A stretch of DNA of 64,000 bases, from contig NZ_BLJQ01000006.1 in the NCBI RefSeq assembly GCF_014132155.1, positions 64,501 through 128,500 of the forward strand. The letters run 5' to 3'. The stretch's first letter is position 1; each line of letters opens with the position of its first letter. This document shows positions 1 through 64,000 of the stretch, one piece after another. This DNA comes from Gluconobacter sp. Gdi (GTDB taxonomy: Bacteria; Pseudomonadota; Alphaproteobacteria; Acetobacterales; Acetobacteraceae). The translations under genes were made by a program, and so were the position numbers. The notes below the pieces were generated by a model. It was not told the origin of the DNA. It made no database searches and saw only the letters and a program-made list of their open reading frames with translations.

Positions 1-1632
1 AACGCGACTTATCGCTTCCGTAAAGGATACCGGTTTGGGCTCGGCGATGTGCTGGCCGTTCTACAGCCGGGAAACCTTGTTGAACTGTGGAAAGTTGCCA
101 AGCTCTGTGCTGAAAGTGGCAAGATCATCATCATGCAGGCCGCTAACACCGGCCTGACCGGTGGCTCTACACCAGACGGCAACGACTACGACCGCGAGAT
201 CGTTATCATCAGCACAAACCGGCTGGATGGCATCCACCTGATCGGTGAGGGGCGGCAGGTTGTCTGTCTTCCTGGCTCGACCCTGCATGATCTGGAAGAA
301 AAGCTCGCCAAGATTGGCCGCGAGCCCCACTCGGTTATTGGCTCATCCTGTATCGGTGCCTCCGTTCTGGGTGGTGTGAGTAACAATTCCGGCGGCGCTC
401 TGGTGCAGCGCGGCCCTGCTTTCACGGAAATGGCCCTCTTCGGTCAGATGGGGGCAGATGGGAAATTGCATCTCGTCAACCATCTGGGGATCCGCCTTGC
501 GGGTGATCCGGAGCAGATTCTTTCTGCCGTTCAGGCTGGGCAGCTTCCTGATAGTGCCATCGACTGGAACGCAGGGCGCGGCCATGACGCGGGTTATGCC
601 CAGCATGTGCGGGACGTGGATGCTGAAACGCCTGCACGCTTTAATGCGGACCCCAACCGCTGGCATGAAGCCGCTGGATGCGCGGGGAAGCTGGTTGTGT
701 TTGCCGTTCGCCTCGACACCTTCAAGGCCAATAAGAATCCAGCAGTATTCTACATCGGGACCAACAGCACGCAGGATCTGGAAGACCTGCGTCGCCATAT
801 CCTCACAAGCTTCGACGAGCTGCCAATCGCCGGGGAATATATCCACCGGGGCGCGTTCAATATTGCCGAGGTGTATGGCAAGGACACGACAGCCATCATT
901 CGCTACATGGGCACACGGTTCCTGCCCACGTTCTTCGGTCTGAAATCCCGGTTCGATATTGCTGTACAGCGCATCCCCGGCATTTCAGGCCACCTGAGTG
1001 ACCTGTTGCTTCAGGCGTTCAGCAAGGTCATTCCTAAGCAGCTCCCGGCACGCATGTGTGATTTCCGGGATCGTTTCGAGCACCATCTCATGCTCAAGGT
1101 ATCGGCGGAGCTTGCAGCGCCCGTCAAAGCGTATCTTGAAGAATGGCACTCAAAAACGTCTGGCGATTTCTTTGCCTGCACCCCGGAAGAAGGAAAGCTG
1201 GCCTTTCTCCATCGCTTTGCCGCAGCCGGAGCAGCTATCCGTTACCGTGCCGTTCATTCAAAGACGGCAGAAGACATTGTTGCCCTTGATGTGGCGCTGC
1301 GGCGCAATGACCGGGAGTGGTTTGAAACTTTGCCGAAAGAGATTGAAGACAAGATTATCGTCAAACTCTACTACGGCCACTTCTTTTGCCACGTGATGCA
1401 TCAGGATTACGTGGTGAAAAAGGGCTACAACGCCATGGCCGTGGAGCACTCCATGCTGCCAGGTTTGGAGGCCCGGGGCGCCCGTTATCCTGCCGAGCAT
1501 AACGTCGGTCATCTTTACGATGCGCCGGAAGAGATGATCGAACACTATCGCAGTCTGGACCCATGCAACTGCTTCAATCCGGGTATTGGCAAAGCCACCA
1601 AACGCCGGAACTGGGTCGCTGAAAGCGTCTGA
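1..1632 (+). CDS. dld: D-lactate dehydrogenase, quinone-dependent (5' end outside window)
   Basis: This is a membrane-associated FAD flavoprotein that oxidises D-lactate to pyruvate and passes electrons to the quinone pool. The reading frame is already open at base 1 and matches the family there (a Tyr-Arg-Phe-Arg-Lys-Gly-Tyr-Arg stretch lines up with the start of the E. coli Dld FAD domain), so the true start lies upstream and 543 codons are visible; a GTG at 49 is not the start. The FAD-binding part contains NTGLTGGSTP and REPHSVIGSSCIGASV with an NNSGG motif, and the C-terminal half is the Dld membrane-binding domain ending near PAEHNVGHLY and NPGIGK. These features closely follow E. coli Dld (571 residues), so the assignment is firm. 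In acetic acid bacteria it would feed lactate oxidation into the respiratory chain. The next gene is convergent. Confidence 0.95.
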   Translation, partial: NATYRFRKGYRFGLGDVLAVLQPGNLVELWKVAKLCAESGKIIIMQAANTGLTGGSTPDGNDYDREIVIISTNRLDGIHLIGEGRQVVCLPGSTLHDLEEKLAKIGREPHSVIGSSCIGASVLGGVSNNSGGALVQRGPAFTEMALFGQMGADGKLHLVNHLGIRLAGDPEQILSAVQAGQLPDSAIDWNAGRGHDAGYAQHVRDVDAETPARFNADPNRWHEAAGCAGKLVVFAVRLDTFKANKNPAVFYIGTNSTQDLEDLRRHILTSFDELPIAGEYIHRGAFNIAEVYGKDTTAIIRYMGTRFLPTFFGLKSRFDIAVQRIPGISGHLSDLLLQAFSKVIPKQLPARMCDFRDRFEHHLMLKVSAELAAPVKAYLEEWHSKTSGDFFACTPEEGKLAFLHRFAAAGAAIRYRAVHSKTAEDIVALDVALRRNDREWFETLPKEIEDKIIVKLYYGHFFCHVMHQDYVVKKGYNAMAVEHSMLPGLEARGARYPAEHNVGHLYDAPEEMIEHYRSLDPCNCFNPGIGKATKRRNWVAESV

Positions 1633-1641
1633 TTATCCTTT

Positions 1642-1675
1642 GCCCGGAAAGTCAGTGCAGAGTGGCTTTCCGGGC
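1642..1675. terminator. Hairpin between convergent dld and the exporter gene
   Basis: A perfect 10-base stem (GCCCGGAAAG at 1642-1651 pairing with CTTTCCGGGC at 1666-1675) with a 14-base loop lies between the two convergent genes and overlaps the last codons of the minus-strand exporter. There is no long T run, so intrinsic termination is inferred from position and stem strength only. Confidence 0.45.
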
Positions 1676-2548
1676 TGTGAGAACGTTGCCGAGAGACGCA
1701 ACAACGATGCACAGAACGCCTGCCCATCGCGTGATCGACAGCGTTTCGCCCAGAAAGATCCAGCCTGAAACGGCGCCGAGCATGGGCTCCATGCTCAGCA
1801 GAATTCCAAGGTCTTTCGGCCGAAGTCGACGCATGGCCATCATGTCGAGGATATAAGGCACGGCCGAGGAAAGAACGGCCACGCTGAGGGCCGCTCCACC
1901 TTGCCACGGATGCGTGATGACGGTGGGAATTGTGGGAATCAGGCAGGGGAGAAGAAAAATCCCCGCCGTTGCCATACCCAGTGTTGTCGCTTGCCCCGCA
2001 TCTAGGATCTTCCCCATGCGTGTGCCTGTGAGGATGTACACGATCCACCCGCAGCCACTCAGGAGTGCTGCACAGACTCCGAATATATCCAGAGCATGGG
2101 CAGATCCGGCAACGGCTGCCGTCTCTGGGTGCAGCAGCAGATACAGTCCGGAAATCACAAAAAGTACCCAGCACAGGTCGAGCCAGCGACGTGACCCAGC
2201 AAGTGCGAGCGTCAGCGGGCCCGTGAATTCAAGTGCAACTACGATCCCCAGTGGCAGGCGAACCAGCGCCACATAGAAGCAGAAGTTCATGACCGCAACA
2301 GACGCGCCATAAGGCAGCAGCAGCTTCAGGGCCGCTGGTGTCAGGGTCATGCGAGTCGGGCGCCAGATGGCCAGCAGAATGAGTGCGGCCATACAGACAC
2401 GCAGCCCCACCATCCCGGTTGGACCAAAGAGCGGAAAAAGCCCCTTCGCCAGAGTGGCGCCGATCTGGAAGGAGGATATCCCCCCGATCAGTAGCCCTAC
2501 CGCCTTAAGTTGTCCGTATTTTTCAACAGGCTGCACATCAGTGGTCAC
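1652..2548 (-). CDS. rhtA: EamA/DMT-family exporter, RhtA-like
   Basis: A 298-residue integral membrane protein of the drug/metabolite transporter superfamily with two EamA repeats and about ten hydrophobic segments. It most resembles the RhtA branch, which exports threonine and homoserine: the spacing of hydrophobic blocks and the phrases GLRVCMAALILL in the first half and SSAVPYILDMMAMRRL and LGILLSMEPMLGAVSGW in the second half are typical of that group. The substrate cannot be read from the sequence. The gene ends two bases from the parE stop region on the same strand: parE ends at 2551 and this gene begins at 2548, so it probably is the distal member of a parE transcript. A general amino-acid or metabolite exporter is the cautious alternative. 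Confidence 0.8.
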   Translation of the reverse strand: MTTDVQPVEKYGQLKAVGLLIGGISSFQIGATLAKGLFPLFGPTGMVGLRVCMAALILLAIWRPTRMTLTPAALKLLLPYGASVAVMNFCFYVALVRLPLGIVVALEFTGPLTLALAGSRRWLDLCWVLFVISGLYLLLHPETAAVAGSAHALDIFGVCAALLSGCGWIVYILTGTRMGKILDAGQATTLGMATAGIFLLPCLIPTIPTVITHPWQGGAALSVAVLSSAVPYILDMMAMRRLRPKDLGILLSMEPMLGAVSGWIFLGETLSITRWAGVLCIVVASLGNVLTARKATLH

Positions 2549-2550
2549 GT

Positions 2551-4566
2551 TCAGACGTCAAGATCTTCGACGGAACGGGCGTGCTCCTGAATGAAGCGGA
2601 ATCGGAGTTCCGGCTTGCGTCCCATGAGGCTTTCCACGCGTTCGCTTGTCAGCGCGCGATCTTCAGGAAGAGCGACCACTCGCAGAAGCGTCCGGCGTGC
2701 AGGGTCCATCGTCGTCTGCTTGAGATCCTTCACAGGCATCTCGCCCAGACCCTTGAATCGGGACACCTCAACCTTCGCATTGGACTTGAAGTCCGCCTTG
2801 ATGCGCTTGTCACGGTCCTGATCGTTCATCGCATAGACCGTCTTTGCCCCATGCGTCAGGCGATACAACGGCGGCTGCGCCAGATGCAGATGCCCATGAC
2901 GGATCAGTTCCGGCATCTCACGATAGAAGAACGTCATCAGAAGGGAGGCGATATGCGCACCGTCGACGTCAGCGTCTGTCATGATGATGACGCGGCCGTA
3001 GCGAAGGCGGCTGATGTCGAAAGACGACCCCAGACCGCAGCCAAGGGCTTCCGTCAGGTCACGGAGTTCCTGATTCCCGCGTAGTTTGTCGGCGGTGGCT
3101 GAGGCGACGTTCAGAATCTTGCCTCGTAGTGGCAGAACAGCCTGCGTTTCCCGGTCACGTGCCTGGCGTGCAGAGCCACCTGCCGATTCGCCCTCAACCA
3201 GAAACAGTTCGGTCTCGGAGGCGTTCTCGCGGGTGCAGTCTGTCAGCTTGCCGGGAAGGCGCAGTTTGCGGGTCGCACTTTTTCGCGCCGTTTCCTTAAC
3301 TTCACGACGGCGCAAACGCTCTTCAGCGCGCTCCACCATGAATGCCAGAAGATTATCGGCCTGCTGCGGGTTCCCGCCCAGCCAATGGTCGATTCGGTCA
3401 CGCAGGGCGCCTTCTACAAGACGCGAAGCTTCCTGATTGGTCAGCTTGTCCTTGGTCTGGCCCTGAAACTGCGGGTCACGAATAAAGACAGAAAGCTTGG
3501 CCGCAACGGCGCCAAGAACATCTTCAGCCGTAATCGCTGCTGCGCGTTTGACCTTCCGTTGGTCCCCCCAGGAACGGAAACCCTTGACCAGAGCGGCCCG
3601 GAAGCCCGCTTCATGCGTGCCGCCCTGCGGCGTGGGAATCGTGTTGCAGTAGGAGGTGAGTGTGGATGTACCAGCTTCCAGAAACGCGACAGCCCACTCT
3701 ACCTTGCCACCTGTCCGGCCATCAGCAGCCAGAGGAAGCTCAGCTTCTCCGGCCCAAAGTGGCGTCAACAGATCGGGGTTGGCACCGAGTTCTGCCGTCA
3801 GGGCATCTTCCAGACCGTTCGGAAACTGGATCGTGGCTTCGACTGGTGTTTCGTCGCCAGCCTTGATCAGCTCCGGATCACATTTCCACTGAATGATGAC
3901 GCCACGGAACAGGGCGGCCTTGGAGCAGCAGAGCCGGTAGAGGCGGGATGCGGAGAAATGGAGATTCCCGAAGATTTCCGGATCAGGCGAAAATCGGACC
4001 GTGGTGCCTCGGCGATTAGGAGCCTTGCCGACTTCGGCCAACGGGCCAAGCGGCACACCACGGGAGAAATCCTGCCGATAAAGTACCCGGTCGCGGGCGA
4101 CTTCCACTTCGAGCTTGTCGGAGAGCGCATTGACAACCGAACTGCCGACACCATGCAGGCCGCCAGACGTATCATACGCCTTGCCAGAGAATTTTCCGCC
4201 CGCATGAAGCGTCGTGAAGATCACTTCCAGAGCGGATTTATCGGGGAATTTGGGATGAGGGTCCGTTGGGATGCCACGGCCGTTATCGCGCACCATAAGT
4301 GTCCGTGGGCCTTCCAGTCGCATTTCGATGCTACTGGCATGGCCGGCTACGGCTTCATCCATGGCGTTATCGAGAATTTCGGAGGCAAGATGATGATAGG
4401 CGTTATCATCCGTGCCACCGATATACATTCCAGGGCGACGACGAACAGGCTCCAGTCCTTCAAGGACCTCGATATCCTGTGCGCCATAATCCGTGTTGAC
4501 TGCGCCTTTGCGGCCGCCAGTCGCCTTGGTATTTCCTGCTTTGCCTGACTCGAACAGATCGCTCAT
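2551..4566 (-). CDS. parE: DNA topoisomerase IV subunit B
   Basis: The ATPase subunit of topoisomerase IV, which with ParC decatenates daughter chromosomes. The 671-residue product has the GHKL ATPase signature (EILDNAMDE at residues 63-71, DNGRGIP at 94-100, then GGLHGVGSSVVNALS), a transducer domain, the TOPRIM motif EGESAGGSA followed by DADVDGAHI, and the C-terminal RFKGLGEM motif. The short C-terminus and the sequence VRRRPGMYIGGTDD separate it from GyrB, which is usually about 800 residues in this group. The start at 4566 gives a normal N-terminus. It runs in the same direction as the RhtA-like gene immediately downstream. ParC is not in the window. Confidence 0.96.
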   Translation of the reverse strand: MSDLFESGKAGNTKATGGRKGAVNTDYGAQDIEVLEGLEPVRRRPGMYIGGTDDNAYHHLASEILDNAMDEAVAGHASSIEMRLEGPRTLMVRDNGRGIPTDPHPKFPDKSALEVIFTTLHAGGKFSGKAYDTSGGLHGVGSSVVNALSDKLEVEVARDRVLYRQDFSRGVPLGPLAEVGKAPNRRGTTVRFSPDPEIFGNLHFSASRLYRLCCSKAALFRGVIIQWKCDPELIKAGDETPVEATIQFPNGLEDALTAELGANPDLLTPLWAGEAELPLAADGRTGGKVEWAVAFLEAGTSTLTSYCNTIPTPQGGTHEAGFRAALVKGFRSWGDQRKVKRAAAITAEDVLGAVAAKLSVFIRDPQFQGQTKDKLTNQEASRLVEGALRDRIDHWLGGNPQQADNLLAFMVERAEERLRRREVKETARKSATRKLRLPGKLTDCTRENASETELFLVEGESAGGSARQARDRETQAVLPLRGKILNVASATADKLRGNQELRDLTEALGCGLGSSFDISRLRYGRVIIMTDADVDGAHIASLLMTFFYREMPELIRHGHLHLAQPPLYRLTHGAKTVYAMNDQDRDKRIKADFKSNAKVEVSRFKGLGEMPVKDLKQTTMDPARRTLLRVVALPEDRALTSERVESLMGRKPELRFRFIQEHARSVEDLDV

Positions 4567-4647
4567 GTTTGCGTTGTCGCCGTCCCAGTCCGGAACGTCA
4601 AGAGAACGCTTCCGGATGGAACAGAACGACTGACTTTCGGCAGCAGA

Positions 4648-5208
4648 TCAGGCGCGGTGCGTGCGACGCGTCGTGGTGCTTTTGGTTGTGCCATGGCGCG
4701 GCCGACGGTCAACCGTGGCAGGTGCTGCACAGCTCTCATAGGACGCAGGCTGCGCTACGTCTTTGGCTTCTGCATAGTGAGCCAGATCAGACGCGCTTTC
4801 GAGTGCGTCGATTTCGTCGAACATGGCCGTACGCTGTTCACAGAACACCGTGCCGGACTTCAGGCCACCAAGAGACTGCACATCTGCAAGCTGCGTGATG
4901 TAATCATCATGCGCTGCCTGAGCGCGGCGACCGTATGTGGTGCGGAAATAGCCATCAAGGCGCTTTTCAGCATCCAGAAGGGACGGGCGGAACTTGGCAA
5001 CGAACGCGTTGTAACGGTCCTGCGACTTGCAGGAGAGAGCCGTTACCATCAGTTCGGACTTCAGGCCCGCAACGTCAAAAGCTTCATGAGCCGGGGAGTT
5101 GCCGCACTCAGCTGCGAAAGCTGGCGTGGCATGAGCGGCGAACAGTGTTGTGCACGCCAGGCCAGCACCAGCCAGACGGACGAAGGAACGACGGAAAAAC
5201 GAAGGCAT
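4648..5208 (-). CDS. Exported protein of unknown function
   Basis: I do not recognise a family with confidence. The 186-residue product begins MPSFFRRSFVRLAGAGLACTT and has a clear Sec signal peptide ending near Ala-Phe-Ala-Ala, so it should be periplasmic. The mature part has four cysteines (ECGNS, LSCKS, FCEQR, SCAAP) that could form two disulfides, a helical charged middle segment, and a basic Thr/Arg-rich tail. I chose the ATG at 5208 because a GGAG sits seven bases upstream and it puts the signal peptide at the N-terminus; an in-frame ATG at 5259 would add 17 residues. It is transcribed toward parE, 80 bases away. Confidence 0.75.
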   Translation of the reverse strand: MPSFFRRSFVRLAGAGLACTTLFAAHATPAFAAECGNSPAHEAFDVAGLKSELMVTALSCKSQDRYNAFVAKFRPSLLDAEKRLDGYFRTTYGRRAQAAHDDYITQLADVQSLGGLKSGTVFCEQRTAMFDEIDALESASDLAHYAEAKDVAQPASYESCAAPATVDRRPRHGTTKSTTTRRTHRA

Positions 5209-5524
5209 CGACAAACTCCACAAGGCCGGGACTGATGGCCGGAAACAGACAGACAGCATAATCCGGGCTTGCGGCCCGCGGAAAGATGAATCCGCATGTG
5301 AGAAACGTGCGGCAAGCTCTTTACCTGCAACATAATTTCGTGGCGGAAAATGGGCGTTCGCGTTCTCAATTGTAATTTATCACGCCGACCGCAGAAAAAG
5401 CCCTGAAAGTGCGCTTAAGGGAGACGGACAGGCTTTCACCCCGCCTCGTCCTGTTCTACATGCGAACGTCTATCTTGTCGCGGGAAGCGCGGCATTAAGT
5501 CTGTCACGAGCGTTGGAGTTGACC
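5209..5524. other. Divergent intergenic region, 316 bases
   Basis: This gap separates two divergent genes for exported proteins. It contains the ribosome-binding sites of both (GGAG for the minus gene near 5215 and GGAG at 5515-5518 for the plus gene) and an AT-rich stretch around 5370-5382. I see no gene, no convincing consensus promoter and no repeat in it. Confidence 0.5.
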
Positions 5525-6076
5525 GTGCGCCTGCGAGGTTCCGTCATTACCCTGGGATCGGCCTTTGCCTTTTCCCTGCTTCTTTCCGGCTGCGCACAGC
5601 AGGCGATCGTTCAACGCTCTGTGACGCCGAACCCCTTCGGCTACCAGAAGGTTTCTGCAGTCTGCCACGTCTCACCGGTCACAACCGCCGCTGATGGCAC
5701 GATGAACGTGGACATGACCGTTCGCAGTGACGATGGCCTCTGCGCGATCTCCGTGCAGAAATCCTTCGGCAGCAGCTATTCCTCCTTCGGTGTGAATCCT
5801 GCGCCGTCACACGGCAAGGCTTTCCTCTACAATTACGATGGCCACACCTACGTGAACTATACCCCTGCAACGGCCTATGCTGGCGCAGACACGTTCACGG
5901 CGGAGCTGATCCCAGGTGGTGGCAAGAAGCGCGAACACCTTGTTGTACACATCACTGTGGACGCGACCGGCGTTGTTGTTGCCAAGCCTGCTGTTACGGC
6001 ACCGACGCCGAAGGCTGCTACAACCACCACGAAAAAGAAGACAGCTACGCGTCAGACGACACGTCGCAAGCACTGA
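5525..6076 (+). CDS. Lipoprotein with cadherin/Ig-like repeat and basic tail
   Basis: A 183-residue predicted lipoprotein. The signal peptide ends in a lipobox (LLLSGC), so the mature Cys should be acylated. The middle contains VNYTPATAYAGADTFT, which is the characteristic closing motif of bacterial cadherin-like/Ig-like (Big_17 type) domains, usually found in repeat arrays of adhesins; here there is a single copy. The last 35 residues are a low-complexity Pro/Thr/Lys/Arg tail, possibly binding acidic polymers or peptidoglycan. I chose the GTG at 5525 because GGAG lies six bases upstream; a TTG at 5513 would overlap that site. A strong terminator follows. Function unknown; surface or periplasmic structural role is inference. 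Confidence 0.8.
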   Translation: MRLRGSVITLGSAFAFSLLLSGCAQQAIVQRSVTPNPFGYQKVSAVCHVSPVTTAADGTMNVDMTVRSDDGLCAISVQKSFGSSYSSFGVNPAPSHGKAFLYNYDGHTYVNYTPATAYAGADTFTAELIPGGGKKREHLVVHITVDATGVVVAKPAVTAPTPKAATTTTKKKTATRQTTRRKH

Positions 6077-6095
6077 AGCTCTTCAGCTTCGTGAT

Positions 6096-6127
6096 GAAAA
6101 AGGCGGGGTTTATCCCCGCTTTTTTTG
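6096..6127 (+). terminator. Intrinsic terminator of the lipoprotein gene
   Basis: A stem GCGGGG/CCCCGC with a TTTAT loop, preceded by A residues and followed by seven T residues, 25 bases after the stop codon. Confidence 0.88.
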
Positions 6128-6152
6128 TATCGCTTTTACCGGATCAGACATG

Positions 6153-6187
6153 AAAAAAGCCAGCACCCAGTCAAGGGCGCCGGCTTT
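6153..6187 (-). terminator. Intrinsic terminator of the OmpA-family gene
   Basis: Read on the minus strand, AAAGCCGGCGCCC and GGGTGCTGGCTTT form a 13-base stem with two imperfect pairs and a six-base loop, followed by a run of T. It lies about 30 bases beyond the OmpA-family stop codon. Confidence 0.8.
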
Positions 6188-6216
6188 CAAGGCCGTTTAA
6201 AACGTAAGGCTAAACC

Positions 6217-7365
6217 TTACTTGAAATCGATTTCAACGCGGCGGTTCTGAGGCTCGCGAGCATTCGGGCCTGTCGGGACGAGGGGGTGAGCCTCGCCAAA
6301 GCCCTGCGTGGAAATGAGGCCAGCTGCCACACCGTCACGGATCAGCTCAGCCTTCACACTTTCGGCGCGACGGTTGGAGAGGCCGAGATTGTAAGCCTGA
6401 CCGCGTGCCCCTGGCTGGGCAGCGGACGTGTCCGTATATCCGCTGACTTCAATATGCGTGACCTGGGTCGAAGTGGAGTTCTTGGCAGCTTCAGCCACCA
6501 CAGACTTCGCACGTTCGCTCAGAGCAGCCGAATCCCAGTCAAAGAAAACCAGATACGTGCGTGTCGGGGCTGGTGCGGGCGCAGCAATCACTGCTGGAGC
6601 CGGTGGTGCAGGCGGCGGAGCCGGGTTGAACTCGTAACGCAGGCCTAGGAGCAGCGAGTGATTGAAGTTCGTGCGTGTGTCGCGATTGCCCGTGGAAGAG
6701 CCATAAGCCTGCTTCTGATCCCAGCCGCCGTAAACGCCTGTCGCCGTAGCGTGATGACCGTTAGGCCCAAGCAGGGAATAGAAACGGTATTCTGTCGTGG
6801 CAGAGAGACCAACCACCCAGGGAACAGGGAACGACAGCCCGAAGATGCCCTGATAGGCGAAGTTTCCTGCCGTACCCGTGACGTGCTGGTCGAATGCACC
6901 GCTGGGCGCATGAACATAGGTGTTCATGGACTGCCAGCCGTAGCCTACGCCTGCGCCGAAATACGGATAAACCCAGGACTGCCCGATATCCATGTCGAAC
7001 AGGGCATTTGCCATCACGCCGTAGCTCTGCTGGCGACCACCAACAGAAGACGGGAACAGGCTGCTCTTGAACTGCTGGAGACGATTGTTGCGGTAATTTC
7101 CCTCAACCTCGACCCGGAACCCGTTTCCGAGGCCCCAGCCAACGCTGCCGAGTCCCGTGACGCCTGCCTGATAATGGTCACGGCCGCTCGGGAAGACAGG
7201 AGAAAGACGGACTGTCTGATCCTGGTTGAAGCTCGCGCCGCCAGACCCGGAAACGTACAGTCCCCTGACCGGCTGCGCCTCTGCGGCCCCCATGACCAGC
7301 ATCGAAACGCCTGCAGTGAGCCCGGCCCGGGCAAGCCAGGTCCTGAAAACGGATCGCTGCATCAT
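6217..7365 (-). CDS. OmpA-family outer membrane protein
   Basis: A 382-residue outer membrane protein with an N-terminal signal peptide ending Ala-Glu-Ala-Gln, an eight-stranded beta-barrel region of about 240 residues (Gly/aromatic alternation, e.g. GNFAYQGIFGLSFPVPWVVG), a Pro/Ala hinge, and a C-terminal OmpA peptidoglycan-binding domain. That domain shows the family phrases VFFDWDSAALS, VSGYTDTS, LSNRRAESVKAELI and NRRVEIDF, with the Asp and Arg that hold diaminopimelate. The start ATG at 7365 has GGAGAG seven bases upstream; an upstream in-frame ATG at 7389 lies across that site. It likely anchors the outer membrane to the cell wall. It is monocistronic with its own terminator. Confidence 0.9.
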   Translation of the reverse strand: MMQRSVFRTWLARAGLTAGVSMLVMGAAEAQPVRGLYVSGSGGASFNQDQTVRLSPVFPSGRDHYQAGVTGLGSVGWGLGNGFRVEVEGNYRNNRLQQFKSSLFPSSVGGRQQSYGVMANALFDMDIGQSWVYPYFGAGVGYGWQSMNTYVHAPSGAFDQHVTGTAGNFAYQGIFGLSFPVPWVVGLSATTEYRFYSLLGPNGHHATATGVYGGWDQKQAYGSSTGNRDTRTNFNHSLLLGLRYEFNPAPPPAPPAPAVIAAPAPAPTRTYLVFFDWDSAALSERAKSVVAEAAKNSTSTQVTHIEVSGYTDTSAAQPGARGQAYNLGLSNRRAESVKAELIRDGVAAGLISTQGFGEAHPLVPTGPNAREPQNRRVEIDFK

Positions 7366-7507
7366 GTCATTTCTCTCCAACCAACCCAATTTGAAAGTCT
7401 TCTTGCCGAAACTACAGGCGATGGCAACGCGCCGAACCCTTTAATGGGTGATGCGAAAGTTTCACAATGGGCATGTTCGTCGCCCAGTGTGTCCTCCCTC
7501 CCACAGT

Positions 7508-7849
7508 TCAGTGCATCACGTCCAGATCTGCGCGACGCGAACCGAGTGTTCGTTCCAGCGGCGTGGCCACATTCCGGACTTCCAGTTCAATGACCCAGAG
7601 GTCCGGATCATAACGACGCTGGCGTTCCAGATAGTCTTCCAGTCCGGCAGCACCTTCAACGTCCGCCCGAATCCAGTCCGAACCATTTTCACGGAGGAGG
7701 GCGACATTGTCGTCGCGGTCCCTGAGAACGATCAGGACGGCTCCAGCATCCTCATCCCCCTTTTTCAGGACCATGGCGGACGTGCCGTCGGAAGAAATCC
7801 GTCGCATCACGGCACGCACCCAGAGACCTGTTTTTAAACGTGCACCCAT
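7508..7849 (-). CDS. DUF1491 family protein
   Basis: A 113-residue protein of the alphaproteobacterial DUF1491 family, whose function is unknown. The recognisable pattern is ARLKTGLWVRA at the start, GDEDAGAVL in the middle and a C-terminal DPDLWVIELE. It is the last gene of the long minus-strand block and begins 26 bases after the S41 protease stop codon. I prefer the ATG at 7849 because family members begin directly at the ARLKT motif; an ATG at 7864 with a very close AGGA would add five residues. Cytosolic, no signal or membrane segment. Confidence 0.85.
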   Translation of the reverse strand: MGARLKTGLWVRAVMRRISSDGTSAMVLKKGDEDAGAVLIVLRDRDDNVALLRENGSDWIRADVEGAAGLEDYLERQRRYDPDLWVIELEVRNVATPLERTLGSRRADLDVMH

Positions 7850-7875
7850 GAAAGTTCCGTCCATATCCTGAAAAG

Positions 7876-9570
7876 TTAGTGCAGAGGTGCGGTATTTTCG
7901 TCAGGGACAGCTTCAAGCGCTGCCTTGTAGGCCGAAGCAGAAGACAGCATGAATCTTGCCGTGTCCATGTCTGCGTCTGTCCCAATTGCTGCCGGGCAAT
8001 GACGTCGGATGTCCAGAATTCGGGCAACAGGAACGGGGTAGCGCGCTGCCCGAGCCATTTGAACGGCGCCTGCCTGCGGGGCGTTTCCGTTTTTCAGAGC
8101 GTCAAGCTGGGCATGCAGGTCGTCGCTCCCCCGGGAGGTGCAAACCTGAGGCATGACGCCCAGACCTTGAATGGGCCAGCCCAGCGGGGCCTGATTTCGG
8201 CTCCATGTCACGAACAGTTCGCCGCCATTGGGCATCTGGCCAATCACCTGCACCAGACCCTTGCCCAAGGTCTCGCTGCCAATGACGACGGCGCGGCGAT
8301 GATCGGCCAAGGCTGCGGCAAGAATTTCCGCTGCACTTGCTGTGCGACCATCCACGAGAATGACAATCGGCGCTCCACTTGTCATGTCGCCGCCTTGAAC
8401 GGCCCAGATGTGGTTGGCCTGAGGATCGCGGCCATGCGTCGTGACTGCTACGCCATGATCGAGGAACAGGGCGGCAGCCGTAACAGCCTGTTGAAGAACG
8501 CCGCCACGGTCCCCGCGCAGATCGATGATGATCCCGGCAGGGCGCTTTGCTTTGCCTGCCGCCTGCGTGGCACCAGAGTCATCAGGTGTGTCATCTTCCA
8601 CCACCTGATCGAGATACTGGCTGATTTCCTCAGCCGTCTGAGTCGAAAAGGAAGAGATCCTCAGAAGCGTGTAGGCATCCACCGTAGATGCAAAAACAGT
8701 CTCGGGCGGGACCTGCGCTCTCATCAGCTTCAAGGTCGCCGGACGTTTGCCCTTAGAGGCCAGGGCCAGAGATACGGCTGTGCGCTCATCTCCGTCCAGC
8801 CAGCTCTGGACGGTATCAGGAGACTGTCCGTGCGTAGATTTTCCATTCACCGAGACAAGACGCTGTCCCATGTCCACCCCAGCCTCCCAAGCCGGTCCAT
8901 TGGCATTGACAGCCGTCACAACGATCGAATGACCTTTTTGTCCTAGCGTCAGGCCTACAGTGCCGCTTTGGCCGGTACGTCGTGTTCGGTCTGCAACCGC
9001 CGGGGTCGGTCCCAGATACCGTGAATACGGGTCCATGTGGTTGAACAGTTCATCAAAGAACCCTTGAAGCAGGGCATCATCACCCGCATCCCGGATCGTG
9101 GATGAGTGGGACCAGGCAGCGTCCATGGCGGCAGTTACAAGATCGGCCCATCCGGTTCGGCTGGTATCAGCGGGGAGGGGATGCTTGAAGAAAGCCTTCT
9201 GCCCCCGCGTGATTGTCACGGTTTCAGGAATATGCTGACCGTCACGATCCTCAGCAGGGTTCGTTGTCACGATAATTGTGGGATCGATCGCCGTTAGCCC
9301 GTCCAGTCCCCAGATACAGAATTCCCTTGCGGAATGGGCATCAAGGGTGCGCGGCGCCAGAAACCCAAGGGCGGCGACAAGAACGTCCCTGGTCATTCCA
9401 CCAGCAAAGGCCGGAGCGGCTTCAGGTGCTGTAGGCGTGCTGCTTGATGGCGTGGCCTGCGTCTGGGCCAAAGCAGGCTGGACACTTCCTCCCAGCGCCA
9501 GTGTGAGAAGGCTGAGGATAAGAACCGGGCGGCACGCCGTCTCGCGAATATGCGACAGAAACAGGATCAT
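7876..9570 (-). CDS. S41 family C-terminal processing peptidase with PDZ domain
   Basis: A periplasmic serine protease of the CtpA/Tsp family. The chosen start at 9570 gives 564 residues with a signal peptide (hydrophobic LILSLLTLALGG, cleavage after PALAQ). A PDZ domain follows (GTVGLTLGQ, then VNANGPAWEAGVDMGQRLVSVNG), and then the S41 domain with VDGRTASAAEILAAAL carrying the catalytic Ser and GSETLGKGLVQ carrying the Lys general base. Reading upstream of 9570 is open as far as 9945 but runs into the topA coding region and is basic low-complexity, so it is a shadow; ATGs at 9642 and 9693 remain possible and none of the starts has a strong ribosome-binding site. It likely trims periplasmic or envelope proteins. 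Confidence 0.85.
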   Translation of the reverse strand: MILFLSHIRETACRPVLILSLLTLALGGSVQPALAQTQATPSSSTPTAPEAAPAFAGGMTRDVLVAALGFLAPRTLDAHSAREFCIWGLDGLTAIDPTIIVTTNPAEDRDGQHIPETVTITRGQKAFFKHPLPADTSRTGWADLVTAAMDAAWSHSSTIRDAGDDALLQGFFDELFNHMDPYSRYLGPTPAVADRTRRTGQSGTVGLTLGQKGHSIVVTAVNANGPAWEAGVDMGQRLVSVNGKSTHGQSPDTVQSWLDGDERTAVSLALASKGKRPATLKLMRAQVPPETVFASTVDAYTLLRISSFSTQTAEEISQYLDQVVEDDTPDDSGATQAAGKAKRPAGIIIDLRGDRGGVLQQAVTAAALFLDHGVAVTTHGRDPQANHIWAVQGGDMTSGAPIVILVDGRTASAAEILAAALADHRRAVVIGSETLGKGLVQVIGQMPNGGELFVTWSRNQAPLGWPIQGLGVMPQVCTSRGSDDLHAQLDALKNGNAPQAGAVQMARAARYPVPVARILDIRRHCPAAIGTDADMDTARFMLSSASAYKAALEAVPDENTAPLH

Positions 9571-9739
9571 GGGACGTGCGGCATGGCGCAAAGAGGGGTC
9601 CTTGAGGAGAGGCGGAAAGAAGGAAGTGGTTACCCCATCCATCTTTTGACCACGCCACAAACTTCGGCCCCGGTAAAGACACACCAATGACATTGTTGGA
9701 AGGAGTGCAACCAGGTCACACCCCCTCCAGAGTAACGCT

Positions 9740-12445
9740 TCAGGCTTCCGAGGAAGAGTCTGCTGCCGTTTTCCGCTTTTTCGTTGCGGATCCGGCTGTT
9801 TTCCGCGCCGTCGAAGTTTTTGTTGTGGCGCGGGTCGTCTTTTTCTTTGGAGCTTCTTCGCCAGAAGTTGCATCCACATCCGAAGTTTTTTTGCTTTTTG
9901 CCGTTTTGGCTGGAGCCTTCTTCGCAGTGGTCTTCTTGGCTGCACCCTTCAGAGGTTTGCCCTTCTCAGCCAAAAGCGCCACCGCAGCGTCGAGCGTGAT
10001 GTCATTCATGTCCTGATCTTTGGGCAGATTGGCAATCAACTGGCCATGCTGCGCATACGGACCAAAACGACCCTTGCGGATCATGACCGGCTCACCGTCC
10101 TTGGGATGCGCTCCCAGGTTACGGATGGAGGCGAGCTTCTTCGCCAGGCTGTCGACTGCCCGGTTCAGCCCAACCGTCAGGACGTCATCGTCCTTGTCCA
10201 GCGTGCCGTAGATCGCACCCATCTTCACATAGGGCCCAAACCGTCCAAGGCCGGCTTCGATCTTTTCCCCTGTTTCCGGATGCATGCCAACCAGTCGGGG
10301 CAGGGACAGAAGTCCCAGAGCCTGCTCCATGGTCATGGTGTTGCCGTCCAGCCCCTTGGGGATGGTTGTACGTTTGGGCTTGGCCTTCTTGTCTTCCGGG
10401 TTGGGTTCCCCCTGCTGGACATACAGTCCATAGGGCCCACGACGAATGGTGATATCCTCACTGGTGTCCGGATGCTGGCCCAGAACCTTGATACCGTCCT
10501 TGAGCCCCTCATCCGCACCGTCATCAGCGACCAGACGTCGCGTGAACTGGCAGGTTGGATAGTTGGAGCAGCCGATGAAGGCGCCAAACTTGCCAAGACG
10601 CAGCCCCAGACGGCCTGTTCCGCAGGATGTGCAGACCCGTGGATCAGTACCGTCTTCCTTGGGCGGGAAGAAGTGGTCGCCCAGATCTTCATCCAGAGCG
10701 TCAATAACGTCCGAGATTTTCAGATCTTTTGTCTGATCTACGGCTGCCGAGAAGTCATGCCAGAAGGCTGCCATGACATCGTGCCAGTCAGCCCGGCCAC
10801 CGGAAATGTCATCCAACTGTTCTTCAAGAGACGCTGTGAAGCCGGTATCGACATAACGCTCGAAAAAGGACGTCAGGAACGCTGTGACAAGGCGTCCGCG
10901 GTCTTCCGGCAGGAAGCGCTTGGCTTCCAGTCGAACGTAGTTACGGTCCCGCAGAACGCCCAGAACAGAGGCATAGGTGGAAGGACGACCAATGCCGATC
11001 TCTTCCATTTTCTTGACCAGAGACGCTTCGGAATAGCGCGGCGGCGGCTGGGTGAAGTGCTGTTCAGCATCAACAGCCGTCGTCGCGACGCGGTCCCCTT
11101 CCTTCATGGCAGGAAGCAGCTTGCCGTCGTCGTCTTCCGCCTTCGAATCGTCCTTGCCTTCGATGTAAAGCTTCAGGAAGCCGTCGAACGCAATCGTCGA
11201 ACCCGTTGCCCGAAGCAGTGTTTGTCCGCTGGCATCCGCCAGGGTGACTGCAACCTGATCAAGCTCGGCAGACTGCATCTGTGACGCAACCGCGCGCTTC
11301 CAGACCAGTTCATACAGCCGCCGCTGTTCAGGAGACAGCGCATGAGCGACCTGTTGAGGTGTGCGGAACACATCCGTGGGGCGCACGGCTTCATGCGCTT
11401 CCTGCGCATTCTTGGCTTTGGTCGAATAGGCACGCGGATAATCCGGCACGTACTCGTCCCCAAACGCCTTGCCGATATGCCCGCGAATCGCGCCGATTGC
11501 CTCTTTGGCCATCGTGACGCCATCGGTTCGCATGTAGGTGATCAGACCGATCGTCTCACCACCGAGATCCACGCCCTCATAAAGCTGCTGGGCCGTGCGC
11601 ATCGTTGTCTGCGCGCTCATGCCAAGCTTGCGGGAGGCTTCCTGCTGAAGCGTAGAGGTCGTGAATGGCGGCGGTGGGTTACGTTTCGTCCGTTTGCGCT
11701 CGACAGAGCGAACGGTGAACTGACCGGCCTGTACGATGTCACGAGCCTCAAAGGCCAGCTGTTCGTTATTGAGATCGAACTGGTCGAGTTTGTCACCACG
11801 CAGATGGGTAAGGCGCGCCTGAAAAGCTGCTTTCGCCGGAGTATTGAACCCGCCAGTAACGGTCCAGTATTCCTTCGGCTTGAAAACCTCGATCTCGGCT
11901 TCACGCTCACAAATGAGGCGGAGCGCTACGGACTGCACGCGACCGGCACTCTTGCTGCCCGGTAGCTTGCGCCAAAGCACTGGCGACAGCGTAAAGCCCA
12001 CCAGATAGTCCAGCGCACGACGGGCCAGATAAGCGTCAATCAGGGGCTGATCCAGCTCACGTGGGCCAGCCATCGCGGCAGTGACGGCAGATTTCGTAAT
12101 TTCGTTGAAGGTGACGCGATGAACGTCGATTCCCTTCAGGAGATTCTTTTCTTCAAGGACACTGCGCACATGCCACGAGATTGCTTCACCTTCGCGATCC
12201 GGGTCAGTGGCCAGATAGAGGTTCTTTGCTCCCTTGAGAGCCTTGGCAATGGCCGCAATCTGTTTGGCGCCCCGGTCGTCCGTCTGCCAGCTCATGGCAA
12301 AGTTCTCGTCCGGGCGTACGCTCCCGTCCTTGGGCGGTAGATCCCGCACATGGCCGAAGGAAGCAAGAACGGTAAACCCGCTTCCCAGATACTTGTTGAT
12401 CGTCTTGGCCTTTGATGGGCTCTCGACTACCACAACGTCTGTCAT
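9740..12445 (-). CDS. topA: DNA topoisomerase I
   Basis: Type IA topoisomerase that relaxes negative supercoils. The 901-residue protein has the TOPRIM domain at the N-terminus (VVVESPSKAKTINKYLG and LYLATDPDREGEAISWH), the active-site Tyr in GLITYMRTDG, a four-Cys zinc ribbon (CTSCGTGRLGLRLGKFGAFIGCSNYPTC), several C-terminal KGRFGPY-type repeats, and a Lys/Ala/Thr-rich basic tail of about 80 residues that is common in alphaproteobacteria. The ATG at 12445 has GGAG six bases upstream; a GTG at 12469 overlapping the dprA stop would add eight residues. Topoisomerase I directly after dprA is a conserved arrangement. Confidence 0.96.
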   Translation of the reverse strand: MTDVVVVESPSKAKTINKYLGSGFTVLASFGHVRDLPPKDGSVRPDENFAMSWQTDDRGAKQIAAIAKALKGAKNLYLATDPDREGEAISWHVRSVLEEKNLLKGIDVHRVTFNEITKSAVTAAMAGPRELDQPLIDAYLARRALDYLVGFTLSPVLWRKLPGSKSAGRVQSVALRLICEREAEIEVFKPKEYWTVTGGFNTPAKAAFQARLTHLRGDKLDQFDLNNEQLAFEARDIVQAGQFTVRSVERKRTKRNPPPPFTTSTLQQEASRKLGMSAQTTMRTAQQLYEGVDLGGETIGLITYMRTDGVTMAKEAIGAIRGHIGKAFGDEYVPDYPRAYSTKAKNAQEAHEAVRPTDVFRTPQQVAHALSPEQRRLYELVWKRAVASQMQSAELDQVAVTLADASGQTLLRATGSTIAFDGFLKLYIEGKDDSKAEDDDGKLLPAMKEGDRVATTAVDAEQHFTQPPPRYSEASLVKKMEEIGIGRPSTYASVLGVLRDRNYVRLEAKRFLPEDRGRLVTAFLTSFFERYVDTGFTASLEEQLDDISGGRADWHDVMAAFWHDFSAAVDQTKDLKISDVIDALDEDLGDHFFPPKEDGTDPRVCTSCGTGRLGLRLGKFGAFIGCSNYPTCQFTRRLVADDGADEGLKDGIKVLGQHPDTSEDITIRRGPYGLYVQQGEPNPEDKKAKPKRTTIPKGLDGNTMTMEQALGLLSLPRLVGMHPETGEKIEAGLGRFGPYVKMGAIYGTLDKDDDVLTVGLNRAVDSLAKKLASIRNLGAHPKDGEPVMIRKGRFGPYAQHGQLIANLPKDQDMNDITLDAAVALLAEKGKPLKGAAKKTTAKKAPAKTAKSKKTSDVDATSGEEAPKKKTTRATTKTSTARKTAGSATKKRKTAADSSSEA

Positions 12446-12465
12446 TGCCACTCCGGTCTTCCGCG

Positions 12466-13653
12466 TCACTTCCTGTTCGGCTGTAACGCCACGCGCCCGC
12501 CGGGCACGAACTCCACGACACCCCCAAGCTCAAGCTCGGTCAGTGTCGACAGTACTGCCGAAACGGAGAACTGGCAGCGGCGCATCACCTCGTCAACTGT
12601 TACCGGTGTCATGGAGAGAAGCGGAAGCACCTCAGACAGTACAAGATCGGGGTCTTCCCAGTGATCCTCCGTACTCACATTCCATGCTGTGTAAGGTTCT
12701 GAAAAGCCTTGCAAAATACCAGGTTGGTGCGGCTGCTTTACCCATGGAGGTGAAAGGGGAGCCGGGAGCTCGGAAGGGAGGCAAGAAAGAATATCCTGCA
12801 CATTTTCCGTGAGCGTCGCTCCGCGCCTTAAAAGCTCATTGCCGCCGCGAGACCGGGGATCGAGTGGCGAGCCGGGAACGGCATAGACTTCTCTGTCGTA
12901 TGAGATCGCCAGACTGGCCGTAATCAGCGTTCCGGAATGCAGTGCGGCTTCCACAACAACGCATCCGAGAGAGATCCCGGCAATCAGCCGATTGCGGCGA
13001 GGAAAGTGTCGCGCTTGGGGAACGGTACTCAATGGCGCCTCTGTCACCAGGCACCCGCGTTCGGCAATACTGGCCTGCAACTTTGCATTTTCTGGTGGGT
13101 ACACATGATCCAGTCCTCCAGCGACAGCCGCCGCCGTCAGGCCGGGATAAAGGGCTGCCTCATGAGCCGCCGAATCGATCCCACGAGCCAGACCTGAAAC
13201 AACACAGATTTTCGAGTCTGCCAGCTCGGCAGAGAGGCTTTCGGCCATGCGAATGCCCGCAGCAGAAGCATTGCGTGCTCCCACAATGCCGACAGAGCGC
13301 AGAGAGAGTTTAGCTGGATCTCCCTGAACAAAAAGCACAGGTGGAGCGTCTTTGATGAAGGACAGCATCAGGGGATAATTGGCGTCCCCCCGGATCAAAA
13401 CATTTCCGCCCATTTTCCGGAGGGTTTCAACTTCATCGGCCATCTGATTAGCCGATGGAATAACCGGAAGATCCAGACGGCCAGCCTGACGCATCCGTCC
13501 AGGAAGTGCGGAAAGAGCCGCAGTGGGGCCGCCATATTGGCAGAGTAGTCTGGAAAAATTGATCGGACCCACGCCCGGCGTGCGAGCAAGACGCATCGCG
13601 TCGAGTCGCTCTTGATCAGACAACCGGAACGGTGGAGCAGAAAACGTCGTCAT
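12466..13653 (-). CDS. dprA: DNA-processing protein DprA
   Basis: DprA loads RecA on incoming single-stranded DNA during transformation. The 395-residue product has an N-terminal SAM/HhH-like part, the Rossmann-like DprA domain with SVGIVGARNASAAG, VSGLARGIDSAAHEAAL, VAGGLDHVYPPEN and FPRRNRLIAGIS, and a C-terminal winged-helix domain (MTPVTVDEVMRRCQFSVSAVLSTLTELEL). The start ATG has AGGAG seven bases upstream. It is 41 bases after plsY and its stop region touches the topA ribosome-binding region. With comEC about 5 kb away, it suggests competence potential, although dprA and comEC are widespread even in non-competent species. Confidence 0.95.
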   Translation of the reverse strand: MTTFSAPPFRLSDQERLDAMRLARTPGVGPINFSRLLCQYGGPTAALSALPGRMRQAGRLDLPVIPSANQMADEVETLRKMGGNVLIRGDANYPLMLSFIKDAPPVLFVQGDPAKLSLRSVGIVGARNASAAGIRMAESLSAELADSKICVVSGLARGIDSAAHEAALYPGLTAAAVAGGLDHVYPPENAKLQASIAERGCLVTEAPLSTVPQARHFPRRNRLIAGISLGCVVVEAALHSGTLITASLAISYDREVYAVPGSPLDPRSRGGNELLRRGATLTENVQDILSCLPSELPAPLSPPWVKQPHQPGILQGFSEPYTAWNVSTEDHWEDPDLVLSEVLPLLSMTPVTVDEVMRRCQFSVSAVLSTLTELELGGVVEFVPGGRVALQPNRK

Positions 13654-13694
13654 GTTCTCGCTCCTATCCGAATTTCATTAACGGTTGCTTAAAA

Positions 13695-14324
13695 TCAGGA
13701 TGATTTTGTCTTGGCGTTCACCCGAGGTTCGTTGCCCGTCAGCAGACGGACTATATTGCTATAGTGTCGTACCCAAATCAGGAGGGCGATGAGAAAAGTC
13801 GCGACAGGAATGGGAGAACTGGCACCCCGGCTCAGCACGACAACCATCAAAATCGGCGCAACAAGAAATGCTGAAAGCGCTCCAGCCGACGAGATCCGGC
13901 TTATCCGCGCTACGGCGAGCCAGACCACGCAGCACGCCACACCAACAGGCCAGCACAAAACCCAGATTGTCCCGAGTCCCGTGGCAACGCCCTTACCGCC
14001 CCTGAATCCCAGCCAGACGGGGAAACAGTGCCCGACCACCACCGAGACTGCCGCTACGGCCATGGCGAGTGACGGCGGGCCACCACCGAACCGAAGCGCC
14101 AGAAAGACTGCCAGCGCCCCTTTGAGAGCATCTAAAAGAAGGGTGGCCGCGGCCAAGCCCTTGCGACCAGTCCGCAGGACATTGGTGGCGCCGATATTCC
14201 CGGAACCAATCTGGCGAATGTCTCCGCCGCCGCCTAGAGCCGTTAAAATCAGCCCGAACGGGATGCTCCCGATAACATACGCGACTGTGGCGACAAGCAG
14301 CAGGTTGGGGTGAGACAGCGTCAT
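13695..14324 (-). CDS. plsY: Glycerol-3-phosphate acyltransferase PlsY
   Basis: An inner-membrane enzyme transferring acyl groups from acyl-phosphate to glycerol-3-phosphate, the first step of phospholipid synthesis. It is 209 residues with about five membrane segments and the three conserved PlsY motifs: IGSIPFGLIL at the start, GSGNIGATNVLRTGRKG, and GHCFPVWLGFRGGKGVATGLG. The ATG overlaps the stop of the PyrC-like gene by four bases, indicating translational coupling within the pyr block. PlsX, the acyl-phosphate producer, is not in the window. Confidence 0.95.
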   Translation of the reverse strand: MTLSHPNLLLVATVAYVIGSIPFGLILTALGGGGDIRQIGSGNIGATNVLRTGRKGLAAATLLLDALKGALAVFLALRFGGGPPSLAMAVAAVSVVVGHCFPVWLGFRGGKGVATGLGTIWVLCWPVGVACCVVWLAVARISRISSAGALSAFLVAPILMVVVLSRGASSPIPVATFLIALLIWVRHYSNIVRLLTGNEPRVNAKTKSS

Positions 14325-15595
14325 GCCAAGCCCTCAGCCGTGAAGACCTCGCGGCCTCGTCGGAAGGTCCGCAGGACCCGTCCTGTCAGCTTCTGACCAT
14401 CAAATGGCGTATTTTGGGCCCGGCCCGGCAGTTCGCCAGCCGTCACTTCCCAAACAGCATCAGGGTCGAACAGGCAGAGATCGGCATCCTGACCAATTGC
14501 CAGCGTTCCCGCCGAAATGCCCAGAAGAGCGGCAGGAGCACAGGTGACAAGACGCAGGGCATCCATCAGAGGCAGCCCTGCGCCCAGTGTCACACCCAGA
14601 AGCGTGACAAGACCTGTCCCACCTGCACGCGCCTGCGCGAATGGAAGACGTTTGTCGTCCGCATCTGCCGGGGCGTGATCAGATGCCACGGCATCAATCG
14701 TGCCATCAGCAAGGGCCGCACAAACTGCTGCCCTGTCTGATTCCGCACGGAGCGGTGGGGAGAACTTCGCGTAGGTACGGAAGTCCCCAATGTCTTCTTC
14801 AGTCATGGCGAAATAAGGGGGCGCTGTGTCACATGTTACTTTGACGCCACGTGTTTTGGCTGTTCGGATCAGATCCAGCCCTTCGGCCGTAGAGACGTGC
14901 GCGAAATGCAGTCTCGCCCCAGTCATCTCGGCCAAACGAAGATCGCGGGCAATCATGATCGCCTCAGCCGCGGCCGGAACCTGCGGTAGACCCAAACGGA
15001 CCGCCAGCGCACTTGCCGTCGCGCAGGCGCCTTTGGCGAGCGAAGGCTCTTCTGGATGCTGCACAACCAGCGCGTCAAGGAAGCGGGAATAGGACAGCAG
15101 ATTGCGCATCTGCTTGGCGTCTGTGATGGCACGCGTGCCATCGGTGAACGCCACGGCGCCTGCGTCCTGCAACAGACCCAGCTCCGCCATCTCTCCGCCC
15201 TCGCAGCCACGCGTCAGCGCGCCGTAAGGGTGAATAGAGACCATACCCGTCTCTTCGCCGCGCACCTTCAGAAGATGCACCAGAGCCGGATTGTCGATTG
15301 CCGGAGACGTGTTGGGCAGAACGGCCATGGTGGTAATCCCACCTGCTACGGCAGCCCGTGCACCTGACTTGACGCTTTCACGATATTCGAAGCCTGGTTC
15401 ACCCAAGGCAACACGCATATCCACAAGCCCAGGGCACAGAACTGCACCCTGACCATCAATCACGCGCGCGCCTTCTGGCGTCTCGGGGCTGTCGATAGCG
15501 GCGATGCGGCCGTCTTCAACCGTCAGGCGTCCGATGCCATCTCGGCCAGATGCTGGATCGACCAGACGGACATTTTCAAAAACAGTAATTGTCAT
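14321..15595 (-). CDS. pyrC: Dihydroorotase-like protein lacking the HxH metal motif
   Basis: A 424-residue member of the class I dihydroorotase family, coupled by four-base overlaps to pyrB upstream and plsY downstream. True dihydroorotases carry Asp-x-His-x-His at the first beta strand, but here the equivalent is [11 protein letters not shown] with no histidine. The His usual after CDTAPP is also absent. Other family features remain: [27 protein letters not shown]. Such HxH-less paralogues beside pyrB are known as non-catalytic PyrC' partners of aspartate transcarbamoylase in Pseudomonas and occur in alphaproteobacteria. I infer a structural role in an ATCase complex; a second, catalytic dihydroorotase would be encoded elsewhere. 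Confidence 0.85.
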
Positions 15596-16533
15596 GAGGG
15601 CATCCGTGCGCGTGACAGGCGATCAAGAACGGCCATACGCACCGCCACACCCATTTCCACCTGTTCTGCAATCACGCTCTGGTCTGAATCCGCAACATCG
15701 GACGCAATCTCGACGCCACGGTTCATGGGGCCGGGATGCATGACCAGAGCACCGGGATTTGCCAGTGCCAGACGGCGTCTGTCCAAGCCAAAGAACCGGA
15801 AATACTCGCGGGAACTCGGGACAAGACCAGCACCCATGCGCTCTTTCTGAAGGCGCAGGGACATCACGACATCCGTGCCCTTCAGGGCCTCATCCATGTC
15901 CGAATACAGTGTGACATTCCCAAGTTCTGCCATGGCAGACGGCAGAAGAGTGGGCGGCCCGACCAGACGGATACTGTTCCCCAGCGCCGTCAGAAGATGG
16001 ATGTTGGACCGTGCTACACGGCTATGGCCAACGTCGCCGCAGATCGCGATCGTCAGACCTTCCAGACGTCCAAAATGACGACGAATAGTTAGAGCATCCA
16101 GCAGGGCCTGCGTAGGATGCTCGTGTGTACCATCGCCAGCATTCACCACACTGGCTTCGACCTTCTGGGACAGCAGGGCCGGTGCACCGGATTGACCATG
16201 ACGCACGACCAGAAGATCGCAGCGCATGGCATTCAGCGTGGATGCCGTATCCAGCAGTGTTTCACCCTTGTTCACCGAGCTGGTTGCGACCGTCATGTTG
16301 ATGACGTCTGCGCCAAGGCGTTTGCCCGCCAGCTCAAAACTGGTGCGGGTACGGGTGCTGTCCTCAAAGAACAGATTGATGACTGTCCGGCCCCGCAGCG
16401 CATCACGTGGTGCGGAACGGGAACGGCTCAGGAGTGCATAGCTCTCCGCCAGATCGAGGAACGGAGCAATTTGCCCCGCTGTTAGCCCCTCGATTCCCAG
16501 CAGATGCCGGGGGACGGATGGCCGCTCAGGCAC
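15592..16533 (-). CDS. pyrB: Aspartate carbamoyltransferase, catalytic subunit
   Basis: Catalyses carbamoyl phosphate plus aspartate to carbamoyl aspartate, the committed pyrimidine step. The 313-residue protein has the carbamoyl-phosphate loop [20 protein letters not shown], the [16 protein letters not shown] motif, and the aspartate-binding region ending [13 protein letters not shown] chose a GTG at 16533, overlapping the gltX stop by a few bases, because it gives the family's usual N-terminus; an ATG-type start at 16575 would extend 14 residues deep into gltX. No strong ribosome-binding site supports either, which is common in overlapping genes. Confidence 0.93.
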
Positions 16534-17929
16534 TGAGCACGCTCGCAATGCGGGCCAGAACCTCGTCACGGCCAAGAGCCGCCAGCGTCAGGTCAATGCC
16601 CGGAGATGTCGTGGACCCCGTCATGGCAGCACGTAGTGGCTGGGCCACAGAGCCGAGTTTCAGCTCATTTTTTTCGGCATAGGCGCGGAGGGCACCGTCG
16701 ATGGCTTCCGCTGTGAAATCCGGCAGAGCTGCCAGATCATGCCCGACGCCTTCAAGAACTTTGCGACCGTTCTCGTCCAGCAGCTTCTCAGCCTTGGGCG
16801 TGAAGGTCAGGGGCAGGGTGAAGCCTGCGAAGGCTGCGTTATCCGTCAGCTCGACCAGCGTCTTGGCGCGTTCCTTGAGGCCGGACATCATGGCCAGAAC
16901 ACGGGCACGCGTGCGGTCATCCGCAACAACGCCTTCACGGCCTTGCAGACGCTCCAGAACATCGTTGGTCAGGCGCTCATCGTCAGCCTGACGCATCCAG
17001 ACACCATTGAGATGTGCCAGCTTCACATAATCCATACGGGACGGGGAACGACCGACGCCATCCAGATCGAACAGCTTGATCTGCTCTTCACGGGACAGAA
17101 CCTCAGCATCACCATGGCCCCAGCCCAGACGGAGCAGGTAGTTGCACAGGGCTTCCGGCAGATACCCTTCCTCGCGGAAGTCCACGACGGACTGTGCGCC
17201 GTGACGCTTGGACAGCTTGGCGCCATCCGGGCCATGAATGAGCGGCAGGTGAGCGAAGTGCGGCAGATCCCAGCCCATTGCGCGGTAGATCATGGCCTGA
17301 CGGAAGGTGTTCGTCAGATGGTCATCACCGCGCATGACATGGGTGATCTCCATGTCATGGTCATCACAGACCACGGCGTGCAGGTAGGTCGGCGTACCGT
17401 CGGAGCGCAGGATGATCAGGTCATCCATTTCCACGTTCGCAACGCGGACTTCGCCCTGCACCAGATCCTTGATGACGGTCTCGCCCTCACGCGGTGCCTT
17501 CAGGCGAATCACATAAGGCGCACCTTCCGGCGCTTCGGACGGATCACGGTCACGCCAGGTGCCGTCGTAACGGGGCGGACGCTTCTCGGCCATGGCCTTC
17601 TCGCGCATGGCCGTCAGTTCTTCCGGCGTGCAATAGCACTTGTAGGCTTCGCCTTTGGCCAGAAGCTCAAGAGCGACTTCCGTATGGCGGTCCTGACGGG
17701 CTGACTGGAAAACGGGCTCGGCATCGGCCGTAATTCCCATCCAGGCAAGGCCGTCAAAGATGACGTCCACGGCACGTTGCGTGGAACGTTCCTTGTCAGT
17801 GTCCTCGATCCGCAACAGGAACTCGCCACCGTGATGGCGTGCGAAGAGGAAATTGAACAGAGCAGCCCTGGCATTACCAACATGCAGCAGGCCCGTAGGG
17901 GAGGGTGCAAAGCGCGTACGGATGGTCAT
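16526..17929 (-). CDS. gltX: Glutamyl-tRNA synthetase
   Basis: Class I aminoacyl-tRNA synthetase charging tRNA-Glu, and in organisms lacking GlnRS possibly also tRNA-Gln for GatCAB amidation. The 467-residue protein starts with [21 protein letters not shown], where HVGN is the HIGH-type motif, and has the KLSKRHG signature in [10 protein letters not shown]. Alphaproteobacteria often carry two GltX copies; which one this is cannot be told here. It is the first gene of the minus-strand block that runs on through pyrB. The divergent Tat-type gene starts about 100 bases away. Confidence 0.95.
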
Positions 17930-18025
17930 GCGGCTCTCATATCATGGTCGTGCGGCCCGGATCAACGCGCTGACATTTCCTTCGATCGACCCCGTCCAGG
18001 GTAAGGGCGGTTCTCTGTCCCGAGA

Positions 18026-18763
18026 ATGGCACCCTTCATGAAAAATTTTCCTCTCCGTAGACGCCCCTTTCTTGCGGCTGTTGCTGGATTGGCTGCCGTC
18101 GGTAGCGCGGCAATGGCCGATTCGCCTCGCGAGCTTCCTGGCATCGGCATTATTGGGTCCGGTCAGGTTGGACGGACACTTGCGGCCCTCTGGGTGCAGG
18201 CGGGCTATCGCGTCATGGTTTCTGCCCGCAATATCGAGGATGCTCAGGCTTTGGCTCAGACCCTGGGGCCCCTGGCGTCTGCCGGCACGCCGCTTCAGGC
18301 TGCTGCTTTTGGAAAAGTTGTGGTTCTTGCCGTACCGTATGGCGCGATACCTGCTCTCGGACGTGATCTGAACCGGACACTGACTGATAAGGTCGTGATT
18401 GATCCCGCCAATCCCTATGTGGGCCGCGACGGATGGATTGCTGATGTTGCGCTCAGAGACGGAGCCGGCATCACGACACAGCGATATTTCCCTTCCGCGC
18501 ATGTCGTGCGGGCCTTCAACTCCATCGACATGACCAGCCTGCGTGCCGAAGCACACCGGCCAGATCCACGTCTGGCCTTGCCGATCGCAGGCGATGACAC
18601 GGCGGCGGTGCTTAAGGTCAAGGATTTGGTCGAGGCCGCTGGGCTGGACCCGGTTGTGACGGGAGGCCTCGCCAGTGCCCGACTCTTTCAGCCGGGAAGC
18701 GCGGGCTTTGAACTGGAACGGGACTCTGCGGGTCTCAGAAGCGCGCTGCATCTTCATAACTAA
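18026..18763 (+). CDS. NAD(P)-binding F420-reductase-like protein with Tat signal
   Basis: A 245-residue protein of the NADPH-dependent F420 reductase-like family (NADP-binding domain with GIGIIGSGQVGRTLA). Its N-terminus reads LRRRPFLAAVAGLAAVG and ends Ala-Met-Ala, matching the twin-arginine consensus RRxFL followed by a hydrophobic stretch and an Ala-x-Ala site. The protein therefore probably folds with its dinucleotide in the cytoplasm and is exported by Tat. It retains DPANPYVGRDG and VRAFNSID, typical of this fold. An ATG at 18038 is an alternative start. Substrate and partner are unknown; acetobacteria are not expected to make F420, so NADP(H) is the likelier ligand. It is monocistronic. 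Confidence 0.8.
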   Translation: MAPFMKNFPLRRRPFLAAVAGLAAVGSAAMADSPRELPGIGIIGSGQVGRTLAALWVQAGYRVMVSARNIEDAQALAQTLGPLASAGTPLQAAAFGKVVVLAVPYGAIPALGRDLNRTLTDKVVIDPANPYVGRDGWIADVALRDGAGITTQRYFPSAHVVRAFNSIDMTSLRAEAHRPDPRLALPIAGDDTAAVLKVKDLVEAAGLDPVVTGGLASARLFQPGSAGFELERDSAGLRSALHLHN

Positions 18764-18926
18764 AGCTCACTGGAATTACGGTCGCGCGGGATGGACGAAA
18801 ATCCGTTACGCTCAGGCCGTGACCCGCACGACGCCTTCTGCCAATACCCTGTTGCTTGATGAGTTCGATAACTCTCCGGAGACCTCCGCCGGGATGGGAT
18901 TCCATCCATCATGGATGGAGAGGATC

Positions 18927-21011
18927 ATGGTGGAGCAGGGGCGGCGGCTGTTCTGCTGGCTCCCTGTCGCGGTTGCGTTGGGGGCCCTCACGTATCTGAC
19001 ACTCCGCTTCGAACCTCCTCTTTGGCCTGCATCCGGTATTTCGGGCTGCGTAGCGGTGGCCGTATGGTTCTGGCGGAAGCATCCGGCCTTACTGTTTTTA
19101 TTCCTGGTATTTTTAGGACTTCTGGTCGGCTTTCTGGACGCCTCATGGCAGACACGCCGACAACCGCCCATGCCGTCTCTGCCAACGCGAGCCTCTGTCG
19201 TAACAGGGCAGGTTATCGCGCTAGAGACACTGCCTCCCAGGCCAGGCAGCGATGAAGGCGGGAGACGGATTATTCTGGCGCACGCAAAGTTCGATACGCC
19301 TGTCGACGCAGGAATGGCGCCTCTCAAACGTACGTTGCGTTTGAAACTCCGGGATGATGATTCCGCATCCACATTACCGGGCAGTACCGTCCAGATCAGG
19401 GCAATGTTGCGCTCTCCTTCGGCTCCGTCATGGCCGGGTGGCCGCGATCTGCAACAGGAAGCCTGGTTCTCTGGCTCAGCAGGGAGTGGGTATGCTTTGG
19501 GCACACTCCAGCACGTGGACAGTGCAGATGCGACGGCAGGCCTGGAGGGACTGAGAGAAGTCATAGAAGCGCGCATCGAAAAGGTGCTCCCCGGCCAGAC
19601 TGGCGCCATCGCCGCGACGCTGCTCGCAGGAGAGGCGGGCGGGATTGATGCCTCCACCCGTCAGGAATTCGCTGCTTCCGGGCTGGCGCATCTTCTGGCG
19701 GTCGCCGGGCTGCATCTTGGGTTGGTCATGGCTGTCGTCACGGTTTCTGTTCGCGCGTTTCTGACTGCCTTCGAGCGTCTGGCTCTGTATTGGCCCTGCC
19801 GGGAAATCGCAGCAGTTTCAGGATTTTTTGCTGGTATCGGATATGTCCTGTTGACCGGTGCCCATCTGCCCAGCGTCCGCGCGCTCGGCATGGCTGCACT
19901 GGTCACGCTGGCTCTTGTTACAGGGCGGCGCGCACTGTCCATACGGTCACTTGCCCTGATTGCGCTCGTTATCCTGCTGGTCTCTCCTGTTTCCGTTCTG
20001 GACGTCTCTTTCCAGATGTCTTTTGCCGCCGTGATGGGGCTGACCGCTGGGTATGAAGTTCTGCGTGAACCCCTTGCACGACTTCGAGGCGAAGGTGGGT
20101 CAGTGCGCGTCATCCTGTCCCATCTGGCTGCCTTGTCCCTCACCAGCCTTCTGGCGGGGCTAGCGACCCTGCCGGTCAGCATGGCGCATTTTGGTGTCTT
20201 CCAGCCGTGGTTCGTGCTCGCCAACATGCTGGCCGTTCCTTTGGCCGCCGTCTGGATCATGCCCGCAGGTCTCCTGTCCCTGCTCCTGATGCCACTGCAT
20301 GCCACAGGTCTTCCGCTCACCCTCATGGGGTGGGGCATCCGGATTATTCAGATCATCGCACACACCGTTGCGATGTTCCCGTTTGCTTACGAACCTGTTC
20401 CAGCCATGCCAGGCTGGGGGCTTGCTGCCTTGCTTCTCGGGCTGTGCTGGTTGTGCCTCTGGAAAGGGTGGCCGCGCCTCGTTGGATTAGGGCCTATTGG
20501 TGTGGGAATTCTCTCCATCTGGATGGCGCCTCATCCGGACCTTCTGGTTTCCGCAGATGCAGGGTTGCTTGTCTTGAGGGGCGACGGCGTTCTGATGGTT
20601 GGTCCTCATGGCAGTCTCGAAAATCTGGCGCTTCAGGACTGGGAACGGGCGCTAGCTCTGCCGATGGGCTCCCTGCCACCTGACTGCATGACGGGTCTCT
20701 GCCGTGTCTCACTCAAAGGCCAGACAATGCTGCTGCGGGCTAAAGATAGTCTGGATGGCGTTCGCCTCCCGTCAGAGCAGGACTGTCAGGGAATTAGCCT
20801 GTTCGTAAGTGCATCTCCGGCACGTAATGCCTGCCCAGGAGTTCCGTTTATTGATCGCTTTTCGGTCTGGAGAAATGGCGCCTATGCGGTCTTTCTCTAT
20901 CGAGGCGGTCCAGAGCTCGTCTCGGATCGGAGCTGGCGTGGGAGCCGTCCCTGGGTTCCTGCCATAGGCTCGCACGGAATGCCCAATCTGCCCTTGGCTG
21001 AGGCAGAGTAG
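18927..21011 (+). CDS. comEC: ComEC/Rec2-family competence membrane protein
   Basis: ComEC forms the inner-membrane channel for uptake of single-stranded DNA. The product is 694 residues from the ATG at 18927, chosen because GGAGAGG lies just upstream; in-frame starts as far up as 18675 (overlapping the previous gene) and a GTG at 18819 are open. Order: N-terminal membrane segments, the OB-like DUF4131 region, then the polytopic competence domain (AATLLAGEAGGI, GLAHLLAVAGLHLGLV, SFQMSFAAVMGL, VFQPWFVLANMLAVPL). The C-terminal 150 residues show no HxHxDH metallo-beta-lactamase motif, so the nuclease-like domain of other ComEC proteins is missing or degenerate, as in several alphaproteobacteria. 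Confidence 0.9.
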   Translation: MVEQGRRLFCWLPVAVALGALTYLTLRFEPPLWPASGISGCVAVAVWFWRKHPALLFLFLVFLGLLVGFLDASWQTRRQPPMPSLPTRASVVTGQVIALETLPPRPGSDEGGRRIILAHAKFDTPVDAGMAPLKRTLRLKLRDDDSASTLPGSTVQIRAMLRSPSAPSWPGGRDLQQEAWFSGSAGSGYALGTLQHVDSADATAGLEGLREVIEARIEKVLPGQTGAIAATLLAGEAGGIDASTRQEFAASGLAHLLAVAGLHLGLVMAVVTVSVRAFLTAFERLALYWPCREIAAVSGFFAGIGYVLLTGAHLPSVRALGMAALVTLALVTGRRALSIRSLALIALVILLVSPVSVLDVSFQMSFAAVMGLTAGYEVLREPLARLRGEGGSVRVILSHLAALSLTSLLAGLATLPVSMAHFGVFQPWFVLANMLAVPLAAVWIMPAGLLSLLLMPLHATGLPLTLMGWGIRIIQIIAHTVAMFPFAYEPVPAMPGWGLAALLLGLCWLCLWKGWPRLVGLGPIGVGILSIWMAPHPDLLVSADAGLLVLRGDGVLMVGPHGSLENLALQDWERALALPMGSLPPDCMTGLCRVSLKGQTMLLRAKDSLDGVRLPSEQDCQGISLFVSASPARNACPGVPFIDRFSVWRNGAYAVFLYRGGPELVSDRSWRGSRPWVPAIGSHGMPNLPLAEAE

Positions 21012-21017
21012 CTTCGA

Positions 21018-21698
21018 TCAGGCAGCTTCTTTTGTGCGGGGTGGTGTGAGACGCTTGTCCGGATACAGGCACCACTGTGTCGCCGGGCAACGCCAGCATT
21101 CAGGCGCACGGGCCTTGCAGACATAACGCCCATGCAGGATCAGCCAGTGATGGGCTGGCCGCAGCATATCCTTGGGGATACGCGCCACCAGACCATCCTC
21201 AACCTGCCGGGTTGTTTTCCCCGGAGCCAGCCCGGTCCGGTTCCCGATGCGAAAAATATGCGTATCAACCGCCATGGTATCGGCCCCAAACGCAACATTC
21301 ATCACAACGTTGGCCGTCTTGCGCCCCACACCCGCCAGCGCCTCAAGAGACTTGCGGTCAGCAGGAACTTCCCCGCCATGCCGCTCCAAAAGCTGCTCGC
21401 ACAGCAGGGCCACGTTATGCGCCTTGGCGCGCCATAAGCCGATTGTCTTGATGTACTGCGCGAGCCCGGCTTCCCCGAGTTCCGCCATGCTTTTCGGATC
21501 GGGCGCGTGTTCAAACAGTCCTTTGGTCGCTTTGTTGACAGACTTGTCTGTGGCCTGAGCCGACAGAACCACGCTCACCAGAAGCTCAAACGTATTGCGG
21601 AAGATCAGCTCACTTTCCGCATCCGGGTTGGCTTCGGCCAGAGCGGTAATGAAAGCTTTGGCCGCAGCCTTGCTCATGGGTCTGGGGGCGTCTGTCAT
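21018..21698 (-). CDS. nth: Endonuclease III
   Basis: Base-excision repair DNA glycosylase/AP lyase for oxidised pyrimidines. The 226-residue protein has the helix-hairpin-helix LAGVGRKTANVV with catalytic Lys127, the GPD-type catalytic Asp145 in VDTHIFRI, and a [4Fe-4S] loop with Cys at 194, 201, 204 and 210 (C-x6-C-x2-C-x5-C). The ATG at 21698 has GGAG eight bases upstream and is preferred to an open-frame start at 21761. It is convergent with comEC, whose stop is seven bases away. Confidence 0.96.
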   Translation of the reverse strand: MTDAPRPMSKAAAKAFITALAEANPDAESELIFRNTFELLVSVVLSAQATDKSVNKATKGLFEHAPDPKSMAELGEAGLAQYIKTIGLWRAKAHNVALLCEQLLERHGGEVPADRKSLEALAGVGRKTANVVMNVAFGADTMAVDTHIFRIGNRTGLAPGKTTRQVEDGLVARIPKDMLRPAHHWLILHGRYVCKARAPECWRCPATQWCLYPDKRLTPPRTKEAA

Positions 21699-21819
21699 GG
21701 CTGAAACTCCGCGCGGGCTGTTGCGTCTGATCCGGACTGTCCGGCAAGATACGCCAAACATCTGAAAATTTCATGCCATCAGGCCGTTGTCCTTGAAGGA
21801 CAAGACGGCGGAGCTCTTC

Positions 21820-23658
21820 GTGTCCGATACTTCTACGCAACTTACCGGCCAGAAACAGGAAGGCCGGAAAATCGACGTTTCCTTTACAGAAGTCCTGTCC
21901 TTTGTCTGCCGCCGCTGGCTGGCGCATCCAGCGCTGCTGGCCTGGACACTCTCTGGTGTGGCGCTCGCCACACTGGCAGACGTCGTCACACCGATTCTGG
22001 CTGGTCGCCTCGTCTCGGATATTTCCAAACACGCTGCCGGGCCAACCATCCCGAAAACCGATGAGCTTCTGAGCCTGCGTAATGATGCGTTCCTCATGGT
22101 GGGAGGATTGATTGCGCTTGGTCTGATTGGGCTGTTCGGTCGTCGGTCGTCTTTTGTCGGGATTTCACATCTGACGCTGGCAATCATGCACAAGGTCCTC
22201 AATCAGGCCTTTGCCCGCGTGCAGCGATTCTCAACAGACTGGCACGCCAATACCTTTGCCGGATCGACGGTTCGCCGCCTGACCCGAGGCATGTGGGCTA
22301 TCGACACACTGGACGACACCCTGCTGCTGATGATCGGGCCAGAGGTTCTGGTACTCGGTGGCACTACGGCCGTCCTTATGTTCCGTTCTCCTCTTATGGG
22401 ATCGGTCCTTGCGGTTTCGGTCGTGCTGTTTGCCTGGCTCTCAATTATCCTGACGCTCCGCTATGTTGCGCCCAGTGCCCGTGCATCCAATGAATGGGAC
22501 ACGAAAATGGGTGCAGCCATCGCGGATTCCGTCACCTGCAATCCGGTTGTCAAAGCCTTCGGCTCTGAAAAGCGGGAAGAGCAGCGGCTGGACACCATCG
22601 TCGAAGGCTGGCGCGGACGTACCCTGAGGACATGGCTGCGTGGCACCAATAGCGCCAATATTCAGGCGCTGGCCTCTCTTGTGATGCGGATGCTCATGAT
22701 TGGGCTTGCCGTCATGCTGTGGTGGCAGGGCAAGGCCGGTCCGGGTGACGTCGCATATGTTCTGACAATGATGTTTCTTGTGCAGGGATATCTTCGAGAC
22801 CTGGGCCAGCAGGTCAGTCAGGTGCAGCGTTCCGTCAATGAGATGGAAGAGCTGATCGCCATCTTCCGCCGGGATTCGGCTATTCAGGATGCACCAGATG
22901 CCCAGCCTGCACGGTTTACGAAGGGCGAAGTCCATTTCGAGCACGTGACCTTCCAGTACCCGGGGCAGGACAAACCTCTTTATCAGGACCTCACGATCGA
23001 TATCGCGCCGGGATCACGTGTGGCCCTCGTGGGGCCGAGTGGGTCTGGAAAGACGACCCTCACGAAGCTTCTGCAACGCCTGTATGATGTGAACAGTGGA
23101 CGCATCACGGTTGATGGGCAGGACATCGCGCATGTCACGCAGGATTCCCTGCGGTCGCACATTGCCATTGTTCCACAGGAACCGGTGCTGTTTCACCGGA
23201 CGTTGGCTGAGAACATTGCCTATGCCCGGCCTTCGGCATCAATCGAGGACATTAAGGAAGCAGCGCGTCAGGCCAACGCAGCAGCCTTCATTGAGCGTCT
23301 GCCGGAAGGCTACAACACGATGGTCGGTGAACGCGGGGTCAAACTCTCGGGCGGTGAGCGTCAGCGCGTCGCGATTGCCCGGGCGTTCCTTGCAGATGCG
23401 CCCATCCTTATTTTCGATGAAGCAACATCCAGTCTGGATTCAGAATCTGAATCCCTGGTGCAGGAGGCGATGCGCCGCCTGATGCAGAACCGCACCGTCA
23501 TCGTGGTGGCCCATCGCCTTTCCACGGTGATGGAGCTGGATCGGATTCTTGTTTTCAATCGGGGTGAGTTGAAGGAAGATGGCACTCATGCCGAGCTGGT
23601 GGCTCAGGACGGTGGCATCTACCGTCGTTTGTTCGAGCTTCAGTCTCTCGAAGGCTAA
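21820..23658 (+). CDS. ABC exporter, fused membrane and ATPase domains (MsbA/ABCB type)
   Basis: A 612-residue half-transporter. The N-terminal 320 residues form the six-helix type IV exporter membrane domain; the C-terminal part is a complete nucleotide-binding domain with Walker A GPSGSGKTT, Q-loop near VPQEPVLFH, signature LSGGERQRVAIARAF, Walker B ILIFDEATSSLDS and the switch His in VVAHRLST. It should function as a homodimer exporting a lipid or peptide-like substrate, which cannot be identified. I chose the GTG at 21820 because GGCGGAG sits six bases upstream; a TTG at 21787 is weaker. It is divergent from nth. Confidence 0.9.
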   Translation: MSDTSTQLTGQKQEGRKIDVSFTEVLSFVCRRWLAHPALLAWTLSGVALATLADVVTPILAGRLVSDISKHAAGPTIPKTDELLSLRNDAFLMVGGLIALGLIGLFGRRSSFVGISHLTLAIMHKVLNQAFARVQRFSTDWHANTFAGSTVRRLTRGMWAIDTLDDTLLLMIGPEVLVLGGTTAVLMFRSPLMGSVLAVSVVLFAWLSIILTLRYVAPSARASNEWDTKMGAAIADSVTCNPVVKAFGSEKREEQRLDTIVEGWRGRTLRTWLRGTNSANIQALASLVMRMLMIGLAVMLWWQGKAGPGDVAYVLTMMFLVQGYLRDLGQQVSQVQRSVNEMEELIAIFRRDSAIQDAPDAQPARFTKGEVHFEHVTFQYPGQDKPLYQDLTIDIAPGSRVALVGPSGSGKTTLTKLLQRLYDVNSGRITVDGQDIAHVTQDSLRSHIAIVPQEPVLFHRTLAENIAYARPSASIEDIKEAARQANAAAFIERLPEGYNTMVGERGVKLSGGERQRVAIARAFLADAPILIFDEATSSLDSESESLVQEAMRRLMQNRTVIVVAHRLSTVMELDRILVFNRGELKEDGTHAELVAQDGGIYRRLFELQSLEG

Positions 23659-23758
23659 AGTTTCAAGCGTTTTTTCACAATCGCGAGACGGTATTGGTCT
23701 TTTCTGCATGACAGAACGTTTCTCCTCAGCCTGAATGCTGCTGAGGGGAAATTCCATT

Positions 23759-25144
23759 ATGACACTTCGTTCTGCTTTCGCGGGGCTTTTGCTGGCCGCG
23801 CCGGCGACGTTGATGGCCTGCACCGCGCAGGCAGAACCTGTTGCGTTCGATCATGCCCGCCTGATCGATGGAACAGGGGACCCCGTCCGTGAAAACGTTA
23901 CAGTCGTCATTAATGACGGACGAATTGTCTCCATAGGCGATCCGGCCCCTTCAGGAGCCGAGCATATCGATCTCAGCGGCAAAACCCTGTTGCCAGCTCT
24001 GATCAGCGATCACAGCCATGTCGGTATTATTAAGGGAACGTCTGGCAGTAGTGAGAACTATACCCGAGCCAATATTCTCGCGGCCCTGAAACAGTATAGT
24101 GATTATGGTGTTCTCACCGTCACGTCTCTTGGCCTGAACCGTTCGCCGCTCTTCGATGATCTACGGCGGGAGCAGCACGCAGGTAAAAATCCAGGTGCAG
24201 ATTTGTTTGGCGTTGATCAGGGCATTGGTGTTCCGGAAGGAGCGCCGCCCGCTGCGATGGTGAAAGCGTTAGGGCAGGATCAGGTCTATCGTCCGACCAC
24301 GCCGCAGGAAGCGCGACAGGACGTAGACCGTATGGTCGCAGAGCACACGGATCTCGTAAAACTCTGGGTGGATGATTTCCGGAACGGCGTGCCGAATGGC
24401 AAGACGCTTCCCAAAATGTCCCCAGATATTTACCGGGCAGTCATAGACGAAGCCCATCAGCACAATACGCGCGTGGCGGTCCATATTCATGATCTGGATA
24501 TTGCCAAAGCTGTCGTGGATGCAGGGGCCAATATCCTCGCGCATGGCGTGCGAGACCAGCCCGTTGATCAGGCTCTGATTGAGGCCGTGAAGGCCCATGG
24601 CGTCTGGTACATCGCTACGCTGGGGCTGGACGAGGCAAATTACCTTTTTGCAGAGCATCCGGAGCTTCTGAATGTTCCTTTCGTTGCGGCCGCCATCGAT
24701 CCTGCCCTGATGGCGCAGCTCTCAGATGCAGACTGGCGTAAACAGACACTTTCCAAGCCGCTTGTCGCGGCTTCGCACACCGCGCTTGCGATTAATCAGA
24801 AGAACCTTCTGACGCTTTATCGGGCAGGCGTGAAAGTGGGTTTTGGTACAGACTCAGGGGCTGCTCCAACGCGTTTGCCGGGGTTTGCGGAACATCGCGA
24901 ACTTGCCTTGACCGTAGAAGCTGGCCTGACACCGCTTGAAGCCATTCATCTAGCGACTGGAAATGCCGCTGAACTGCTTGAGCTTGAAGATCGCGGTGTT
25001 CTGAAAACAGGGAAGCGGGCAGACCTTCTAATCGTTCGTGGTGCTCCAGACCAAAGCATCGCCGATATCGATCAGGTGGATCAGGTATGGCAGCGCGGTG
25101 TTCTCGTCAGTCACGGACCGGTCGTTAGGCACCTGGCACATTGA
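23759..25144 (+). CDS. Secreted metal-dependent amidohydrolase
   Basis: A 461-residue amidohydrolase-superfamily enzyme of the imidazolonepropionase/prolidase-like group. A Sec signal peptide ends near AQAEP, so it acts in the periplasm. The metal site looks complete: HSH in ISDHSHVG, a probable carboxylated Lys in LVKLWVDD, His in VAVHIHD and ILAHGVRD, and the catalytic Asp in GFGTDSGAAP. The family includes Xaa-Pro dipeptidases, so a dipeptide or cyclic amide substrate is possible, but it cannot be read from sequence. A lipobox-like MAC lies in the signal peptide, so lipidation is an alternative. The ATG at 23759 fits the signal peptide best. Confidence 0.85.
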   Translation: MTLRSAFAGLLLAAPATLMACTAQAEPVAFDHARLIDGTGDPVRENVTVVINDGRIVSIGDPAPSGAEHIDLSGKTLLPALISDHSHVGIIKGTSGSSENYTRANILAALKQYSDYGVLTVTSLGLNRSPLFDDLRREQHAGKNPGADLFGVDQGIGVPEGAPPAAMVKALGQDQVYRPTTPQEARQDVDRMVAEHTDLVKLWVDDFRNGVPNGKTLPKMSPDIYRAVIDEAHQHNTRVAVHIHDLDIAKAVVDAGANILAHGVRDQPVDQALIEAVKAHGVWYIATLGLDEANYLFAEHPELLNVPFVAAAIDPALMAQLSDADWRKQTLSKPLVAASHTALAINQKNLLTLYRAGVKVGFGTDSGAAPTRLPGFAEHRELALTVEAGLTPLEAIHLATGNAAELLELEDRGVLKTGKRADLLIVRGAPDQSIADIDQVDQVWQRGVLVSHGPVVRHLAH

Positions 25145-25170
25145 TCGAGGTGCAGACCTGAAGTTTGCTG

Positions 25171-25210
25171 TTCTGACAGAACGGCTACGGAACCGTTTTT
25201 CCTGTCAGAA
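25171..25210 (+). terminator. Bulged hairpin after the amidohydrolase gene
   Basis: TTCTGACAG at 25171-25179 pairs with CTGTCAGAA at 25202-25210, and inside it AACGG pairs with CCGTT, giving a 14-base-pair stem with a T-rich bulge. It lies 27 bases after the stop codon. It lacks the classical T tail, so a terminator or mRNA-stabilising stem is inferred. Confidence 0.45.
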
Positions 25211-25255
25211 GCCTGATTTTGTACTGTTCCCTAACCATATCACGACATAATATTT

Positions 25256-25309
25256 CCATGAAGCAGACAGGAATGTGGTTCGGATGAGAGACTGCAGTCT
25301 GCTTCATGG
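25256..25309. repeat. 13-base perfect inverted repeat
   Basis: CCATGAAGCAGAC (25256-25268) and its exact reverse complement GTCTGCTTCATGG (25297-25309) flank a 28-base spacer, upstream of the small Hint-tail-like gene. It is not followed by a T run and could be an operator pair, a transposon remnant end or an RNA stem. Confidence 0.6.
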
Positions 25310-25381
25310 AGCTGTCCATGGTCGGGAAAGTGCGTGCTCGGCGATGGACAATAAAATCACTGCATATGGCAGGAAAAACGC

Positions 25382-25843
25382 ATGTCCTCTTTTAATTACC
25401 TTACAAATGATCCTGGCCTCCACCTTGCCTGCGATGATGGATCTCTCATTCATCCAGCCCGCTGGCAGGGAAGTCATGCCCTTTTCATACTCTCCAGCCC
25501 CACAAAGTCGTTCTGGCTTCTCTCACGAAGACATAGCCAGTCTTCGCCTTGTGAGGAACGTGGCGTCCTCATCGGGGACATCACTTTTTACGCGGTAAGA
25601 GGCGCCCATCGCCTCACGTCCCATCTGACATTTCCCGAAATCACAGGTTGGGCTTCCAGCGAAGGCGATGATGCGCGCTGGACAGAGGGCCGTGCGCATC
25701 TGGAACTTGAAGATGCTCTCCGGAAGGGGACTGGTATGCTGTCCATAGAAGTCTGTTCAACAGGCCCCTATCATTTGGAGCGGGAGAGTTCACAGCTCTC
25801 CCGGATGCCTGAAGCCGAGCTCAGCCTTCCACACATTCAGTAA
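25382..25843 (+). CDS. Small protein resembling the domain that follows Hint domains in Acetobacteraceae
   Basis: A 153-residue protein without signal peptide. From memory of Acetobacteraceae proteins, its pattern (LHLACDDGSLIHPA, an LLSRRHS segment, GWASSEGDDARWTEGRA and a final L-S-I-E-V strand) resembles a beta-rich domain found at the C-terminus of Hint-domain (self-splicing) proteins and some glycosyltransferases in this family. No Hint domain or cysteine-protease-like motif is present, so this is either a free-standing copy or a broken remnant. AGGA seven bases before the ATG supports real translation. Its 3' end overlaps the convergent rdgB by 23 bases. Function unknown; the family resemblance should be confirmed. 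Confidence 0.6.
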   Translation: MSSFNYLTNDPGLHLACDDGSLIHPARWQGSHALFILSSPTKSFWLLSRRHSQSSPCEERGVLIGDITFYAVRGAHRLTSHLTFPEITGWASSEGDDARWTEGRAHLELEDALRKGTGMLSIEVCSTGPYHLERESSQLSRMPEAELSLPHIQ

Positions 25844-26420
25844 GGAAAAGTGCGAGCGCGCGGCCGCGGTGACTGATCGCGTTCTTCTCGTGCTCGCTCA
25901 TTTCTGCGAAGCTTCGGCTATGACCCTCTGGTGTAAACATTGGGTCATAGCCGTGACCATGCTCCCCACGCGGTGGCCAGACTATCTGTCCATGACATTC
26001 CCCAACTACGGAATGTGTTTCGCCGTCTGGCCATGCCAGGCAGAGCGCCGCCACAAATGATGCTGCGTGGTCTGACGTTTCACCCATTTCGCGCTGCACA
26101 CGCTCCATGGCAACGGTCATGTCTTTTGCAGGGCCGCCCCATCGCGCCGAATAAACGCCGGGCTGGCCGCCGAGTGCCGAGACGCAAAAGCCGGAATCAT
26201 CCGCCAGTGCGGGTAGGCCCGATGCACGGGCCGCCGCCAGAGCCTTGATTTCAGCGTTGCCAGTAAATGTGTCTGCCGTTTCGTCCGGTTCTGGCAGATT
26301 CAGCTCCCCTGCAGACACAACAGTGATGCCGCTTTCTGCAAGCAGGCTGGAGAATTCACGCAGTTTCCCGGCATTGTGGCTTGCCAGAACAATTTTTGAC
26401 CCACGGGACAGGCGGCGCAT
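25821..26420 (-). CDS. rdgB: XTP/dITP pyrophosphatase (RdgB/HAM1)
   Basis: House-cleaning nucleotide pyrophosphatase that removes dITP, XTP and similar non-canonical nucleotides. The 199-residue protein has the family hallmarks KIVLASHNAGKLREF at the N-terminus, ALADDSGFCVSALGGQPGVYSARW in the middle, and GYDPMFTPEGHSRSFAEM with SHRGRAL at the end. Its ATG overlaps the stop codon of rph (TAATG), so the two are translationally coupled. The 3' end overlaps the convergent small gene. Confidence 0.96.
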   Translation of the reverse strand: MRRLSRGSKIVLASHNAGKLREFSSLLAESGITVVSAGELNLPEPDETADTFTGNAEIKALAAARASGLPALADDSGFCVSALGGQPGVYSARWGGPAKDMTVAMERVQREMGETSDHAASFVAALCLAWPDGETHSVVGECHGQIVWPPRGEHGHGYDPMFTPEGHSRSFAEMSEHEKNAISHRGRALALFLTECVEG

Positions 26421-27130
26421 TACAAAGTCTCCAGTGCGGCATTCTGTGCTTCAAATAGGGGGACTGTGCCCAGCTTGGCCAGACGCAGCAGCTCGAAAAA
26501 CTCGGCTTCCTGAAAGGGGGACGTTTCCGCCGTGCCCTGAATTTCGACGATGCCACCCTCCGCGGTAAGAACAAAGTTTGTGTCTGCCTGAGCGGCACTG
26601 TCCTCAACGTAATCCAGGTCCAGCACGGCGCCAGCAGAAGTCAGGCCGCAGGAGACTGCCGCAATTTGTGCTGTCATGACTGAGGACAGATTGGCTTTTT
26701 TCAGAGCCATGGAGAGAGCAACCCAGGCGCCGGTAATGGAAGCGCAGCGTGTCCCGCCATCAGCGTTCAGGACATCACAGTCCAGCGTGATGGTCCGTTC
26801 TCCCAGCTTCTTCAGATTGACGCAGGCTCGCAGGGATCTGGCAATCAGGCGCTGGATTTCCTGCGTCCGGCCAGACTGCTTGCCCTTGGACGCTTCACGA
26901 TTGCCACGCTGATGGGTGGCGCGCGGAAGCATGCCATACTCGGCCGTAATCCAGCCCTGACCCTTGTTGCGCAAAAATGGCGGGACACGATTTTCGAGAG
27001 ACGCCGTGCACAGAACTTCCGTTCCACCCACCCGGATAAGTGCTGAACCTTCCGCATGTCGGGCAAAGCCTGTTTCAATGGAAATAGCGCGACCTTCGTC
27101 ACAGGCGCGTCCGGATGGGCGCTTTGTCAT
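26420..27130 (-). CDS. rph: Ribonuclease PH
   Basis: Phosphorolytic 3'-5' exoribonuclease that trims tRNA 3' ends. The 236-residue protein shows [19 protein letters not shown] at the start, [14 protein letters not shown], the RNA-binding region [30 protein letters not shown], and [20 protein letters not shown]. The ATG at 27130 has GAGAGG ten bases upstream and gives the standard length. It is divergent from hrcA, 83 bases away, and coupled to rdgB downstream, a conserved alphaproteobacterial layout. Confidence 0.96.
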
Positions 27131-27213
27131 GCGAAAAAATCCTCTCTCAGAACCGAGCCCTGCCTCTACCGCGTTTGACGAGAAGCCTTCCAGCCCCGAC
27201 ATACAGTTTTACC

Positions 27214-28284
27214 ATGATGAGATCTGACCCTTCCTTCTTCCGTATGCCGAACTCCTTTGCTTCCGGGCTCGGAGAACGGGAAGCTGCGATCCTTCGGGAA
27301 ATCGTTGAGGAATACGTCGAGACCGGGGAGCCGATCGGCAGTCGCACTCTGGCGCAGCGCTTGAATCTGTCTCTGTCTCCCGCGACGATCCGCAACGTCA
27401 TGGCAGATCTTGGCAGGGCCGGGCTGTTGTTCAGCCCTCATGTGTCCGCAGGGCGTCTCCCGACGGAGAAGGGCGTTAAGCTCTTCGTGGAAGGGCTCCT
27501 CCAGTTTGGCACCCTGAGCGACGAAGACCGTGCCAGTATCGACAGCCGGCTGGAAATTCATGGCCGGTCCTATCAGGAGACCCTGGCTGAAGCATCGTCC
27601 ATGCTGTCGGGCCTGTCATCCGCAGCAGGTCTGGTGCTGGCCCCTAAATCCGACGCGACGCTCAAACATATTGAGTTTGTTGCCCTCGGTCCGGGACGTG
27701 TTCTCGTGGTCCTCGTCAGTTCAGACGGACAGGTGGAAAATCGCATCATCGAAACCCCGGCAGGACTGCCGCATTCCGCGCTTGTCGAGGCTGGGAACTA
27801 TCTTAACGCCCATTTGGGGGATCTGACGCTTGGCACTTTGAAAGAGCGTGTCAGCAAGGAAATGGACGTCAACCGCCATGAACTTGATGCTCTGACGGCC
27901 AGCGTCATCGAAAGTGGTCTGGCCACATGGGACGCTGATGGCGGAACGCTGTTCGTTCGGGGGCAGGGCAAGCTGTTGGCGGATATTACCGAGATCGAAC
28001 GACTGACCACGATCCGTATGTTGTTCGATCACCTCGAAACGCAGGAGACCATGCTTCAGCTCCTGCAACTGGCAGACGCTTCGGAAGGTGTGCGAATCTA
28101 TATCGGCAGTGAGAGCGGAATGTTTGGAATGTCGGGCGTGTCCATGATCGTCGCGCCAGCCCGTAATGAAGCCCAGAAAATCGTGGGCGCCATTGGTGTC
28201 ATCGGGCCAACGCGCTTGAATTACGGGCGAATTGTACCCGTCGTGGATTACACGGCCCGGATGGTCGGACGCCTGCTGGGATAG
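27214..28284 (+). CDS. hrcA: Heat-inducible transcription repressor HrcA
   Basis: Represses groESL and related heat-shock operons through CIRCE elements, with its folding monitored by GroEL. The 356-residue product has the N-terminal winged helix (REAAILREIVEEYVETGEPIGSRTLAQ then SPATIRNVMADL) and the HrcA GAF-like core containing LVLVSSDGQVENRI-like and ITEIERLTTIRMLFDHLE segments and GVSMIVAPARNE. Start is uncertain between ATGs at 27214 and 27244 since neither has a clear ribosome-binding site. grpE, the usual neighbour, is not downstream; an aldo/keto reductase is there instead. Confidence 0.94.
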   Translation: MMRSDPSFFRMPNSFASGLGEREAAILREIVEEYVETGEPIGSRTLAQRLNLSLSPATIRNVMADLGRAGLLFSPHVSAGRLPTEKGVKLFVEGLLQFGTLSDEDRASIDSRLEIHGRSYQETLAEASSMLSGLSSAAGLVLAPKSDATLKHIEFVALGPGRVLVVLVSSDGQVENRIIETPAGLPHSALVEAGNYLNAHLGDLTLGTLKERVSKEMDVNRHELDALTASVIESGLATWDADGGTLFVRGQGKLLADITEIERLTTIRMLFDHLETQETMLQLLQLADASEGVRIYIGSESGMFGMSGVSMIVAPARNEAQKIVGAIGVIGPTRLNYGRIVPVVDYTARMVGRLLG

Positions 28285-28346
28285 TGACTGCAACCCTTCC
28301 GCCTTTGCGCTGTTGAATCCTGCGTCCATCGGAAAGGAAAGAGTCC

Positions 28347-29237
28347 ATGGCTACGATTGACGCAAAGAAATCCGGTACGTTCCTCATTGGTGGTGATCTC
28401 AAGGTCCACCGCCTCGGGTTTGGCGCGATGCGCATTACCGGCAAGGGCATCTGGGATGAACCTCCAGACCACGAAGAAGTGGTCCAGACCCTTGAAAGCC
28501 TCCCGAAGTTCGGGGTGGATTTTATTGATACAGCGGATTCTTACGGTCCGTTCGTCTCGGAAAATCTGATCCGTGAAGTGCTTTATCCCTACAAAAAGAT
28601 GGTCATTGCAACGAAGGGCGGCCTGACACGCCATGGTCCAGATATCTGGAAGCCGGTCGGAAACCCGGACTATCTGAGGCAGTGCGTGCTGATGTCCATG
28701 CGACGGTTGGGCGTTGAGCGCATAGATCTGTGGCAGCTTCATCGGATCGGGCCTGACTGTCCTGCCGAAAAACAATTCGAGGCGATCGCCAAGTTCCGCG
28801 AAGAAGGTTTGATCCGGCACGTGGGTCTATCGGAAGTGAGTGTGAAAGATATCAAGCTCGCGCAGAAATACTTCCCGGTCTCGACCGTTCAGAACCGTTT
28901 CAACCTTGTGGATCGCAAGTCCGAAGACGTACTGGATTTCTGTACCAAGGAAAACATCGGCTTCATTCCCTGGGCACCTCTAGCTGCCGGAGAACTGGCC
29001 AAACCCGGTACGGACATGGACAAGATCGCGCATCGGCATCATGCAGATGCAGGGCAGATTGCTCTGGCGTGGCTTCTGAAAAGATCACCGGTCATGTTGC
29101 CCATTCCGGGGACCGGAAGCAGAGCCCATCTGGCCTCTAATGTTCGGTCAGCATCCCTGAATCTCAACGATGAAGAGTTTGCTACTCTGAATCGGCAGGG
29201 TGAAGAGGTGTGGAAGAAATCCGCCGCCGGATCATAA
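28347..29237 (+). CDS. Aldo/keto reductase
   Basis: A 296-residue NAD(P)H-dependent oxidoreductase with the complete catalytic tetrad Asp61 and Tyr66 (DTADSYGP), Lys90 (IATKGG) and His132 (LHRIGPD), and the cofactor-binding end LPIPGTGSRAHLASNV. The family reduces carbonyls such as 2,5-diketogluconate or sugar ketones; acetic acid bacteria carry many of these and the substrate cannot be named. No signal peptide. A ribosome-binding site GGAAAGG lies eight or so bases before the ATG. It follows hrcA by 62 bases on the same strand. Confidence 0.9.
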   Translation: MATIDAKKSGTFLIGGDLKVHRLGFGAMRITGKGIWDEPPDHEEVVQTLESLPKFGVDFIDTADSYGPFVSENLIREVLYPYKKMVIATKGGLTRHGPDIWKPVGNPDYLRQCVLMSMRRLGVERIDLWQLHRIGPDCPAEKQFEAIAKFREEGLIRHVGLSEVSVKDIKLAQKYFPVSTVQNRFNLVDRKSEDVLDFCTKENIGFIPWAPLAAGELAKPGTDMDKIAHRHHADAGQIALAWLLKRSPVMLPIPGTGSRAHLASNVRSASLNLNDEEFATLNRQGEEVWKKSAAGS

Positions 29238-29322
29238 CGATCACGGGCCGCCGTAAACTGTCACAAAATGACCCTTTTCAGTGGGGGCGACGAACGGCTC
29301 GTTTCAGTGCTATGCAGTTTGT

Positions 29323-31941
29323 ATGACGCGCCGTTCCATTCGCTCCCGTAATCCGCAGGACCCCAGGGCCAGTGTGCCCCGCGGGCCCCGTTTCCGCCGT
29401 TTCCGTCAGTCTCTTGCCATCGTCGCTGGTGTCGGGCTGGTCGGTGTTGCGGGTGCGGGTATCTTGGGTTGGACCACCTACGCCAAACTCGTGGCTGATC
29501 TGCCAAGTGTGGACAGCCTGAGGGCCTATCAGCCCCCGACCGTCAGTCGCATCTATGCATCTGATGATCGCCTGATGGCTCAACTTGCCAACGAGCGGCG
29601 TATTTTCGTTCCGCTTGAAGCGATTCCGGATCGGGTAAAGCGCGCCTTCCTCGCAACGGAAGATCACAATTTCTACACCCATGGTGGTGTTGATGTGATG
29701 GCCATTGCCCGTGCAGGCGTAACGGACGTTTTTGCCCGCCATGGGCGCCGTGCTGTCGGTGCGTCCACCATTACGCAGCAGGTTGCGCGTGGGATGCTGC
29801 TTAACAGCAATGCCCGCACGCTCGATCGTAAAATCAAGGAAGCCCTGCTTGCCGTCAAAATGGAGCAGGTGCTGTCCAAGGACAAGATTCTTGAGATCTA
29901 TCTGAACTGGGCGGATCTGGGGAACGGCTCTTTTGGTGTCGCCGCCGCGGCCCAGACCTATTTCAACAAGCCTCTCGACCAGCTGAATGATGCAGAAGCC
30001 GCGTCACTGGCGGCCCTTCCGAAGTCCCCTACACATTACAATCCGTTCCTTCATCCTGACGCAGCCTTGATGCGCCGGAATCTTGTTCTGGATCTGATGG
30101 CCGATAACGGCGTCATTTCCCGCGAGCAGGCTCAGGAAGACAAGAAGGAGCCACTGGTCCCGCAGAAAAAACAGCGGTTTGGACCTTTGCCGGATTCAGA
30201 ATGGTTCGGGGCCGAGGTCCGGCGTCAGCTCATCAGCTTGTATGGTCAGGATCGCGCTCTTCAAGGCGGCCTTGAAGTTCATACCAGTCTGGATCAGCCC
30301 CTTCAGGTATCAGCGACGAAGCTGCTGCATGAAGGTCTGATGGATTACGATCGGAGCCGCGGAGGTTGGCGTGGCCCGGTCATCCATCTTGATGGCATTG
30401 ACGCAGAAGGCTGGGAAGAAAGTCTCGATAAGGTCTCCGGTCCAGCTGGAATGCTAAGGGAGTGGCGTCTGGGCGTCATTCTTCCCGGTGGAACTCACGT
30501 GGGCTGGAATGAGGAAGGCCAAGCGAAGACTGGTCCTCTTCTGGCAACAGACATCGCATGGGCACGTCGGATGCACCCGCTTCGTGCCGGGGATGTCATC
30601 ATGATTGAACCGCAGGAAAGTGGCTCCGTTGCCCTGCGTCAGATTCCGCAGGTCGAAGGCGCTGTCGTGACGATGGATGTCCATACAGGCCGTGTTCTGG
30701 CGATGGTGGGTGGATGGTCGTTTCACGAAAGTCAGTTCAACCGCGCAACGCAGGCTCTGCGTCAGCCGGGCTCTTCCTTCAAGCCGTTTGTGTATCTGGC
30801 GGCCATGGAACAGGGTATTTCTCCGTCCGAGAAGTTTGATGATTCCCCTGTCTCTTACGGCGACTGGCATCCCAAGAACTACGAGCACGATAACTGGGGT
30901 CCAACCACCCTGCATGATGCCCTGCGTGAAAGCCGGAACCTCGTGACGATCCGGGTGGCCGCGCATCTGGGTATGAAGGCGGTCGCAGACACAGCCATCA
31001 AGGCCGGCCTTGTAGATGATATGCCGCATGTGCTGCCCGCAGCACTTGGTGCCGTTGAAACGACCGTTCTCAAGGAAGCCGCGGCCTATGCAACGATTGC
31101 GAACGGCGGCCATGTTGTTTCTCCCACCCTCATGGATGACATTCAGGATCGCCTTGGCAATATCGTCTGGCGTGCACCTGGCTTGGCATTAGGGACCACC
31201 TTGCAGGCGCCACCTGCGCCTCCAACTGCTGATCCGTCATCTCCAACAATTACACCGGCATCGACCGAAGCTGCTGGGGCGCCAGTGCAGCCATCGGCGC
31301 CGGTTCCCGGAAGTATCTCTGTTCCCTCCATTGCAGATAGTCGTCCTGTTCTCGCCAGCGAGGCCAGTTCCTATCAGATCGTGGCCATGCTGAAGGATGT
31401 CATCGCTCATGGAACGGGCCGCATGGCAGGGGTAGGGATTGACCGTCCCATCGCGGGGAAGACCGGCACCAGTCAGGATTTCCATGATGCCTGGTTTGCT
31501 GGCTTTTCGCCGGATATCGTCACGATCGTCTGGGTCGGTTTCGATACGCCGCAAACGCTCGGGCGGAACGCTGATGGTGCCCGCATTGCCGGCCCCATCT
31601 GGAACAAGATCATGAAGGTGGCGCTCGCCAACCGGCCGAAGCTGGATTTCCGTGTTCCGGCCGATATCACGCTGGCGTCCTACAACACCGGCCGTATCAC
31701 TGCGACTGACGGATTCAAGGCTGATCAGGTTCCGGGTGCGTCGGTGGCTCTGCATGGCTTCGGTGCTGGTACGGAAGCCCTGACAGCGGCAGATACCGGG
31801 GCAGATGCCGTTATTTCGGATTCCGAGAGCGATATGACAGACACCAGCGCGCCGAGTGTTGGGTCTTCTCCGAATGCCAAGCCTCAGGCCCAGAAACCTG
31901 CGGCATCGGATGGTGACATTGGTGTAGGCGGCCTGTACTGA
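29323..31941 (+). CDS. mrcA: Bifunctional penicillin-binding protein 1A
   Basis: Class A PBP that polymerises and cross-links peptidoglycan. The 872-residue protein has a basic cytoplasmic head, one membrane segment (LAIVAGVGLVGVAGAGILG), a GT51 glycosyltransferase domain (LATEDHNFYTHGGVD with the catalytic Glu, GASTITQQVARGM, KIKEALLAVKME), and a transpeptidase with SSFK in RQPGSSFKPF, the second motif SRN in RESRNLVT, and KTGT in IAGKTGTSQDFHDAWF. A Pro/Ala/Ser-rich insertion of about 50 residues lies inside the transpeptidase domain before KTGT. The ATG at 29323 is preferred over a GTG at 29281. prfB follows after 40 bases, a common arrangement. Confidence 0.95.
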   Translation: MTRRSIRSRNPQDPRASVPRGPRFRRFRQSLAIVAGVGLVGVAGAGILGWTTYAKLVADLPSVDSLRAYQPPTVSRIYASDDRLMAQLANERRIFVPLEAIPDRVKRAFLATEDHNFYTHGGVDVMAIARAGVTDVFARHGRRAVGASTITQQVARGMLLNSNARTLDRKIKEALLAVKMEQVLSKDKILEIYLNWADLGNGSFGVAAAAQTYFNKPLDQLNDAEAASLAALPKSPTHYNPFLHPDAALMRRNLVLDLMADNGVISREQAQEDKKEPLVPQKKQRFGPLPDSEWFGAEVRRQLISLYGQDRALQGGLEVHTSLDQPLQVSATKLLHEGLMDYDRSRGGWRGPVIHLDGIDAEGWEESLDKVSGPAGMLREWRLGVILPGGTHVGWNEEGQAKTGPLLATDIAWARRMHPLRAGDVIMIEPQESGSVALRQIPQVEGAVVTMDVHTGRVLAMVGGWSFHESQFNRATQALRQPGSSFKPFVYLAAMEQGISPSEKFDDSPVSYGDWHPKNYEHDNWGPTTLHDALRESRNLVTIRVAAHLGMKAVADTAIKAGLVDDMPHVLPAALGAVETTVLKEAAAYATIANGGHVVSPTLMDDIQDRLGNIVWRAPGLALGTTLQAPPAPPTADPSSPTITPASTEAAGAPVQPSAPVPGSISVPSIADSRPVLASEASSYQIVAMLKDVIAHGTGRMAGVGIDRPIAGKTGTSQDFHDAWFAGFSPDIVTIVWVGFDTPQTLGRNADGARIAGPIWNKIMKVALANRPKLDFRVPADITLASYNTGRITATDGFKADQVPGASVALHGFGAGTEALTAADTGADAVISDSESDMTDTSAPSVGSSPNAKPQAQKPAASDGDIGVGGLY

Positions 31942-31981
31942 GGGCAGCCAAACCACCTTATATATAAGTGGAGTATTTATA

Positions 31982-33113
31982 ATGTCGGCTGAGACCGAAG
32001 CCCTCTCCGAACAGATCAAGCAGTCGGTGGCACTGCTGAGGAGGCATCTTTAACTGGGATGTCGCCACAACACGCCTCGCGGAACTGAACCACCGCGCGG
32101 AAGACCCAGACCTTTGGAATGATTCTGACGCTGCCCAGAAGCTGATGCGCGAGCGAACCATGCTCGCCAATCAGATCGAGGGCGTTGAACAGATCGAACA
32201 GGACGTTGAAGGCACGCTGGAACTTGTCGAGCTCGCAGAAATGGAGAACGACACGGATCTGGTGCAGGAAGCCATCGCGACGTTGCGTGGGCTGGCAGCC
32301 GACGTGCACAAGCGCGAAATCGAAAGCCTGTTGTCCGGCGAAGCTGACAGCAATGACTGCTACGTTGAAGTGAATGCCGGTGCAGGTGGAACGGAAGCCC
32401 AGGATTGGGCCGAGATGATCCTGCGCATGTACACCCGCTGGGCAGAACAGCACGGCTACAAGGTGACCTTCATTGAAAGCAGTGAAGGTGAGCAGGCGGG
32501 CATCAAGTCTGCCACCATCCAGATCAGTGGCCTCAACGCTTATGGCTGGATGAAAACGGAAGCTGGCGTGCATCGTCTCGTCCGCATCTCGCCCTTCGAT
32601 GCCGCTGCCCGTCGTCAAACGTCCTTCGCGTCTGTCTGGGTGTATCCGGTGGTCGATGATTCCATTGAAGTGGAGATCAACGATTCGGATCTGCGTGTGG
32701 ATACTTTCCGTGCTTCAGGCGCAGGCGGTCAGCACGTTAACAAGACCGATTCGGCCATTCGTATTACCCATATCCCGACCGGCATCGTTGTTGCCTGTCA
32801 GACGGACCGCTCACAGCACCGCAACCGTGCCAAGGCGATGGAAATGCTGAAGGCCCGGATGTACGAGGCCGAGCTTCAGAAGCGGGAAGCCGCCGCCGCC
32901 CAGACGGAAGCCGCCAAAACGGATATCGGATGGGGCCATCAGATCCGCTCTTACGTCCTGGCACCCTATCAGTTGGTCAAGGATCTGCGGACAGGCGTGG
33001 AAAAGGGAAATCCGGACGCTGTTCTGGACGGCGCCCTGGACGACTTCATGTCGGCTTCTCTTGCCCAGCGCGTCGGAGCAACGCGATCCGAAGCCAGCGC
33101 CTCCGCTCAGTAA
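31982..33113 (+). CDS. prfB: Peptide chain release factor 2 with +1 programmed frameshift at UAA
   Basis: RF2 releases peptides at UGA and UAA. Translation starts at the ATG 31982 (GGAG eight bases upstream); 23 codons later the frame meets TAA at 32051-32053. The bases AGG AGG CAT CTT TAA C reproduce the bacterial RF2 frameshift site: internal Shine-Dalgarno AGGAGG (32039-32044), then the slippery CTT, then a stop. Shifting +1 (skipping T32051) continues NWDVATTRLAELN and the remaining frame to 33113, giving 376 residues in all, the normal RF2 length. The SPF stop-codon motif (RISPFDAAARR) and GGQ (GAGGQHVNKTDSAIR) are intact. The stop is UAA rather than the usual UGA. Confidence 0.93.
32039..32054 (+). 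promoter_or_regulatory. RF2 recoding site (AGGAGG, CTT TAA C)
   Basis: An internal Shine-Dalgarno-like AGGAGG is followed three bases later by CTT and the in-frame stop TAA with C after it, the same geometry as the E. coli prfB shift site. When RF2 is scarce, the ribosome pauses at the stop and slips +1 into the main frame. The UAA here can also be read by RF1. Confidence 0.8.
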
Positions 33114-33510
33114 GAGCGAGCTGACGCATTAAAACGAAACCGGAAGGCCGGGGCGGCGTAATTAATACGCTGTCCCGGCCTTCTTGTTATAATTCTGTTA
33201 CAGTTTTTGGAAATTTGATTTTCTGAAGGCAGAAAAAAAGCGGAAAAGTGTACTTTTTCGCCCACTCTCCTGCGAATATTGGCGCCAGACGATCGAAAGA
33301 TGAGAATTTTTCGTTTCGGGACAGGCAATAATCAGCTTGACACCATGGCCTGAAGGCTGCCCAATCAGCATATCGGGTATGTTCTCACGACATGAGACGA
33401 ATCACACGTCCGTGAGGTGAGGGAACTCGATGCAAACACAAGGTCGAGATCTCGCACCGTACAGGTGTGGATCCATTGTCGGTGTCAGTGAGGGGTAAGA
33501 AGGTTTCGAC
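33114..33510. other. Intergenic region between prfB and tonB, 397 bases
   Basis: Apart from the prfB terminator, it contains a 22-base near palindrome at 33240-33261 (GCGGAAAAGT and ACTTTTTCGC arms, one mismatch), a perfect -35 hexamer TTGACA at 33337-33342 without a convincing -10 at normal spacing, and the tonB ribosome-binding site. I saw no classical Fur box and no gene. Confidence 0.5.
33143..33190 (+). terminator. Terminator after prfB
   Basis: An 18-base near-perfect stem (GAAGGCCGGGGCGGCGTA at 33143-33160 with TACGCTGTCCCGGCCTTC at 33166-33183) closes a short ATTAA loop, with a T-rich tail, 30 bases after the prfB stop. Confidence 0.85.
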
Positions 33511-34176
33511 ATGAAGAGCTACGCCGCACAGCAGCGCAAGCCGACGGACTATATTGTCGCGATCGTCGTGGCCGTGCTGGCTATGGGCGCGGTAATCTAT
33601 GCGCTCATGAGCGGTGCTGTGGGCAAACTCGTCCACGAAAAGCCGCCCATCAAGACGGAAGTGATCAAGGAGCAGCCTAAGCCGCCTCCGCCACCACCAC
33701 CTCCGCCGCCGCCGCAGATGGAACAGCCGCCGCCGCCGTATATTCCGCCGCCGAAGATCAGTGTTCCGCCGCCACCCAAGGCGATCCAGCGGGTCACACA
33801 CGCCAAGCCGCCGCATCCGGTTCCGCCGAGCCCGACGCCTGCACCTGAGCCTGTTCCGGCTCCTCCGCAGGGTCCGCCAGCTCCGGCAGTGCCTGATCAC
33901 ACGGCTGGCGCGTCTCCGATCAACGGCGCCAAGCCGGAGTATCCGGAGGAAGCCCAGGAAGAGAACCGTGAAGGTAAAGTTACGGCTTCCTGCGACATTC
34001 TTCCGAACGGTCACACGGCAAACTGCGCGATTGTCAGCTCCACCGGTGGTCACGAGTTTGTGGAAAGTGCGCTCGACTTCCTTCGTCGAGCCCGGTACCA
34101 GCCCGCCGTCGTTAACGGCGCTCCGGTTACCGAGCATCACCACATTCTGCACGTTGACTTCACGATGGGCGACTAA
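33511..34176 (+). CDS. tonB: TonB energy transducer
   Basis: Couples the inner-membrane proton gradient through ExbB/ExbD to outer-membrane TonB-dependent receptors. The 221-residue protein has one N-terminal membrane segment (YIVAIVVAVLAMGAVIYALM), a long proline-rich periplasmic spacer starting with a run of eleven prolines, and a C-terminal TonB domain (NGAKPEYPEEAQEENREGKV then ALDFLRRARYQPAVVNGAPV). Ribosome-binding GAAGG lies eight bases before the ATG. It heads the tonB-exbB-exbD-exbD-TPR cluster. No receptor gene is adjacent, so it probably serves several receptors. Confidence 0.95.
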   Translation: MKSYAAQQRKPTDYIVAIVVAVLAMGAVIYALMSGAVGKLVHEKPPIKTEVIKEQPKPPPPPPPPPPPQMEQPPPPYIPPPKISVPPPPKAIQRVTHAKPPHPVPPSPTPAPEPVPAPPQGPPAPAVPDHTAGASPINGAKPEYPEEAQEENREGKVTASCDILPNGHTANCAIVSSTGGHEFVESALDFLRRARYQPAVVNGAPVTEHHHILHVDFTMGD

Positions 34177-34309
34177 GTGTCCGTCAGCCAGTAGTCCAAT
34201 AAGATTGCCTCTTCGGATCAGGTGGTTCGGAGAGGTTCAAGGAAAAGGGCCGGTCCCCATATGGCCGGCACCCCAGACAGCTCCTAAAACGGGCATCTCT
34301 AACGAGGAT

Positions 34310-35398
34310 ATGGAGTTCATGACCAGACTGTTCCGCCTTCCTGCTCTTGACGTTCCGACGAAGGCGCGCGCCGTCCGGGCCAGCGCCATGGCTCTGACGC
34401 TGGCCCTGGCTTCGGGTGCAATCGCACCGGCCGTCGCTTTCGCTCAGCCTGCACCGGCTGATCAGAGTGCTCCGGCTGCCGCTCCGGCCGACCCGTCGGC
34501 AGTGCCGCCGGCTCCGTCCTCGGACCCGTCTGCTGCACCTGCTGCTTCTGCACCGAATGATGCTGGCGCTCCGGCACCTGCCGCCGGTGATGCAGCTGCT
34601 CCTGCTGACCAGACGCCTGCTGCTGCTGCCACCCCGGGTGAAAGCGCAACGGCCGCTCCTGAAGCTCCGGCTCCGCAGGGCAACCCGTACGGTCTTGGCG
34701 CTCTGTGGGCCAATGGTGACGTGATCGCTCGTGGCGTTCTGATCATCATGGTTATCATGTCCGCTGGTACCTGGATCATCATGGTCATGAAGTTCCTGGA
34801 GCAGGGCCGTGTGTTCGCTGCTTCCAAGGAAGCTTCCCGTGAATTCTGGACGAAGCCGTCCGTTCAGGCTGGCGCTGCGTCCCTGAAGGCTTCTTCTCCG
34901 TTCCGTTACATCGCTGAAACCGGTATTGTTGCTGCAGAGCACCACGAAGGTTCCATGCGTGATGCGATCGACCTGCACTCCTGGACGGAAATGTCCATCG
35001 GGCGCTCCGTTGACACCATCAACACGCGTCTTCAGGGCGGCCTCGCGTTCCTCGGTACGGTGGGTTCCACCTCTCCGTTCGTCGGTCTGTTCGGCACGGT
35101 TTGGGGTATTTACCACGCTCTGACCGCCATCGGCATTGCAGGTCAGGCGTCCATCGACAAGGTTGCTGGTCCGGTGGGTGAATCCCTCATCATGACGGCA
35201 ATTGGTCTTGCAACCGCTGTTCCGGCCGTTCTGGGTTACAACCTGCTCGTTCGCCGTAACAAGGGCGCTATGGATCGCGTTCGCAACTTCGCTGCAGACG
35301 TTCAGTCTGTCCTGATCGGTGGCTTCCGTCACGGCGTGTCTCCGGAAGACGGCGGCATGTCAGCTCCGACCACCATCACCACCAGCCAGCGGGTCTGA
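34310..35398 (+). CDS. exbB: ExbB proton channel with periplasmic Ala/Pro-rich extension
   Basis: A MotA/TolQ/ExbB-family proton channel protein. The 362-residue product begins with a signal-peptide-like stretch (LTLALASGAIAPAVAFAQ), then about 90 residues of Ala/Pro/Asp-rich low complexity, then the ExbB core with three membrane segments and the conserved GTVGSTSPFVGLFGTVWGIYHAL and LIMTAIGLATAVPAVLGYNLL. The extension makes it about 120 residues longer than E. coli ExbB; similar extended ExbB proteins occur in other alphaproteobacteria. The open frame extends upstream to 33761 inside tonB but is a shadow. ATG at 34319 is an alternative start. Confidence 0.92.
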   Translation: MEFMTRLFRLPALDVPTKARAVRASAMALTLALASGAIAPAVAFAQPAPADQSAPAAAPADPSAVPPAPSSDPSAAPAASAPNDAGAPAPAAGDAAAPADQTPAAAATPGESATAAPEAPAPQGNPYGLGALWANGDVIARGVLIIMVIMSAGTWIIMVMKFLEQGRVFAASKEASREFWTKPSVQAGAASLKASSPFRYIAETGIVAAEHHEGSMRDAIDLHSWTEMSIGRSVDTINTRLQGGLAFLGTVGSTSPFVGLFGTVWGIYHALTAIGIAGQASIDKVAGPVGESLIMTAIGLATAVPAVLGYNLLVRRNKGAMDRVRNFAADVQSVLIGGFRHGVSPEDGGMSAPTTITTSQRV

Positions 35399-35402
35399 TA
35401 CT

Positions 35403-35828
35403 ATGGGAATGAACGTCGGAGGAGGCGGCGGTGACGACGAGGTGGTGTCGGCAATCAACACCACTCCCCTCGTCGACGTCATGCTGGTGCTGCTGATCAT
35501 CTTCTTGATCACCATCCCAGTCGCCACGCATACTGTGAAGCTGAAGCTGCCGGTTGATGCAAATCAGCCGACCCAGACTAAGCCGAATAATGTTGTTCTG
35601 GCAGTGACTGCGAATGGCCAGGTTTTCTGGAACACCACACCGGTCCCAACGCATCAGGATCTGCTGAACCGCCTTGTAGAGGTGGCTAAGCAGAAGCCTC
35701 AGCCGCAGGTCCAGATCCGTGGTGACGGTGCTGCCAAGTATCTGGCAGTTGGCCAGGTGGTCGCTACAGCTCAGGAAGCTGGTATCGCTCACGTGGACTT
35801 CATCACCGAGCAGCCCCACTCGAACTGA
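35403..35828 (+). CDS. exbD: ExbD biopolymer transport protein (first copy)
   Basis: A 141-residue TonB-system stator subunit with one membrane helix. Residues 17 to 45 show INTTPLVDVMLVLLIIFLI, including the membrane Asp needed for proton coupling, and the periplasmic domain ends VDFITEQ. It starts four bases after exbB. A second exbD follows at 35902; the two differ, so they may form a heteromeric stator or serve different TonB complexes. Confidence 0.94.
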   Translation: MGMNVGGGGGDDEVVSAINTTPLVDVMLVLLIIFLITIPVATHTVKLKLPVDANQPTQTKPNNVVLAVTANGQVFWNTTPVPTHQDLLNRLVEVAKQKPQPQVQIRGDGAAKYLAVGQVVATAQEAGIAHVDFITEQPHSN

Positions 35829-35901
35829 AGGTCTGCCGGGCCGTTATAGAAAGAACGGTCCGGCAACCTCTTTCACGTCACCCTTTTGGAGAACCGCCGT
35901 C

Positions 35902-36336
35902 ATGGGCATGAGCGTCGGATCGGACAGCACGCACGAAGACGAAGGTATCGTCGATATCAACACCACGCCGTTGATCGACGTGATGCTGGTGCTGCTGATC
36001 ATGCTGATCATCACCATCCCGCTGCAGACACATTCGGTGGCGATCGATCTGCCTCAGGGCAATCCTCCGCCGTCTACCGAGCAGCCTAAGCTAGTGACTG
36101 TCAGCATCAATTACGACAACAGCATTTCGTGGAACAGCGAGCCGGTCAGCTCGGAAGCAGCACTTCAGGCTCATTTTGAGGCCGCTGCTGCTGAAGGCGA
36201 TCAGCCCGAGGTCCATATTCATCCTGACCGTCTTGCCGATTATAAAACGGTTGCCCACGTCATGGCTGACGCTCAGCGTCTCGGTGTGACCAAGCTGGGT
36301 ATCGTCGGTCTGGATCAGTTCATGGAAGGACAGTAA
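35902..36336 (+). CDS. exbD: ExbD biopolymer transport protein (second copy)
   Basis: A 144-residue paralogue of the preceding gene with the same layout: IVDINTTPLIDVMLVLLIMLIITIP carries the conserved Asp, and a periplasmic domain contains PEVHIHPDRLADYKTVAHVMADAQRLG. GGAG lies eleven bases before the ATG at 35902. It is separated from the first copy by 73 bases with no terminator. Divergence in the periplasmic part suggests the two copies do different jobs rather than being a fresh duplication. Confidence 0.93.
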   Translation: MGMSVGSDSTHEDEGIVDINTTPLIDVMLVLLIMLIITIPLQTHSVAIDLPQGNPPPSTEQPKLVTVSINYDNSISWNSEPVSSEAALQAHFEAAAAEGDQPEVHIHPDRLADYKTVAHVMADAQRLGVTKLGIVGLDQFMEGQ

Positions 36337-36339
36337 TTC

Positions 36340-37587
36340 GTGTCTTTGTCCCTTAACCGCCGTCTGAGCGCCCGCTCCCTTCTGCTGGCTGGTGCTATTG
36401 GTGCAGCTCTTATTGCTGGGCCTGCCGCCCATGCTGATGATGTGCTAGGCCAAGCTGTCGGCAAGGATCTTCAGCAGGCGCAGAGTGCTCTTGCCGCGAA
36501 GAGCTACGAAAAAGCCATGGCTGCGGTGGATGCCGCGGATGCGGTCAAGGGCAAGACGGATTACGAATCCTATACCATTGCCCAGATGCGTGCAGCGGTC
36601 GCTGCTCAGTCCGGCAACGTGGCTGCGGCAACCAAAGCTTATGACGTTCTCATCAACAGCTCCCGCACGCCGAAGGCTGCGAAGGGTCAGATGCTGATGG
36701 CTCAGGCTACCATGGCTTATGGTGCCAAGAACTATGCGGCTGCCATTCCACCGACCGAGCGCTATCTGCATGAGCACGGGCCCGATCCGCGCATGCAGAC
36801 CATGCTGATCCAGTGTTACTATCTTCAGGGTGACTGGAAAGGGACAGCCAAGGCTGCTCAGGAGCAGGTGGACGCAACGATCAAGGCAGGCAAGATTCCT
36901 GCTGAAAATCAGCTTCAGATGCTCGCCACCGCTTATACGAACCTGAAGGACGCGGACGCCAAGACGCACGCCTACGTCCTGCTGGCCAAGTATTATTCCA
37001 AGCCTGATTATTGGGCGATGCTGATCCATGATCTGGTCGCTAACCCGAACCTGGCACCACCGCTTGTATTCTATGTCGAGCGTCTGCGTCTGGCGACGGG
37101 TGTCCTGAAGGATCCGTCCGACTACCAGGACATGGGTGAGCGCGCTGTTCAGCTGGGTCTGCCCCAATTGGCGCTGAACCTGCTCAATCAGGGCTATGCC
37201 AACAAGTCTCTGGGTAACGGTCCGACAGCCGCTGGCGATGCGAAATTCCACGCATTTGTTGCACAGCGTGCCGCTGCTGACCGTGCACAACTTGCTCAGG
37301 CTGCTGCGTCTGCTGCTACGGATCCCTCTGCAGGTCCTGCTCTGACAACGGGTTATAATCTTGTTCTGAATGGTCAGGCTGATCAGGGCCTTGCCCTGAT
37401 GAAAACCGGCCTTGGGAAGAAGCCGCACTATCCGGATCTGGCCCAGATTGAATTTGGTATGGCGCAGATGGACGCTGGTCATAAGGCTGATGCCATCAAG
37501 ACCTTTGAAACCATCACCGGGAATGGTCCCGCAAAGGACGTTGCCGAACTTTGGGCTCTTCTGCTGTCTCGTCCTGCCGCTCACTGA
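36340..37587 (+). CDS. Secreted tetratricopeptide-type protein of the TonB cluster
   Basis: A 415-residue protein with a Sec signal peptide cleaved near AHADD, followed by alpha-helical repeats of TPR type (for example AQSALAAKSYEKAMAAVDAADAV and AQATMAYGAKNYAAAIPPTERYL, and a last repeat DLAQIEFGMAQMDAGHKADAIKTFETI). It starts with GTG three bases after the second exbD stop with GGAAGGA upstream, so it is part of the operon. Similar TPR proteins follow exbD in several alphaproteobacteria and are thought to act with the TonB machinery in the periplasm; I infer a scaffold or receptor-linked role. No enzymatic motif seen. Confidence 0.85.
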   Translation: MSLSLNRRLSARSLLLAGAIGAALIAGPAAHADDVLGQAVGKDLQQAQSALAAKSYEKAMAAVDAADAVKGKTDYESYTIAQMRAAVAAQSGNVAAATKAYDVLINSSRTPKAAKGQMLMAQATMAYGAKNYAAAIPPTERYLHEHGPDPRMQTMLIQCYYLQGDWKGTAKAAQEQVDATIKAGKIPAENQLQMLATAYTNLKDADAKTHAYVLLAKYYSKPDYWAMLIHDLVANPNLAPPLVFYVERLRLATGVLKDPSDYQDMGERAVQLGLPQLALNLLNQGYANKSLGNGPTAAGDAKFHAFVAQRAAADRAQLAQAAASAATDPSAGPALTTGYNLVLNGQADQGLALMKTGLGKKPHYPDLAQIEFGMAQMDAGHKADAIKTFETITGNGPAKDVAELWALLLSRPAAH

Positions 37588-37611
37588 GCTGGATAAGAGC
37601 TAAGATTTTAA

Positions 37612-37645
37612 GAAAAACGCCGGGTCATTCCCGGCGTTTTTTTTT
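37612..37645. terminator. Bidirectional terminator between the TonB cluster and flgH
   Basis: A perfect stem AAAAACGCCGGG/CCCGGCGTTTTT with a short loop and T runs on both strands serves the plus-strand TPR gene and the minus-strand flgH, which ends at 37648. Confidence 0.9.
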
Positions 37646-37647
37646 GT

Positions 37648-38394
37648 TTAGAATGGTAAAATCGAGTCCATGACCTGCTGTCCGTAACGAGGGGTCTGGA
37701 TCTGGGTGATGGTCCCTCTGCCGCCATAAGAAATACGGGCTTCCGCCATCCGATCGTGGGTAACGGTATTGTCCGCCGTTATGTCCTGTGGCCTGACAAT
37801 GCCGCTGACACCGAGCTCACGTAGTTCACTGTTGACCCGGACTTCCTGCTTCCCCATTACGACGAAATTTCCGTTTGGAAGAACCTGTGTGATGGTTCCT
37901 GCCAGACGGAGGGTTACCGTTTCATTCCGGATGATCTTTCCTGTTGCGCTGCTATCGCTACTGCTGGTTGTGTTCAGACTGTCAGCACCCGTTACAGCGC
38001 TGATGACTCGTCCTTTGATTCCAAACAGATTTGGGATTCCAAATTTTTCGTTGGCAGCACGATTGGCTGTCGTGCCGTTATTGAAAGCAGCGTTATCGGT
38101 GATGTCCACAATGATCGTGACCAGATCCCCAACCTGAGAGGCACGCTGGTCCTTGAAGAACGCACGGCTACCACTTCGCCACAGGCTGGAGGCTTCCTGC
38201 GGAGGGGGACGCAGGGGGGGCATGGGCATTGTGACAGGGCGATAGCTTGCTGCTAATGTTGGGTCGGTAATGGACGTCATGCGTGGCGGACGCCCAACTT
38301 CAGAGAGCTGGGCCAGCGAATTACAAGCGGAGAGGGCAGGTATTAGCCCGATCAGCCCCAGACAGCACATAGCATGACGAGATGGAAGCAACAT
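37648..38394 (-). CDS. flgH: Flagellar L-ring protein FlgH
   Basis: Outer-membrane lipoprotein forming the L-ring of the flagellar basal body. The 248-residue product has a lipobox (IPALSAC), followed by the FlgH core: SLWRSGSRAFFKDQRASQVGDLVTIIVDI, ANEKFGIPNLFGIKG, and the conserved C-terminal segment GNFVVMGKQEVRVNSELRELGVSGIVRPQDI with the final residues VMDSILPF. The ATG at 38394 gives a normal signal peptide; a TTG at 38424 would add ten residues. No other flagellar gene is adjacent, so it appears isolated from its usual flgAGHI cluster. Confidence 0.95.
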   Translation of the reverse strand: MLLPSRHAMCCLGLIGLIPALSACNSLAQLSEVGRPPRMTSITDPTLAASYRPVTMPMPPLRPPPQEASSLWRSGSRAFFKDQRASQVGDLVTIIVDITDNAAFNNGTTANRAANEKFGIPNLFGIKGRVISAVTGADSLNTTSSSDSSATGKIIRNETVTLRLAGTITQVLPNGNFVVMGKQEVRVNSELRELGVSGIVRPQDITADNTVTHDRMAEARISYGGRGTITQIQTPRYGQQVMDSILPF

Positions 38395-38697
38395 GTATGG
38401 GGCAATTCCGTTTGTTCTGAACAAAACGACCCAAACATATGTTTCGTAAAAAACGGGTTAACTCTGTGCCTAAGTGGGGTGTTTAGCGCACTTTTCTCCG
38501 GTTTATGAAAGTCGAAGTATCCATATTGTCTTCGCTCCAACGCTCATGCAGTGGGAGGGTCAGCATTTGCAGGATGGAAGCTAATGTCGTGGTGTGCATA
38601 AACAGGACGGGTTGAGGGCGACATCAAGGAAAATTCATTTTTGAGCGTTGATAGTTCGATAAGCGACTACATTAAAAATGGCATGGAAAAGGCTCGC
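38395..38697. other. Divergent intergenic region upstream of flgH and the OprB porin
   Basis: About 300 bases carrying the promoters of both divergent genes. It is noticeably AT-richer than the coding sequence in its middle and at 38625-38645. I could not place a consensus promoter or operator with confidence, and no small gene is evident. Confidence 0.45.
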
Positions 38698-40200
38698 ATG
38701 GCTGTGGTGCAGCGTATAATGTGCGTCGCCGTTTCCGCATGTGTATTGTCTTTGACCAGCGTTGCGGTGGCTGCCGAACCAGCGTCTGACTCGTCTTCGT
38801 CTGAAGGGCGTACCGCTTCTGATCAGGCCAACGGGGAAACAGAGGCTGCACCGCTTTCAGCTGGAGCGGCGGAACTCCTGCCAAAGGCTTCGGCGTATGA
38901 AGATCTGGCCGGGAATCTGTCTGCCCCGCCGTCGCTCTTTTCCTTTGTGAACGATGCTCATGGTTGGCTCAGGCGTCATGGAACCATTGCTCAGTTCGAT
39001 AATATGAACGAGATGATGGGCGCTGTGACGGCTCCGACCAAAGGGTATGGTTACAAGCAGGGCGCGTCTAATGCCGGACAGTATGCTCTGAACATTGTGA
39101 CGGATTGGAACCGTCTGGCGAAGCTTCAGGGCTTTGCGACTCATGTGATTTTTATAGGGCGCTACGGCACAACGGCTAACCGCATGTTTGGAGACTGGCT
39201 GGCTCACAGTCAGGAAACCTATGGTGGTGGCGGAAACGTCGTGGTGCATCTTGTGATGGCATATGGGGAGCAGCACCTGTTCCAGAACCGACTGGCAATC
39301 GCAGCGGGGCGTATGTCCCAGCTTTCGGATTTCGCAGCCGGTACGGTGTTCTGCTCCTTCGTTAACAACAGCTTCTGTGGTCGCCCCAAAGGTGCTTCTG
39401 ACAGCGCCTATTACAGCTCTTATCCGGCGTCTGTTTGGGCGTTGCGTGTGAGGGGGCGTCCCTGGCGGCGGGATGTTTATGTCGAAACGGGTGTCTATTT
39501 TGCGGAAGAGGGCATTTATTCGGTCGCGCAACACAGAACAGGGTTCAAGCTGAACGGCTCGAATATTGTTGGTGAAATCTTTCCCGTAGAAATCGGATGG
39601 CAGCCTATCTTCCGTCGCCCCTCCGGAGAGCTCGCGTATCCAGGCCATTATAAGCTGGGCATTGCCGTGGAAACGATGGGGCGGTCTGAGAACTTTTTGG
39701 ATACGCTGGGAAATCCCTATGCGGATAGCGGATATTCCGCTGCCCGACATAGCGGTTCATGGTCCACGTGGTTGATGGCGGATCAACGAATCAAAGGCTC
39801 CAGAATCAACCCGCAGGGCGGTGTGACGCTCATGGGGGGTGTCGTGCTAAACGAGCCTCGAACGGCACTCAGGGATCGGCAGATCTATCTGGGGGCAACC
39901 TGGAAAGGCTTCTGGGCCGCCCGGCCATCAGACACGATTGGACTGGCGGTCTCGTATGTTCATATCGCGTCAGGTGTGCAGAGAACTGAACGGATTCTTC
40001 TGGCTGCTGGCAAGTCTCTGCCTTATCGGGCGACGGGATTGCAGACGCATCAGGAAGTTGCAGAGCTGAACTACACGTTCGCAATCGGCCGTGCGATGAC
40101 GTTTGAGCCTGATCTCCAATATTACCATAACCCGAACGGGCAGGTGAACTTACGGGATGCTGTCATGATGGGCTTCAAGAGTCATATCGAAATTTTCTAA
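38698..40200 (+). CDS. oprB: OprB-family carbohydrate porin
   Basis: An outer-membrane beta-barrel of the carbohydrate-selective porin family. The 500-residue protein has a signal peptide ending VAVAAEP, then a barrel with the family's typical phrases: NRLAIAAGRMSQLSDFA, WALRVRGRPWRRDVYVETGVYF, FPVEIGWQP, PGHYKLGIAVET, and the closing strand VNLRDAVMMGFKSHIEIF ending in Phe. Acetic acid bacteria carry several OprB copies for glucose and polyol uptake into the periplasm, where membrane dehydrogenases act. I chose ATG 38698 for its AAAGG site; ATG 38683 is possible. It may be cotranscribed with the small lipoprotein after it. Confidence 0.9.
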   Translation: MAVVQRIMCVAVSACVLSLTSVAVAAEPASDSSSSEGRTASDQANGETEAAPLSAGAAELLPKASAYEDLAGNLSAPPSLFSFVNDAHGWLRRHGTIAQFDNMNEMMGAVTAPTKGYGYKQGASNAGQYALNIVTDWNRLAKLQGFATHVIFIGRYGTTANRMFGDWLAHSQETYGGGGNVVVHLVMAYGEQHLFQNRLAIAAGRMSQLSDFAAGTVFCSFVNNSFCGRPKGASDSAYYSSYPASVWALRVRGRPWRRDVYVETGVYFAEEGIYSVAQHRTGFKLNGSNIVGEIFPVEIGWQPIFRRPSGELAYPGHYKLGIAVETMGRSENFLDTLGNPYADSGYSAARHSGSWSTWLMADQRIKGSRINPQGGVTLMGGVVLNEPRTALRDRQIYLGATWKGFWAARPSDTIGLAVSYVHIASGVQRTERILLAAGKSLPYRATGLQTHQEVAELNYTFAIGRAMTFEPDLQYYHNPNGQVNLRDAVMMGFKSHIEIF

Positions 40201-40278
40201 CTTCGTTACGTGCAGGGAACCGAGAACGGCGCAGACCGTTTCTGATGGCTTCACCGTCTTTTCGGAGGATTACTCCAC

Positions 40279-40446
40279 GTGCGTAAATCGATATTGCTTC
40301 TTCTGGCCCTTTCCGTGTCCTGCGTGACGCTGACAGCCTGTGAACACCACCGGACGTTTGGTGAAAAGGTGCGCGACACCGTCGATCCGCCGAAGGGGCC
40401 TATCGAACGTGCCGGCCGCTCTGTGGATCGTTCTCTGGGGAACTGA
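40279..40446 (+). CDS. Small lipoprotein, 55 residues
   Basis: A tiny gene starting with GTG, with GGAGG ten bases upstream. The product has a basic start, hydrophobic stretch and lipobox (TLTAC), so a 34-residue lipidated mature peptide is expected, carrying DTVDPPKGPIERAGRSVDR. I recall similar short Asp/Pro/Arg lipoproteins in acetobacteria but know no function. It is 78 bases after the OprB gene and probably in the same transcript. Confidence 0.8.
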   Translation: MRKSILLLLALSVSCVTLTACEHHRTFGEKVRDTVDPPKGPIERAGRSVDRSLGN

Positions 40447-40651
40447 GTCCCGCACCCTGCAGGAGAGTCTCTCTCTTGCCCCGTGGCTGAATGTGGTCGA
40501 GAACGAAGGGATGGCGGAATGGCCGTGCCTTCGTTCGGTGCTCAGACCCGTCAGCATGGGAGAATGATCAATGCTGCCTGTTTCGGAAAATTCGCTTCTT
40601 ACGTCCTCTGACCCTCTCGGCTCTTTATGGTGGTCGGTGTGAGGGCAGGCA

Positions 40652-41557
40652 ATGCGAATTCTTCTTACGGGTGGTCTTGGGTTTGTTGGAACCCATTTGA
40701 AAACACGCCTTAAGGACCGGATGCCCGATCATGTTCTGATCGAAGGGCAACTGAATATTCTGGACCGTGAGGCCGTAGAGCGTGTGGTACAGGACACACG
40801 GCCCGATGCCTGCATTCACCTTGCTGCCGTGTCATCGGTTCTGGAGGCCAGTCAGGACACGCAGCGTGCCTGGCAAGTCAATCTGGACGGAACGATGAAT
40901 CTGGCGGAGACGTTTCAGAAACACGCCCGCCACATCCGTTTTGTCTATGTGTCTTCAGCTGAAATTTATGGTGCCTCTTTTGCGGAAGGCGTTCCCTTAA
41001 ACGAAACTGCGACGGTAGCACCGTTGAATTCTTATGCGGCCAGTAAGGCGGCGGCTGATATGGCGGTAGGAATGATGGCGAAAGAGGGTCTGCACGCTGT
41101 ACGGATGCGGCCCTTCACGCAAGCTGGAAGCGATCAGGATCCGAATGCCATCCTACCCTTTCTGGCCGCTCAGGTCGCTCGGGTTGAGGCGCACCAGCAG
41201 ACGACCATTACGATAAACCATCCGGATGTTGGGTATGACATCACAAATGTTCGGGATGCCTGTGATGCTTATATCGATGCCCTGACGCTACCCGAGGCTC
41301 CTGCGGATGGCACGATCCTGAATATTTGCAGCGGTGAGACCAGAACGGTTCGTGCCATGTTGAATGACCTGATGGAGATGGCGGGCGTCAAAGCAGACAT
41401 CTGCCTGGATTCTACGCGTCAGACACCGTCAGGACTGCAGAATATGCGGGGTGATCCGTCTGAAGCACAACGCATTCTGGGCTGGACGGCGCAGATCTCC
41501 TGGAAAAACACTCTTGAGGAAGTTCTGAACGACTGGCGCTGGCGCATCAGGTCCTGA
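40652..41557 (+). CDS. NAD-dependent epimerase/dehydratase (extended SDR)
   Basis: A 301-residue nucleotide-sugar epimerase/reductase of the extended SDR family. It has the dinucleotide-binding GGLGFVG at the N-terminus, DACIHLAAVSSV, a YVSSAEIYG strand, and the catalytic Tyr-x3-Lys in SYAASKAAADMAV. The overall arrangement resembles GDP-4-dehydro-6-deoxy-D-mannose reductases (Rmd), which make GDP-D-rhamnose, but that substrate is inference. It probably supplies a sugar for polysaccharide or lipopolysaccharide. About 200 bases separate it from the upstream lipoprotein; the gmhA gene nearby is convergent. Confidence 0.85.
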   Translation: MRILLTGGLGFVGTHLKTRLKDRMPDHVLIEGQLNILDREAVERVVQDTRPDACIHLAAVSSVLEASQDTQRAWQVNLDGTMNLAETFQKHARHIRFVYVSSAEIYGASFAEGVPLNETATVAPLNSYAASKAAADMAVGMMAKEGLHAVRMRPFTQAGSDQDPNAILPFLAAQVARVEAHQQTTITINHPDVGYDITNVRDACDAYIDALTLPEAPADGTILNICSGETRTVRAMLNDLMEMAGVKADICLDSTRQTPSGLQNMRGDPSEAQRILGWTAQISWKNTLEEVLNDWRWRIRS

Positions 41558-41566
41558 TAATTCAGG

Positions 41567-41614
41567 GCATGGATCCGGCGGACAGTGACCAGGATCTGTC
41601 TGCTGGGTCCATGC
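41567..41614. terminator. 19-base-pair hairpin between convergent epimerase and gmhA
   Basis: GCATGGATCC to 41585 pairs along its whole length with CTGTCTGCTGGG to 41614, 19 pairs with only three G-U wobbles on the plus-strand RNA and a ten-base loop. There is no T run; its position 10 bases after the epimerase stop suggests transcription termination or mRNA protection. Confidence 0.5.
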
Positions 41615-41633
41615 TCAGTTCAGTGGTGCCTGC

Positions 41634-42278
41634 TCAGTGCTGTTCGTGAATGGAGGATTGTGGGCACAGCGCCCGCTCAACCAGTGCGCAGACAATGTGT
41701 GCAGCTGTAATATGCATCTGCTGGATCAGTGGCGTCCATGCAGAAGGAACGCGGAGTACGAAATCCGCTTCCGGAATTTCGACCGACGTCTGGCCTGTAA
41801 AGACGATGGTTGTGACCCCTTGCGAGCGAGCAGCCTTGAGTGCTTCCACGATATTCGGCGAACGCCCGGATGTGGTGATGCCAAGGAAAACGTCGCCCTT
41901 GCGACCCAGCGCAAGCACCTGTCGGGAAAAGACGTGGTCGAAGCCATAGTCGTTGCCGATGGCCGTCAGGCTGGATGTGTCCGTTGTTAGGGCAATAGCG
42001 GCCAGTGGGCGACGGTCATACATCAGGCGGGCCGTGAATTCGCCAGCAATGTGCTGGGCATCCGCCGCGCTTCCGCCATTTCCGGCAACCAGCAGCTTTC
42101 CATCGTCCTGCAGCGCGGATGTGATGGTCAATGCAATGCCTGCCATCATTTCTGAACAGGCTTCATCTTTCGAGAAGGCCACCATCGTCTCGGCTGACTG
42201 GGTAAGATAATCCTGCATATAATTCCGTTCGGAAGCAGAAAGATCATTCAGCAGGGTGGATGTCTGGTTCGTGGACAT
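41634..42278 (-). CDS. gmhA: Phosphoheptose isomerase (SIS domain)
   Basis: Converts sedoheptulose-7-phosphate to glycero-manno-heptose-7-phosphate for lipopolysaccharide core. The 214-residue protein has the family's KLLVAGNGGSAADAQHIAGEFTARL and the SIS-domain GITTSGRSPNIVEALKAAR. The zinc-ligand His is in ADAQHIAGE. The start is uncertain between ATG 42278 and TTG 42287, both near an AGGAG. The rest of the heptose pathway (hldE, gmhB) is not in the window. A more general SIS sugar isomerase is a minor alternative. Confidence 0.9.
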   Translation of the reverse strand: MSTNQTSTLLNDLSASERNYMQDYLTQSAETMVAFSKDEACSEMMAGIALTITSALQDDGKLLVAGNGGSAADAQHIAGEFTARLMYDRRPLAAIALTTDTSSLTAIGNDYGFDHVFSRQVLALGRKGDVFLGITTSGRSPNIVEALKAARSQGVTTIVFTGQTSVEIPEADFVLRVPSAWTPLIQQMHITAAHIVCALVERALCPQSSIHEQH

Positions 42279-42426
42279 CAGGGTCAAGAACTCCTGGAGC
42301 GCAATAGAAAGGGCGGTGGCGTAGCTCCTTCAGGCTCACCGACATGCCAGAGACACAGACTGTTTCGAGGCGCATCTGTCAAGCGACTGACTGATAAAGC
42401 AGTCTCGTTAACTTGTACGTTAAAGA

Positions 42427-42441
42427 TTGAAACGCTTTTTC
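42427..42441. promoter_or_regulatory. LacI-operator-like sequence upstream of the alpha-glucosidase
   Basis: TTGAAACGCTTTTTC resembles the half-palindromic core AAACGCTTT of LacI-family operators and lies 45 bases before the alpha-glucosidase start. No LacI regulator gene is in the window, so this is only a candidate site. Confidence 0.3.
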
Positions 42442-42485
42442 CTGGTGCGTCGTTGAAGGCTTATATCCGCGAGGAGATAGCCCGG

Positions 42486-44231
42486 ATGTCACAGCCTTCC
42501 CCCAACGATTCCAACGCACCATTCCTGACAGCCCTTCGTGCCAGTGAAGCCAATACGCCCGACAAGAGGCGCTGGTGGAAGGAAGCTGTGGTTTATCAGG
42601 TCTATACACGGTCATTCTGTGATAGCGACGGGGATGGAATAGGAGATCTTCCGGGTCTCATCAGCCGGTTGGATTATCTGCAATCGCTCGGCGTACAGGT
42701 GATCTGGCTGGCCCCGCACTATGACAGCCCGAATGTTGATAACGGGTACGACATCCGGGATTACCGCAAAGTCGATCCCCTTCAGGGGACCATGGAAGAC
42801 TTTGACCGTCTGGTAGCAGGATTAAATGCCCGGGGTATGAAGCTCATTGTGGATATTGTCGCCAACCACACGAGTGATCAGCATGCATGGTTTCGACAGA
42901 GCCGAGCCGGGCGGGATAATCCCTACCGTGATTTCTATATCTGGAGGGATGGCCGGGACAGCGGTCCGCCCAACAACTATCTGTCCATTTTTGGCGGGAG
43001 TGCATGGGAGAGGGATGAAGCGACAGGGCAATATTATTTGCACTATTTTGCCCGGGAGCAGCCCGATTTGAACTGGGAAAACCCCCATGTCCGGGAAGAA
43101 ATATATAGCATGATGCGTTTCTGGCTCGACCGTGGCGTGTCTGGCTTTCGGCTGGACGCAATCTGCTTTCTGTCCAAGTTATCAGGCCTCAGAGACCTTA
43201 CGCTCGCCGAAATGGAAAGTCTGGAGCATGTTTATGTCACAGGCCCCAAGGTGCATGACTATCTCCAGGAAATGCACCGGGAGGTTTTCGCAGGCCGAGA
43301 TCTTCTGACAGTTGGGGAAGCTTTTGGTGTGCCCTTCGATGAGACCCCGGCTTTTGTTGCGGAAAGCCGACGGGAAATGACGATGGTTTTCCATTTCGAA
43401 ATTGTCCGCCTTGGTCGCCATGACTGGCAGGTTCAGGATTGGACGATCAAGGATCTCAAAGCAGTTTTAAGCGGGGAAGATACATCTTCTGGCCCAGAGG
43501 GCTGGCTGACATCCTTTCTGGAAAACCATGATAACCCACGATCTGTCTCATGGTTCGGAGATCCTTCGCCCAAAGGGCACGGCCCATCAGCCAAGGCACT
43601 GGCAACAATGCTCCTGATGCGACGTGGGACGCCCTATATTTATCAGGGGCAGGAAATTGGCATGACGAATATCCGGTTCGATGGGATCGAGGATTTCGAG
43701 GACATCAATGCCAGGGGCATTTGGGACAATACTGTCGGTATTGGAAAAATGTCCGCAAAAGAGGTGTTGTCCAGCCTGTCAAAGATCAGTCGGGATAATG
43801 CACGAACACCCATGCAATGGGATGGAACGTCGCGTGCCGGGTTTACGACTGGTGTGCCGTGGTTTCGGATCAATCCAAATCATACGGAAATCAATGTGGC
43901 CCAGCAGGAAGCTGACCCCGGGTCCATTCTGAATTATTACCGCTGCTTGATTGAGCTTCGCGCTACGCATCAGGCGCTGATTTACGGTACATTTGAAGAT
44001 GTTGATCCAGACCATCCTTCGGTCATTGCGTTTACGCGTACGCTAGAGGACGAGCAGTTTCTTGTTCTGATCAATATGTGCGGGGAAAAGGAACACTATA
44101 TTCTGCCGCATGGTCTGAAAATATCTGAGGTTCTGATCGACAGCGCATTTACTCAGGCAGCGGACGTGCTACCTGAGCTGAAGCCTTGGCAGGCAGGCGT
44201 TTATCGGCTGGCACCACCCGCGGATATCTGA
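42486..44231 (+). CDS. Alpha-glucosidase (GH13 family)
   Basis: A 581-residue cytosolic glycoside hydrolase of family 13, oligo-1,6-glucosidase/alpha-glucosidase type. Conserved regions: WWKEAVVYQVYTRSFCDSDGDGIGDL, region I VDIVANHTSD, region II GFRLDAICF with the nucleophile Asp, region III TVGEAFG with the acid/base Glu, region IV FLENHDNPRSVS with the transition-state Asp. It would hydrolyse maltose, isomaltose or sucrose-like disaccharides. No signal peptide, so substrates must be imported. GGAG lies nine bases before the ATG. A LacI-operator-like GAAACGCTTT sequence lies about 50 bases upstream. It is divergent from gmhA. Confidence 0.92.
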   Translation: MSQPSPNDSNAPFLTALRASEANTPDKRRWWKEAVVYQVYTRSFCDSDGDGIGDLPGLISRLDYLQSLGVQVIWLAPHYDSPNVDNGYDIRDYRKVDPLQGTMEDFDRLVAGLNARGMKLIVDIVANHTSDQHAWFRQSRAGRDNPYRDFYIWRDGRDSGPPNNYLSIFGGSAWERDEATGQYYLHYFAREQPDLNWENPHVREEIYSMMRFWLDRGVSGFRLDAICFLSKLSGLRDLTLAEMESLEHVYVTGPKVHDYLQEMHREVFAGRDLLTVGEAFGVPFDETPAFVAESRREMTMVFHFEIVRLGRHDWQVQDWTIKDLKAVLSGEDTSSGPEGWLTSFLENHDNPRSVSWFGDPSPKGHGPSAKALATMLLMRRGTPYIYQGQEIGMTNIRFDGIEDFEDINARGIWDNTVGIGKMSAKEVLSSLSKISRDNARTPMQWDGTSRAGFTTGVPWFRINPNHTEINVAQQEADPGSILNYYRCLIELRATHQALIYGTFEDVDPDHPSVIAFTRTLEDEQFLVLINMCGEKEHYILPHGLKISEVLIDSAFTQAADVLPELKPWQAGVYRLAPPADI

Positions 44232-44257
44232 AGAGACGTCTGCTCAGTTAGGCAGCC

Positions 44258-45367
44258 TCAAAAAGTTCTTTGCCCACCAACCCAGACTTCCGCGATTTGC
44301 AGCGCGTCATCCAGAACGGTGAAATCGGCTAGGAGGTCGGGAGTAATGGTGCCCCGATCATGAAGGCCAAGATAAGTCGCTGCATTGGTGCTAACGAGCC
44401 GTGCAGCCTCCGGAAGTGATTTCCCGGCCTGCACGGCGTTGCGCACAGCCTGATCAAGAGTCAGGACACTTCCTGCCAGAGAGCCGCCGGGAAGGCGGAC
44501 AACGCCGTCCTGGATCAGGACGTCCTGGCCGCCCAGACTGCTGGGGCCTTCCGGTTCACCTGTTCCCCGCATGGCATCTGTCACGAACAGGAGGCGGTCT
44601 CCCATAACGCGTGAGGCCAGACGAAAGCTGGCGGGGTGCACGTGGTAGGTATCGAAGATCATCTCTGCATACGCGGTGTCGCTGCACATGAGTGCCGTCA
44701 CAGGGCCGGGCTTGCGCCCCTCAATTGCAGACATGGCATTGAAAAGATGGGTCGCACCGACGGTGCCGCCAGCTCCACAGACAAGGCAGATGGCGCGTTC
44801 GGCTCCTTCATGATCTGTGGTGGTATGGCCAAGACTGACTCTTACGCCAGCCGCTGCAAAACTGCGCATGGCACTTTCTGCATGGTCTAATTCGGGAGCA
44901 AGCGTGACCACGCGGACACACCCGGTTTCGACAGCTTCCTGAACCCGGTCAGGGGAGGGCGGAATGGCAAAGGGAGGCTGCGCACCCAGCTTGTGGGGAC
45001 TCACAAACGGCCCTTCCAAATGGGCTCCATGAATGCGCGGACCGTTTTCCACCCCACGTTCACAGACTTCCGCGACGGCTCTCAGGGCATTCATTACGTC
45101 ATTCCAGGGTGCCGTAATGGTTGTTGGGAGAATGGTCGTAGTGCCGTGAGACATGTGGAACCGGGACAGTGTTTCAATGGCTTCCACACCGTCCATGGTG
45201 TCGGCCCCACCGCCACCGTGAACATGTCCATCAATGAAGCCCGGAAGAATGTAACGGTTGCCAGCGTTTTTCAGCGGCTCAAGATCGTGGATATGGGTGC
45301 CGAAGGTCACGCGACCGGGGACGATCCGGTCCCGGAGTACGAGATTTCCATCGAGATGAGACGTCAT
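44258..45367 (-). CDS. nagA: N-acetylhexosamine-6-phosphate deacetylase
   Basis: Deacetylates N-acetylglucosamine-6-P (or the galactosamine analogue). The 369-residue enzyme has the metal and catalytic pieces of NagA: PGFIDGHVHGGGG, GAHLEGPFVSPHKLGAQP with the metal-binding Glu, a VSLGHTTTD strand, GATHLFNAMSA, and the catalytic Asp in FVTDAMRGTG. Its start overlaps the permease stop by four bases, so it is the last member of a five-gene operon. In this context, with AgaS- and KbaZ-like genes, GalNAc-6-P is a likely substrate, but sequence alone cannot separate the two sugars. Confidence 0.92.
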   Translation of the reverse strand: MTSHLDGNLVLRDRIVPGRVTFGTHIHDLEPLKNAGNRYILPGFIDGHVHGGGGADTMDGVEAIETLSRFHMSHGTTTILPTTITAPWNDVMNALRAVAEVCERGVENGPRIHGAHLEGPFVSPHKLGAQPPFAIPPSPDRVQEAVETGCVRVVTLAPELDHAESAMRSFAAAGVRVSLGHTTTDHEGAERAICLVCGAGGTVGATHLFNAMSAIEGRKPGPVTALMCSDTAYAEMIFDTYHVHPASFRLASRVMGDRLLFVTDAMRGTGEPEGPSSLGGQDVLIQDGVVRLPGGSLAGSVLTLDQAVRNAVQAGKSLPEAARLVSTNAATYLGLHDRGTITPDLLADFTVLDDALQIAEVWVGGQRTF

Positions 45368-46644
45368 TGTTTCTGGTCCAGTGGGAGAAGGCCCGTCTGT
45401 CCGTAGCGGCGAGCGTAGAAAAGAACTGCGAGATAGGATGGCAGAACGAGGAGGGCGAACATTGCCTGAAACCCGACATAAGGCTTCAGCAGGACATAGA
45501 TCTGCGGAATGATCGCACCGCCGCTATACGCCATGACAATCAAGGCCGATGCCAACGGGGTCCAAGGGCCGGCACCCCGAATGGCAATTGGGAAGATCGT
45601 CGGCATGATCATAGCATTTGTGGCGCCCAGCAGAGCGACGCAAAGTACTGACGCGTAACCATGCGTCAGGAAGGCCGCAATGGTCAGGATGCAGCCGCCA
45701 ATGCAGGAGAACTCAAGAAAGCGCTCCTGCGTGATGATGCGTGGAACAACGACGAACCCGGCGACATAACCCGCCAGCATTCCGGCTAGGGTCAGGGAGG
45801 TGAAGAACTTGGTCTCGCTTAGGGGAAGACCAAAGCCCTGCCCATATGTGCCGATGGCATCACCCGCCATGACTTCGATGCCGACATAGATGAACATGGC
45901 CGCAATGCCGAAGACGAGATGCGGCCGGAAAATCTTCTCACTGCTTCCGCTCACGCTTGGAAGTGGCGGAGCCTGAAGTTCCGGCAGGGGGAAAAAGATC
46001 ACGCCCACGGCAGCGACTACAAGAACAACAGCCATGCTCATATAGGGCGCATAAATGGCATGGACGAAGCTGTTTAGAATGGCGTCTCGTGCTTCTGGTG
46101 TTGCAGCAAGCTGCGCTTTCTCAGCGACATTCCCGATATCGCCCATGACGACTGTGGCCAGGACGATAGGCGCCAGAATGCCGGCAAATTTATTGCAGAC
46201 ACCCATGATGGCAATACGCTGGGCGGCGCGTTCCGAAGGGCCCAGCAAGCTGACCAGCGGGTTGATGACGACCTGCATCAGTGCAAGGCCAGAACCCAGC
46301 ACCAGAAGCCCGGCCAGTGCGCCGCCATAAATGCGCATGGAGACGAATTGCCCGAAGAGGGCCACGCCTGCCGCACATAAAACCAGTGCTCCAGACAGAC
46401 CGCGACGCAGACCCAGTGAACGGGCAACAAAGGATGCGGGGATGGAGAACAGGAAATACGACAGGTAGAAGACCAGAGGCACCAGAAAAGCGCTGACGTC
46501 TCCCAGTGAGAACGCAACCCGGACGAACGAGATTAGCGGCCCGTTCAGCCAGGTCACAAAACCCATCATGAAGAAGATGGCGGCGGCAACACCAAGTGGA
46601 CCAAGGCCGTATGAGCCAGTCAGGCTGTCCGGGGAACGATTCAT
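45364..46644 (-). CDS. FucP/NagP-type MFS sugar permease
   Basis: A 426-residue major-facilitator protein with about twelve hydrophobic segments. It belongs to the fucose-galactose-glucose:H+ symporter branch: ALMQVVINPLVSLLGP with the conserved Pro/Asn, MGVCNKFAGILAPIV, and the mid-protein break before RPHLVFGIAAMFIYVGIEVMAGDAIG. In this operon it is expected to import N-acetylhexosamine. It overlaps kbaZ upstream and nagA downstream by four bases each, a strong sign of one transcript. Confidence 0.88.
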   Translation of the reverse strand: MNRSPDSLTGSYGLGPLGVAAAIFFMMGFVTWLNGPLISFVRVAFSLGDVSAFLVPLVFYLSYFLFSIPASFVARSLGLRRGLSGALVLCAAGVALFGQFVSMRIYGGALAGLLVLGSGLALMQVVINPLVSLLGPSERAAQRIAIMGVCNKFAGILAPIVLATVVMGDIGNVAEKAQLAATPEARDAILNSFVHAIYAPYMSMAVVLVVAAVGVIFFPLPELQAPPLPSVSGSSEKIFRPHLVFGIAAMFIYVGIEVMAGDAIGTYGQGFGLPLSETKFFTSLTLAGMLAGYVAGFVVVPRIITQERFLEFSCIGGCILTIAAFLTHGYASVLCVALLGATNAMIMPTIFPIAIRGAGPWTPLASALIVMAYSGGAIIPQIYVLLKPYVGFQAMFALLVLPSYLAVLFYARRYGQTGLLPLDQKQ

Positions 46645-47927
46645 GTCACTTCGGCTCCACAGGCCTGATCGTACAGGCCAAGAACTGTGTCGATTGCGGA
46701 AAGAATGATGTTGCGCGGATGCCGTGGAAGACGCCCATCGCGGATTTTTTCGTACTGCACCGGCAGGAACTGGCTCAGAAGCGGGTCTGGCAGCCCTGTT
46801 TCCTCAAGCTGGCGCAGAAGCGTTTCAACGGCGGCTTCCGCATCAGGTTGAGGCCAGTAATAGCGGATGCGGTCGCTGTAAGCGTAGTGACGGAGAATGG
46901 CGAGCTTGCTCTCTGTGCCTTCGTAATGCCCACGCCACTGCGCGGGCTGCTCAGTCATGATCCGTTCCATAACTACCCGCAGGCTTTTCTGCTGTGGCAG
47001 AAGGACGGAGCGGATGCTGTCCAGCCCATACAGGGCTTCACGCAGGGCAAAGGTCAGGCCCGGTCCGACTTTCAGGAGCAGGAAGCCGTCTTCCACAAGG
47101 GCGCGTAGGGCGGAAAGGGGCTGATAATCGGTTGAATGTGCCTCGAAGATCTGACCCGGCATTTGGTTCAGTATGGCCGAGAGGGACTGCGCGCGCGGCC
47201 GGTCGTAAATCACCACATCTTCCACACCGAATTCCACTCCTGGCTGAACGACAAGCCCGATCACACGGCCCCAGACATCATCGCCCAGAACCCGGCGGAA
47301 CAGCGTTTTGTGAACCTGAAGTGTTGCAGTGGCAGCGTCCGGAGAGGTTGGCTCCAGATGGTCCAGAGCTTCAGCCGCACCACCCGGAACGGGGACTTCC
47401 GTTCCAATGATATAGACGGCCTGACCGGGAGCCGCGCTTTCGGCGCGCTGTGCAAGGGCGCAGGCGCGCTCGGCAACGGTTTCATCGGAAAGCGCAACCG
47501 GTTCGCCCGCGCAGCCCATGCTGGCATCGAGGTGCAGCTTTACGAAGCCCGCTTTTGCAAAGGTTTCGATCATGGTCAGGGCTTTGTCCATGGCCTTCTG
47601 CGGAGGCAGGGATTTCCATGGATTGGGCCCAAGATGGTCGCCGCCCAGCAGAACAAGATGCGCCGGGCAGCCGACCTTAGCGGCAATTCCAAGCACAAGA
47701 TCCCGGAAATCTGCCGGGGTCATGCCAGTATAACCCCCATCCTGATTGACCTGATTGCAGGTCGCCTCGATCAGAACATGTCTCTTGGTCCGGGCAGCGC
47801 GTTGAAGTGCTGCCTCCAGCACCAGTGGGTGTGCGGAACAGACAGAGGTCAGGCCTTGACGTTGGGCTTTCGGAACGTCTGGATCGTGCGTCTGGCGAAC
47901 GAGGTTCAGGAACGGAGAAAGGCTCAT
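46641..47927 (-). CDS. kbaZ: Tagatose-1,6-bisphosphate aldolase subunit KbaZ/GatZ
   Basis: A 428-residue member of the GatZ/KbaZ family, a TIM-barrel-like subunit needed for stability and full activity of the class II tagatose bisphosphate aldolase whose catalytic partner is KbaY/GatY. Features are SVCSAHPLVLEAALQ, IEATCNQVNQDGGYTGM, HLVLLGGDHLGPNPW and EAHSTDYQ. No KbaY/GatY gene is in the window. The presence of KbaZ implies that the pathway runs through tagatose phosphates, so the cluster points to galactosamine-type sugars. Three bases separate it from the upstream SIS gene. Confidence 0.9.
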   Translation of the reverse strand: MSLSPFLNLVRQTHDPDVPKAQRQGLTSVCSAHPLVLEAALQRAARTKRHVLIEATCNQVNQDGGYTGMTPADFRDLVLGIAAKVGCPAHLVLLGGDHLGPNPWKSLPPQKAMDKALTMIETFAKAGFVKLHLDASMGCAGEPVALSDETVAERACALAQRAESAAPGQAVYIIGTEVPVPGGAAEALDHLEPTSPDAATATLQVHKTLFRRVLGDDVWGRVIGLVVQPGVEFGVEDVVIYDRPRAQSLSAILNQMPGQIFEAHSTDYQPLSALRALVEDGFLLLKVGPGLTFALREALYGLDSIRSVLLPQQKSLRVVMERIMTEQPAQWRGHYEGTESKLAILRHYAYSDRIRYYWPQPDAEAAVETLLRQLEETGLPDPLLSQFLPVQYEKIRDGRLPRHPRNIILSAIDTVLGLYDQACGAEVT

Positions 47928-47930
47928 GAA

Positions 47931-48884
47931 TCAGGCGATCGTCACAACTTTGGTCAGATGACGAGGGGCCAGAGTATCCAATCCCTTTGAGCGCGCGATA
48001 TATTCGCCGAAAAGCTGAAGCACTGGCAGAACGACCAGCGGGCGAACATCTGCGCCTTCCTTAACGGAAAGAGAGACGGTGCCGGGGCCACCAATGCCGA
48101 GAACGCGTGCGCCCTTGCCGATCAGATCCTTGGCAAGAATGCTCTCTTCTTCCAGCGTGTCTGGGTGGTACAGGAAGACGACGAGAGAGCTGTTATCAAT
48201 CAGGCTGATCGGGCCGTGACGGTATTCCAGTGGATGATGCGCCTCCGTCTGGCTGAGGCTCATTTCCTGAAGTTTCAGGGAGCCTTCGCGGGCAACGCCA
48301 TAAAGTGCTCCAGCGCCCAGGAACACGAAATGGGAACGGCCTTCGATTAGAGCCTTGAGCTGCGGATCTGCAGCGTTAAGGAGTTCCTCGGCAGCCTCTG
48401 TTGTTTCCGGCATGACGGAAATACCCGCATAACGCAGGCCCATCAGCAGCATCAGACTGGCCGAAGCCGTCATGACGATGCCTTCTTCCGCATGGGTTTT
48501 GGCCAAGACGGTTTCGTCTGCGTTCTTCTCGAGACTGGTGTCTTCCGCGCAGGTGAAAGCTGTAACGTGCAGCCCGCTCTTTCGGCTTTCGATGGCAGCG
48601 GCGACTGTCTCAGTCGACTCTCCGCTGCGTGAAAGAGCCAGAATGTTTGGGCGGATTGAGGACGGCACATAATCCTGCGGGCGGCGTGTCCACTCATTGC
48701 CTGCGACGGCACGGGAAAACATACCATTGGCGTTCAGGCTTGCCGCGATTGAATCCGCAATATGAACAGATGTTCCACATCCCACGACGACTGTGAAAGT
48801 CTCCGGGTCCGGATGGACATCCTGCATGTCTACCTGGTTCCAGAGTGGAAACTGTTCGCGAATACCGCGCTCAGTAGCGTTCAT
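47931..48884 (-). CDS. agaS: SIS-domain amino-sugar-6-phosphate deaminase/isomerase (AgaS/NagB-II type)
   Basis: A 317-residue two-SIS-domain protein. The first domain has VVVGCGTSVHIADSIA and ALSRSGESTETVAAAIE, the second has FVFLGAGALYGVAREGSLKLQEMS with QTEAHHPLEYRHGPISL. It lacks a glutaminase domain, as expected for AgaS (galactosamine-6-P deaminase/isomerase) or NagB-II (glucosamine-6-P deaminase) rather than GlmS. ATG 48884 has AAAGG seven bases upstream; reading continues open into the kinase gene but is a shadow. It starts 11 bases after the kinase stop. Confidence 0.85.
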   Translation of the reverse strand: MNATERGIREQFPLWNQVDMQDVHPDPETFTVVVGCGTSVHIADSIAASLNANGMFSRAVAGNEWTRRPQDYVPSSIRPNILALSRSGESTETVAAAIESRKSGLHVTAFTCAEDTSLEKNADETVLAKTHAEEGIVMTASASLMLLMGLRYAGISVMPETTEAAEELLNAADPQLKALIEGRSHFVFLGAGALYGVAREGSLKLQEMSLSQTEAHHPLEYRHGPISLIDNSSLVVFLYHPDTLEEESILAKDLIGKGARVLGIGGPGTVSLSVKEGADVRPLVVLPVLQLFGEYIARSKGLDTLAPRHLTKVVTIA

Positions 48885-48895
48885 AAGAAAACCTT

Positions 48896-49855
48896 TCAGG
48901 CCCCTGAGCCTACGGTGTCGAGGGTACGGGAGAGGGATTGAATCCAATGTATATCTGCGGCCCATCCGGCCTGGCGGGCAGCAGAAATGAGGCCTCCGCC
49001 AATGGGAGGGAGAAGGGGCGGGCGAGGCGCTCCGCATTGTTTTGCGATGGCATTTCGCAGGTACGCGCTTTGAAGCGTACCGCCCGCATAGCTCCAGGGA
49101 AGGTCTAATCCCGGCATTTTTCTACGCGCCGCAATGATATGCGTGGCCAGATCAGATGCAGCCTGATCCAGAAGAGCCATGGCCGGGACACAACCGTCTT
49201 CGGCCAGAACAGATACGTGACGGGCGAGAGCTGCAACGGCAGAGCGAGGATGCTCAAGGGTGCCATACCACTCCAGAAGAGCAGGCGTGCAGAGTTCCGG
49301 GCTGGATGGCAGGCCCATGGCCGCAGTGAAGGGGGCCAGGAAGCAGGCGTCCTGCGTGTTTCGACCATCGAGAATGTGCGTCAGAAGTGCCAGGGCGTTT
49401 CGGCCAATCTGGTAGGCGCTGCCTTCATCGCCAAATAGGCTCCCCCATCCACCGACCCTGCAATGTTTTCCAGCAGCATCGGAAGCCCAGGCCATGGAGC
49501 CTGTTCCAGAGAGGAGAAGAATGCCGGGCTGTCCCCCAAATGCGGCTGAGCAGGCCATATCCACGTCATTTGTGAGGGAGTATGGAATGTCTTTAAGGTT
49601 TTCGGAGACAGCATTTTTTTGCCGGGCGCAAAGCGTTTCACTTTCGCCGTATCCGGCTAGTCCAAGTCCGACAGACTGGGTCTCGGCTGGGAGTGCCTGA
49701 AGGAGGCCTGTCAGCCTCTCGCGCCAGAAGGGTTGGTCAAAAGGGTTTGTTCCACCTGTCTGCCGGCTCACGGCGACTGTTCCATCCTGACGAAGGACAA
49801 CAAGGAGAGTCTTGCTGCCCCCGCCATCAATCGCTGCGATACAGGGTTCAGTCAC
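48896..49855 (-). CDS. BadF/BadG-type N-acetylhexosamine kinase
   Basis: A 319-residue ATPase of the BadF/BadG/BcrA/BcrD family. In this family the sugar-kinase branch phosphorylates N-acetylglucosamine or N-acetylgalactosamine. Visible motifs are AIDGGGSKTLLVV (phosphate 1), NDVDMACSAAFG, LLSGTGSMAWA (phosphate 2) and GGWGSLFGDEGSAYQIG. It is the first gene of the operon, starts with GTG, and is divergent from the DeoR gene. AgaK in the Shewanella GalNAc pathway is of this type, which supports the pathway inference, but the substrate is not proven here. Confidence 0.88.
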   Translation of the reverse strand: MTEPCIAAIDGGGSKTLLVVLRQDGTVAVSRQTGGTNPFDQPFWRERLTGLLQALPAETQSVGLGLAGYGESETLCARQKNAVSENLKDIPYSLTNDVDMACSAAFGGQPGILLLSGTGSMAWASDAAGKHCRVGGWGSLFGDEGSAYQIGRNALALLTHILDGRNTQDACFLAPFTAAMGLPSSPELCTPALLEWYGTLEHPRSAVAALARHVSVLAEDGCVPAMALLDQAASDLATHIIAARRKMPGLDLPWSYAGGTLQSAYLRNAIAKQCGAPRPPLLPPIGGGLISAARQAGWAADIHWIQSLSRTLDTVGSGA

Positions 49856-49893
49856 GGCCAGGCTTTCTTTGCGGGTAGTAGGATCCTCATCTG

Positions 49894-49923
49894 ATCAGAC
49901 TAGTCAGAGGCCAGTCATGTCAA
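49894..49923 (-). promoter_or_regulatory. Candidate sigma-70-type promoter of the amino-sugar operon
   Basis: On the minus strand TTGACA (49918-49923) and TCTGAT (49894-49899) are spaced 18 bases apart, about 40 bases before the kinase start. The -35 is perfect and the -10 matches four of six consensus bases. Confidence 0.45.
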
Positions 49924-49937
49924 GTCATCTTTCTGAG

Positions 49938-49955
49938 CGAAACGTTCCGATTTCG
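49938..49955. promoter_or_regulatory. Candidate DeoR-type operator
   Basis: CGAAA at 49938-49942 and TTTCG at 49951-49955 form an inverted repeat with an eight-base spacer, next to the -35 of the amino-sugar operon and between the divergent genes. DeoR/AgaR-like regulators often recognise repeats containing TTTCG-type pentamers, so this is a plausible site. Confidence 0.4.
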
Positions 49956-50033
49956 ATCATTTTATGCGTGCTTTTTGAAAAATATGGGTATGCTTCGGCG
50001 CACCGTGTCATGGCTCAGTAGGGAGAGCGTCTT

Positions 50034-50816
50034 TTGGCTTCTGACCGGCTGGCTCAGATCCGGCATTACCTTTACCTGAACGGAATGAGTGGTGTCCACG
50101 AACTGGCCCGACAGGTGGATGCCTCTCTTGCGACGATCCGGCGGGATCTTCAGTTACTTGAAGAGCAGGGCATTGTCATCCGGACACGCGGCTGTGCTTC
50201 CTTGACTGCTTCCATCGATCGAGAGGTCGCGTTTGAGGCGCGGGAAAATCACGCACTTGAACATAAGCGAGCCATTGCGGATCTGGCTTTTTGCCGTATC
50301 GAGCGAGGATCAAAGGTTTTCTTTGATGCCGGGACAACCGTTCTGCAGCTCGCGCGGCGTCTGCGCATTTCTCCCATGCCACTGACGGTCTTTTCCAACA
50401 ATATCATGGTTTCGGAAATGCTGAGCGGTGTTGAAGGTGTCGAGACGATTCTTCTGGGTGGCAGAGTGAGGCATACCAATCGCAGTCTGGTCGGACTTTT
50501 GGCAGAGCAGGCACTGGAGAAACTCTGGTTCGATCAGGTATTTCTCGGCGCCAGTGCTGTGCAACCAGATGCGACGATTTCGACGCCTGATGAGGAAGAG
50601 GCCAGGCTCAACGCGCTTATGATGAAGCGGACGGAGACGTGCTTTCTTCTTGTGGATAGCACAAAATTTGCGCGCCACTCCACTTACAGTGTTGGGTTCC
50701 TGGATCAGGTTTCCTGTATATTTACAGACACCGATCTTGATGCCCGACAGGTTCAGTCTCTGCGAGACGAGGGGCATGACGTCGTGCTCGCAGGGCATGC
50801 AGAAGGAAAAATATAG
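50034..50816 (+). CDS. DeoR/GlpR-family transcription regulator
   Basis: A 260-residue repressor with an N-terminal helix-turn-helix (MSGVHELARQVDASLATIRRDLQLLEEQGIVIRTRG) and a DeoR C-terminal sugar-phosphate sensor (FFDAGTTVLQLARRL, FSNNIMVSEML, LLGGRVRHTNRSLVG, VDSTKFARHSTYSVG). It starts with TTG, with GGAGAG six bases upstream. Being divergent from the kinase-deaminase-kbaZ-permease-nagA operon, it likely represses that operon and responds to a sugar phosphate. Its stop codon is one base before the next gene, so it may also be cotranscribed with the ureide genes. Confidence 0.9.
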   Translation: MASDRLAQIRHYLYLNGMSGVHELARQVDASLATIRRDLQLLEEQGIVIRTRGCASLTASIDREVAFEARENHALEHKRAIADLAFCRIERGSKVFFDAGTTVLQLARRLRISPMPLTVFSNNIMVSEMLSGVEGVETILLGGRVRHTNRSLVGLLAEQALEKLWFDQVFLGASAVQPDATISTPDEEEARLNALMMKRTETCFLLVDSTKFARHSTYSVGFLDQVSCIFTDTDLDARQVQSLRDEGHDVVLAGHAEGKI

Positions 50817-50817
50817 G

Positions 50818-51198
50818 ATGCTGAATGACCCCAAAATTCTGGCTGAGGTTTCAGGCCTGGCTGATCTTTATGAAAAAGCGTTGGGTGAAAATGATCTTCA
50901 GATACTGGATGATCTCTTCTATGCGGGGCCAGAGACGGTCCGGTACGGGGTTGGTGAAAATCTCTACGGCATCGAAGAAATCAGGGCGTTCCGGAAGCAG
51001 CGTCCAGGTGGTTCTCCCCCACGGGATGTGCTGAAACGCGTCATCACGGTTATCGGCCAGCATGCCGCCGTGGTTGATCTGGAGTTTCAACGCCGGGGCG
51101 GTTCGAAGATCGGTCGGCAGAGTCAGACATGGTTTCGTACACAGAATGGCTGGAAGATTCTGGCTGCGCATGTTTCCCTGATGGCCGACATATCCTGA
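50818..51198 (+). CDS. hpxZ: HpxZ/AtzH-type SnoaL-like protein
   Basis: A 126-residue cone-fold (SnoaL/NTF2-like) protein of the HpxZ/AtzH family. HpxZ sits in the Klebsiella oxalurate operon and AtzH in the triazine operon, where AtzH decarboxylates 1,3-dicarboxyurea. Family-like features here are LYEKALGENDLQILDDLFY, VRYGVGENLYGIEEIRAFR and a WFRTQNGWKILAAHVS ending. I infer that it acts beside the HpxY amidase on oxalurate or its breakdown products. It begins one base after the DeoR stop, and is followed by hpxX and hpxY on the same strand. Confidence 0.85.
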   Translation: MLNDPKILAEVSGLADLYEKALGENDLQILDDLFYAGPETVRYGVGENLYGIEEIRAFRKQRPGGSPPRDVLKRVITVIGQHAAVVDLEFQRRGGSKIGRQSQTWFRTQNGWKILAAHVSLMADIS

Positions 51199-51229
51199 AG
51201 ACTGACTCTGAAGAGGCAACGGCAGCAGC

Positions 51230-51409
51230 ATGAATCTTTTGGAAGATAACGAGATCGAGGTGCTCGCAAAGGCAAATGGCCTTGTGATACCCGCTGAATT
51301 TCATAAGGGGGTTCGGATGAACCTCGACCTTCTGCGTTCCTACGCAACCCTGATTGAGGGATTGGAACTGTCCGACAGGCTTGAACCTGCGTTCGAGTAC
51401 GAACCATGA
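51230..51409 (+). CDS. hpxX: HpxX/AtzG-type small subunit, 59 residues
   Basis: A 59-residue protein resembling AtzG, a GatC-like small subunit that stabilises the AtzE amidase. The start is ATG 51230, 31 bases after hpxZ, and the stop TGA overlaps the hpxY start by four bases, the coupling expected for a subunit and its partner. It has the helical pattern VLAKANGLVIPAEFHKGVRMNL followed by DLLRSYATLIEGLEL seen in such subunits. The gene is short and easily missed. Confidence 0.85.
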   Translation: MNLLEDNEIEVLAKANGLVIPAEFHKGVRMNLDLLRSYATLIEGLELSDRLEPAFEYEP

Positions 51410-52740
51410 GCGGGCTTGAATTTCGCACGCTGGACATTGCTGCGCGTGTTCGAAGCGGCGAGTTATCTGCAACAGACGTAACCAAAGCGGTTTTTGCAGA
51501 CATCGCCGAGCGGGATGGAGCATTGAATTGCGTCACGCGTCCCCTTACGGATCGTGCATTTGCCGCTGCCGCTGCGGTTGATTCTGCTGTTGCGGAAGGC
51601 CGTGATCCTGGCGCTTTGGCGGGTGTTCCATTTGGGATCAAGGATCTGTTTGATGTGGCCGGTCAGGTTACGACAGCGGGTTCGAAGGTGCTGGCAAATG
51701 ATCCGCCTGCGACGCGGGATGCCGCACTCGTGGCACGTCTGATCGAAGCTGGAGCTATTCCTGTAGCTCTGACCAACATGGACGAATTTGCTTACGGCTT
51801 TGCGACGGACAATGCCCACCATGGCGTCACGCGCAACCCTCATGCGTCGGATCATCTGGCGGGTGGTTCGTCTGGTGGATCGGCGGCTGGGGTGGCAGCG
51901 CGCCTGTTTTCGCTTGGTCTGGGGTCCGATACCAACGGGTCCATCCGTGTTCCAGCCTCTTTGTGTGGCGTTTGGGGGCTTCGGGGAACGCAGGGGCGTT
52001 TTCCAATTGAGGGTAGCTACCCGTTTGTTGCCAGCCTCGACACAGTTGGGCCTTTTGCGGACAGTGCGGGCGGCTTGAGAGCATGTTTTGAGGCATTGGT
52101 ACGGACGGAAAACGCACCTGTTGATGTTGGTGGCTTGAAAGTGGCGCGCCTGGGTGGATGGTTTGCGGAGAACATGTCCGCTTCCATGCAGGAGGCAGTA
52201 GACGCACTGGCGGCCCGGCTTGGTGCCAAAAACACGGTGGAACTCCCTGAAGTCGCGCGGGCGAGAGCGTCTGCTTTCGTGATCAGCGCCTCGGAAGGAG
52301 CAGCATTGCATCTGCATCGGCTGCGCACACAGGCGAAAGATTACGATCCGTCGGTGCGTGACCGTCTGCTTGCAGGCGCCCTTTTGCCGGCTTCCCTGAT
52401 TTTTCAGGCGCATCGTCTGAGAAACTGGTTCCGCGCACGGATGCATGAGGCGTTTGCTGATGCAGATATTCTGCTGGCGCCTGCTGTGGTGGGTGAGGCA
52501 CCACGCTTTGATCAGCCATTGATTGAAGTAGGGGGTAAAATGGTCTCTGCGCGTGCCAATCTGGGGCTTTATACGCAACCGCTGACGTTGGCAGGCTTCC
52601 CGGTTTTGACGATCCCGATGAAAACGGCAGGACTACCTCTGGGAGCTCAGCTTATTGCGCGCCCGGGCAGGGAAGATCTGCTGCTGGCTCTAGGGGAATC
52701 CCTTGAGCGGGATGGAACTGCCGAAGCTCGATTGGTCTGA
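51406..52740 (+). CDS. hpxY: AtzE/HpxY-type amidase
   Basis: A 444-residue amidase-signature enzyme. The Ser-cisSer-Lys triad is seen as Lys in PFGIKDLFDVAG, the cis-Ser in GGSSGGSAAGVAARL and the nucleophile Ser in GSDTNGSIRVPASLCG. With HpxX and HpxZ it matches the Klebsiella hpxXYZ set linked to oxalurate use and the AtzE-AtzG-AtzH set that hydrolyses 1-carboxybiuret. The probable reaction is hydrolysis of oxalurate or a related carbamoyl compound; purified activity is not proven for this organism. It overlaps hpxX by four bases. Confidence 0.87.
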   Translation: MSGLEFRTLDIAARVRSGELSATDVTKAVFADIAERDGALNCVTRPLTDRAFAAAAAVDSAVAEGRDPGALAGVPFGIKDLFDVAGQVTTAGSKVLANDPPATRDAALVARLIEAGAIPVALTNMDEFAYGFATDNAHHGVTRNPHASDHLAGGSSGGSAAGVAARLFSLGLGSDTNGSIRVPASLCGVWGLRGTQGRFPIEGSYPFVASLDTVGPFADSAGGLRACFEALVRTENAPVDVGGLKVARLGGWFAENMSASMQEAVDALAARLGAKNTVELPEVARARASAFVISASEGAALHLHRLRTQAKDYDPSVRDRLLAGALLPASLIFQAHRLRNWFRARMHEAFADADILLAPAVVGEAPRFDQPLIEVGGKMVSARANLGLYTQPLTLAGFPVLTIPMKTAGLPLGAQLIARPGREDLLLALGESLERDGTAEARLV

Positions 52741-52744
52741 GTAT

Positions 52745-52780
52745 GAGAAGGAGGCGCTTTTACAGGAGCGCCTCCTTCTC
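52745..52780. terminator. Hairpin between convergent amidase and HpxW genes
   Basis: A perfect 14-base-pair stem (GAGAAGGAGGCGCT with AGCGCCTCCTTCTC) with an eight-base loop stands between the two convergent genes. It is followed by TTG without a long T run; its position supports bidirectional termination. Confidence 0.7.
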
Positions 52781-52786
52781 TTGAAG

Positions 52787-54379
52787 TTACCAGGCCGCCA
52801 CGGACCCATCGCTGCGTGGGTCCGTGGCCCCTTCTAGGCGACCATTCGCGTGCCTTACGATGGCTCCGGCATGTCCCATGATGGATGACATGCCAGGAAG
52901 CTGCTCAATCACATGCCCTGCATCCTGAAGAGCCTGAACTACGGTCGGATCAAATCCAGGCTCCAGTTTTAGCGACGTACTTTCCTGCCCCCATGTGCGA
53001 CCCAGGAGCCAGCGGGGACGGAAAATTGCCTCCTGTAGTGGGACGCCATGTCGGGCATAGCGGCTGAAAACGGCGGCTTGTGTCTGGGGTTGGCCTTCAC
53101 CCCCCATGGTTCCGTAAACCATGACGCGGCCATCATTGAGACGCGCAGCGGCGGGGTTCAGGGTGTGGAAAGGCTTTGAGCCGGGAAGCAGGCAGTTCCA
53201 GCCAGAGGGTTTCAGGCGGAATGAAGATCCACGGTTCTGCCAGAACAGACCGCTTTGCGGCAGCATCACACCGGAGCCGAACTCGAAATAAAGGCTCTGG
53301 ATCATGCTGACGGCTACACCATTGCTATCGATGGCACCCATCCACGTCGTGTCGCCCCACTGGGTTTCTTCCGTCCAGGGAAATGCTTCTGTCATGGAAA
53401 TGCGGGCGGCCATTTTGTCGAGCGCTGACGGGTCTTGCAGAAGGGCGCGAATATCGTCTTCCGCAGTTGAGCGGCCATCGATTTCGCGATTTCGGTAACG
53501 AAAAGCCTGCTTCGTGGCCTCGATCAGTCCGTGAAGGTGTTCATAGCTTTCCGGTGCGTCGCATTGTGGAAGACGATCTTCCAGCGCGAGTATCAACAGA
53601 GAGGCTGCCCCCTGTGTTGGGGGTGCCATATTATAGAGCGTCCCCATCGAAGTCTGAACATCCAGCGGCGCTTTGACTTCAGCGCGATGAGACAGGAAGT
53701 CTTCCAGACGCAGGGGGCTGCCAGCGGCCTCAAGATCGGCCGCCATGCCTTTTGCCAGATCGCCCTCATAAAAACTTCGCAGACCATAATGAGCGAGGCT
53801 TCGCAGTGTAGCCGCCAGAATAGGGGAGGTCTGAATTTCTCCTTCCTGCCAGGGAATATCGTCAGGGATGCAGAAAGACCGAAAAGCCTCGTTTCCACAA
53901 AGCTCTGCCTGCTTTTCCTTCAGAAGTGCGGCTTCGCTCTCCGAAACGACGCGTCCGGTGCTGGCATAATGGATGGCATCGCGCAGGAGGCGATCTAGCG
54001 GGAGGGAGGGCTGTTCTTTGGCACTTTCTTTCAGGGCTGCTTCCCATCCAGAGACCGTTCCCGCGACGGTATTGGCCGCCAGACCGCCCCGCCAAGGGAT
54101 GACGCTGTGACCAGCCTGAGCATACAGATCCAGCGTGGCATTTCTGGCCAGCCGTCCGCAGGCATCAATCGCGATGGTCTGTCCGTTCGGATAGGAAATC
54201 AGCCAGAACGAGTCCCCGCCGAGGCCTGTCATGTGGGGGTAGACCGCAGCCAGTGCGGCGGCCGTTGCTACAATGGCTTCAATAGCTGTTCCGCCATCCT
54301 TCAGGACGTCCAGTCCAGCCTGACTTGCGAGGTGATGGGGGGATGTCACCATCCCGCGGAGAGAATTGGGCGTCTGCAT
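52787..54379 (-). CDS. hpxW: HpxW-type oxamate amidohydrolase (gamma-glutamyltransferase fold)
   Basis: A 530-residue Ntn-hydrolase homologous to gamma-glutamyltranspeptidase. HpxW of Klebsiella hydrolyses oxamate to oxalate and ammonia. Family features are MVTSPHHLASQAGLDVLKDGGTAIEAIVATAAALAAVYPHMTGLGGDSFW (split across two strands here), and the autocleavage region QWGDTTWMGAID, where a Thr near residue 345 should be the new N-terminal nucleophile. No signal peptide is present, unlike most true GGTs, which supports the HpxW assignment. It follows the LysR gene by 12 bases on the same strand and is convergent with the amidase. Confidence 0.85.
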   Translation of the reverse strand: MQTPNSLRGMVTSPHHLASQAGLDVLKDGGTAIEAIVATAAALAAVYPHMTGLGGDSFWLISYPNGQTIAIDACGRLARNATLDLYAQAGHSVIPWRGGLAANTVAGTVSGWEAALKESAKEQPSLPLDRLLRDAIHYASTGRVVSESEAALLKEKQAELCGNEAFRSFCIPDDIPWQEGEIQTSPILAATLRSLAHYGLRSFYEGDLAKGMAADLEAAGSPLRLEDFLSHRAEVKAPLDVQTSMGTLYNMAPPTQGAASLLILALEDRLPQCDAPESYEHLHGLIEATKQAFRYRNREIDGRSTAEDDIRALLQDPSALDKMAARISMTEAFPWTEETQWGDTTWMGAIDSNGVAVSMIQSLYFEFGSGVMLPQSGLFWQNRGSSFRLKPSGWNCLLPGSKPFHTLNPAAARLNDGRVMVYGTMGGEGQPQTQAAVFSRYARHGVPLQEAIFRPRWLLGRTWGQESTSLKLEPGFDPTVVQALQDAGHVIEQLPGMSSIMGHAGAIVRHANGRLEGATDPRSDGSVAAW

Positions 54380-54391
54380 GGAAAATACCCG

Positions 54392-55273
54392 TCAGGAAGG
54401 AGAGGAAGATTGGAGGCGGGAGATATGGTCACACAAAGTCTGGATCAGCAGCTCTTCTGGCCCCTGAGCCGTCTGATGACGTGTGGCCGCAATGAAATCG
54501 ACATTCGGGACAAGCGGGAGCGAGGGCGTCTCGTAGAGGGAAAGCCCCTCAGTCTCTCGCAGAAACCCGGGTTGTGCCGTAATGCCGTATCCTGCCCGGA
54601 CGGCAGCCAGAATCGCGCTCAGATTGCCGCTGGTGAACGCGATGTGCCACGGCTGTTCGGCACGGTTCAGGGCTTCGATCGCAAGGCGCCGGGTCACGCT
54701 GCCTTCAGGGAAAGTCACCAGTGGAATGGACTGGCCTTCTGTGAATGGCGTTTGCGCTGGGCCAAACCACCGTAACTCTTCGGTCCAGAGCTTTTGACCA
54801 TGCGTTTCGGAAGAGCGCCGCATACCGCAGAGCAGATCAATTTCGTCATTGTCCAGAAGGCGCGTCAGGGACGCACTGAGCCCGACTGTCATTGTGATCT
54901 GAAGAGACGGATGGGCAGCGCGAAAGACACCCAGAATTTCCGGGAAACGCGTTAAGAGCAGGTCTTCCGTTACCCCCAGCCGTATGGTGCCGCGCGGTGT
55001 ACCATCCCGAAAATAGGCAAACAGACTGTCTTCAACCTGCAGAAGGCGTTGCCCTAATGAGACGAGGGCCGTGCCGTTTTCCGTGAGGCGGACGGTCTTG
55101 GTGCTGCGTGCCAGGAGACGGGTGCCCAGTTGCTCTTCCAGTCGGCTGACATGCTGGCTGATGGTCGACTGACTGACACCCAGCATCTGAGCGGCAGACG
55201 TGAAATGCAGAGTTTCTGCGACCGCCAAAAACGACTGAAGATGCATGGGATCAAGGTGGGTTTGATCTTTCAT
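54392..55273 (-). CDS. LysR-family transcription regulator of the ureide genes
   Basis: A 293-residue LysR protein with the winged helix (MHLQSFLAVAETLHFTSAAQMLGVSQSTISQHVSRLEEQLG) and a periplasmic-binding-like effector domain. It is divergent from the allantoate amidohydrolase gene, 101 bases apart, and precedes hpxW on its own strand, so it probably controls both sides in response to a ureide metabolite. ATG 55273 and ATG 55246 are both possible starts and neither has a strong ribosome-binding site. The effector is not identifiable. Confidence 0.88.
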   Translation of the reverse strand: MKDQTHLDPMHLQSFLAVAETLHFTSAAQMLGVSQSTISQHVSRLEEQLGTRLLARSTKTVRLTENGTALVSLGQRLLQVEDSLFAYFRDGTPRGTIRLGVTEDLLLTRFPEILGVFRAAHPSLQITMTVGLSASLTRLLDNDEIDLLCGMRRSSETHGQKLWTEELRWFGPAQTPFTEGQSIPLVTFPEGSVTRRLAIEALNRAEQPWHIAFTSGNLSAILAAVRAGYGITAQPGFLRETEGLSLYETPSLPLVPNVDFIAATRHQTAQGPEELLIQTLCDHISRLQSSSPS

Positions 55274-55374
55274 GCGAATATGTGGGGTGAGTTTTATCAC
55301 GAGGTCAACTTGATCTGGTCCCGTTATGAGCGCAAACTTTATCCAAGATTGTACGTCCTTCTGGTGGAGACAAA

Positions 55375-56610
55375 ATGACAGCCCACGGAGCCCGTGCCGT
55401 TCAACGGTGCCGCATTCTCGTTGAACCTCCATTCAGCGAGACGGCTGGTAGCCTTTTCCGTTACTGGCTCGGAACATCTTATCGGCATACCCTCGCTCAG
55501 GTCCAGATCTGGATGGAAGAAGCGGGTATGGATGTGCGAACGGATGCCGTGGGTAATCTGGTTGGTCGCTATGAGGGCACGAACCCAAAGGCCCCGGTTC
55601 TCCTGATTGGTTCGCATCTTGATACGGTGCGGAATGGGGGAGCTTTTGACGGCAACCTCGGGGTGATGCTGGGAATCGAGCTGGTTGCAGCCTTGAAGGA
55701 ACAGGACACACGCCTTCCATTCCCGATCGAGGTGGTTGGGTTTGGTGACGAGGAAGGATCCCGGTTTCCTGTTCCCATGATCTGCTCCCGAACGATGACG
55801 GGGGAGATCAGTGCCGTTCCTCAGGGCGTAACGGATTCTCAAGGCATGACGGTTGCTGAAGCGATGCTGTCATATGGCCTGGACCCGTCGCAGCTAAAGA
55901 ATGCAACGCGCCGAGCAGAGGATATTCTGGCCTTTATCGAACCGCATATTGAACAGGGCCCTTGTCTGGAAGCTGCGGATGAGCCTTTGGGCGTCGTGAC
56001 CGCGATCGCTGCCCAGACCCGCCAGCGCGTCATGGTCAAAGGGCAGGCCGATCATGCTGGTACTACGCCGATGACTCTGCGCCGCGATGCACTAGCCGGG
56101 GCTGCGGAGATGATGCTGGCAGTAGAAAAGCGTGGGTTGAACGGGGCCGGAAATCTCGTGGCAACGGTTGGAGAGATGGAAGTGACGCCCAACACTTCTA
56201 ACGTCATTCCCGGAGATGTCTGGTTTTCACTGGATATGCGTGCAGGCTCCAATGAACTCCGTGACGCACTGGCGGAGGGCATCAGGTCCGATATTCGGGA
56301 CATTGCGAACCGGCGCGGACTAGAGGTTTCCTTTTCAGCTCCACAGAAATTGGCAGCGGCTGCTTGCTCCCCGCGAATCATTGAACGGTTCGCTTCGGCT
56401 GTTGAAACGGTGACAGGGCGTTCCGCCCCACGGCTTCTCAGTGGCGCCGGGCATGACAGCATGGCTATGGCAGGCTTCTGCCCGATGGGTATGCTGTTTA
56501 TTCGCAGTCCGGGTGGCCTGAGCCATCATCCAGATGAGACGGTGCTTGTGGAAGATGTTGAACTCGCCCATCGCGCCCTGCTCGCTTTCGTCAAGGAATA
56601 TCAGTCATGA
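55375..56610 (+). CDS. hpxK: Allantoate amidohydrolase
   Basis: An M20-family metallo-hydrolase of the carbamoylase/allantoate amidohydrolase group, splitting allantoate to ureidoglycine, CO2 and ammonia. The 411-residue protein shows the two-metal site: GSHLDTVRNGGAFDGNLGV with His and Asp, GFGDEEGSRF with the catalytic Glu, PHIEQGPCLE, and the final SGAGHDSMAMA. Other members are N-carbamoyl-L-amino-acid hydrolases, but the PucG-type aminotransferase immediately after it makes allantoate the better guess. GGAG lies five bases before the ATG. Confidence 0.88.
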   Translation: MTAHGARAVQRCRILVEPPFSETAGSLFRYWLGTSYRHTLAQVQIWMEEAGMDVRTDAVGNLVGRYEGTNPKAPVLLIGSHLDTVRNGGAFDGNLGVMLGIELVAALKEQDTRLPFPIEVVGFGDEEGSRFPVPMICSRTMTGEISAVPQGVTDSQGMTVAEAMLSYGLDPSQLKNATRRAEDILAFIEPHIEQGPCLEAADEPLGVVTAIAAQTRQRVMVKGQADHAGTTPMTLRRDALAGAAEMMLAVEKRGLNGAGNLVATVGEMEVTPNTSNVIPGDVWFSLDMRAGSNELRDALAEGIRSDIRDIANRRGLEVSFSAPQKLAAAACSPRIIERFASAVETVTGRSAPRLLSGAGHDSMAMAGFCPMGMLFIRSPGGLSHHPDETVLVEDVELAHRALLAFVKEYQS

Positions 56611-57833
56611 CTTCGTCTTTTGCTCAAATTGATCCGCCGTCGCGCCTGCTGATGGGTGCAGGGCCTGCCAATGTGCACCCACGCATTCTACGAGCCATGG
56701 CAACGGACGTTATTGGCCAGATGGACCCGGAAATGACGGCTTACATGGACGAGACCATGGCGCTGTACCGGGAAGTCTTTCAGACAAAAAAACATTGGAC
56801 GCTGCTGATCAACGGTTCCGCCCGCTCGGCCATTGAGGCTGCTCTGGTTTCGCTGGTTTCTCCGGGCATGAAGGTGCTTATTCCGCGGATCGGGCGCTTT
56901 GGTCTTCTGCTGACAGAGATTGTTCACCGGTGTGGTGGCATTCCCTGCACTGTGGATGTGGAGTGGGGACAGGTCGTTGACCCCGCCGCCATCGAAGCTG
57001 CCATCATCGAACACAAGCCTGGCCTTGTGGCGACCGTTCATGGCGATACGTCCACCACAACGGCCCAGCCACTCGCAGAAATCGGTGCTATTTGCCGCCG
57101 TCATAATGTCCTTCTGTATGTCGATGCGACTGCCACGCTGGGCGGAATGGAGTTCAAGACGGACGCCTGGAACATTGATGTCGCAACTGCCGGGCTTCAG
57201 AAATGCCTGGGCGGACCGCCGGGATCTGCACCGATCACGCTGTCGGATCGTGCCGTGGAGGCTATTCTGCGTCGGCGCCATGATGAGGCGGGTATTGCTA
57301 CGGGCCAGCCGCAGGGCGAGGGGCCGGTAATTCAGTCGAATTACTTCGATCTGGCGATGCTCATGAATTACTGGTCTCCAGCACGGATGAATCACCACAC
57401 CGAAGCGACGTCCATGCTTTATGCGTCCCGCGAGGCTGCTCGGATCGTGGTTGAGGAAGGTGTGGATGCTCGTGTCGCACGTCATACGCGTGCTGGACGG
57501 GCCATGGTGGCCGGTCTGCGGGCGATGGGGCTGCGCGTCTATGGCGACGATGCTACGCGGATGACCAATGTGACTGGCGTATGGGTTCCGGAAGGGGTTG
57601 ATAATGCCCGTGTTCGCGAGTTGATGCGCAAGGACTTTGAAATCGAGATCGTCTCGTCTTTCGGCCCACTGACCGGCAAGATCTGGCGTATTGGCGCTAT
57701 GGGTGTAAATGCGCAGAAGCACAAGGTTCTGCTAACGCTGGCCGCGTTTGAGGCTGTTCTTGCAGGCGAGGGTGTCAGTCTGCCGCGTGGCGCTGGAGTT
57801 GATGCTGCCCGTGCCGCTTGGGATGCCGCCTGA
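56607..57833 (+). CDS. pucG: Ureidoglycine-glyoxylate aminotransferase (PucG/HpxJ type)
   Basis: A 408-residue fold-type I PLP enzyme of the alanine-glyoxylate aminotransferase family. The cofactor Lys is in AGLQKCLGGPPG, with INGSARSAIEAAL, HGDTSTTTAQPLAEI and YVDATATLGG upstream. PucG transaminates ureidoglycine with glyoxylate, yielding oxalurate and glycine, and this gene overlaps the allantoate amidohydrolase by four bases, the arrangement expected for the two consecutive steps. Alanine-glyoxylate transaminase is the alternative activity. Confidence 0.88.
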   Translation: MTSSFAQIDPPSRLLMGAGPANVHPRILRAMATDVIGQMDPEMTAYMDETMALYREVFQTKKHWTLLINGSARSAIEAALVSLVSPGMKVLIPRIGRFGLLLTEIVHRCGGIPCTVDVEWGQVVDPAAIEAAIIEHKPGLVATVHGDTSTTTAQPLAEIGAICRRHNVLLYVDATATLGGMEFKTDAWNIDVATAGLQKCLGGPPGSAPITLSDRAVEAILRRRHDEAGIATGQPQGEGPVIQSNYFDLAMLMNYWSPARMNHHTEATSMLYASREAARIVVEEGVDARVARHTRAGRAMVAGLRAMGLRVYGDDATRMTNVTGVWVPEGVDNARVRELMRKDFEIEIVSSFGPLTGKIWRIGAMGVNAQKHKVLLTLAAFEAVLAGEGVSLPRGAGVDAARAAWDAA

Positions 57834-57861
57834 AACATTTATTACCCAGATTGGGCCGGAT

Positions 57862-58050
57862 TTAATCTTTCGGGTGTTTTTTCCGGCCTGACCCACTTTT
57901 CTTGCCGCCGCCACTTTCTTTGTTGACGGTCGCCCAAGCACGGCTTTCGGCTTCTTTCTTTGAGACGCCGTGCTTTTCGTAGTTTTCTTCAATATGTTTA
58001 GCCTGACGTTTTTGTTTGTCCGTGTAGGCTGATTTGTCTCCACGCGGCAT
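57862..58050 (-). CDS. Small basic protein annotated as plasmid stabilization protein family
   Basis: A 62-residue hydrophilic protein (MPRGDKSAYTDKQKRQAKHI, then HGVSKKEAESRAWATVNKE and a Gly/Lys/Ser tail). Databases often call this family plasmid stabilization protein, but I know of no proven function and no toxin partner lies beside it. AGGAGG seven bases before ATG 58050 is an excellent ribosome-binding site. An open frame to 58071 adds seven residues. It is the only gene here pointing away from the ureide cluster. Confidence 0.8.
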   Translation of the reverse strand: MPRGDKSAYTDKQKRQAKHIEENYEKHGVSKKEAESRAWATVNKESGGGKKSGSGRKKHPKD

Positions 58051-58225
58051 GGTCTGTCCTCCTGAAAACAAGGTGTATGATGCCTTTACGCGTTAGCGTG
58101 GTTGGAGTTTTGCCTGATTGTGCTGTCAGATGTGACGTTTTCATAGAATGTAAGATGGTTTTCTTTCATTAAGGGCTTGCCAAGTTCAAAAGCGTTAGTT
58201 AAAACGCGCCCACCTCGATGGATGC

Positions 58226-58301
58226 GCCGGTGTAGCTCAGCTGGTAGAGCACGTCATTCGTAATGATGGGGTCGGGAGTTCGAATCTCTTCTCCGGCACC
58301 A
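58226..58301 (+). tRNA. tRNA-Thr (anticodon CGT)
   Basis: A 76-base cloverleaf with encoded CCA. The anticodon loop is TTCGTAA (anticodon CGT, codon ACG), the T-loop is TTCGAAT, and the acceptor stem is GCCGGTG/CTCCGGC with one T-T mismatch. An 8-base inverted repeat (CCTCGATG before, CATCGAGG after) flanks the gene. Confidence 0.93.
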
Positions 58302-58532
58302 TCGAGGCATTCCCCCTCAGAATCAGAATAGATAAGCATGTAGGCAAACACATTCAGTGTTGTTGCAAACTGCAGCGCCTGGTTTTTTGTCAAAATATTG
58401 CCGGAAAATTTTCTGGCTCTGGGCAAATGCTCTAAAATGGGTCTACCATCCGGCATCAGATCCTGATGCGTGGGCCACTTCGTGCTGGCTGCACTGTCTT
58501 ATGGCGGCTCCATGCGTTAGGTTAGGAGCGTC

Positions 58533-60011
58533 ATGACTGACCGTTTTCATAAACGTCTTTGGCAGAATGCCGTCAATCTTTCCCGGAGCCCGCAGCGCCC
58601 ACGTGCGGCGTTGCATGTCGTGGAAGGTCTGCACGAATGCTCTGTCTGTGGGTTGTTCCAGAGAGTTCCGGAACTCAAGCCGGGTTTCCTGGCTGAGTGC
58701 GAGCGATGTGGTGCGCAGATTGTGCGGCGGCGCAAGACCTCTGTCATCGGAGCGCCCGCTGCTTTCTGTGTGGCTTCAGCAGCGCTCTATATTGCTCTTT
58801 TGATCAGCCCCCTCATGACGCTAAATGTCTATGGGCGTGAGAACACGGTTGCCCTGATGTCTGGTCCTATCGAGCTGGCGCATCAGGGCTACAACACCAT
58901 GTCTTTCTTGGTTGGACTGACAACTCTGGCCATGCCGGGGATTGTCATTGCTCTGATGGGAGCTGTGCTGTACGGCGCATCTCGTCCCCATATGCCGGAT
59001 TGGACCCCAAGACTTTTGACCTGGTATGACCGCCTTCGGGGCTGGTCCATGGTGGAAGTCTATGTCCTGGGCGTTCTGGTTGCCTATACCAAGCTGGTTG
59101 ATCTTGCTCTCGTTGATTTGCAGCCAGGGGTATACCTGCTGGGTGGCCTGATGCTGACGATGGCTGCCATGGATTCCACCTTCGATGATGACCTCATTTG
59201 GAATAACCGCGATTTGCGGAAGAGGGTGGATGGTCATCGCGGGCGTGTTCTGGATGTCACCCATCTGGATGCCCATGAAGACGCGCTTCCTCCTGTTGAG
59301 CACATGCTCTCCTGTCACGCATGCGGACTGGTGGTCGCCTTCGATCACCCTGTCTTGCAGGAGGCTGATATGGGAGATTGTCCGAGGTGTGACCAGATTC
59401 TGCGGCGGCGTAAAAGGCAGAGCCTCGCATCGGCAACCTGTCTCCTGATTGCAGGCGTTATTTTCTACATCCCGGCCAACATGTTGCCGGTCATGACCTA
59501 CACAAAGGTAGGCTCGGGGGCGCCCAGTACAATTATCAGTGGTGTTATCGAGCTGTGGCAGGCTGGGATGGTGCCTCTGGCCCTGCTGGTTCTGTTCGCC
59601 AGCATTACCGTTCCGGTGCTGAAAATTCTGGCCCTGAGCTTTATGATCATCAGCACAAAGCTGCGGTCCCGGTGGCAGTTGCCGTTGCTTGGGAAGCTCT
59701 ATCGCATGGTGGACATTATTGGACGTTGGTCGATGATCGACGTTTTTATGATCTCTATTCTCTGTGCGGTCGTACATTTTGCCTTTCTGGCCAATGTCGC
59801 TGCCGATCCCGGAATGATTTGCTTTGCACTGGTCGTGATCCTGACCATTTTTGCCGTGGAACTGTTTGACCCTCGGTCAATGTGGGATGCGGCCGGTCTG
59901 AACAGCTCCGTCCCTACGGATGCGGCGGGCCGTACTCTTCCTGACAAGCGGGCACCTGATGGCCCCGTTCCTTCTTCTGATACCTCTCATATGGAGCCTG
60001 AAAGCGCGTGA
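58533..60011 (+). CDS. pqiA: Paraquat-inducible protein A, PqiA
   Basis: Inner-membrane component of the PqiABC lipid-transport system. The 492-residue protein consists of two PqiA repeats, each with a CxxC pair of zinc-ribbon type (CSVCG and CERCG near residues 37-60; CHACG and CPRCD near 255-285) followed by four membrane segments. The family phrases are PAAFCVASAALYIALLISPLMTLNVYG and YIPANMLPVMTYTKVG. pqiB overlaps it by four bases. The roughly 230 bases upstream separate it from tRNA-Thr and hold a near-palindrome at 58400-58417. Confidence 0.94.
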   Translation: MTDRFHKRLWQNAVNLSRSPQRPRAALHVVEGLHECSVCGLFQRVPELKPGFLAECERCGAQIVRRRKTSVIGAPAAFCVASAALYIALLISPLMTLNVYGRENTVALMSGPIELAHQGYNTMSFLVGLTTLAMPGIVIALMGAVLYGASRPHMPDWTPRLLTWYDRLRGWSMVEVYVLGVLVAYTKLVDLALVDLQPGVYLLGGLMLTMAAMDSTFDDDLIWNNRDLRKRVDGHRGRVLDVTHLDAHEDALPPVEHMLSCHACGLVVAFDHPVLQEADMGDCPRCDQILRRRKRQSLASATCLLIAGVIFYIPANMLPVMTYTKVGSGAPSTIISGVIELWQAGMVPLALLVLFASITVPVLKILALSFMIISTKLRSRWQLPLLGKLYRMVDIIGRWSMIDVFMISILCAVVHFAFLANVAADPGMICFALVVILTIFAVELFDPRSMWDAAGLNSSVPTDAAGRTLPDKRAPDGPVPSSDTSHMEPESA

Positions 60012-61678
60012 GCGATTCCCGAAATGATCGCGGGCAGCAGCCGGCCTTTCCGGAGGAAGCTCCGGTACGCCGAACCCGCTTCTCCCTGATCCTGCTAATT
60101 CCGGTTCTGGCCATTCTGATTTCTGGCTGGCTGGCCTGGAAGCATTTTGCCACGCGTGGACCCGAAATCACGATTACCTTCGATACAGCGGATGGCCTGA
60201 CCCCTGGCCAGACTCAGGTCAAGAACAAGGCCGTGACGTTGGGTACGGTTCAGGAAATTACCCTGAGCCGTGACATGCGCCATGTGAGCGTCAAGGTTCA
60301 GATGAACGCAAATAGTGCTCATATCCTGACGGACAGCACACGCTTCTGGGTCGTGCGGCCACGTATTAATGGTGCAAGCATTACCGGGCTCGATACACTG
60401 ATTTCCGGTGCCTATATTGCCATTGATCCTGGAACATCCGGACAGCACTATCAAACCGAATTCCGCGGCCTTGAAGCTGCTCCTGGCGTTCGTTCTGATC
60501 AGCCTGGAACAACATTCTGGCTTGTGTCGCCAGCTCTGGGCTCACTGGGCGAGGGAGCTCCTGTCTTCTTCCGGGATGTGCCTGTTGGTGATGTGCTCGG
60601 TTATACCATGCCGCCAGGCGGCGAGGGGCCGATCGTTGTGCAGGTCTTCATCAAGTCTCCATATGACCACTACCTGCGGACCGACAGCCGCTTCTGGAAT
60701 GTCTCGGGTATTCAGGTTGGGCTTGGTGCGGGTGGTCTGAAGGTTCAGATGCAGTCGCTGCAAGCGCTGTTTTCCGGCGGGGTGGCGTTTGGCCTGCCGG
60801 ATAACCGAAATGCCATTAATGCTCCGGTCGCGCCTGCAAACTCAGTTTTCAAGCTCTATACCAGTCAGGCTGACGCAGAGAGTGCCCGGTATCATCAACG
60901 TCTTCGTGTCGTGACGTATATCGACACGTCCGTGAAGGGGCTGGCTGTCGGAAGTCAGGTCAGCCTGTTTGGCTTGCAGGTTGGTACGGTTACGTCCGTA
61001 AAGCTGCAGATGCCCTCTCCGCAGGCGCACCCGAAAGTGCGTGTGGAAATGCAGATCGAGCCTGAGCGCATGATGCCGGAATGGAATGAAAGCCAGCTTG
61101 CGCGCGCCAAGGAATACCTTGCGGCGTTTGTGGCCAATGGTCTGCGCGCTTCTGTGCAAAGTGCCAGCTTCCTGACGGGTGAGTCTCTGATCGGCCTACA
61201 ATTCGTGAAGAACACGCCACCTGTCGCCATGACGTATGAGGGTGACATAGCAGTACTGCCCAGTCAGCCAGGTGGCATGGATGGGATCATGGAATCTGTT
61301 TCCACCATCACAGACAAAATTGCCGCGATGCCGCTTACGCAGATTGGTGAGCACGTTAATGACCTGATCGCTCATGCGGATGGTCGTTTGAACAGCCGTG
61401 AGGTGACGCAGTCTCTGGTTGCCCTGCGTAATTCTCTCCAAAATCTGGACGCCTTGAGCAAAAACGCAAATCAGCATCTTCCAGAGCTTATGACTGCGCT
61501 GCAAGGAACTCTGACCAACGCCCAGACTCTTCTGGGGGCCTACGGTGGAGATACGGATTTCCATCGTAGCCTTCAGGGTATGATTACACAGATGACGCAG
61601 ATGGCGCGCTCGCTGCGCTTTCTGACGGATTATCTGGGACATCACCCATCAGCACTCATTACAGGCCGCAGGAACTGA
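60008..61678 (+). CDS. pqiB: MCE-domain lipid transport protein PqiB
   Basis: A 556-residue protein anchored by one N-terminal membrane segment (SLILLIPVLAILISGWLAW) and carrying three MCE domains (for example GPEITITFDTADGLTPGQTQVKNKAVTLGTV, and repeats at FWLVSPALGSLGEGAPVFFRDVPVGDVLGY and VVTYIDTSVKGLAVGSQVSLFGLQVGTV), followed by a helical segment. MCE domains form hexameric channels that carry lipids across the periplasm. It starts with GTG inside the pqiA stop and pqiC follows after four bases. Confidence 0.94.
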   Translation: MSDSRNDRGQQPAFPEEAPVRRTRFSLILLIPVLAILISGWLAWKHFATRGPEITITFDTADGLTPGQTQVKNKAVTLGTVQEITLSRDMRHVSVKVQMNANSAHILTDSTRFWVVRPRINGASITGLDTLISGAYIAIDPGTSGQHYQTEFRGLEAAPGVRSDQPGTTFWLVSPALGSLGEGAPVFFRDVPVGDVLGYTMPPGGEGPIVVQVFIKSPYDHYLRTDSRFWNVSGIQVGLGAGGLKVQMQSLQALFSGGVAFGLPDNRNAINAPVAPANSVFKLYTSQADAESARYHQRLRVVTYIDTSVKGLAVGSQVSLFGLQVGTVTSVKLQMPSPQAHPKVRVEMQIEPERMMPEWNESQLARAKEYLAAFVANGLRASVQSASFLTGESLIGLQFVKNTPPVAMTYEGDIAVLPSQPGGMDGIMESVSTITDKIAAMPLTQIGEHVNDLIAHADGRLNSREVTQSLVALRNSLQNLDALSKNANQHLPELMTALQGTLTNAQTLLGAYGGDTDFHRSLQGMITQMTQMARSLRFLTDYLGHHPSALITGRRN

Positions 61679-61682
61679 CCCC

Positions 61683-62297
61683 ATGGCAAAATATTCGTCT
61701 TTTCGTATGCGCCTTTTGTCCGTGGGATGCATGGTTGGTTTATCGGCTGCTCTGGCAGCCTGTAGCAGTGACCCCACCCTTTATACGCTGTCACCCATAT
61801 CTGGAGCGGCTCAGGGCGGTGGACCAGTCGTCGTAGAGGTCCGGACGCCTGTTGTCCCTTTGCGTCTCGATCGGGATACGATCGTCCGGCAAAATCGGGA
61901 TTACCAGACCAAGCTGGCTACGGGTGATAGCTGGAGTGAAGCGCTTCCCGATATGATTGCTCAGACGCTCACGACTGATTTAGCGCAGCGTCTTCCGGGC
62001 ACGGCGGTCGTGTCACAAGGAGATGCGGTGACAACAACCCCGACAGCTTACGTAGAGGTGACGATTCGGAACTTCGAAGCTGATTCAGTGGGGCGGGCCT
62101 ATATCACGGGGGCAGTGTCTGTTCACCCTGCGCAAAAAATGATTGGTCCCGTTTTGACTGAAGCGTTTGCCTGGCAATCTCCTGAGAGTGCGCAGCTTAA
62201 TACCGGTAAGCTGGTGGCATCTCTCAGTCAGGGGCTGTCCGTTCTCGCGGATCATGCGGCTTCCCGGCTGCGATCACTTCCCTCCACAAGCCGGTAA
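61683..62297 (+). CDS. pqiC: PqiC-type outer membrane lipoprotein (DUF330)
   Basis: A 204-residue lipoprotein with signal peptide and lipobox (ALAAC), and the ABC-type-transport auxiliary/DUF330 fold: YTLSPISGA, VVEVRTPVVPLRLDRDTIVRQ, DSWSEALPDMIAQTLTTDLAQRLPGTAVV, YVEVTIRNFEAD and a helical end. It completes the PqiABC module, bridging PqiB to the outer membrane. An ATG eight codons downstream (MRLLSV) is a possible start. A strong bidirectional terminator follows. Confidence 0.92.
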   Translation: MAKYSSFRMRLLSVGCMVGLSAALAACSSDPTLYTLSPISGAAQGGGPVVVEVRTPVVPLRLDRDTIVRQNRDYQTKLATGDSWSEALPDMIAQTLTTDLAQRLPGTAVVSQGDAVTTTPTAYVEVTIRNFEADSVGRAYITGAVSVHPAQKMIGPVLTEAFAWQSPESAQLNTGKLVASLSQGLSVLADHAASRLRSLPSTSR

Positions 62298-62317
62298 GAG
62301 GGACTACTTGAGGCAAT

Positions 62318-62352
62318 AAAAAAAAGGCTCCCAAATGGGAGCCTTTTTTTTA
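62318..62352. terminator. Bidirectional terminator between pqiC and nusG
   Basis: A perfect GGCTCCC/GGGAGCC stem with an AAAT loop, flanked by eight or more A residues and eight or more T residues, terminates both convergent transcripts. Confidence 0.92.
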
Positions 62353-62376
62353 TTCATATCGTCTCAGCAGAAGAGA

Positions 62377-62907
62377 TTAGAGCTTCTCAACCTGCGTGAA
62401 GTCCAGGTCCACCGGGGTCGAACGACCGAAGATGGAAACGCTGACCTTGAGACGCTGACGTTCTTCGTCCACTTCCTCGATCATGCCCGTAAAGGACGTG
62501 AACGGGCCGTCTGCAACGCGGATCTGCTCGCCGATCTCGAAGGTGAGGGCAGAACGTGGACGTTCCACACCTTCCTGAGCCTGCTTCATGATCCGGTCTG
62601 CTTCTGCAGCCGTAATCGGGGTTGGGCGATTACGCGTTCCCAGAAAGCCGGTGACCTTGGGGGTGTCCTTGACGAGATGCCATGCATCATCTGTCAGTTC
62701 CATCTTCACAAGAACGTAGCCCGGGAAGAACTTGCGCTCTGAATTGACCTTACGGCCCCGGCGCATTTCCGTCACGTCTTCAGATGGGACAAGGATCTGC
62801 TCGAAATGGTCAGATAAGCCCTTCTGTGCAGCCTGCTCCTGAATGTGGCTCGCGATCTTTTTCTCGAACCCGGAATAGACATGCACAACATACCAACGTT
62901 TTGCCAT
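62377..62907 (-). CDS. nusG: Transcription termination/antitermination protein NusG
   Basis: Elongation factor linking RNA polymerase to Rho and ribosomes. The 176-residue protein has the NGN domain (KRWYVVHVYSGFEKKIASHI, RRGRKVNSERKFFPGYVLVKME, VTGFLGTRNRPTPI) and a C-terminal KOW domain (EIGEQIRVADGPFTSFTGMIEEVDEERQRLKVSVSIFGR). It lies nine bases after secE, the conserved secE-nusG pair, but the usual rplK-rplA genes downstream are absent: the pqi operon converges on it. Confidence 0.97.
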   Translation of the reverse strand: MAKRWYVVHVYSGFEKKIASHIQEQAAQKGLSDHFEQILVPSEDVTEMRRGRKVNSERKFFPGYVLVKMELTDDAWHLVKDTPKVTGFLGTRNRPTPITAAEADRIMKQAQEGVERPRSALTFEIGEQIRVADGPFTSFTGMIEEVDEERQRLKVSVSIFGRSTPVDLDFTQVEKL

Positions 62908-62916
62908 GCTGCGGAC

Positions 62917-63171
62917 CTAGCCTCCAACGCCAAACAGCTCGCGGACGCCCAGGCCAATGACCTGATCCACGATGAAGAAGAAGATGCAGGTCACGGTAAC
63001 CATGGCAAGCACCGCACCCGTCGTAATGAGGGTGTTACGACGTGTAGGCCACGTAACCCGCTTGGCTTCGTTGCGCACGTCTTTGATATACGTGCCCAGA
63101 TTGAAGCCGGATCCGTTTTTATGAGGCGCCGTCTTACGCGACTCGTCTTTCGGGGTAGTGACCGACACCAT
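62917..63171 (-). CDS. secE: Preprotein translocase subunit SecE
   Basis: An 84-residue essential subunit of the SecYEG channel with the conserved amphipathic helix before a single membrane segment: NLGTYIKDVRNEAKRVTWPTRRNTLITTGAVLAMVTV, with the VTWPTRR signature. ATG 63171 with GAGGA just upstream gives the usual size; the frame remains open to 63261 across the tRNA-Trp gene and is not part of the protein. It is cotranscribed with tRNA-Trp upstream. Confidence 0.95.
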   Translation of the reverse strand: MVSVTTPKDESRKTAPHKNGSGFNLGTYIKDVRNEAKRVTWPTRRNTLITTGAVLAMVTVTCIFFFIVDQVIGLGVRELFGVGG

Positions 63172-63233
63172 CGTCCTCGAATCAAATGAAAATCCGCGTC
63201 CCGGTGCCGGAAAAGCTATCCGGTAAAGCGGGG

Positions 63234-63310
63234 TGGCAGGGGCGGAGGGTCTCGAACCCACAACCTTCGGTTTTGGAGACCGACGCTCTAGCCAATTGAG
63301 CTACGCCCCT
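63234..63310 (-). tRNA. tRNA-Trp (anticodon CCA)
   Basis: A 77-base cloverleaf on the minus strand with encoded CCA and acceptor stem AGGGGCG/CGCCCCT, anticodon loop CTCCAAA (anticodon CCA), and T-loop TTCGAGA. It lies just upstream of secE, the usual bacterial order. Confidence 0.95.
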
Positions 63311-63484
63311 ATCATCGGGGGTACCACAAAGACTGTGATACACCAACGACAGTGGGGCGGAAAAGATAATGTTCAGAGATGAAAGTCAAGTACCCATAAG
63401 CATCTAGGTTCATATTTTTCATTTCTGGCATTCCCCCTCTTGCGAGGATGCTGAGGAATGGAGTATGACACCGGCAACCTAAGG

Positions 63485-63558
63485 GCGGGCGTAGCATAGT
63501 GGTAATGCAGTAGCCTTCCAAGCTTCTGAGGAGGGTTCGATTCCCTTCGCCCGCTCCA
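63485..63558 (+). tRNA. tRNA-Gly (anticodon TCC)
   Basis: A 74-base cloverleaf with acceptor stem GCGGGCG/CGCCCGC, anticodon loop CTTCCAA (anticodon TCC), T-loop TTCGATT and encoded CCA. Confidence 0.93.
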
Positions 63559-64000
63559 GCAGGTTCCCCAAAAAAACTGATCCAAGCGACTAATCAGAGC
63601 TGGGTATTTCGTATGTGCCTTTTCTGCTCTGCCAAGCGTCTGGCCGCAGTTCCTGTGAGCTGATTGCATACTCCGCAACTCTCTTGCTCGATGCCCGGCG
63701 TTTTATCTCTGCCTGAACACAGTCCCCAATGATTGTGAAGCACTTCCGCAAAATTGTAGAAATTCTGAGCTCTCCCTGACAGCAGCAGGCTGGCATGCGC
63801 GCTACTGTTTTTGGGAATGAAGAATTTGCCTGCAAAGAGCAGTGTTACGCTGAAAAATTTAGTTGTGCGGTAAGGTTGTAGCTCTGCCTCGGTTGCACTG
63901 GATCATGGGGACGTGCTAGAGGCGGCGCCAAGTGGAGGACCGGGTTCAGACGAATCCTGCGTAGGGTCGTGTGTGCCTGAATCCCAACGGATTTGGAAGC
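63559..64000. other. Unassigned region after tRNA-Gly
   Basis: The last 442 bases show no recognisable gene. A minus-strand open frame of about 80 codons (63590-63835) has no family resemblance and no good ribosome-binding site. No tRNA-end duplication, inverted repeat or integrase gene was seen. It may be the start of a spacer or a region continuing beyond the window. Confidence 0.4.

Follow-up and report, generated by a model that had tools for sequence, protein, structure and literature searches.

A prfB programmed frameshift site with UAA as its zero-frame stop in Gluconobacter, and the grouping of this variant among acetic acid bacteria

The prfB locus

The window, i.e. the whole 64,000-nucleotide stretch of Gluconobacter DNA analysed here, carries prfB on its forward strand. 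A likely Shine-Dalgarno sequence, GGAG (31970..31973), lies 8 nt 5' of the start ATG (31982-31984), and the frame opened by this ATG is read for 23 codons before it ends at TAA (31982..32053). The main RF2 frame of 353 aa runs from AAC at 32052 to the TAA at 33111-33113 (32052..33113) and is closed 5' of the shift by a TGA (32037..32039). The two frames meet in AGGAGG-CAT-CTT-TAA-C at 32039-32054, an intact 16-nt cassette with the frames correctly placed. It consists of the Shine-Dalgarno-like stimulator AGGAGG (32039..32044), the spacer codon CAT, which would occupy the E site (32045..32047), and the slippery CTT (32048-32050) followed by TAA (32051-32053) and C (32054). A +1 shift over 32048..32054 gives CTT AAC, i.e. 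Leu-Asn. The earlier note, made from the sequence alone, had claimed that the start frame stops after 23 codons, which translation of both frames confirmed; its description of AGGAGG, a three-base spacer and CTT as fitting the classical site, with UAA as the stop, also agrees with the sequence.

Thus, an early in-frame stop is followed by the remainder of RF2 in the +1 frame, the Shine-Dalgarno-like element lies three bases 5' of the slippery codon, and CTTT is present together with the C after the stop. All elements of the classical cassette are there except for the identity of the stop, which is UAA, readable by RF2, instead of the RF2-only UGA that a strict definition would demand; neither PMC12421855 nor PMC3711429 makes UGA a requirement. 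Judged by its sequence, this is a genuine +1 frameshift site with UAA, of a kind known for prfB.

That the gene encodes RF2 is clear from the profile TIGR00020 of NCBIfam, to which the locus aligns at 516 bits over model positions 12-352 of 353 (cut-off 370 bits); 352 aa of the main frame alone score 513 bits, and the best PDB matches of the main-frame product are RF2. The main frame contains an in-frame ATG, and RF2 could in principle be made without shifting from an internal start, for example ATG 32145, which would give 322 aa. However, this product would lack 31 main-frame residues as well as the 23-aa leader, both of which are similar in the relatives read (the leader in all 26 loci of the genus, L032-L057), and in this genome and most relatives' rows the main frame is open for 357 aa and starts only at the stop of the cassette. 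We therefore reject an internal start as the only source of RF2 and consider it very improbable.

The neighbours of prfB lie at 29281-31941 and 33511-35828 of the window. Upstream is an ORF of 886 aa, which we take to be penicillin-binding protein 1A, and the downstream ORFs of 221, 545 and 169 aa are presumably tonB, exbB and exbD; the 221-aa ORF contains a long proline run. An Rfam scan of the window at gathering scores returned three tRNAs and nothing else.

The shifted site among relatives

The shifted site is found in all 26 genomes searched from the genus, with identical frames at the loci L032-L057. It reads CTTTAAC in 11 of them, the window's genome included, and CTTTGAC in the other 15. 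The earlier note had proposed to ask whether relatives conserve CTT TAA C and keep its frames; the 11 genomes show exactly this, and the remaining 15 are shifted as well, at CTT TGA C. The nearest named genome among eight loci compared is that of Gluconobacter cerinus NBRC 3267, 96.1% identical over 8 kb, and the window probably comes from a Gluconobacter near this species.

At the family level, 338 of 397 genomes match the general pattern GGNGGNATCTTTRRCTNNGA, which allows TGA, TAA or TAG as the stop; the frames were read in part of these 338. Among the roughly 150 matches listed only TGA and TAA occur, and AGGAGG with a CAU spacer is usual. TAA is present in 19 of the 397 genomes and is confined to three of 102 genera: g1, the genus of the window (8 of 14 sampled), g31 (9 of 13) and g30 (2 of 2). 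Matching sequences (L107 with L062, and L034 with L088) lead us to identify g31 with Acetobacter and to assign part of g1 to Neokomagataea. Scanning named genomes with AGGNGGNATCTTTAACTGGGA gave CTTTAAC at 49 loci, namely 25 in Acetobacter, 5 in Gluconobacter, 3 in Neokomagataea, 5 in Bartonella and 11 in others, which include Sneathiella, Agrobacterium vitis, Breoghania and several MAGs. Each of the 49 falls in prfB, as shown by reading for 46 and by matches to RF2 for L058, L069 and L075.

In a class-wide sample of 289 genomes the site has TAA in 5 and TGA in 142, counted with patterns that require TGGGA after the site, so that sites without TGGGA escape. The earlier statement that many alphaproteobacteria lack the shift thus holds for the class, and about half of the class genomes are reported to have it in the available part of PMC12421855, but not for this family, where the shift is the rule.

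The earlier note had also raised the alternative that a T was added to the TTT run by sequencing error; with such an error, or one of assembly, the gene would in reality be a single frame. The genome is a draft of 178 contigs and T runs are error-prone in sequencing. Against this, a shift is needed in all ten further genus genomes with CTTTAAC and in all 15 with CTTTGAC, the 49 loci in named genomes carry CTTTAAC, and the shift-free relatives that were read use other codons (e.g. CGC CGC CAT CTG GAC) rather than the same site minus one T. The site in the relatives refutes the error, and its probability is negligible.

Within the site, the AGG AGG codons are kept in 19/20 and 20/20 of the UAA-type sequences. 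Leaving out M and W, 238 codons are amino-acid invariant in these 20 sequences and only five of them are also invariant as codons, four of which are in or next to the site (21, 23, 24 and 26). In 19 UGA-type sequences the corresponding figure is 30 of 267, including codons 18-24, 26 and 27. The search pattern fixes parts of the site codons, yet it missed no genome of g1 or g31 (13/13 in g31).

In one g31 genome of about 1.7 Mb, on a long branch and of low G+C (L135 / G232), the UAA site is kept while the upstream context is changed (TTCGGAGGTATCTTTAAC) and the main-frame stop usually found just before the Shine-Dalgarno element is missing. A draft genome of the family, G128, has two prfB matches with the shift site, on contigs C248 and C249, which may reflect a mixed bin or a duplication.

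Grouping and origin of the UAA stop

UAA at the prfB shift site has been published, and the window site is a rare known variant with an ordinary mechanism. As far as the accessible parts of the papers go, the consensus YTT_TRA_C has been given for the motif (PMC3711429), while the internal stop is named UGA in PMC5009743 and PMC13245932. UAA was counted in 1.4% of 8,164 motif-bearing genomes, in multiple phyla and retained among strains of a species, and it was termed poorly represented, randomly distributed (title of figure S1) and not broadly fixed in clades, according to the sections of PMC12421855 at hand. The UAA-bearing motifs described there and in PMC3711429 are, from what these texts give, the same variant as in the window. 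A literature search for programmed frameshifting of prfB in Acetobacter found none.

A tree was built from the prfB DNA of 66 rows (22 TAA, 44 TGA), with the slippery codon and the stop's own codon excluded. On this single-gene tree the identity of the stop has to change no more than twice, and the tree is neutral between gain and loss of UAA; bootstrap trees require 2-3 changes and shuffled assignments 18.6 on average. A branch with support 95/99 parts nine Acetobacter-type and two g30 TAA rows from the other 55. In the genus, 14 TGA rows are joined at 100/100 and 10 of the 11 TAA rows at 95/97, while the fork joining all 11 TAA rows is supported only at 53/35. As the branch of the two g30 rows is long, these may represent a third origin of UAA.

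By the fewest-changes count no UGA row is found inside the 11 genus-type or the nine Acetobacter-type UAA rows. Within these two groups the tree lengths, in changes per column, come to 1.74 and 1.86. All 108 four-fold sites of the first group and 94 of the 95 in the second have changed at least once, while the base that makes the stop TAA is unchanged.

On these sequences, UAA is grouped in the acetic acid bacteria and not scattered. The conclusion of PMC12421855, in which UAA motifs are randomly distributed and not broadly fixed in clades, is at odds with the present sample of acetic acid bacteria, in which a tree with two changes groups the UAA rows. Because UAA is rare in the family, we infer that it arose by G-to-A changes (Asp24 to Asn) at least twice in these bacteria and was then kept. 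This grouping, together with the tie between the stop swap and a residue change, is what the present analysis adds.

Coupling between the stop and residue 24

After the shift, the second and third bases of the stop are read again, and the identity of the stop therefore sets the next residue: UGA-C becomes GAC (Asp), UAA-C becomes AAC (Asn) and UAG-C would become AGC (Ser). A change from UGA to UAA thus forces Asp to Asn at residue 24 of RF2, a point absent from the earlier note. No discussion of this coupling was found in the portions available of PMC12421855, PMC3711429, PMC5009743 and PMC13245932.

What the protein tolerates at this place can be seen from 70 shift-free alphaproteobacterial RF2s, where the equivalent residue, placed by ungapped extension of the tblastn match, is Asp in 53, Gly in 8, Asn in 7, Glu in 2 and Ser in none. 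Many of these proteins have similar residues at the junction and the protein is the same, but the gene is a single frame, without CTTT at the place and with other codons for the same residues. The set is not random. It comprises 20 genomes, picked by a long open frame or among the loci returned by the search (Asp 18, Asn 2), and, from two more families, 50 loci (Asp 35, Gly 8, Asn 5, Glu 2), taken from 60 that were the best 30 of 77 matches in each family; loci found to have a shift were dropped, and L121 and L138, from one genome, were counted once. These counts suggest that protein constraint alone would favour UGA over UAA over UAG, and judged from the sequences the preference UGA > UAA > UAG may partly be protein constraint rather than regulation. 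The clade pattern qualifies the published inference that stop identity reflects regulation alone, since each stop also fixes the next amino acid.

The swap could be driven by mutation and have little regulatory meaning: A+T drift would have turned TGA into TAA, Asn24 would have been tolerated, and a protein constraint Asp > Asn > Ser would be the main reason why UAA is rare and UAG is lacking. We regard this as a strong contender, with a probability a little short of even. The residue counts agree with it, and base composition points the same way. Mean G+C at the site loci of the genus is 0.553 for UAA (n=11) and 0.612 for UGA (n=15), for the Acetobacter-type loci it is 0.559 (n=9, UAA) against 0.603 (n=4), and both g30 UAA loci are near 0.47. 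Further, when a residue had to occur in at least 70% of each of the two UAA groups and in no more than 25% of the UGA rows, residue 24 alone tracked UAA in both groups, and no compensating substitution in RF2 was found beyond it. However, the loci L025, L016 and L017 keep TGA at a G+C of 0.468, 0.518 and 0.531, so drift alone is not deciding, and as the sole cause it is rejected. In addition, Asn makes up 7 of 60 Asp or Asn residues in the shift-free RF2s but 5 of 147 at shifted sites in the class-wide sample (p 0.042 by Fisher's test). Without the window's genome the values are 7/60 and 4/146 (p 0.016). The test is weak in both forms, as it ignores kinship and the sample is a chosen one. UAA may thus be rarer than the tolerance of Asn would predict.

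Two loci of family f109, L171 and L176, have a shift-free prfB in which the residue following the junction's position is Asn, like that of UAA-type RF2s. Both could stem from an ancestor with the UAA site that lost the shift.

Possible regulation by release factors

The window site is very probably the +1 programmed frameshift that is standard for bacterial prfB, except that the zero frame ends in UAA. It shares with E. coli prfB (AGGGGG-UAU-CUU-UGA-C) the gene, the early position, an internal Shine-Dalgarno sequence three bases before CUU, the CUU itself, the C after the stop and the +1 direction, and differs in the stop (UAA, not UGA), the Shine-Dalgarno sequence (AGGAGG), the spacer (CAU) and the first shifted residue (Asn, not Asp). 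The anatomy of the site, its conservation and its grouping among relatives are directly observed; by analogy with E. coli, slipping would occur here and the supply of release factors would govern it. In E. coli, altering any element of the cassette, the identity of the stop included, lowers shifting, as stated in the part of PMC12421855 that could be consulted.

In such a mechanism ribosomes would reach CUU with UAA in the A site, and slow release would let the peptidyl-tRNA slip from CUU to UUU. The slip would be helped by pairing of AGGAGG, three bases upstream, with 16S rRNA and by the weak stop context C, after which RF2 would be completed in the +1 frame. The feedback should still respond to RF2. 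It may be damped by RF1, as UAA is read by both factors. The RF1 gene is present in the genome, and RF1 could therefore terminate at the prfB UAA and damp the RF2 feedback. From the stop codon, it is a fair inference that autoregulation would respond to RF1 plus RF2, as the earlier note had proposed, and joint sensing is possible. The residue four places before GGQ in RF2 is Ala throughout the 64 rows compared; we take this to be the position that varies in K-12, with Ala the more active form; if so, this RF2 should read UAA well.

A stronger reading is that a prfB with UAA measures the total of RF1 and RF2, and that this wiring was kept by selection in the UAA groups. The presence of RF1 is in its favour, and so is the lack of any UGA row within either UAA group while nearly all four-fold sites have changed there. 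In addition, UAA ends 46 of 150 ORFs in this genome against 22 of 143 in a UGA-type sister, the other stops being UGA in 92 and 109 and UAG in 12 and 12 (200 kb per genome, ORFs of 150 aa or more). On the other hand, the base behind UAA determines Asn24 as well, and many codons of the UAA rows are amino-acid invariant (238 of 376, leaving M and W aside). The retention of UAA thus shows constraint but not its cause. The accessible text of PMC12421855 also cites evidence that RF2 is the main reader of UAA in most taxa, and UAA sites are argued there to still respond to RF2. We therefore consider a selected joint sensor unlikely.

It can further be speculated that in Gluconobacter/Neokomagataea and in Acetobacter the swap turned the RF2 feedback into a sensor of the overall capacity for termination at UAA (RF1 plus RF2), under selection since the ancestors of the groups. 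The printed view of UAA as poorly tolerated and not fixed in clades would then fail in these genera, and an amino-acid constraint on residue 24 would in part explain why UAA and UAG are nearly absent elsewhere. This proposal as a whole we hold to be even more doubtful. The related species, some with UAA and others with UGA as their natural autoregulatory stop, offer a ready test of whether RF1 takes part in the RF2 loop.
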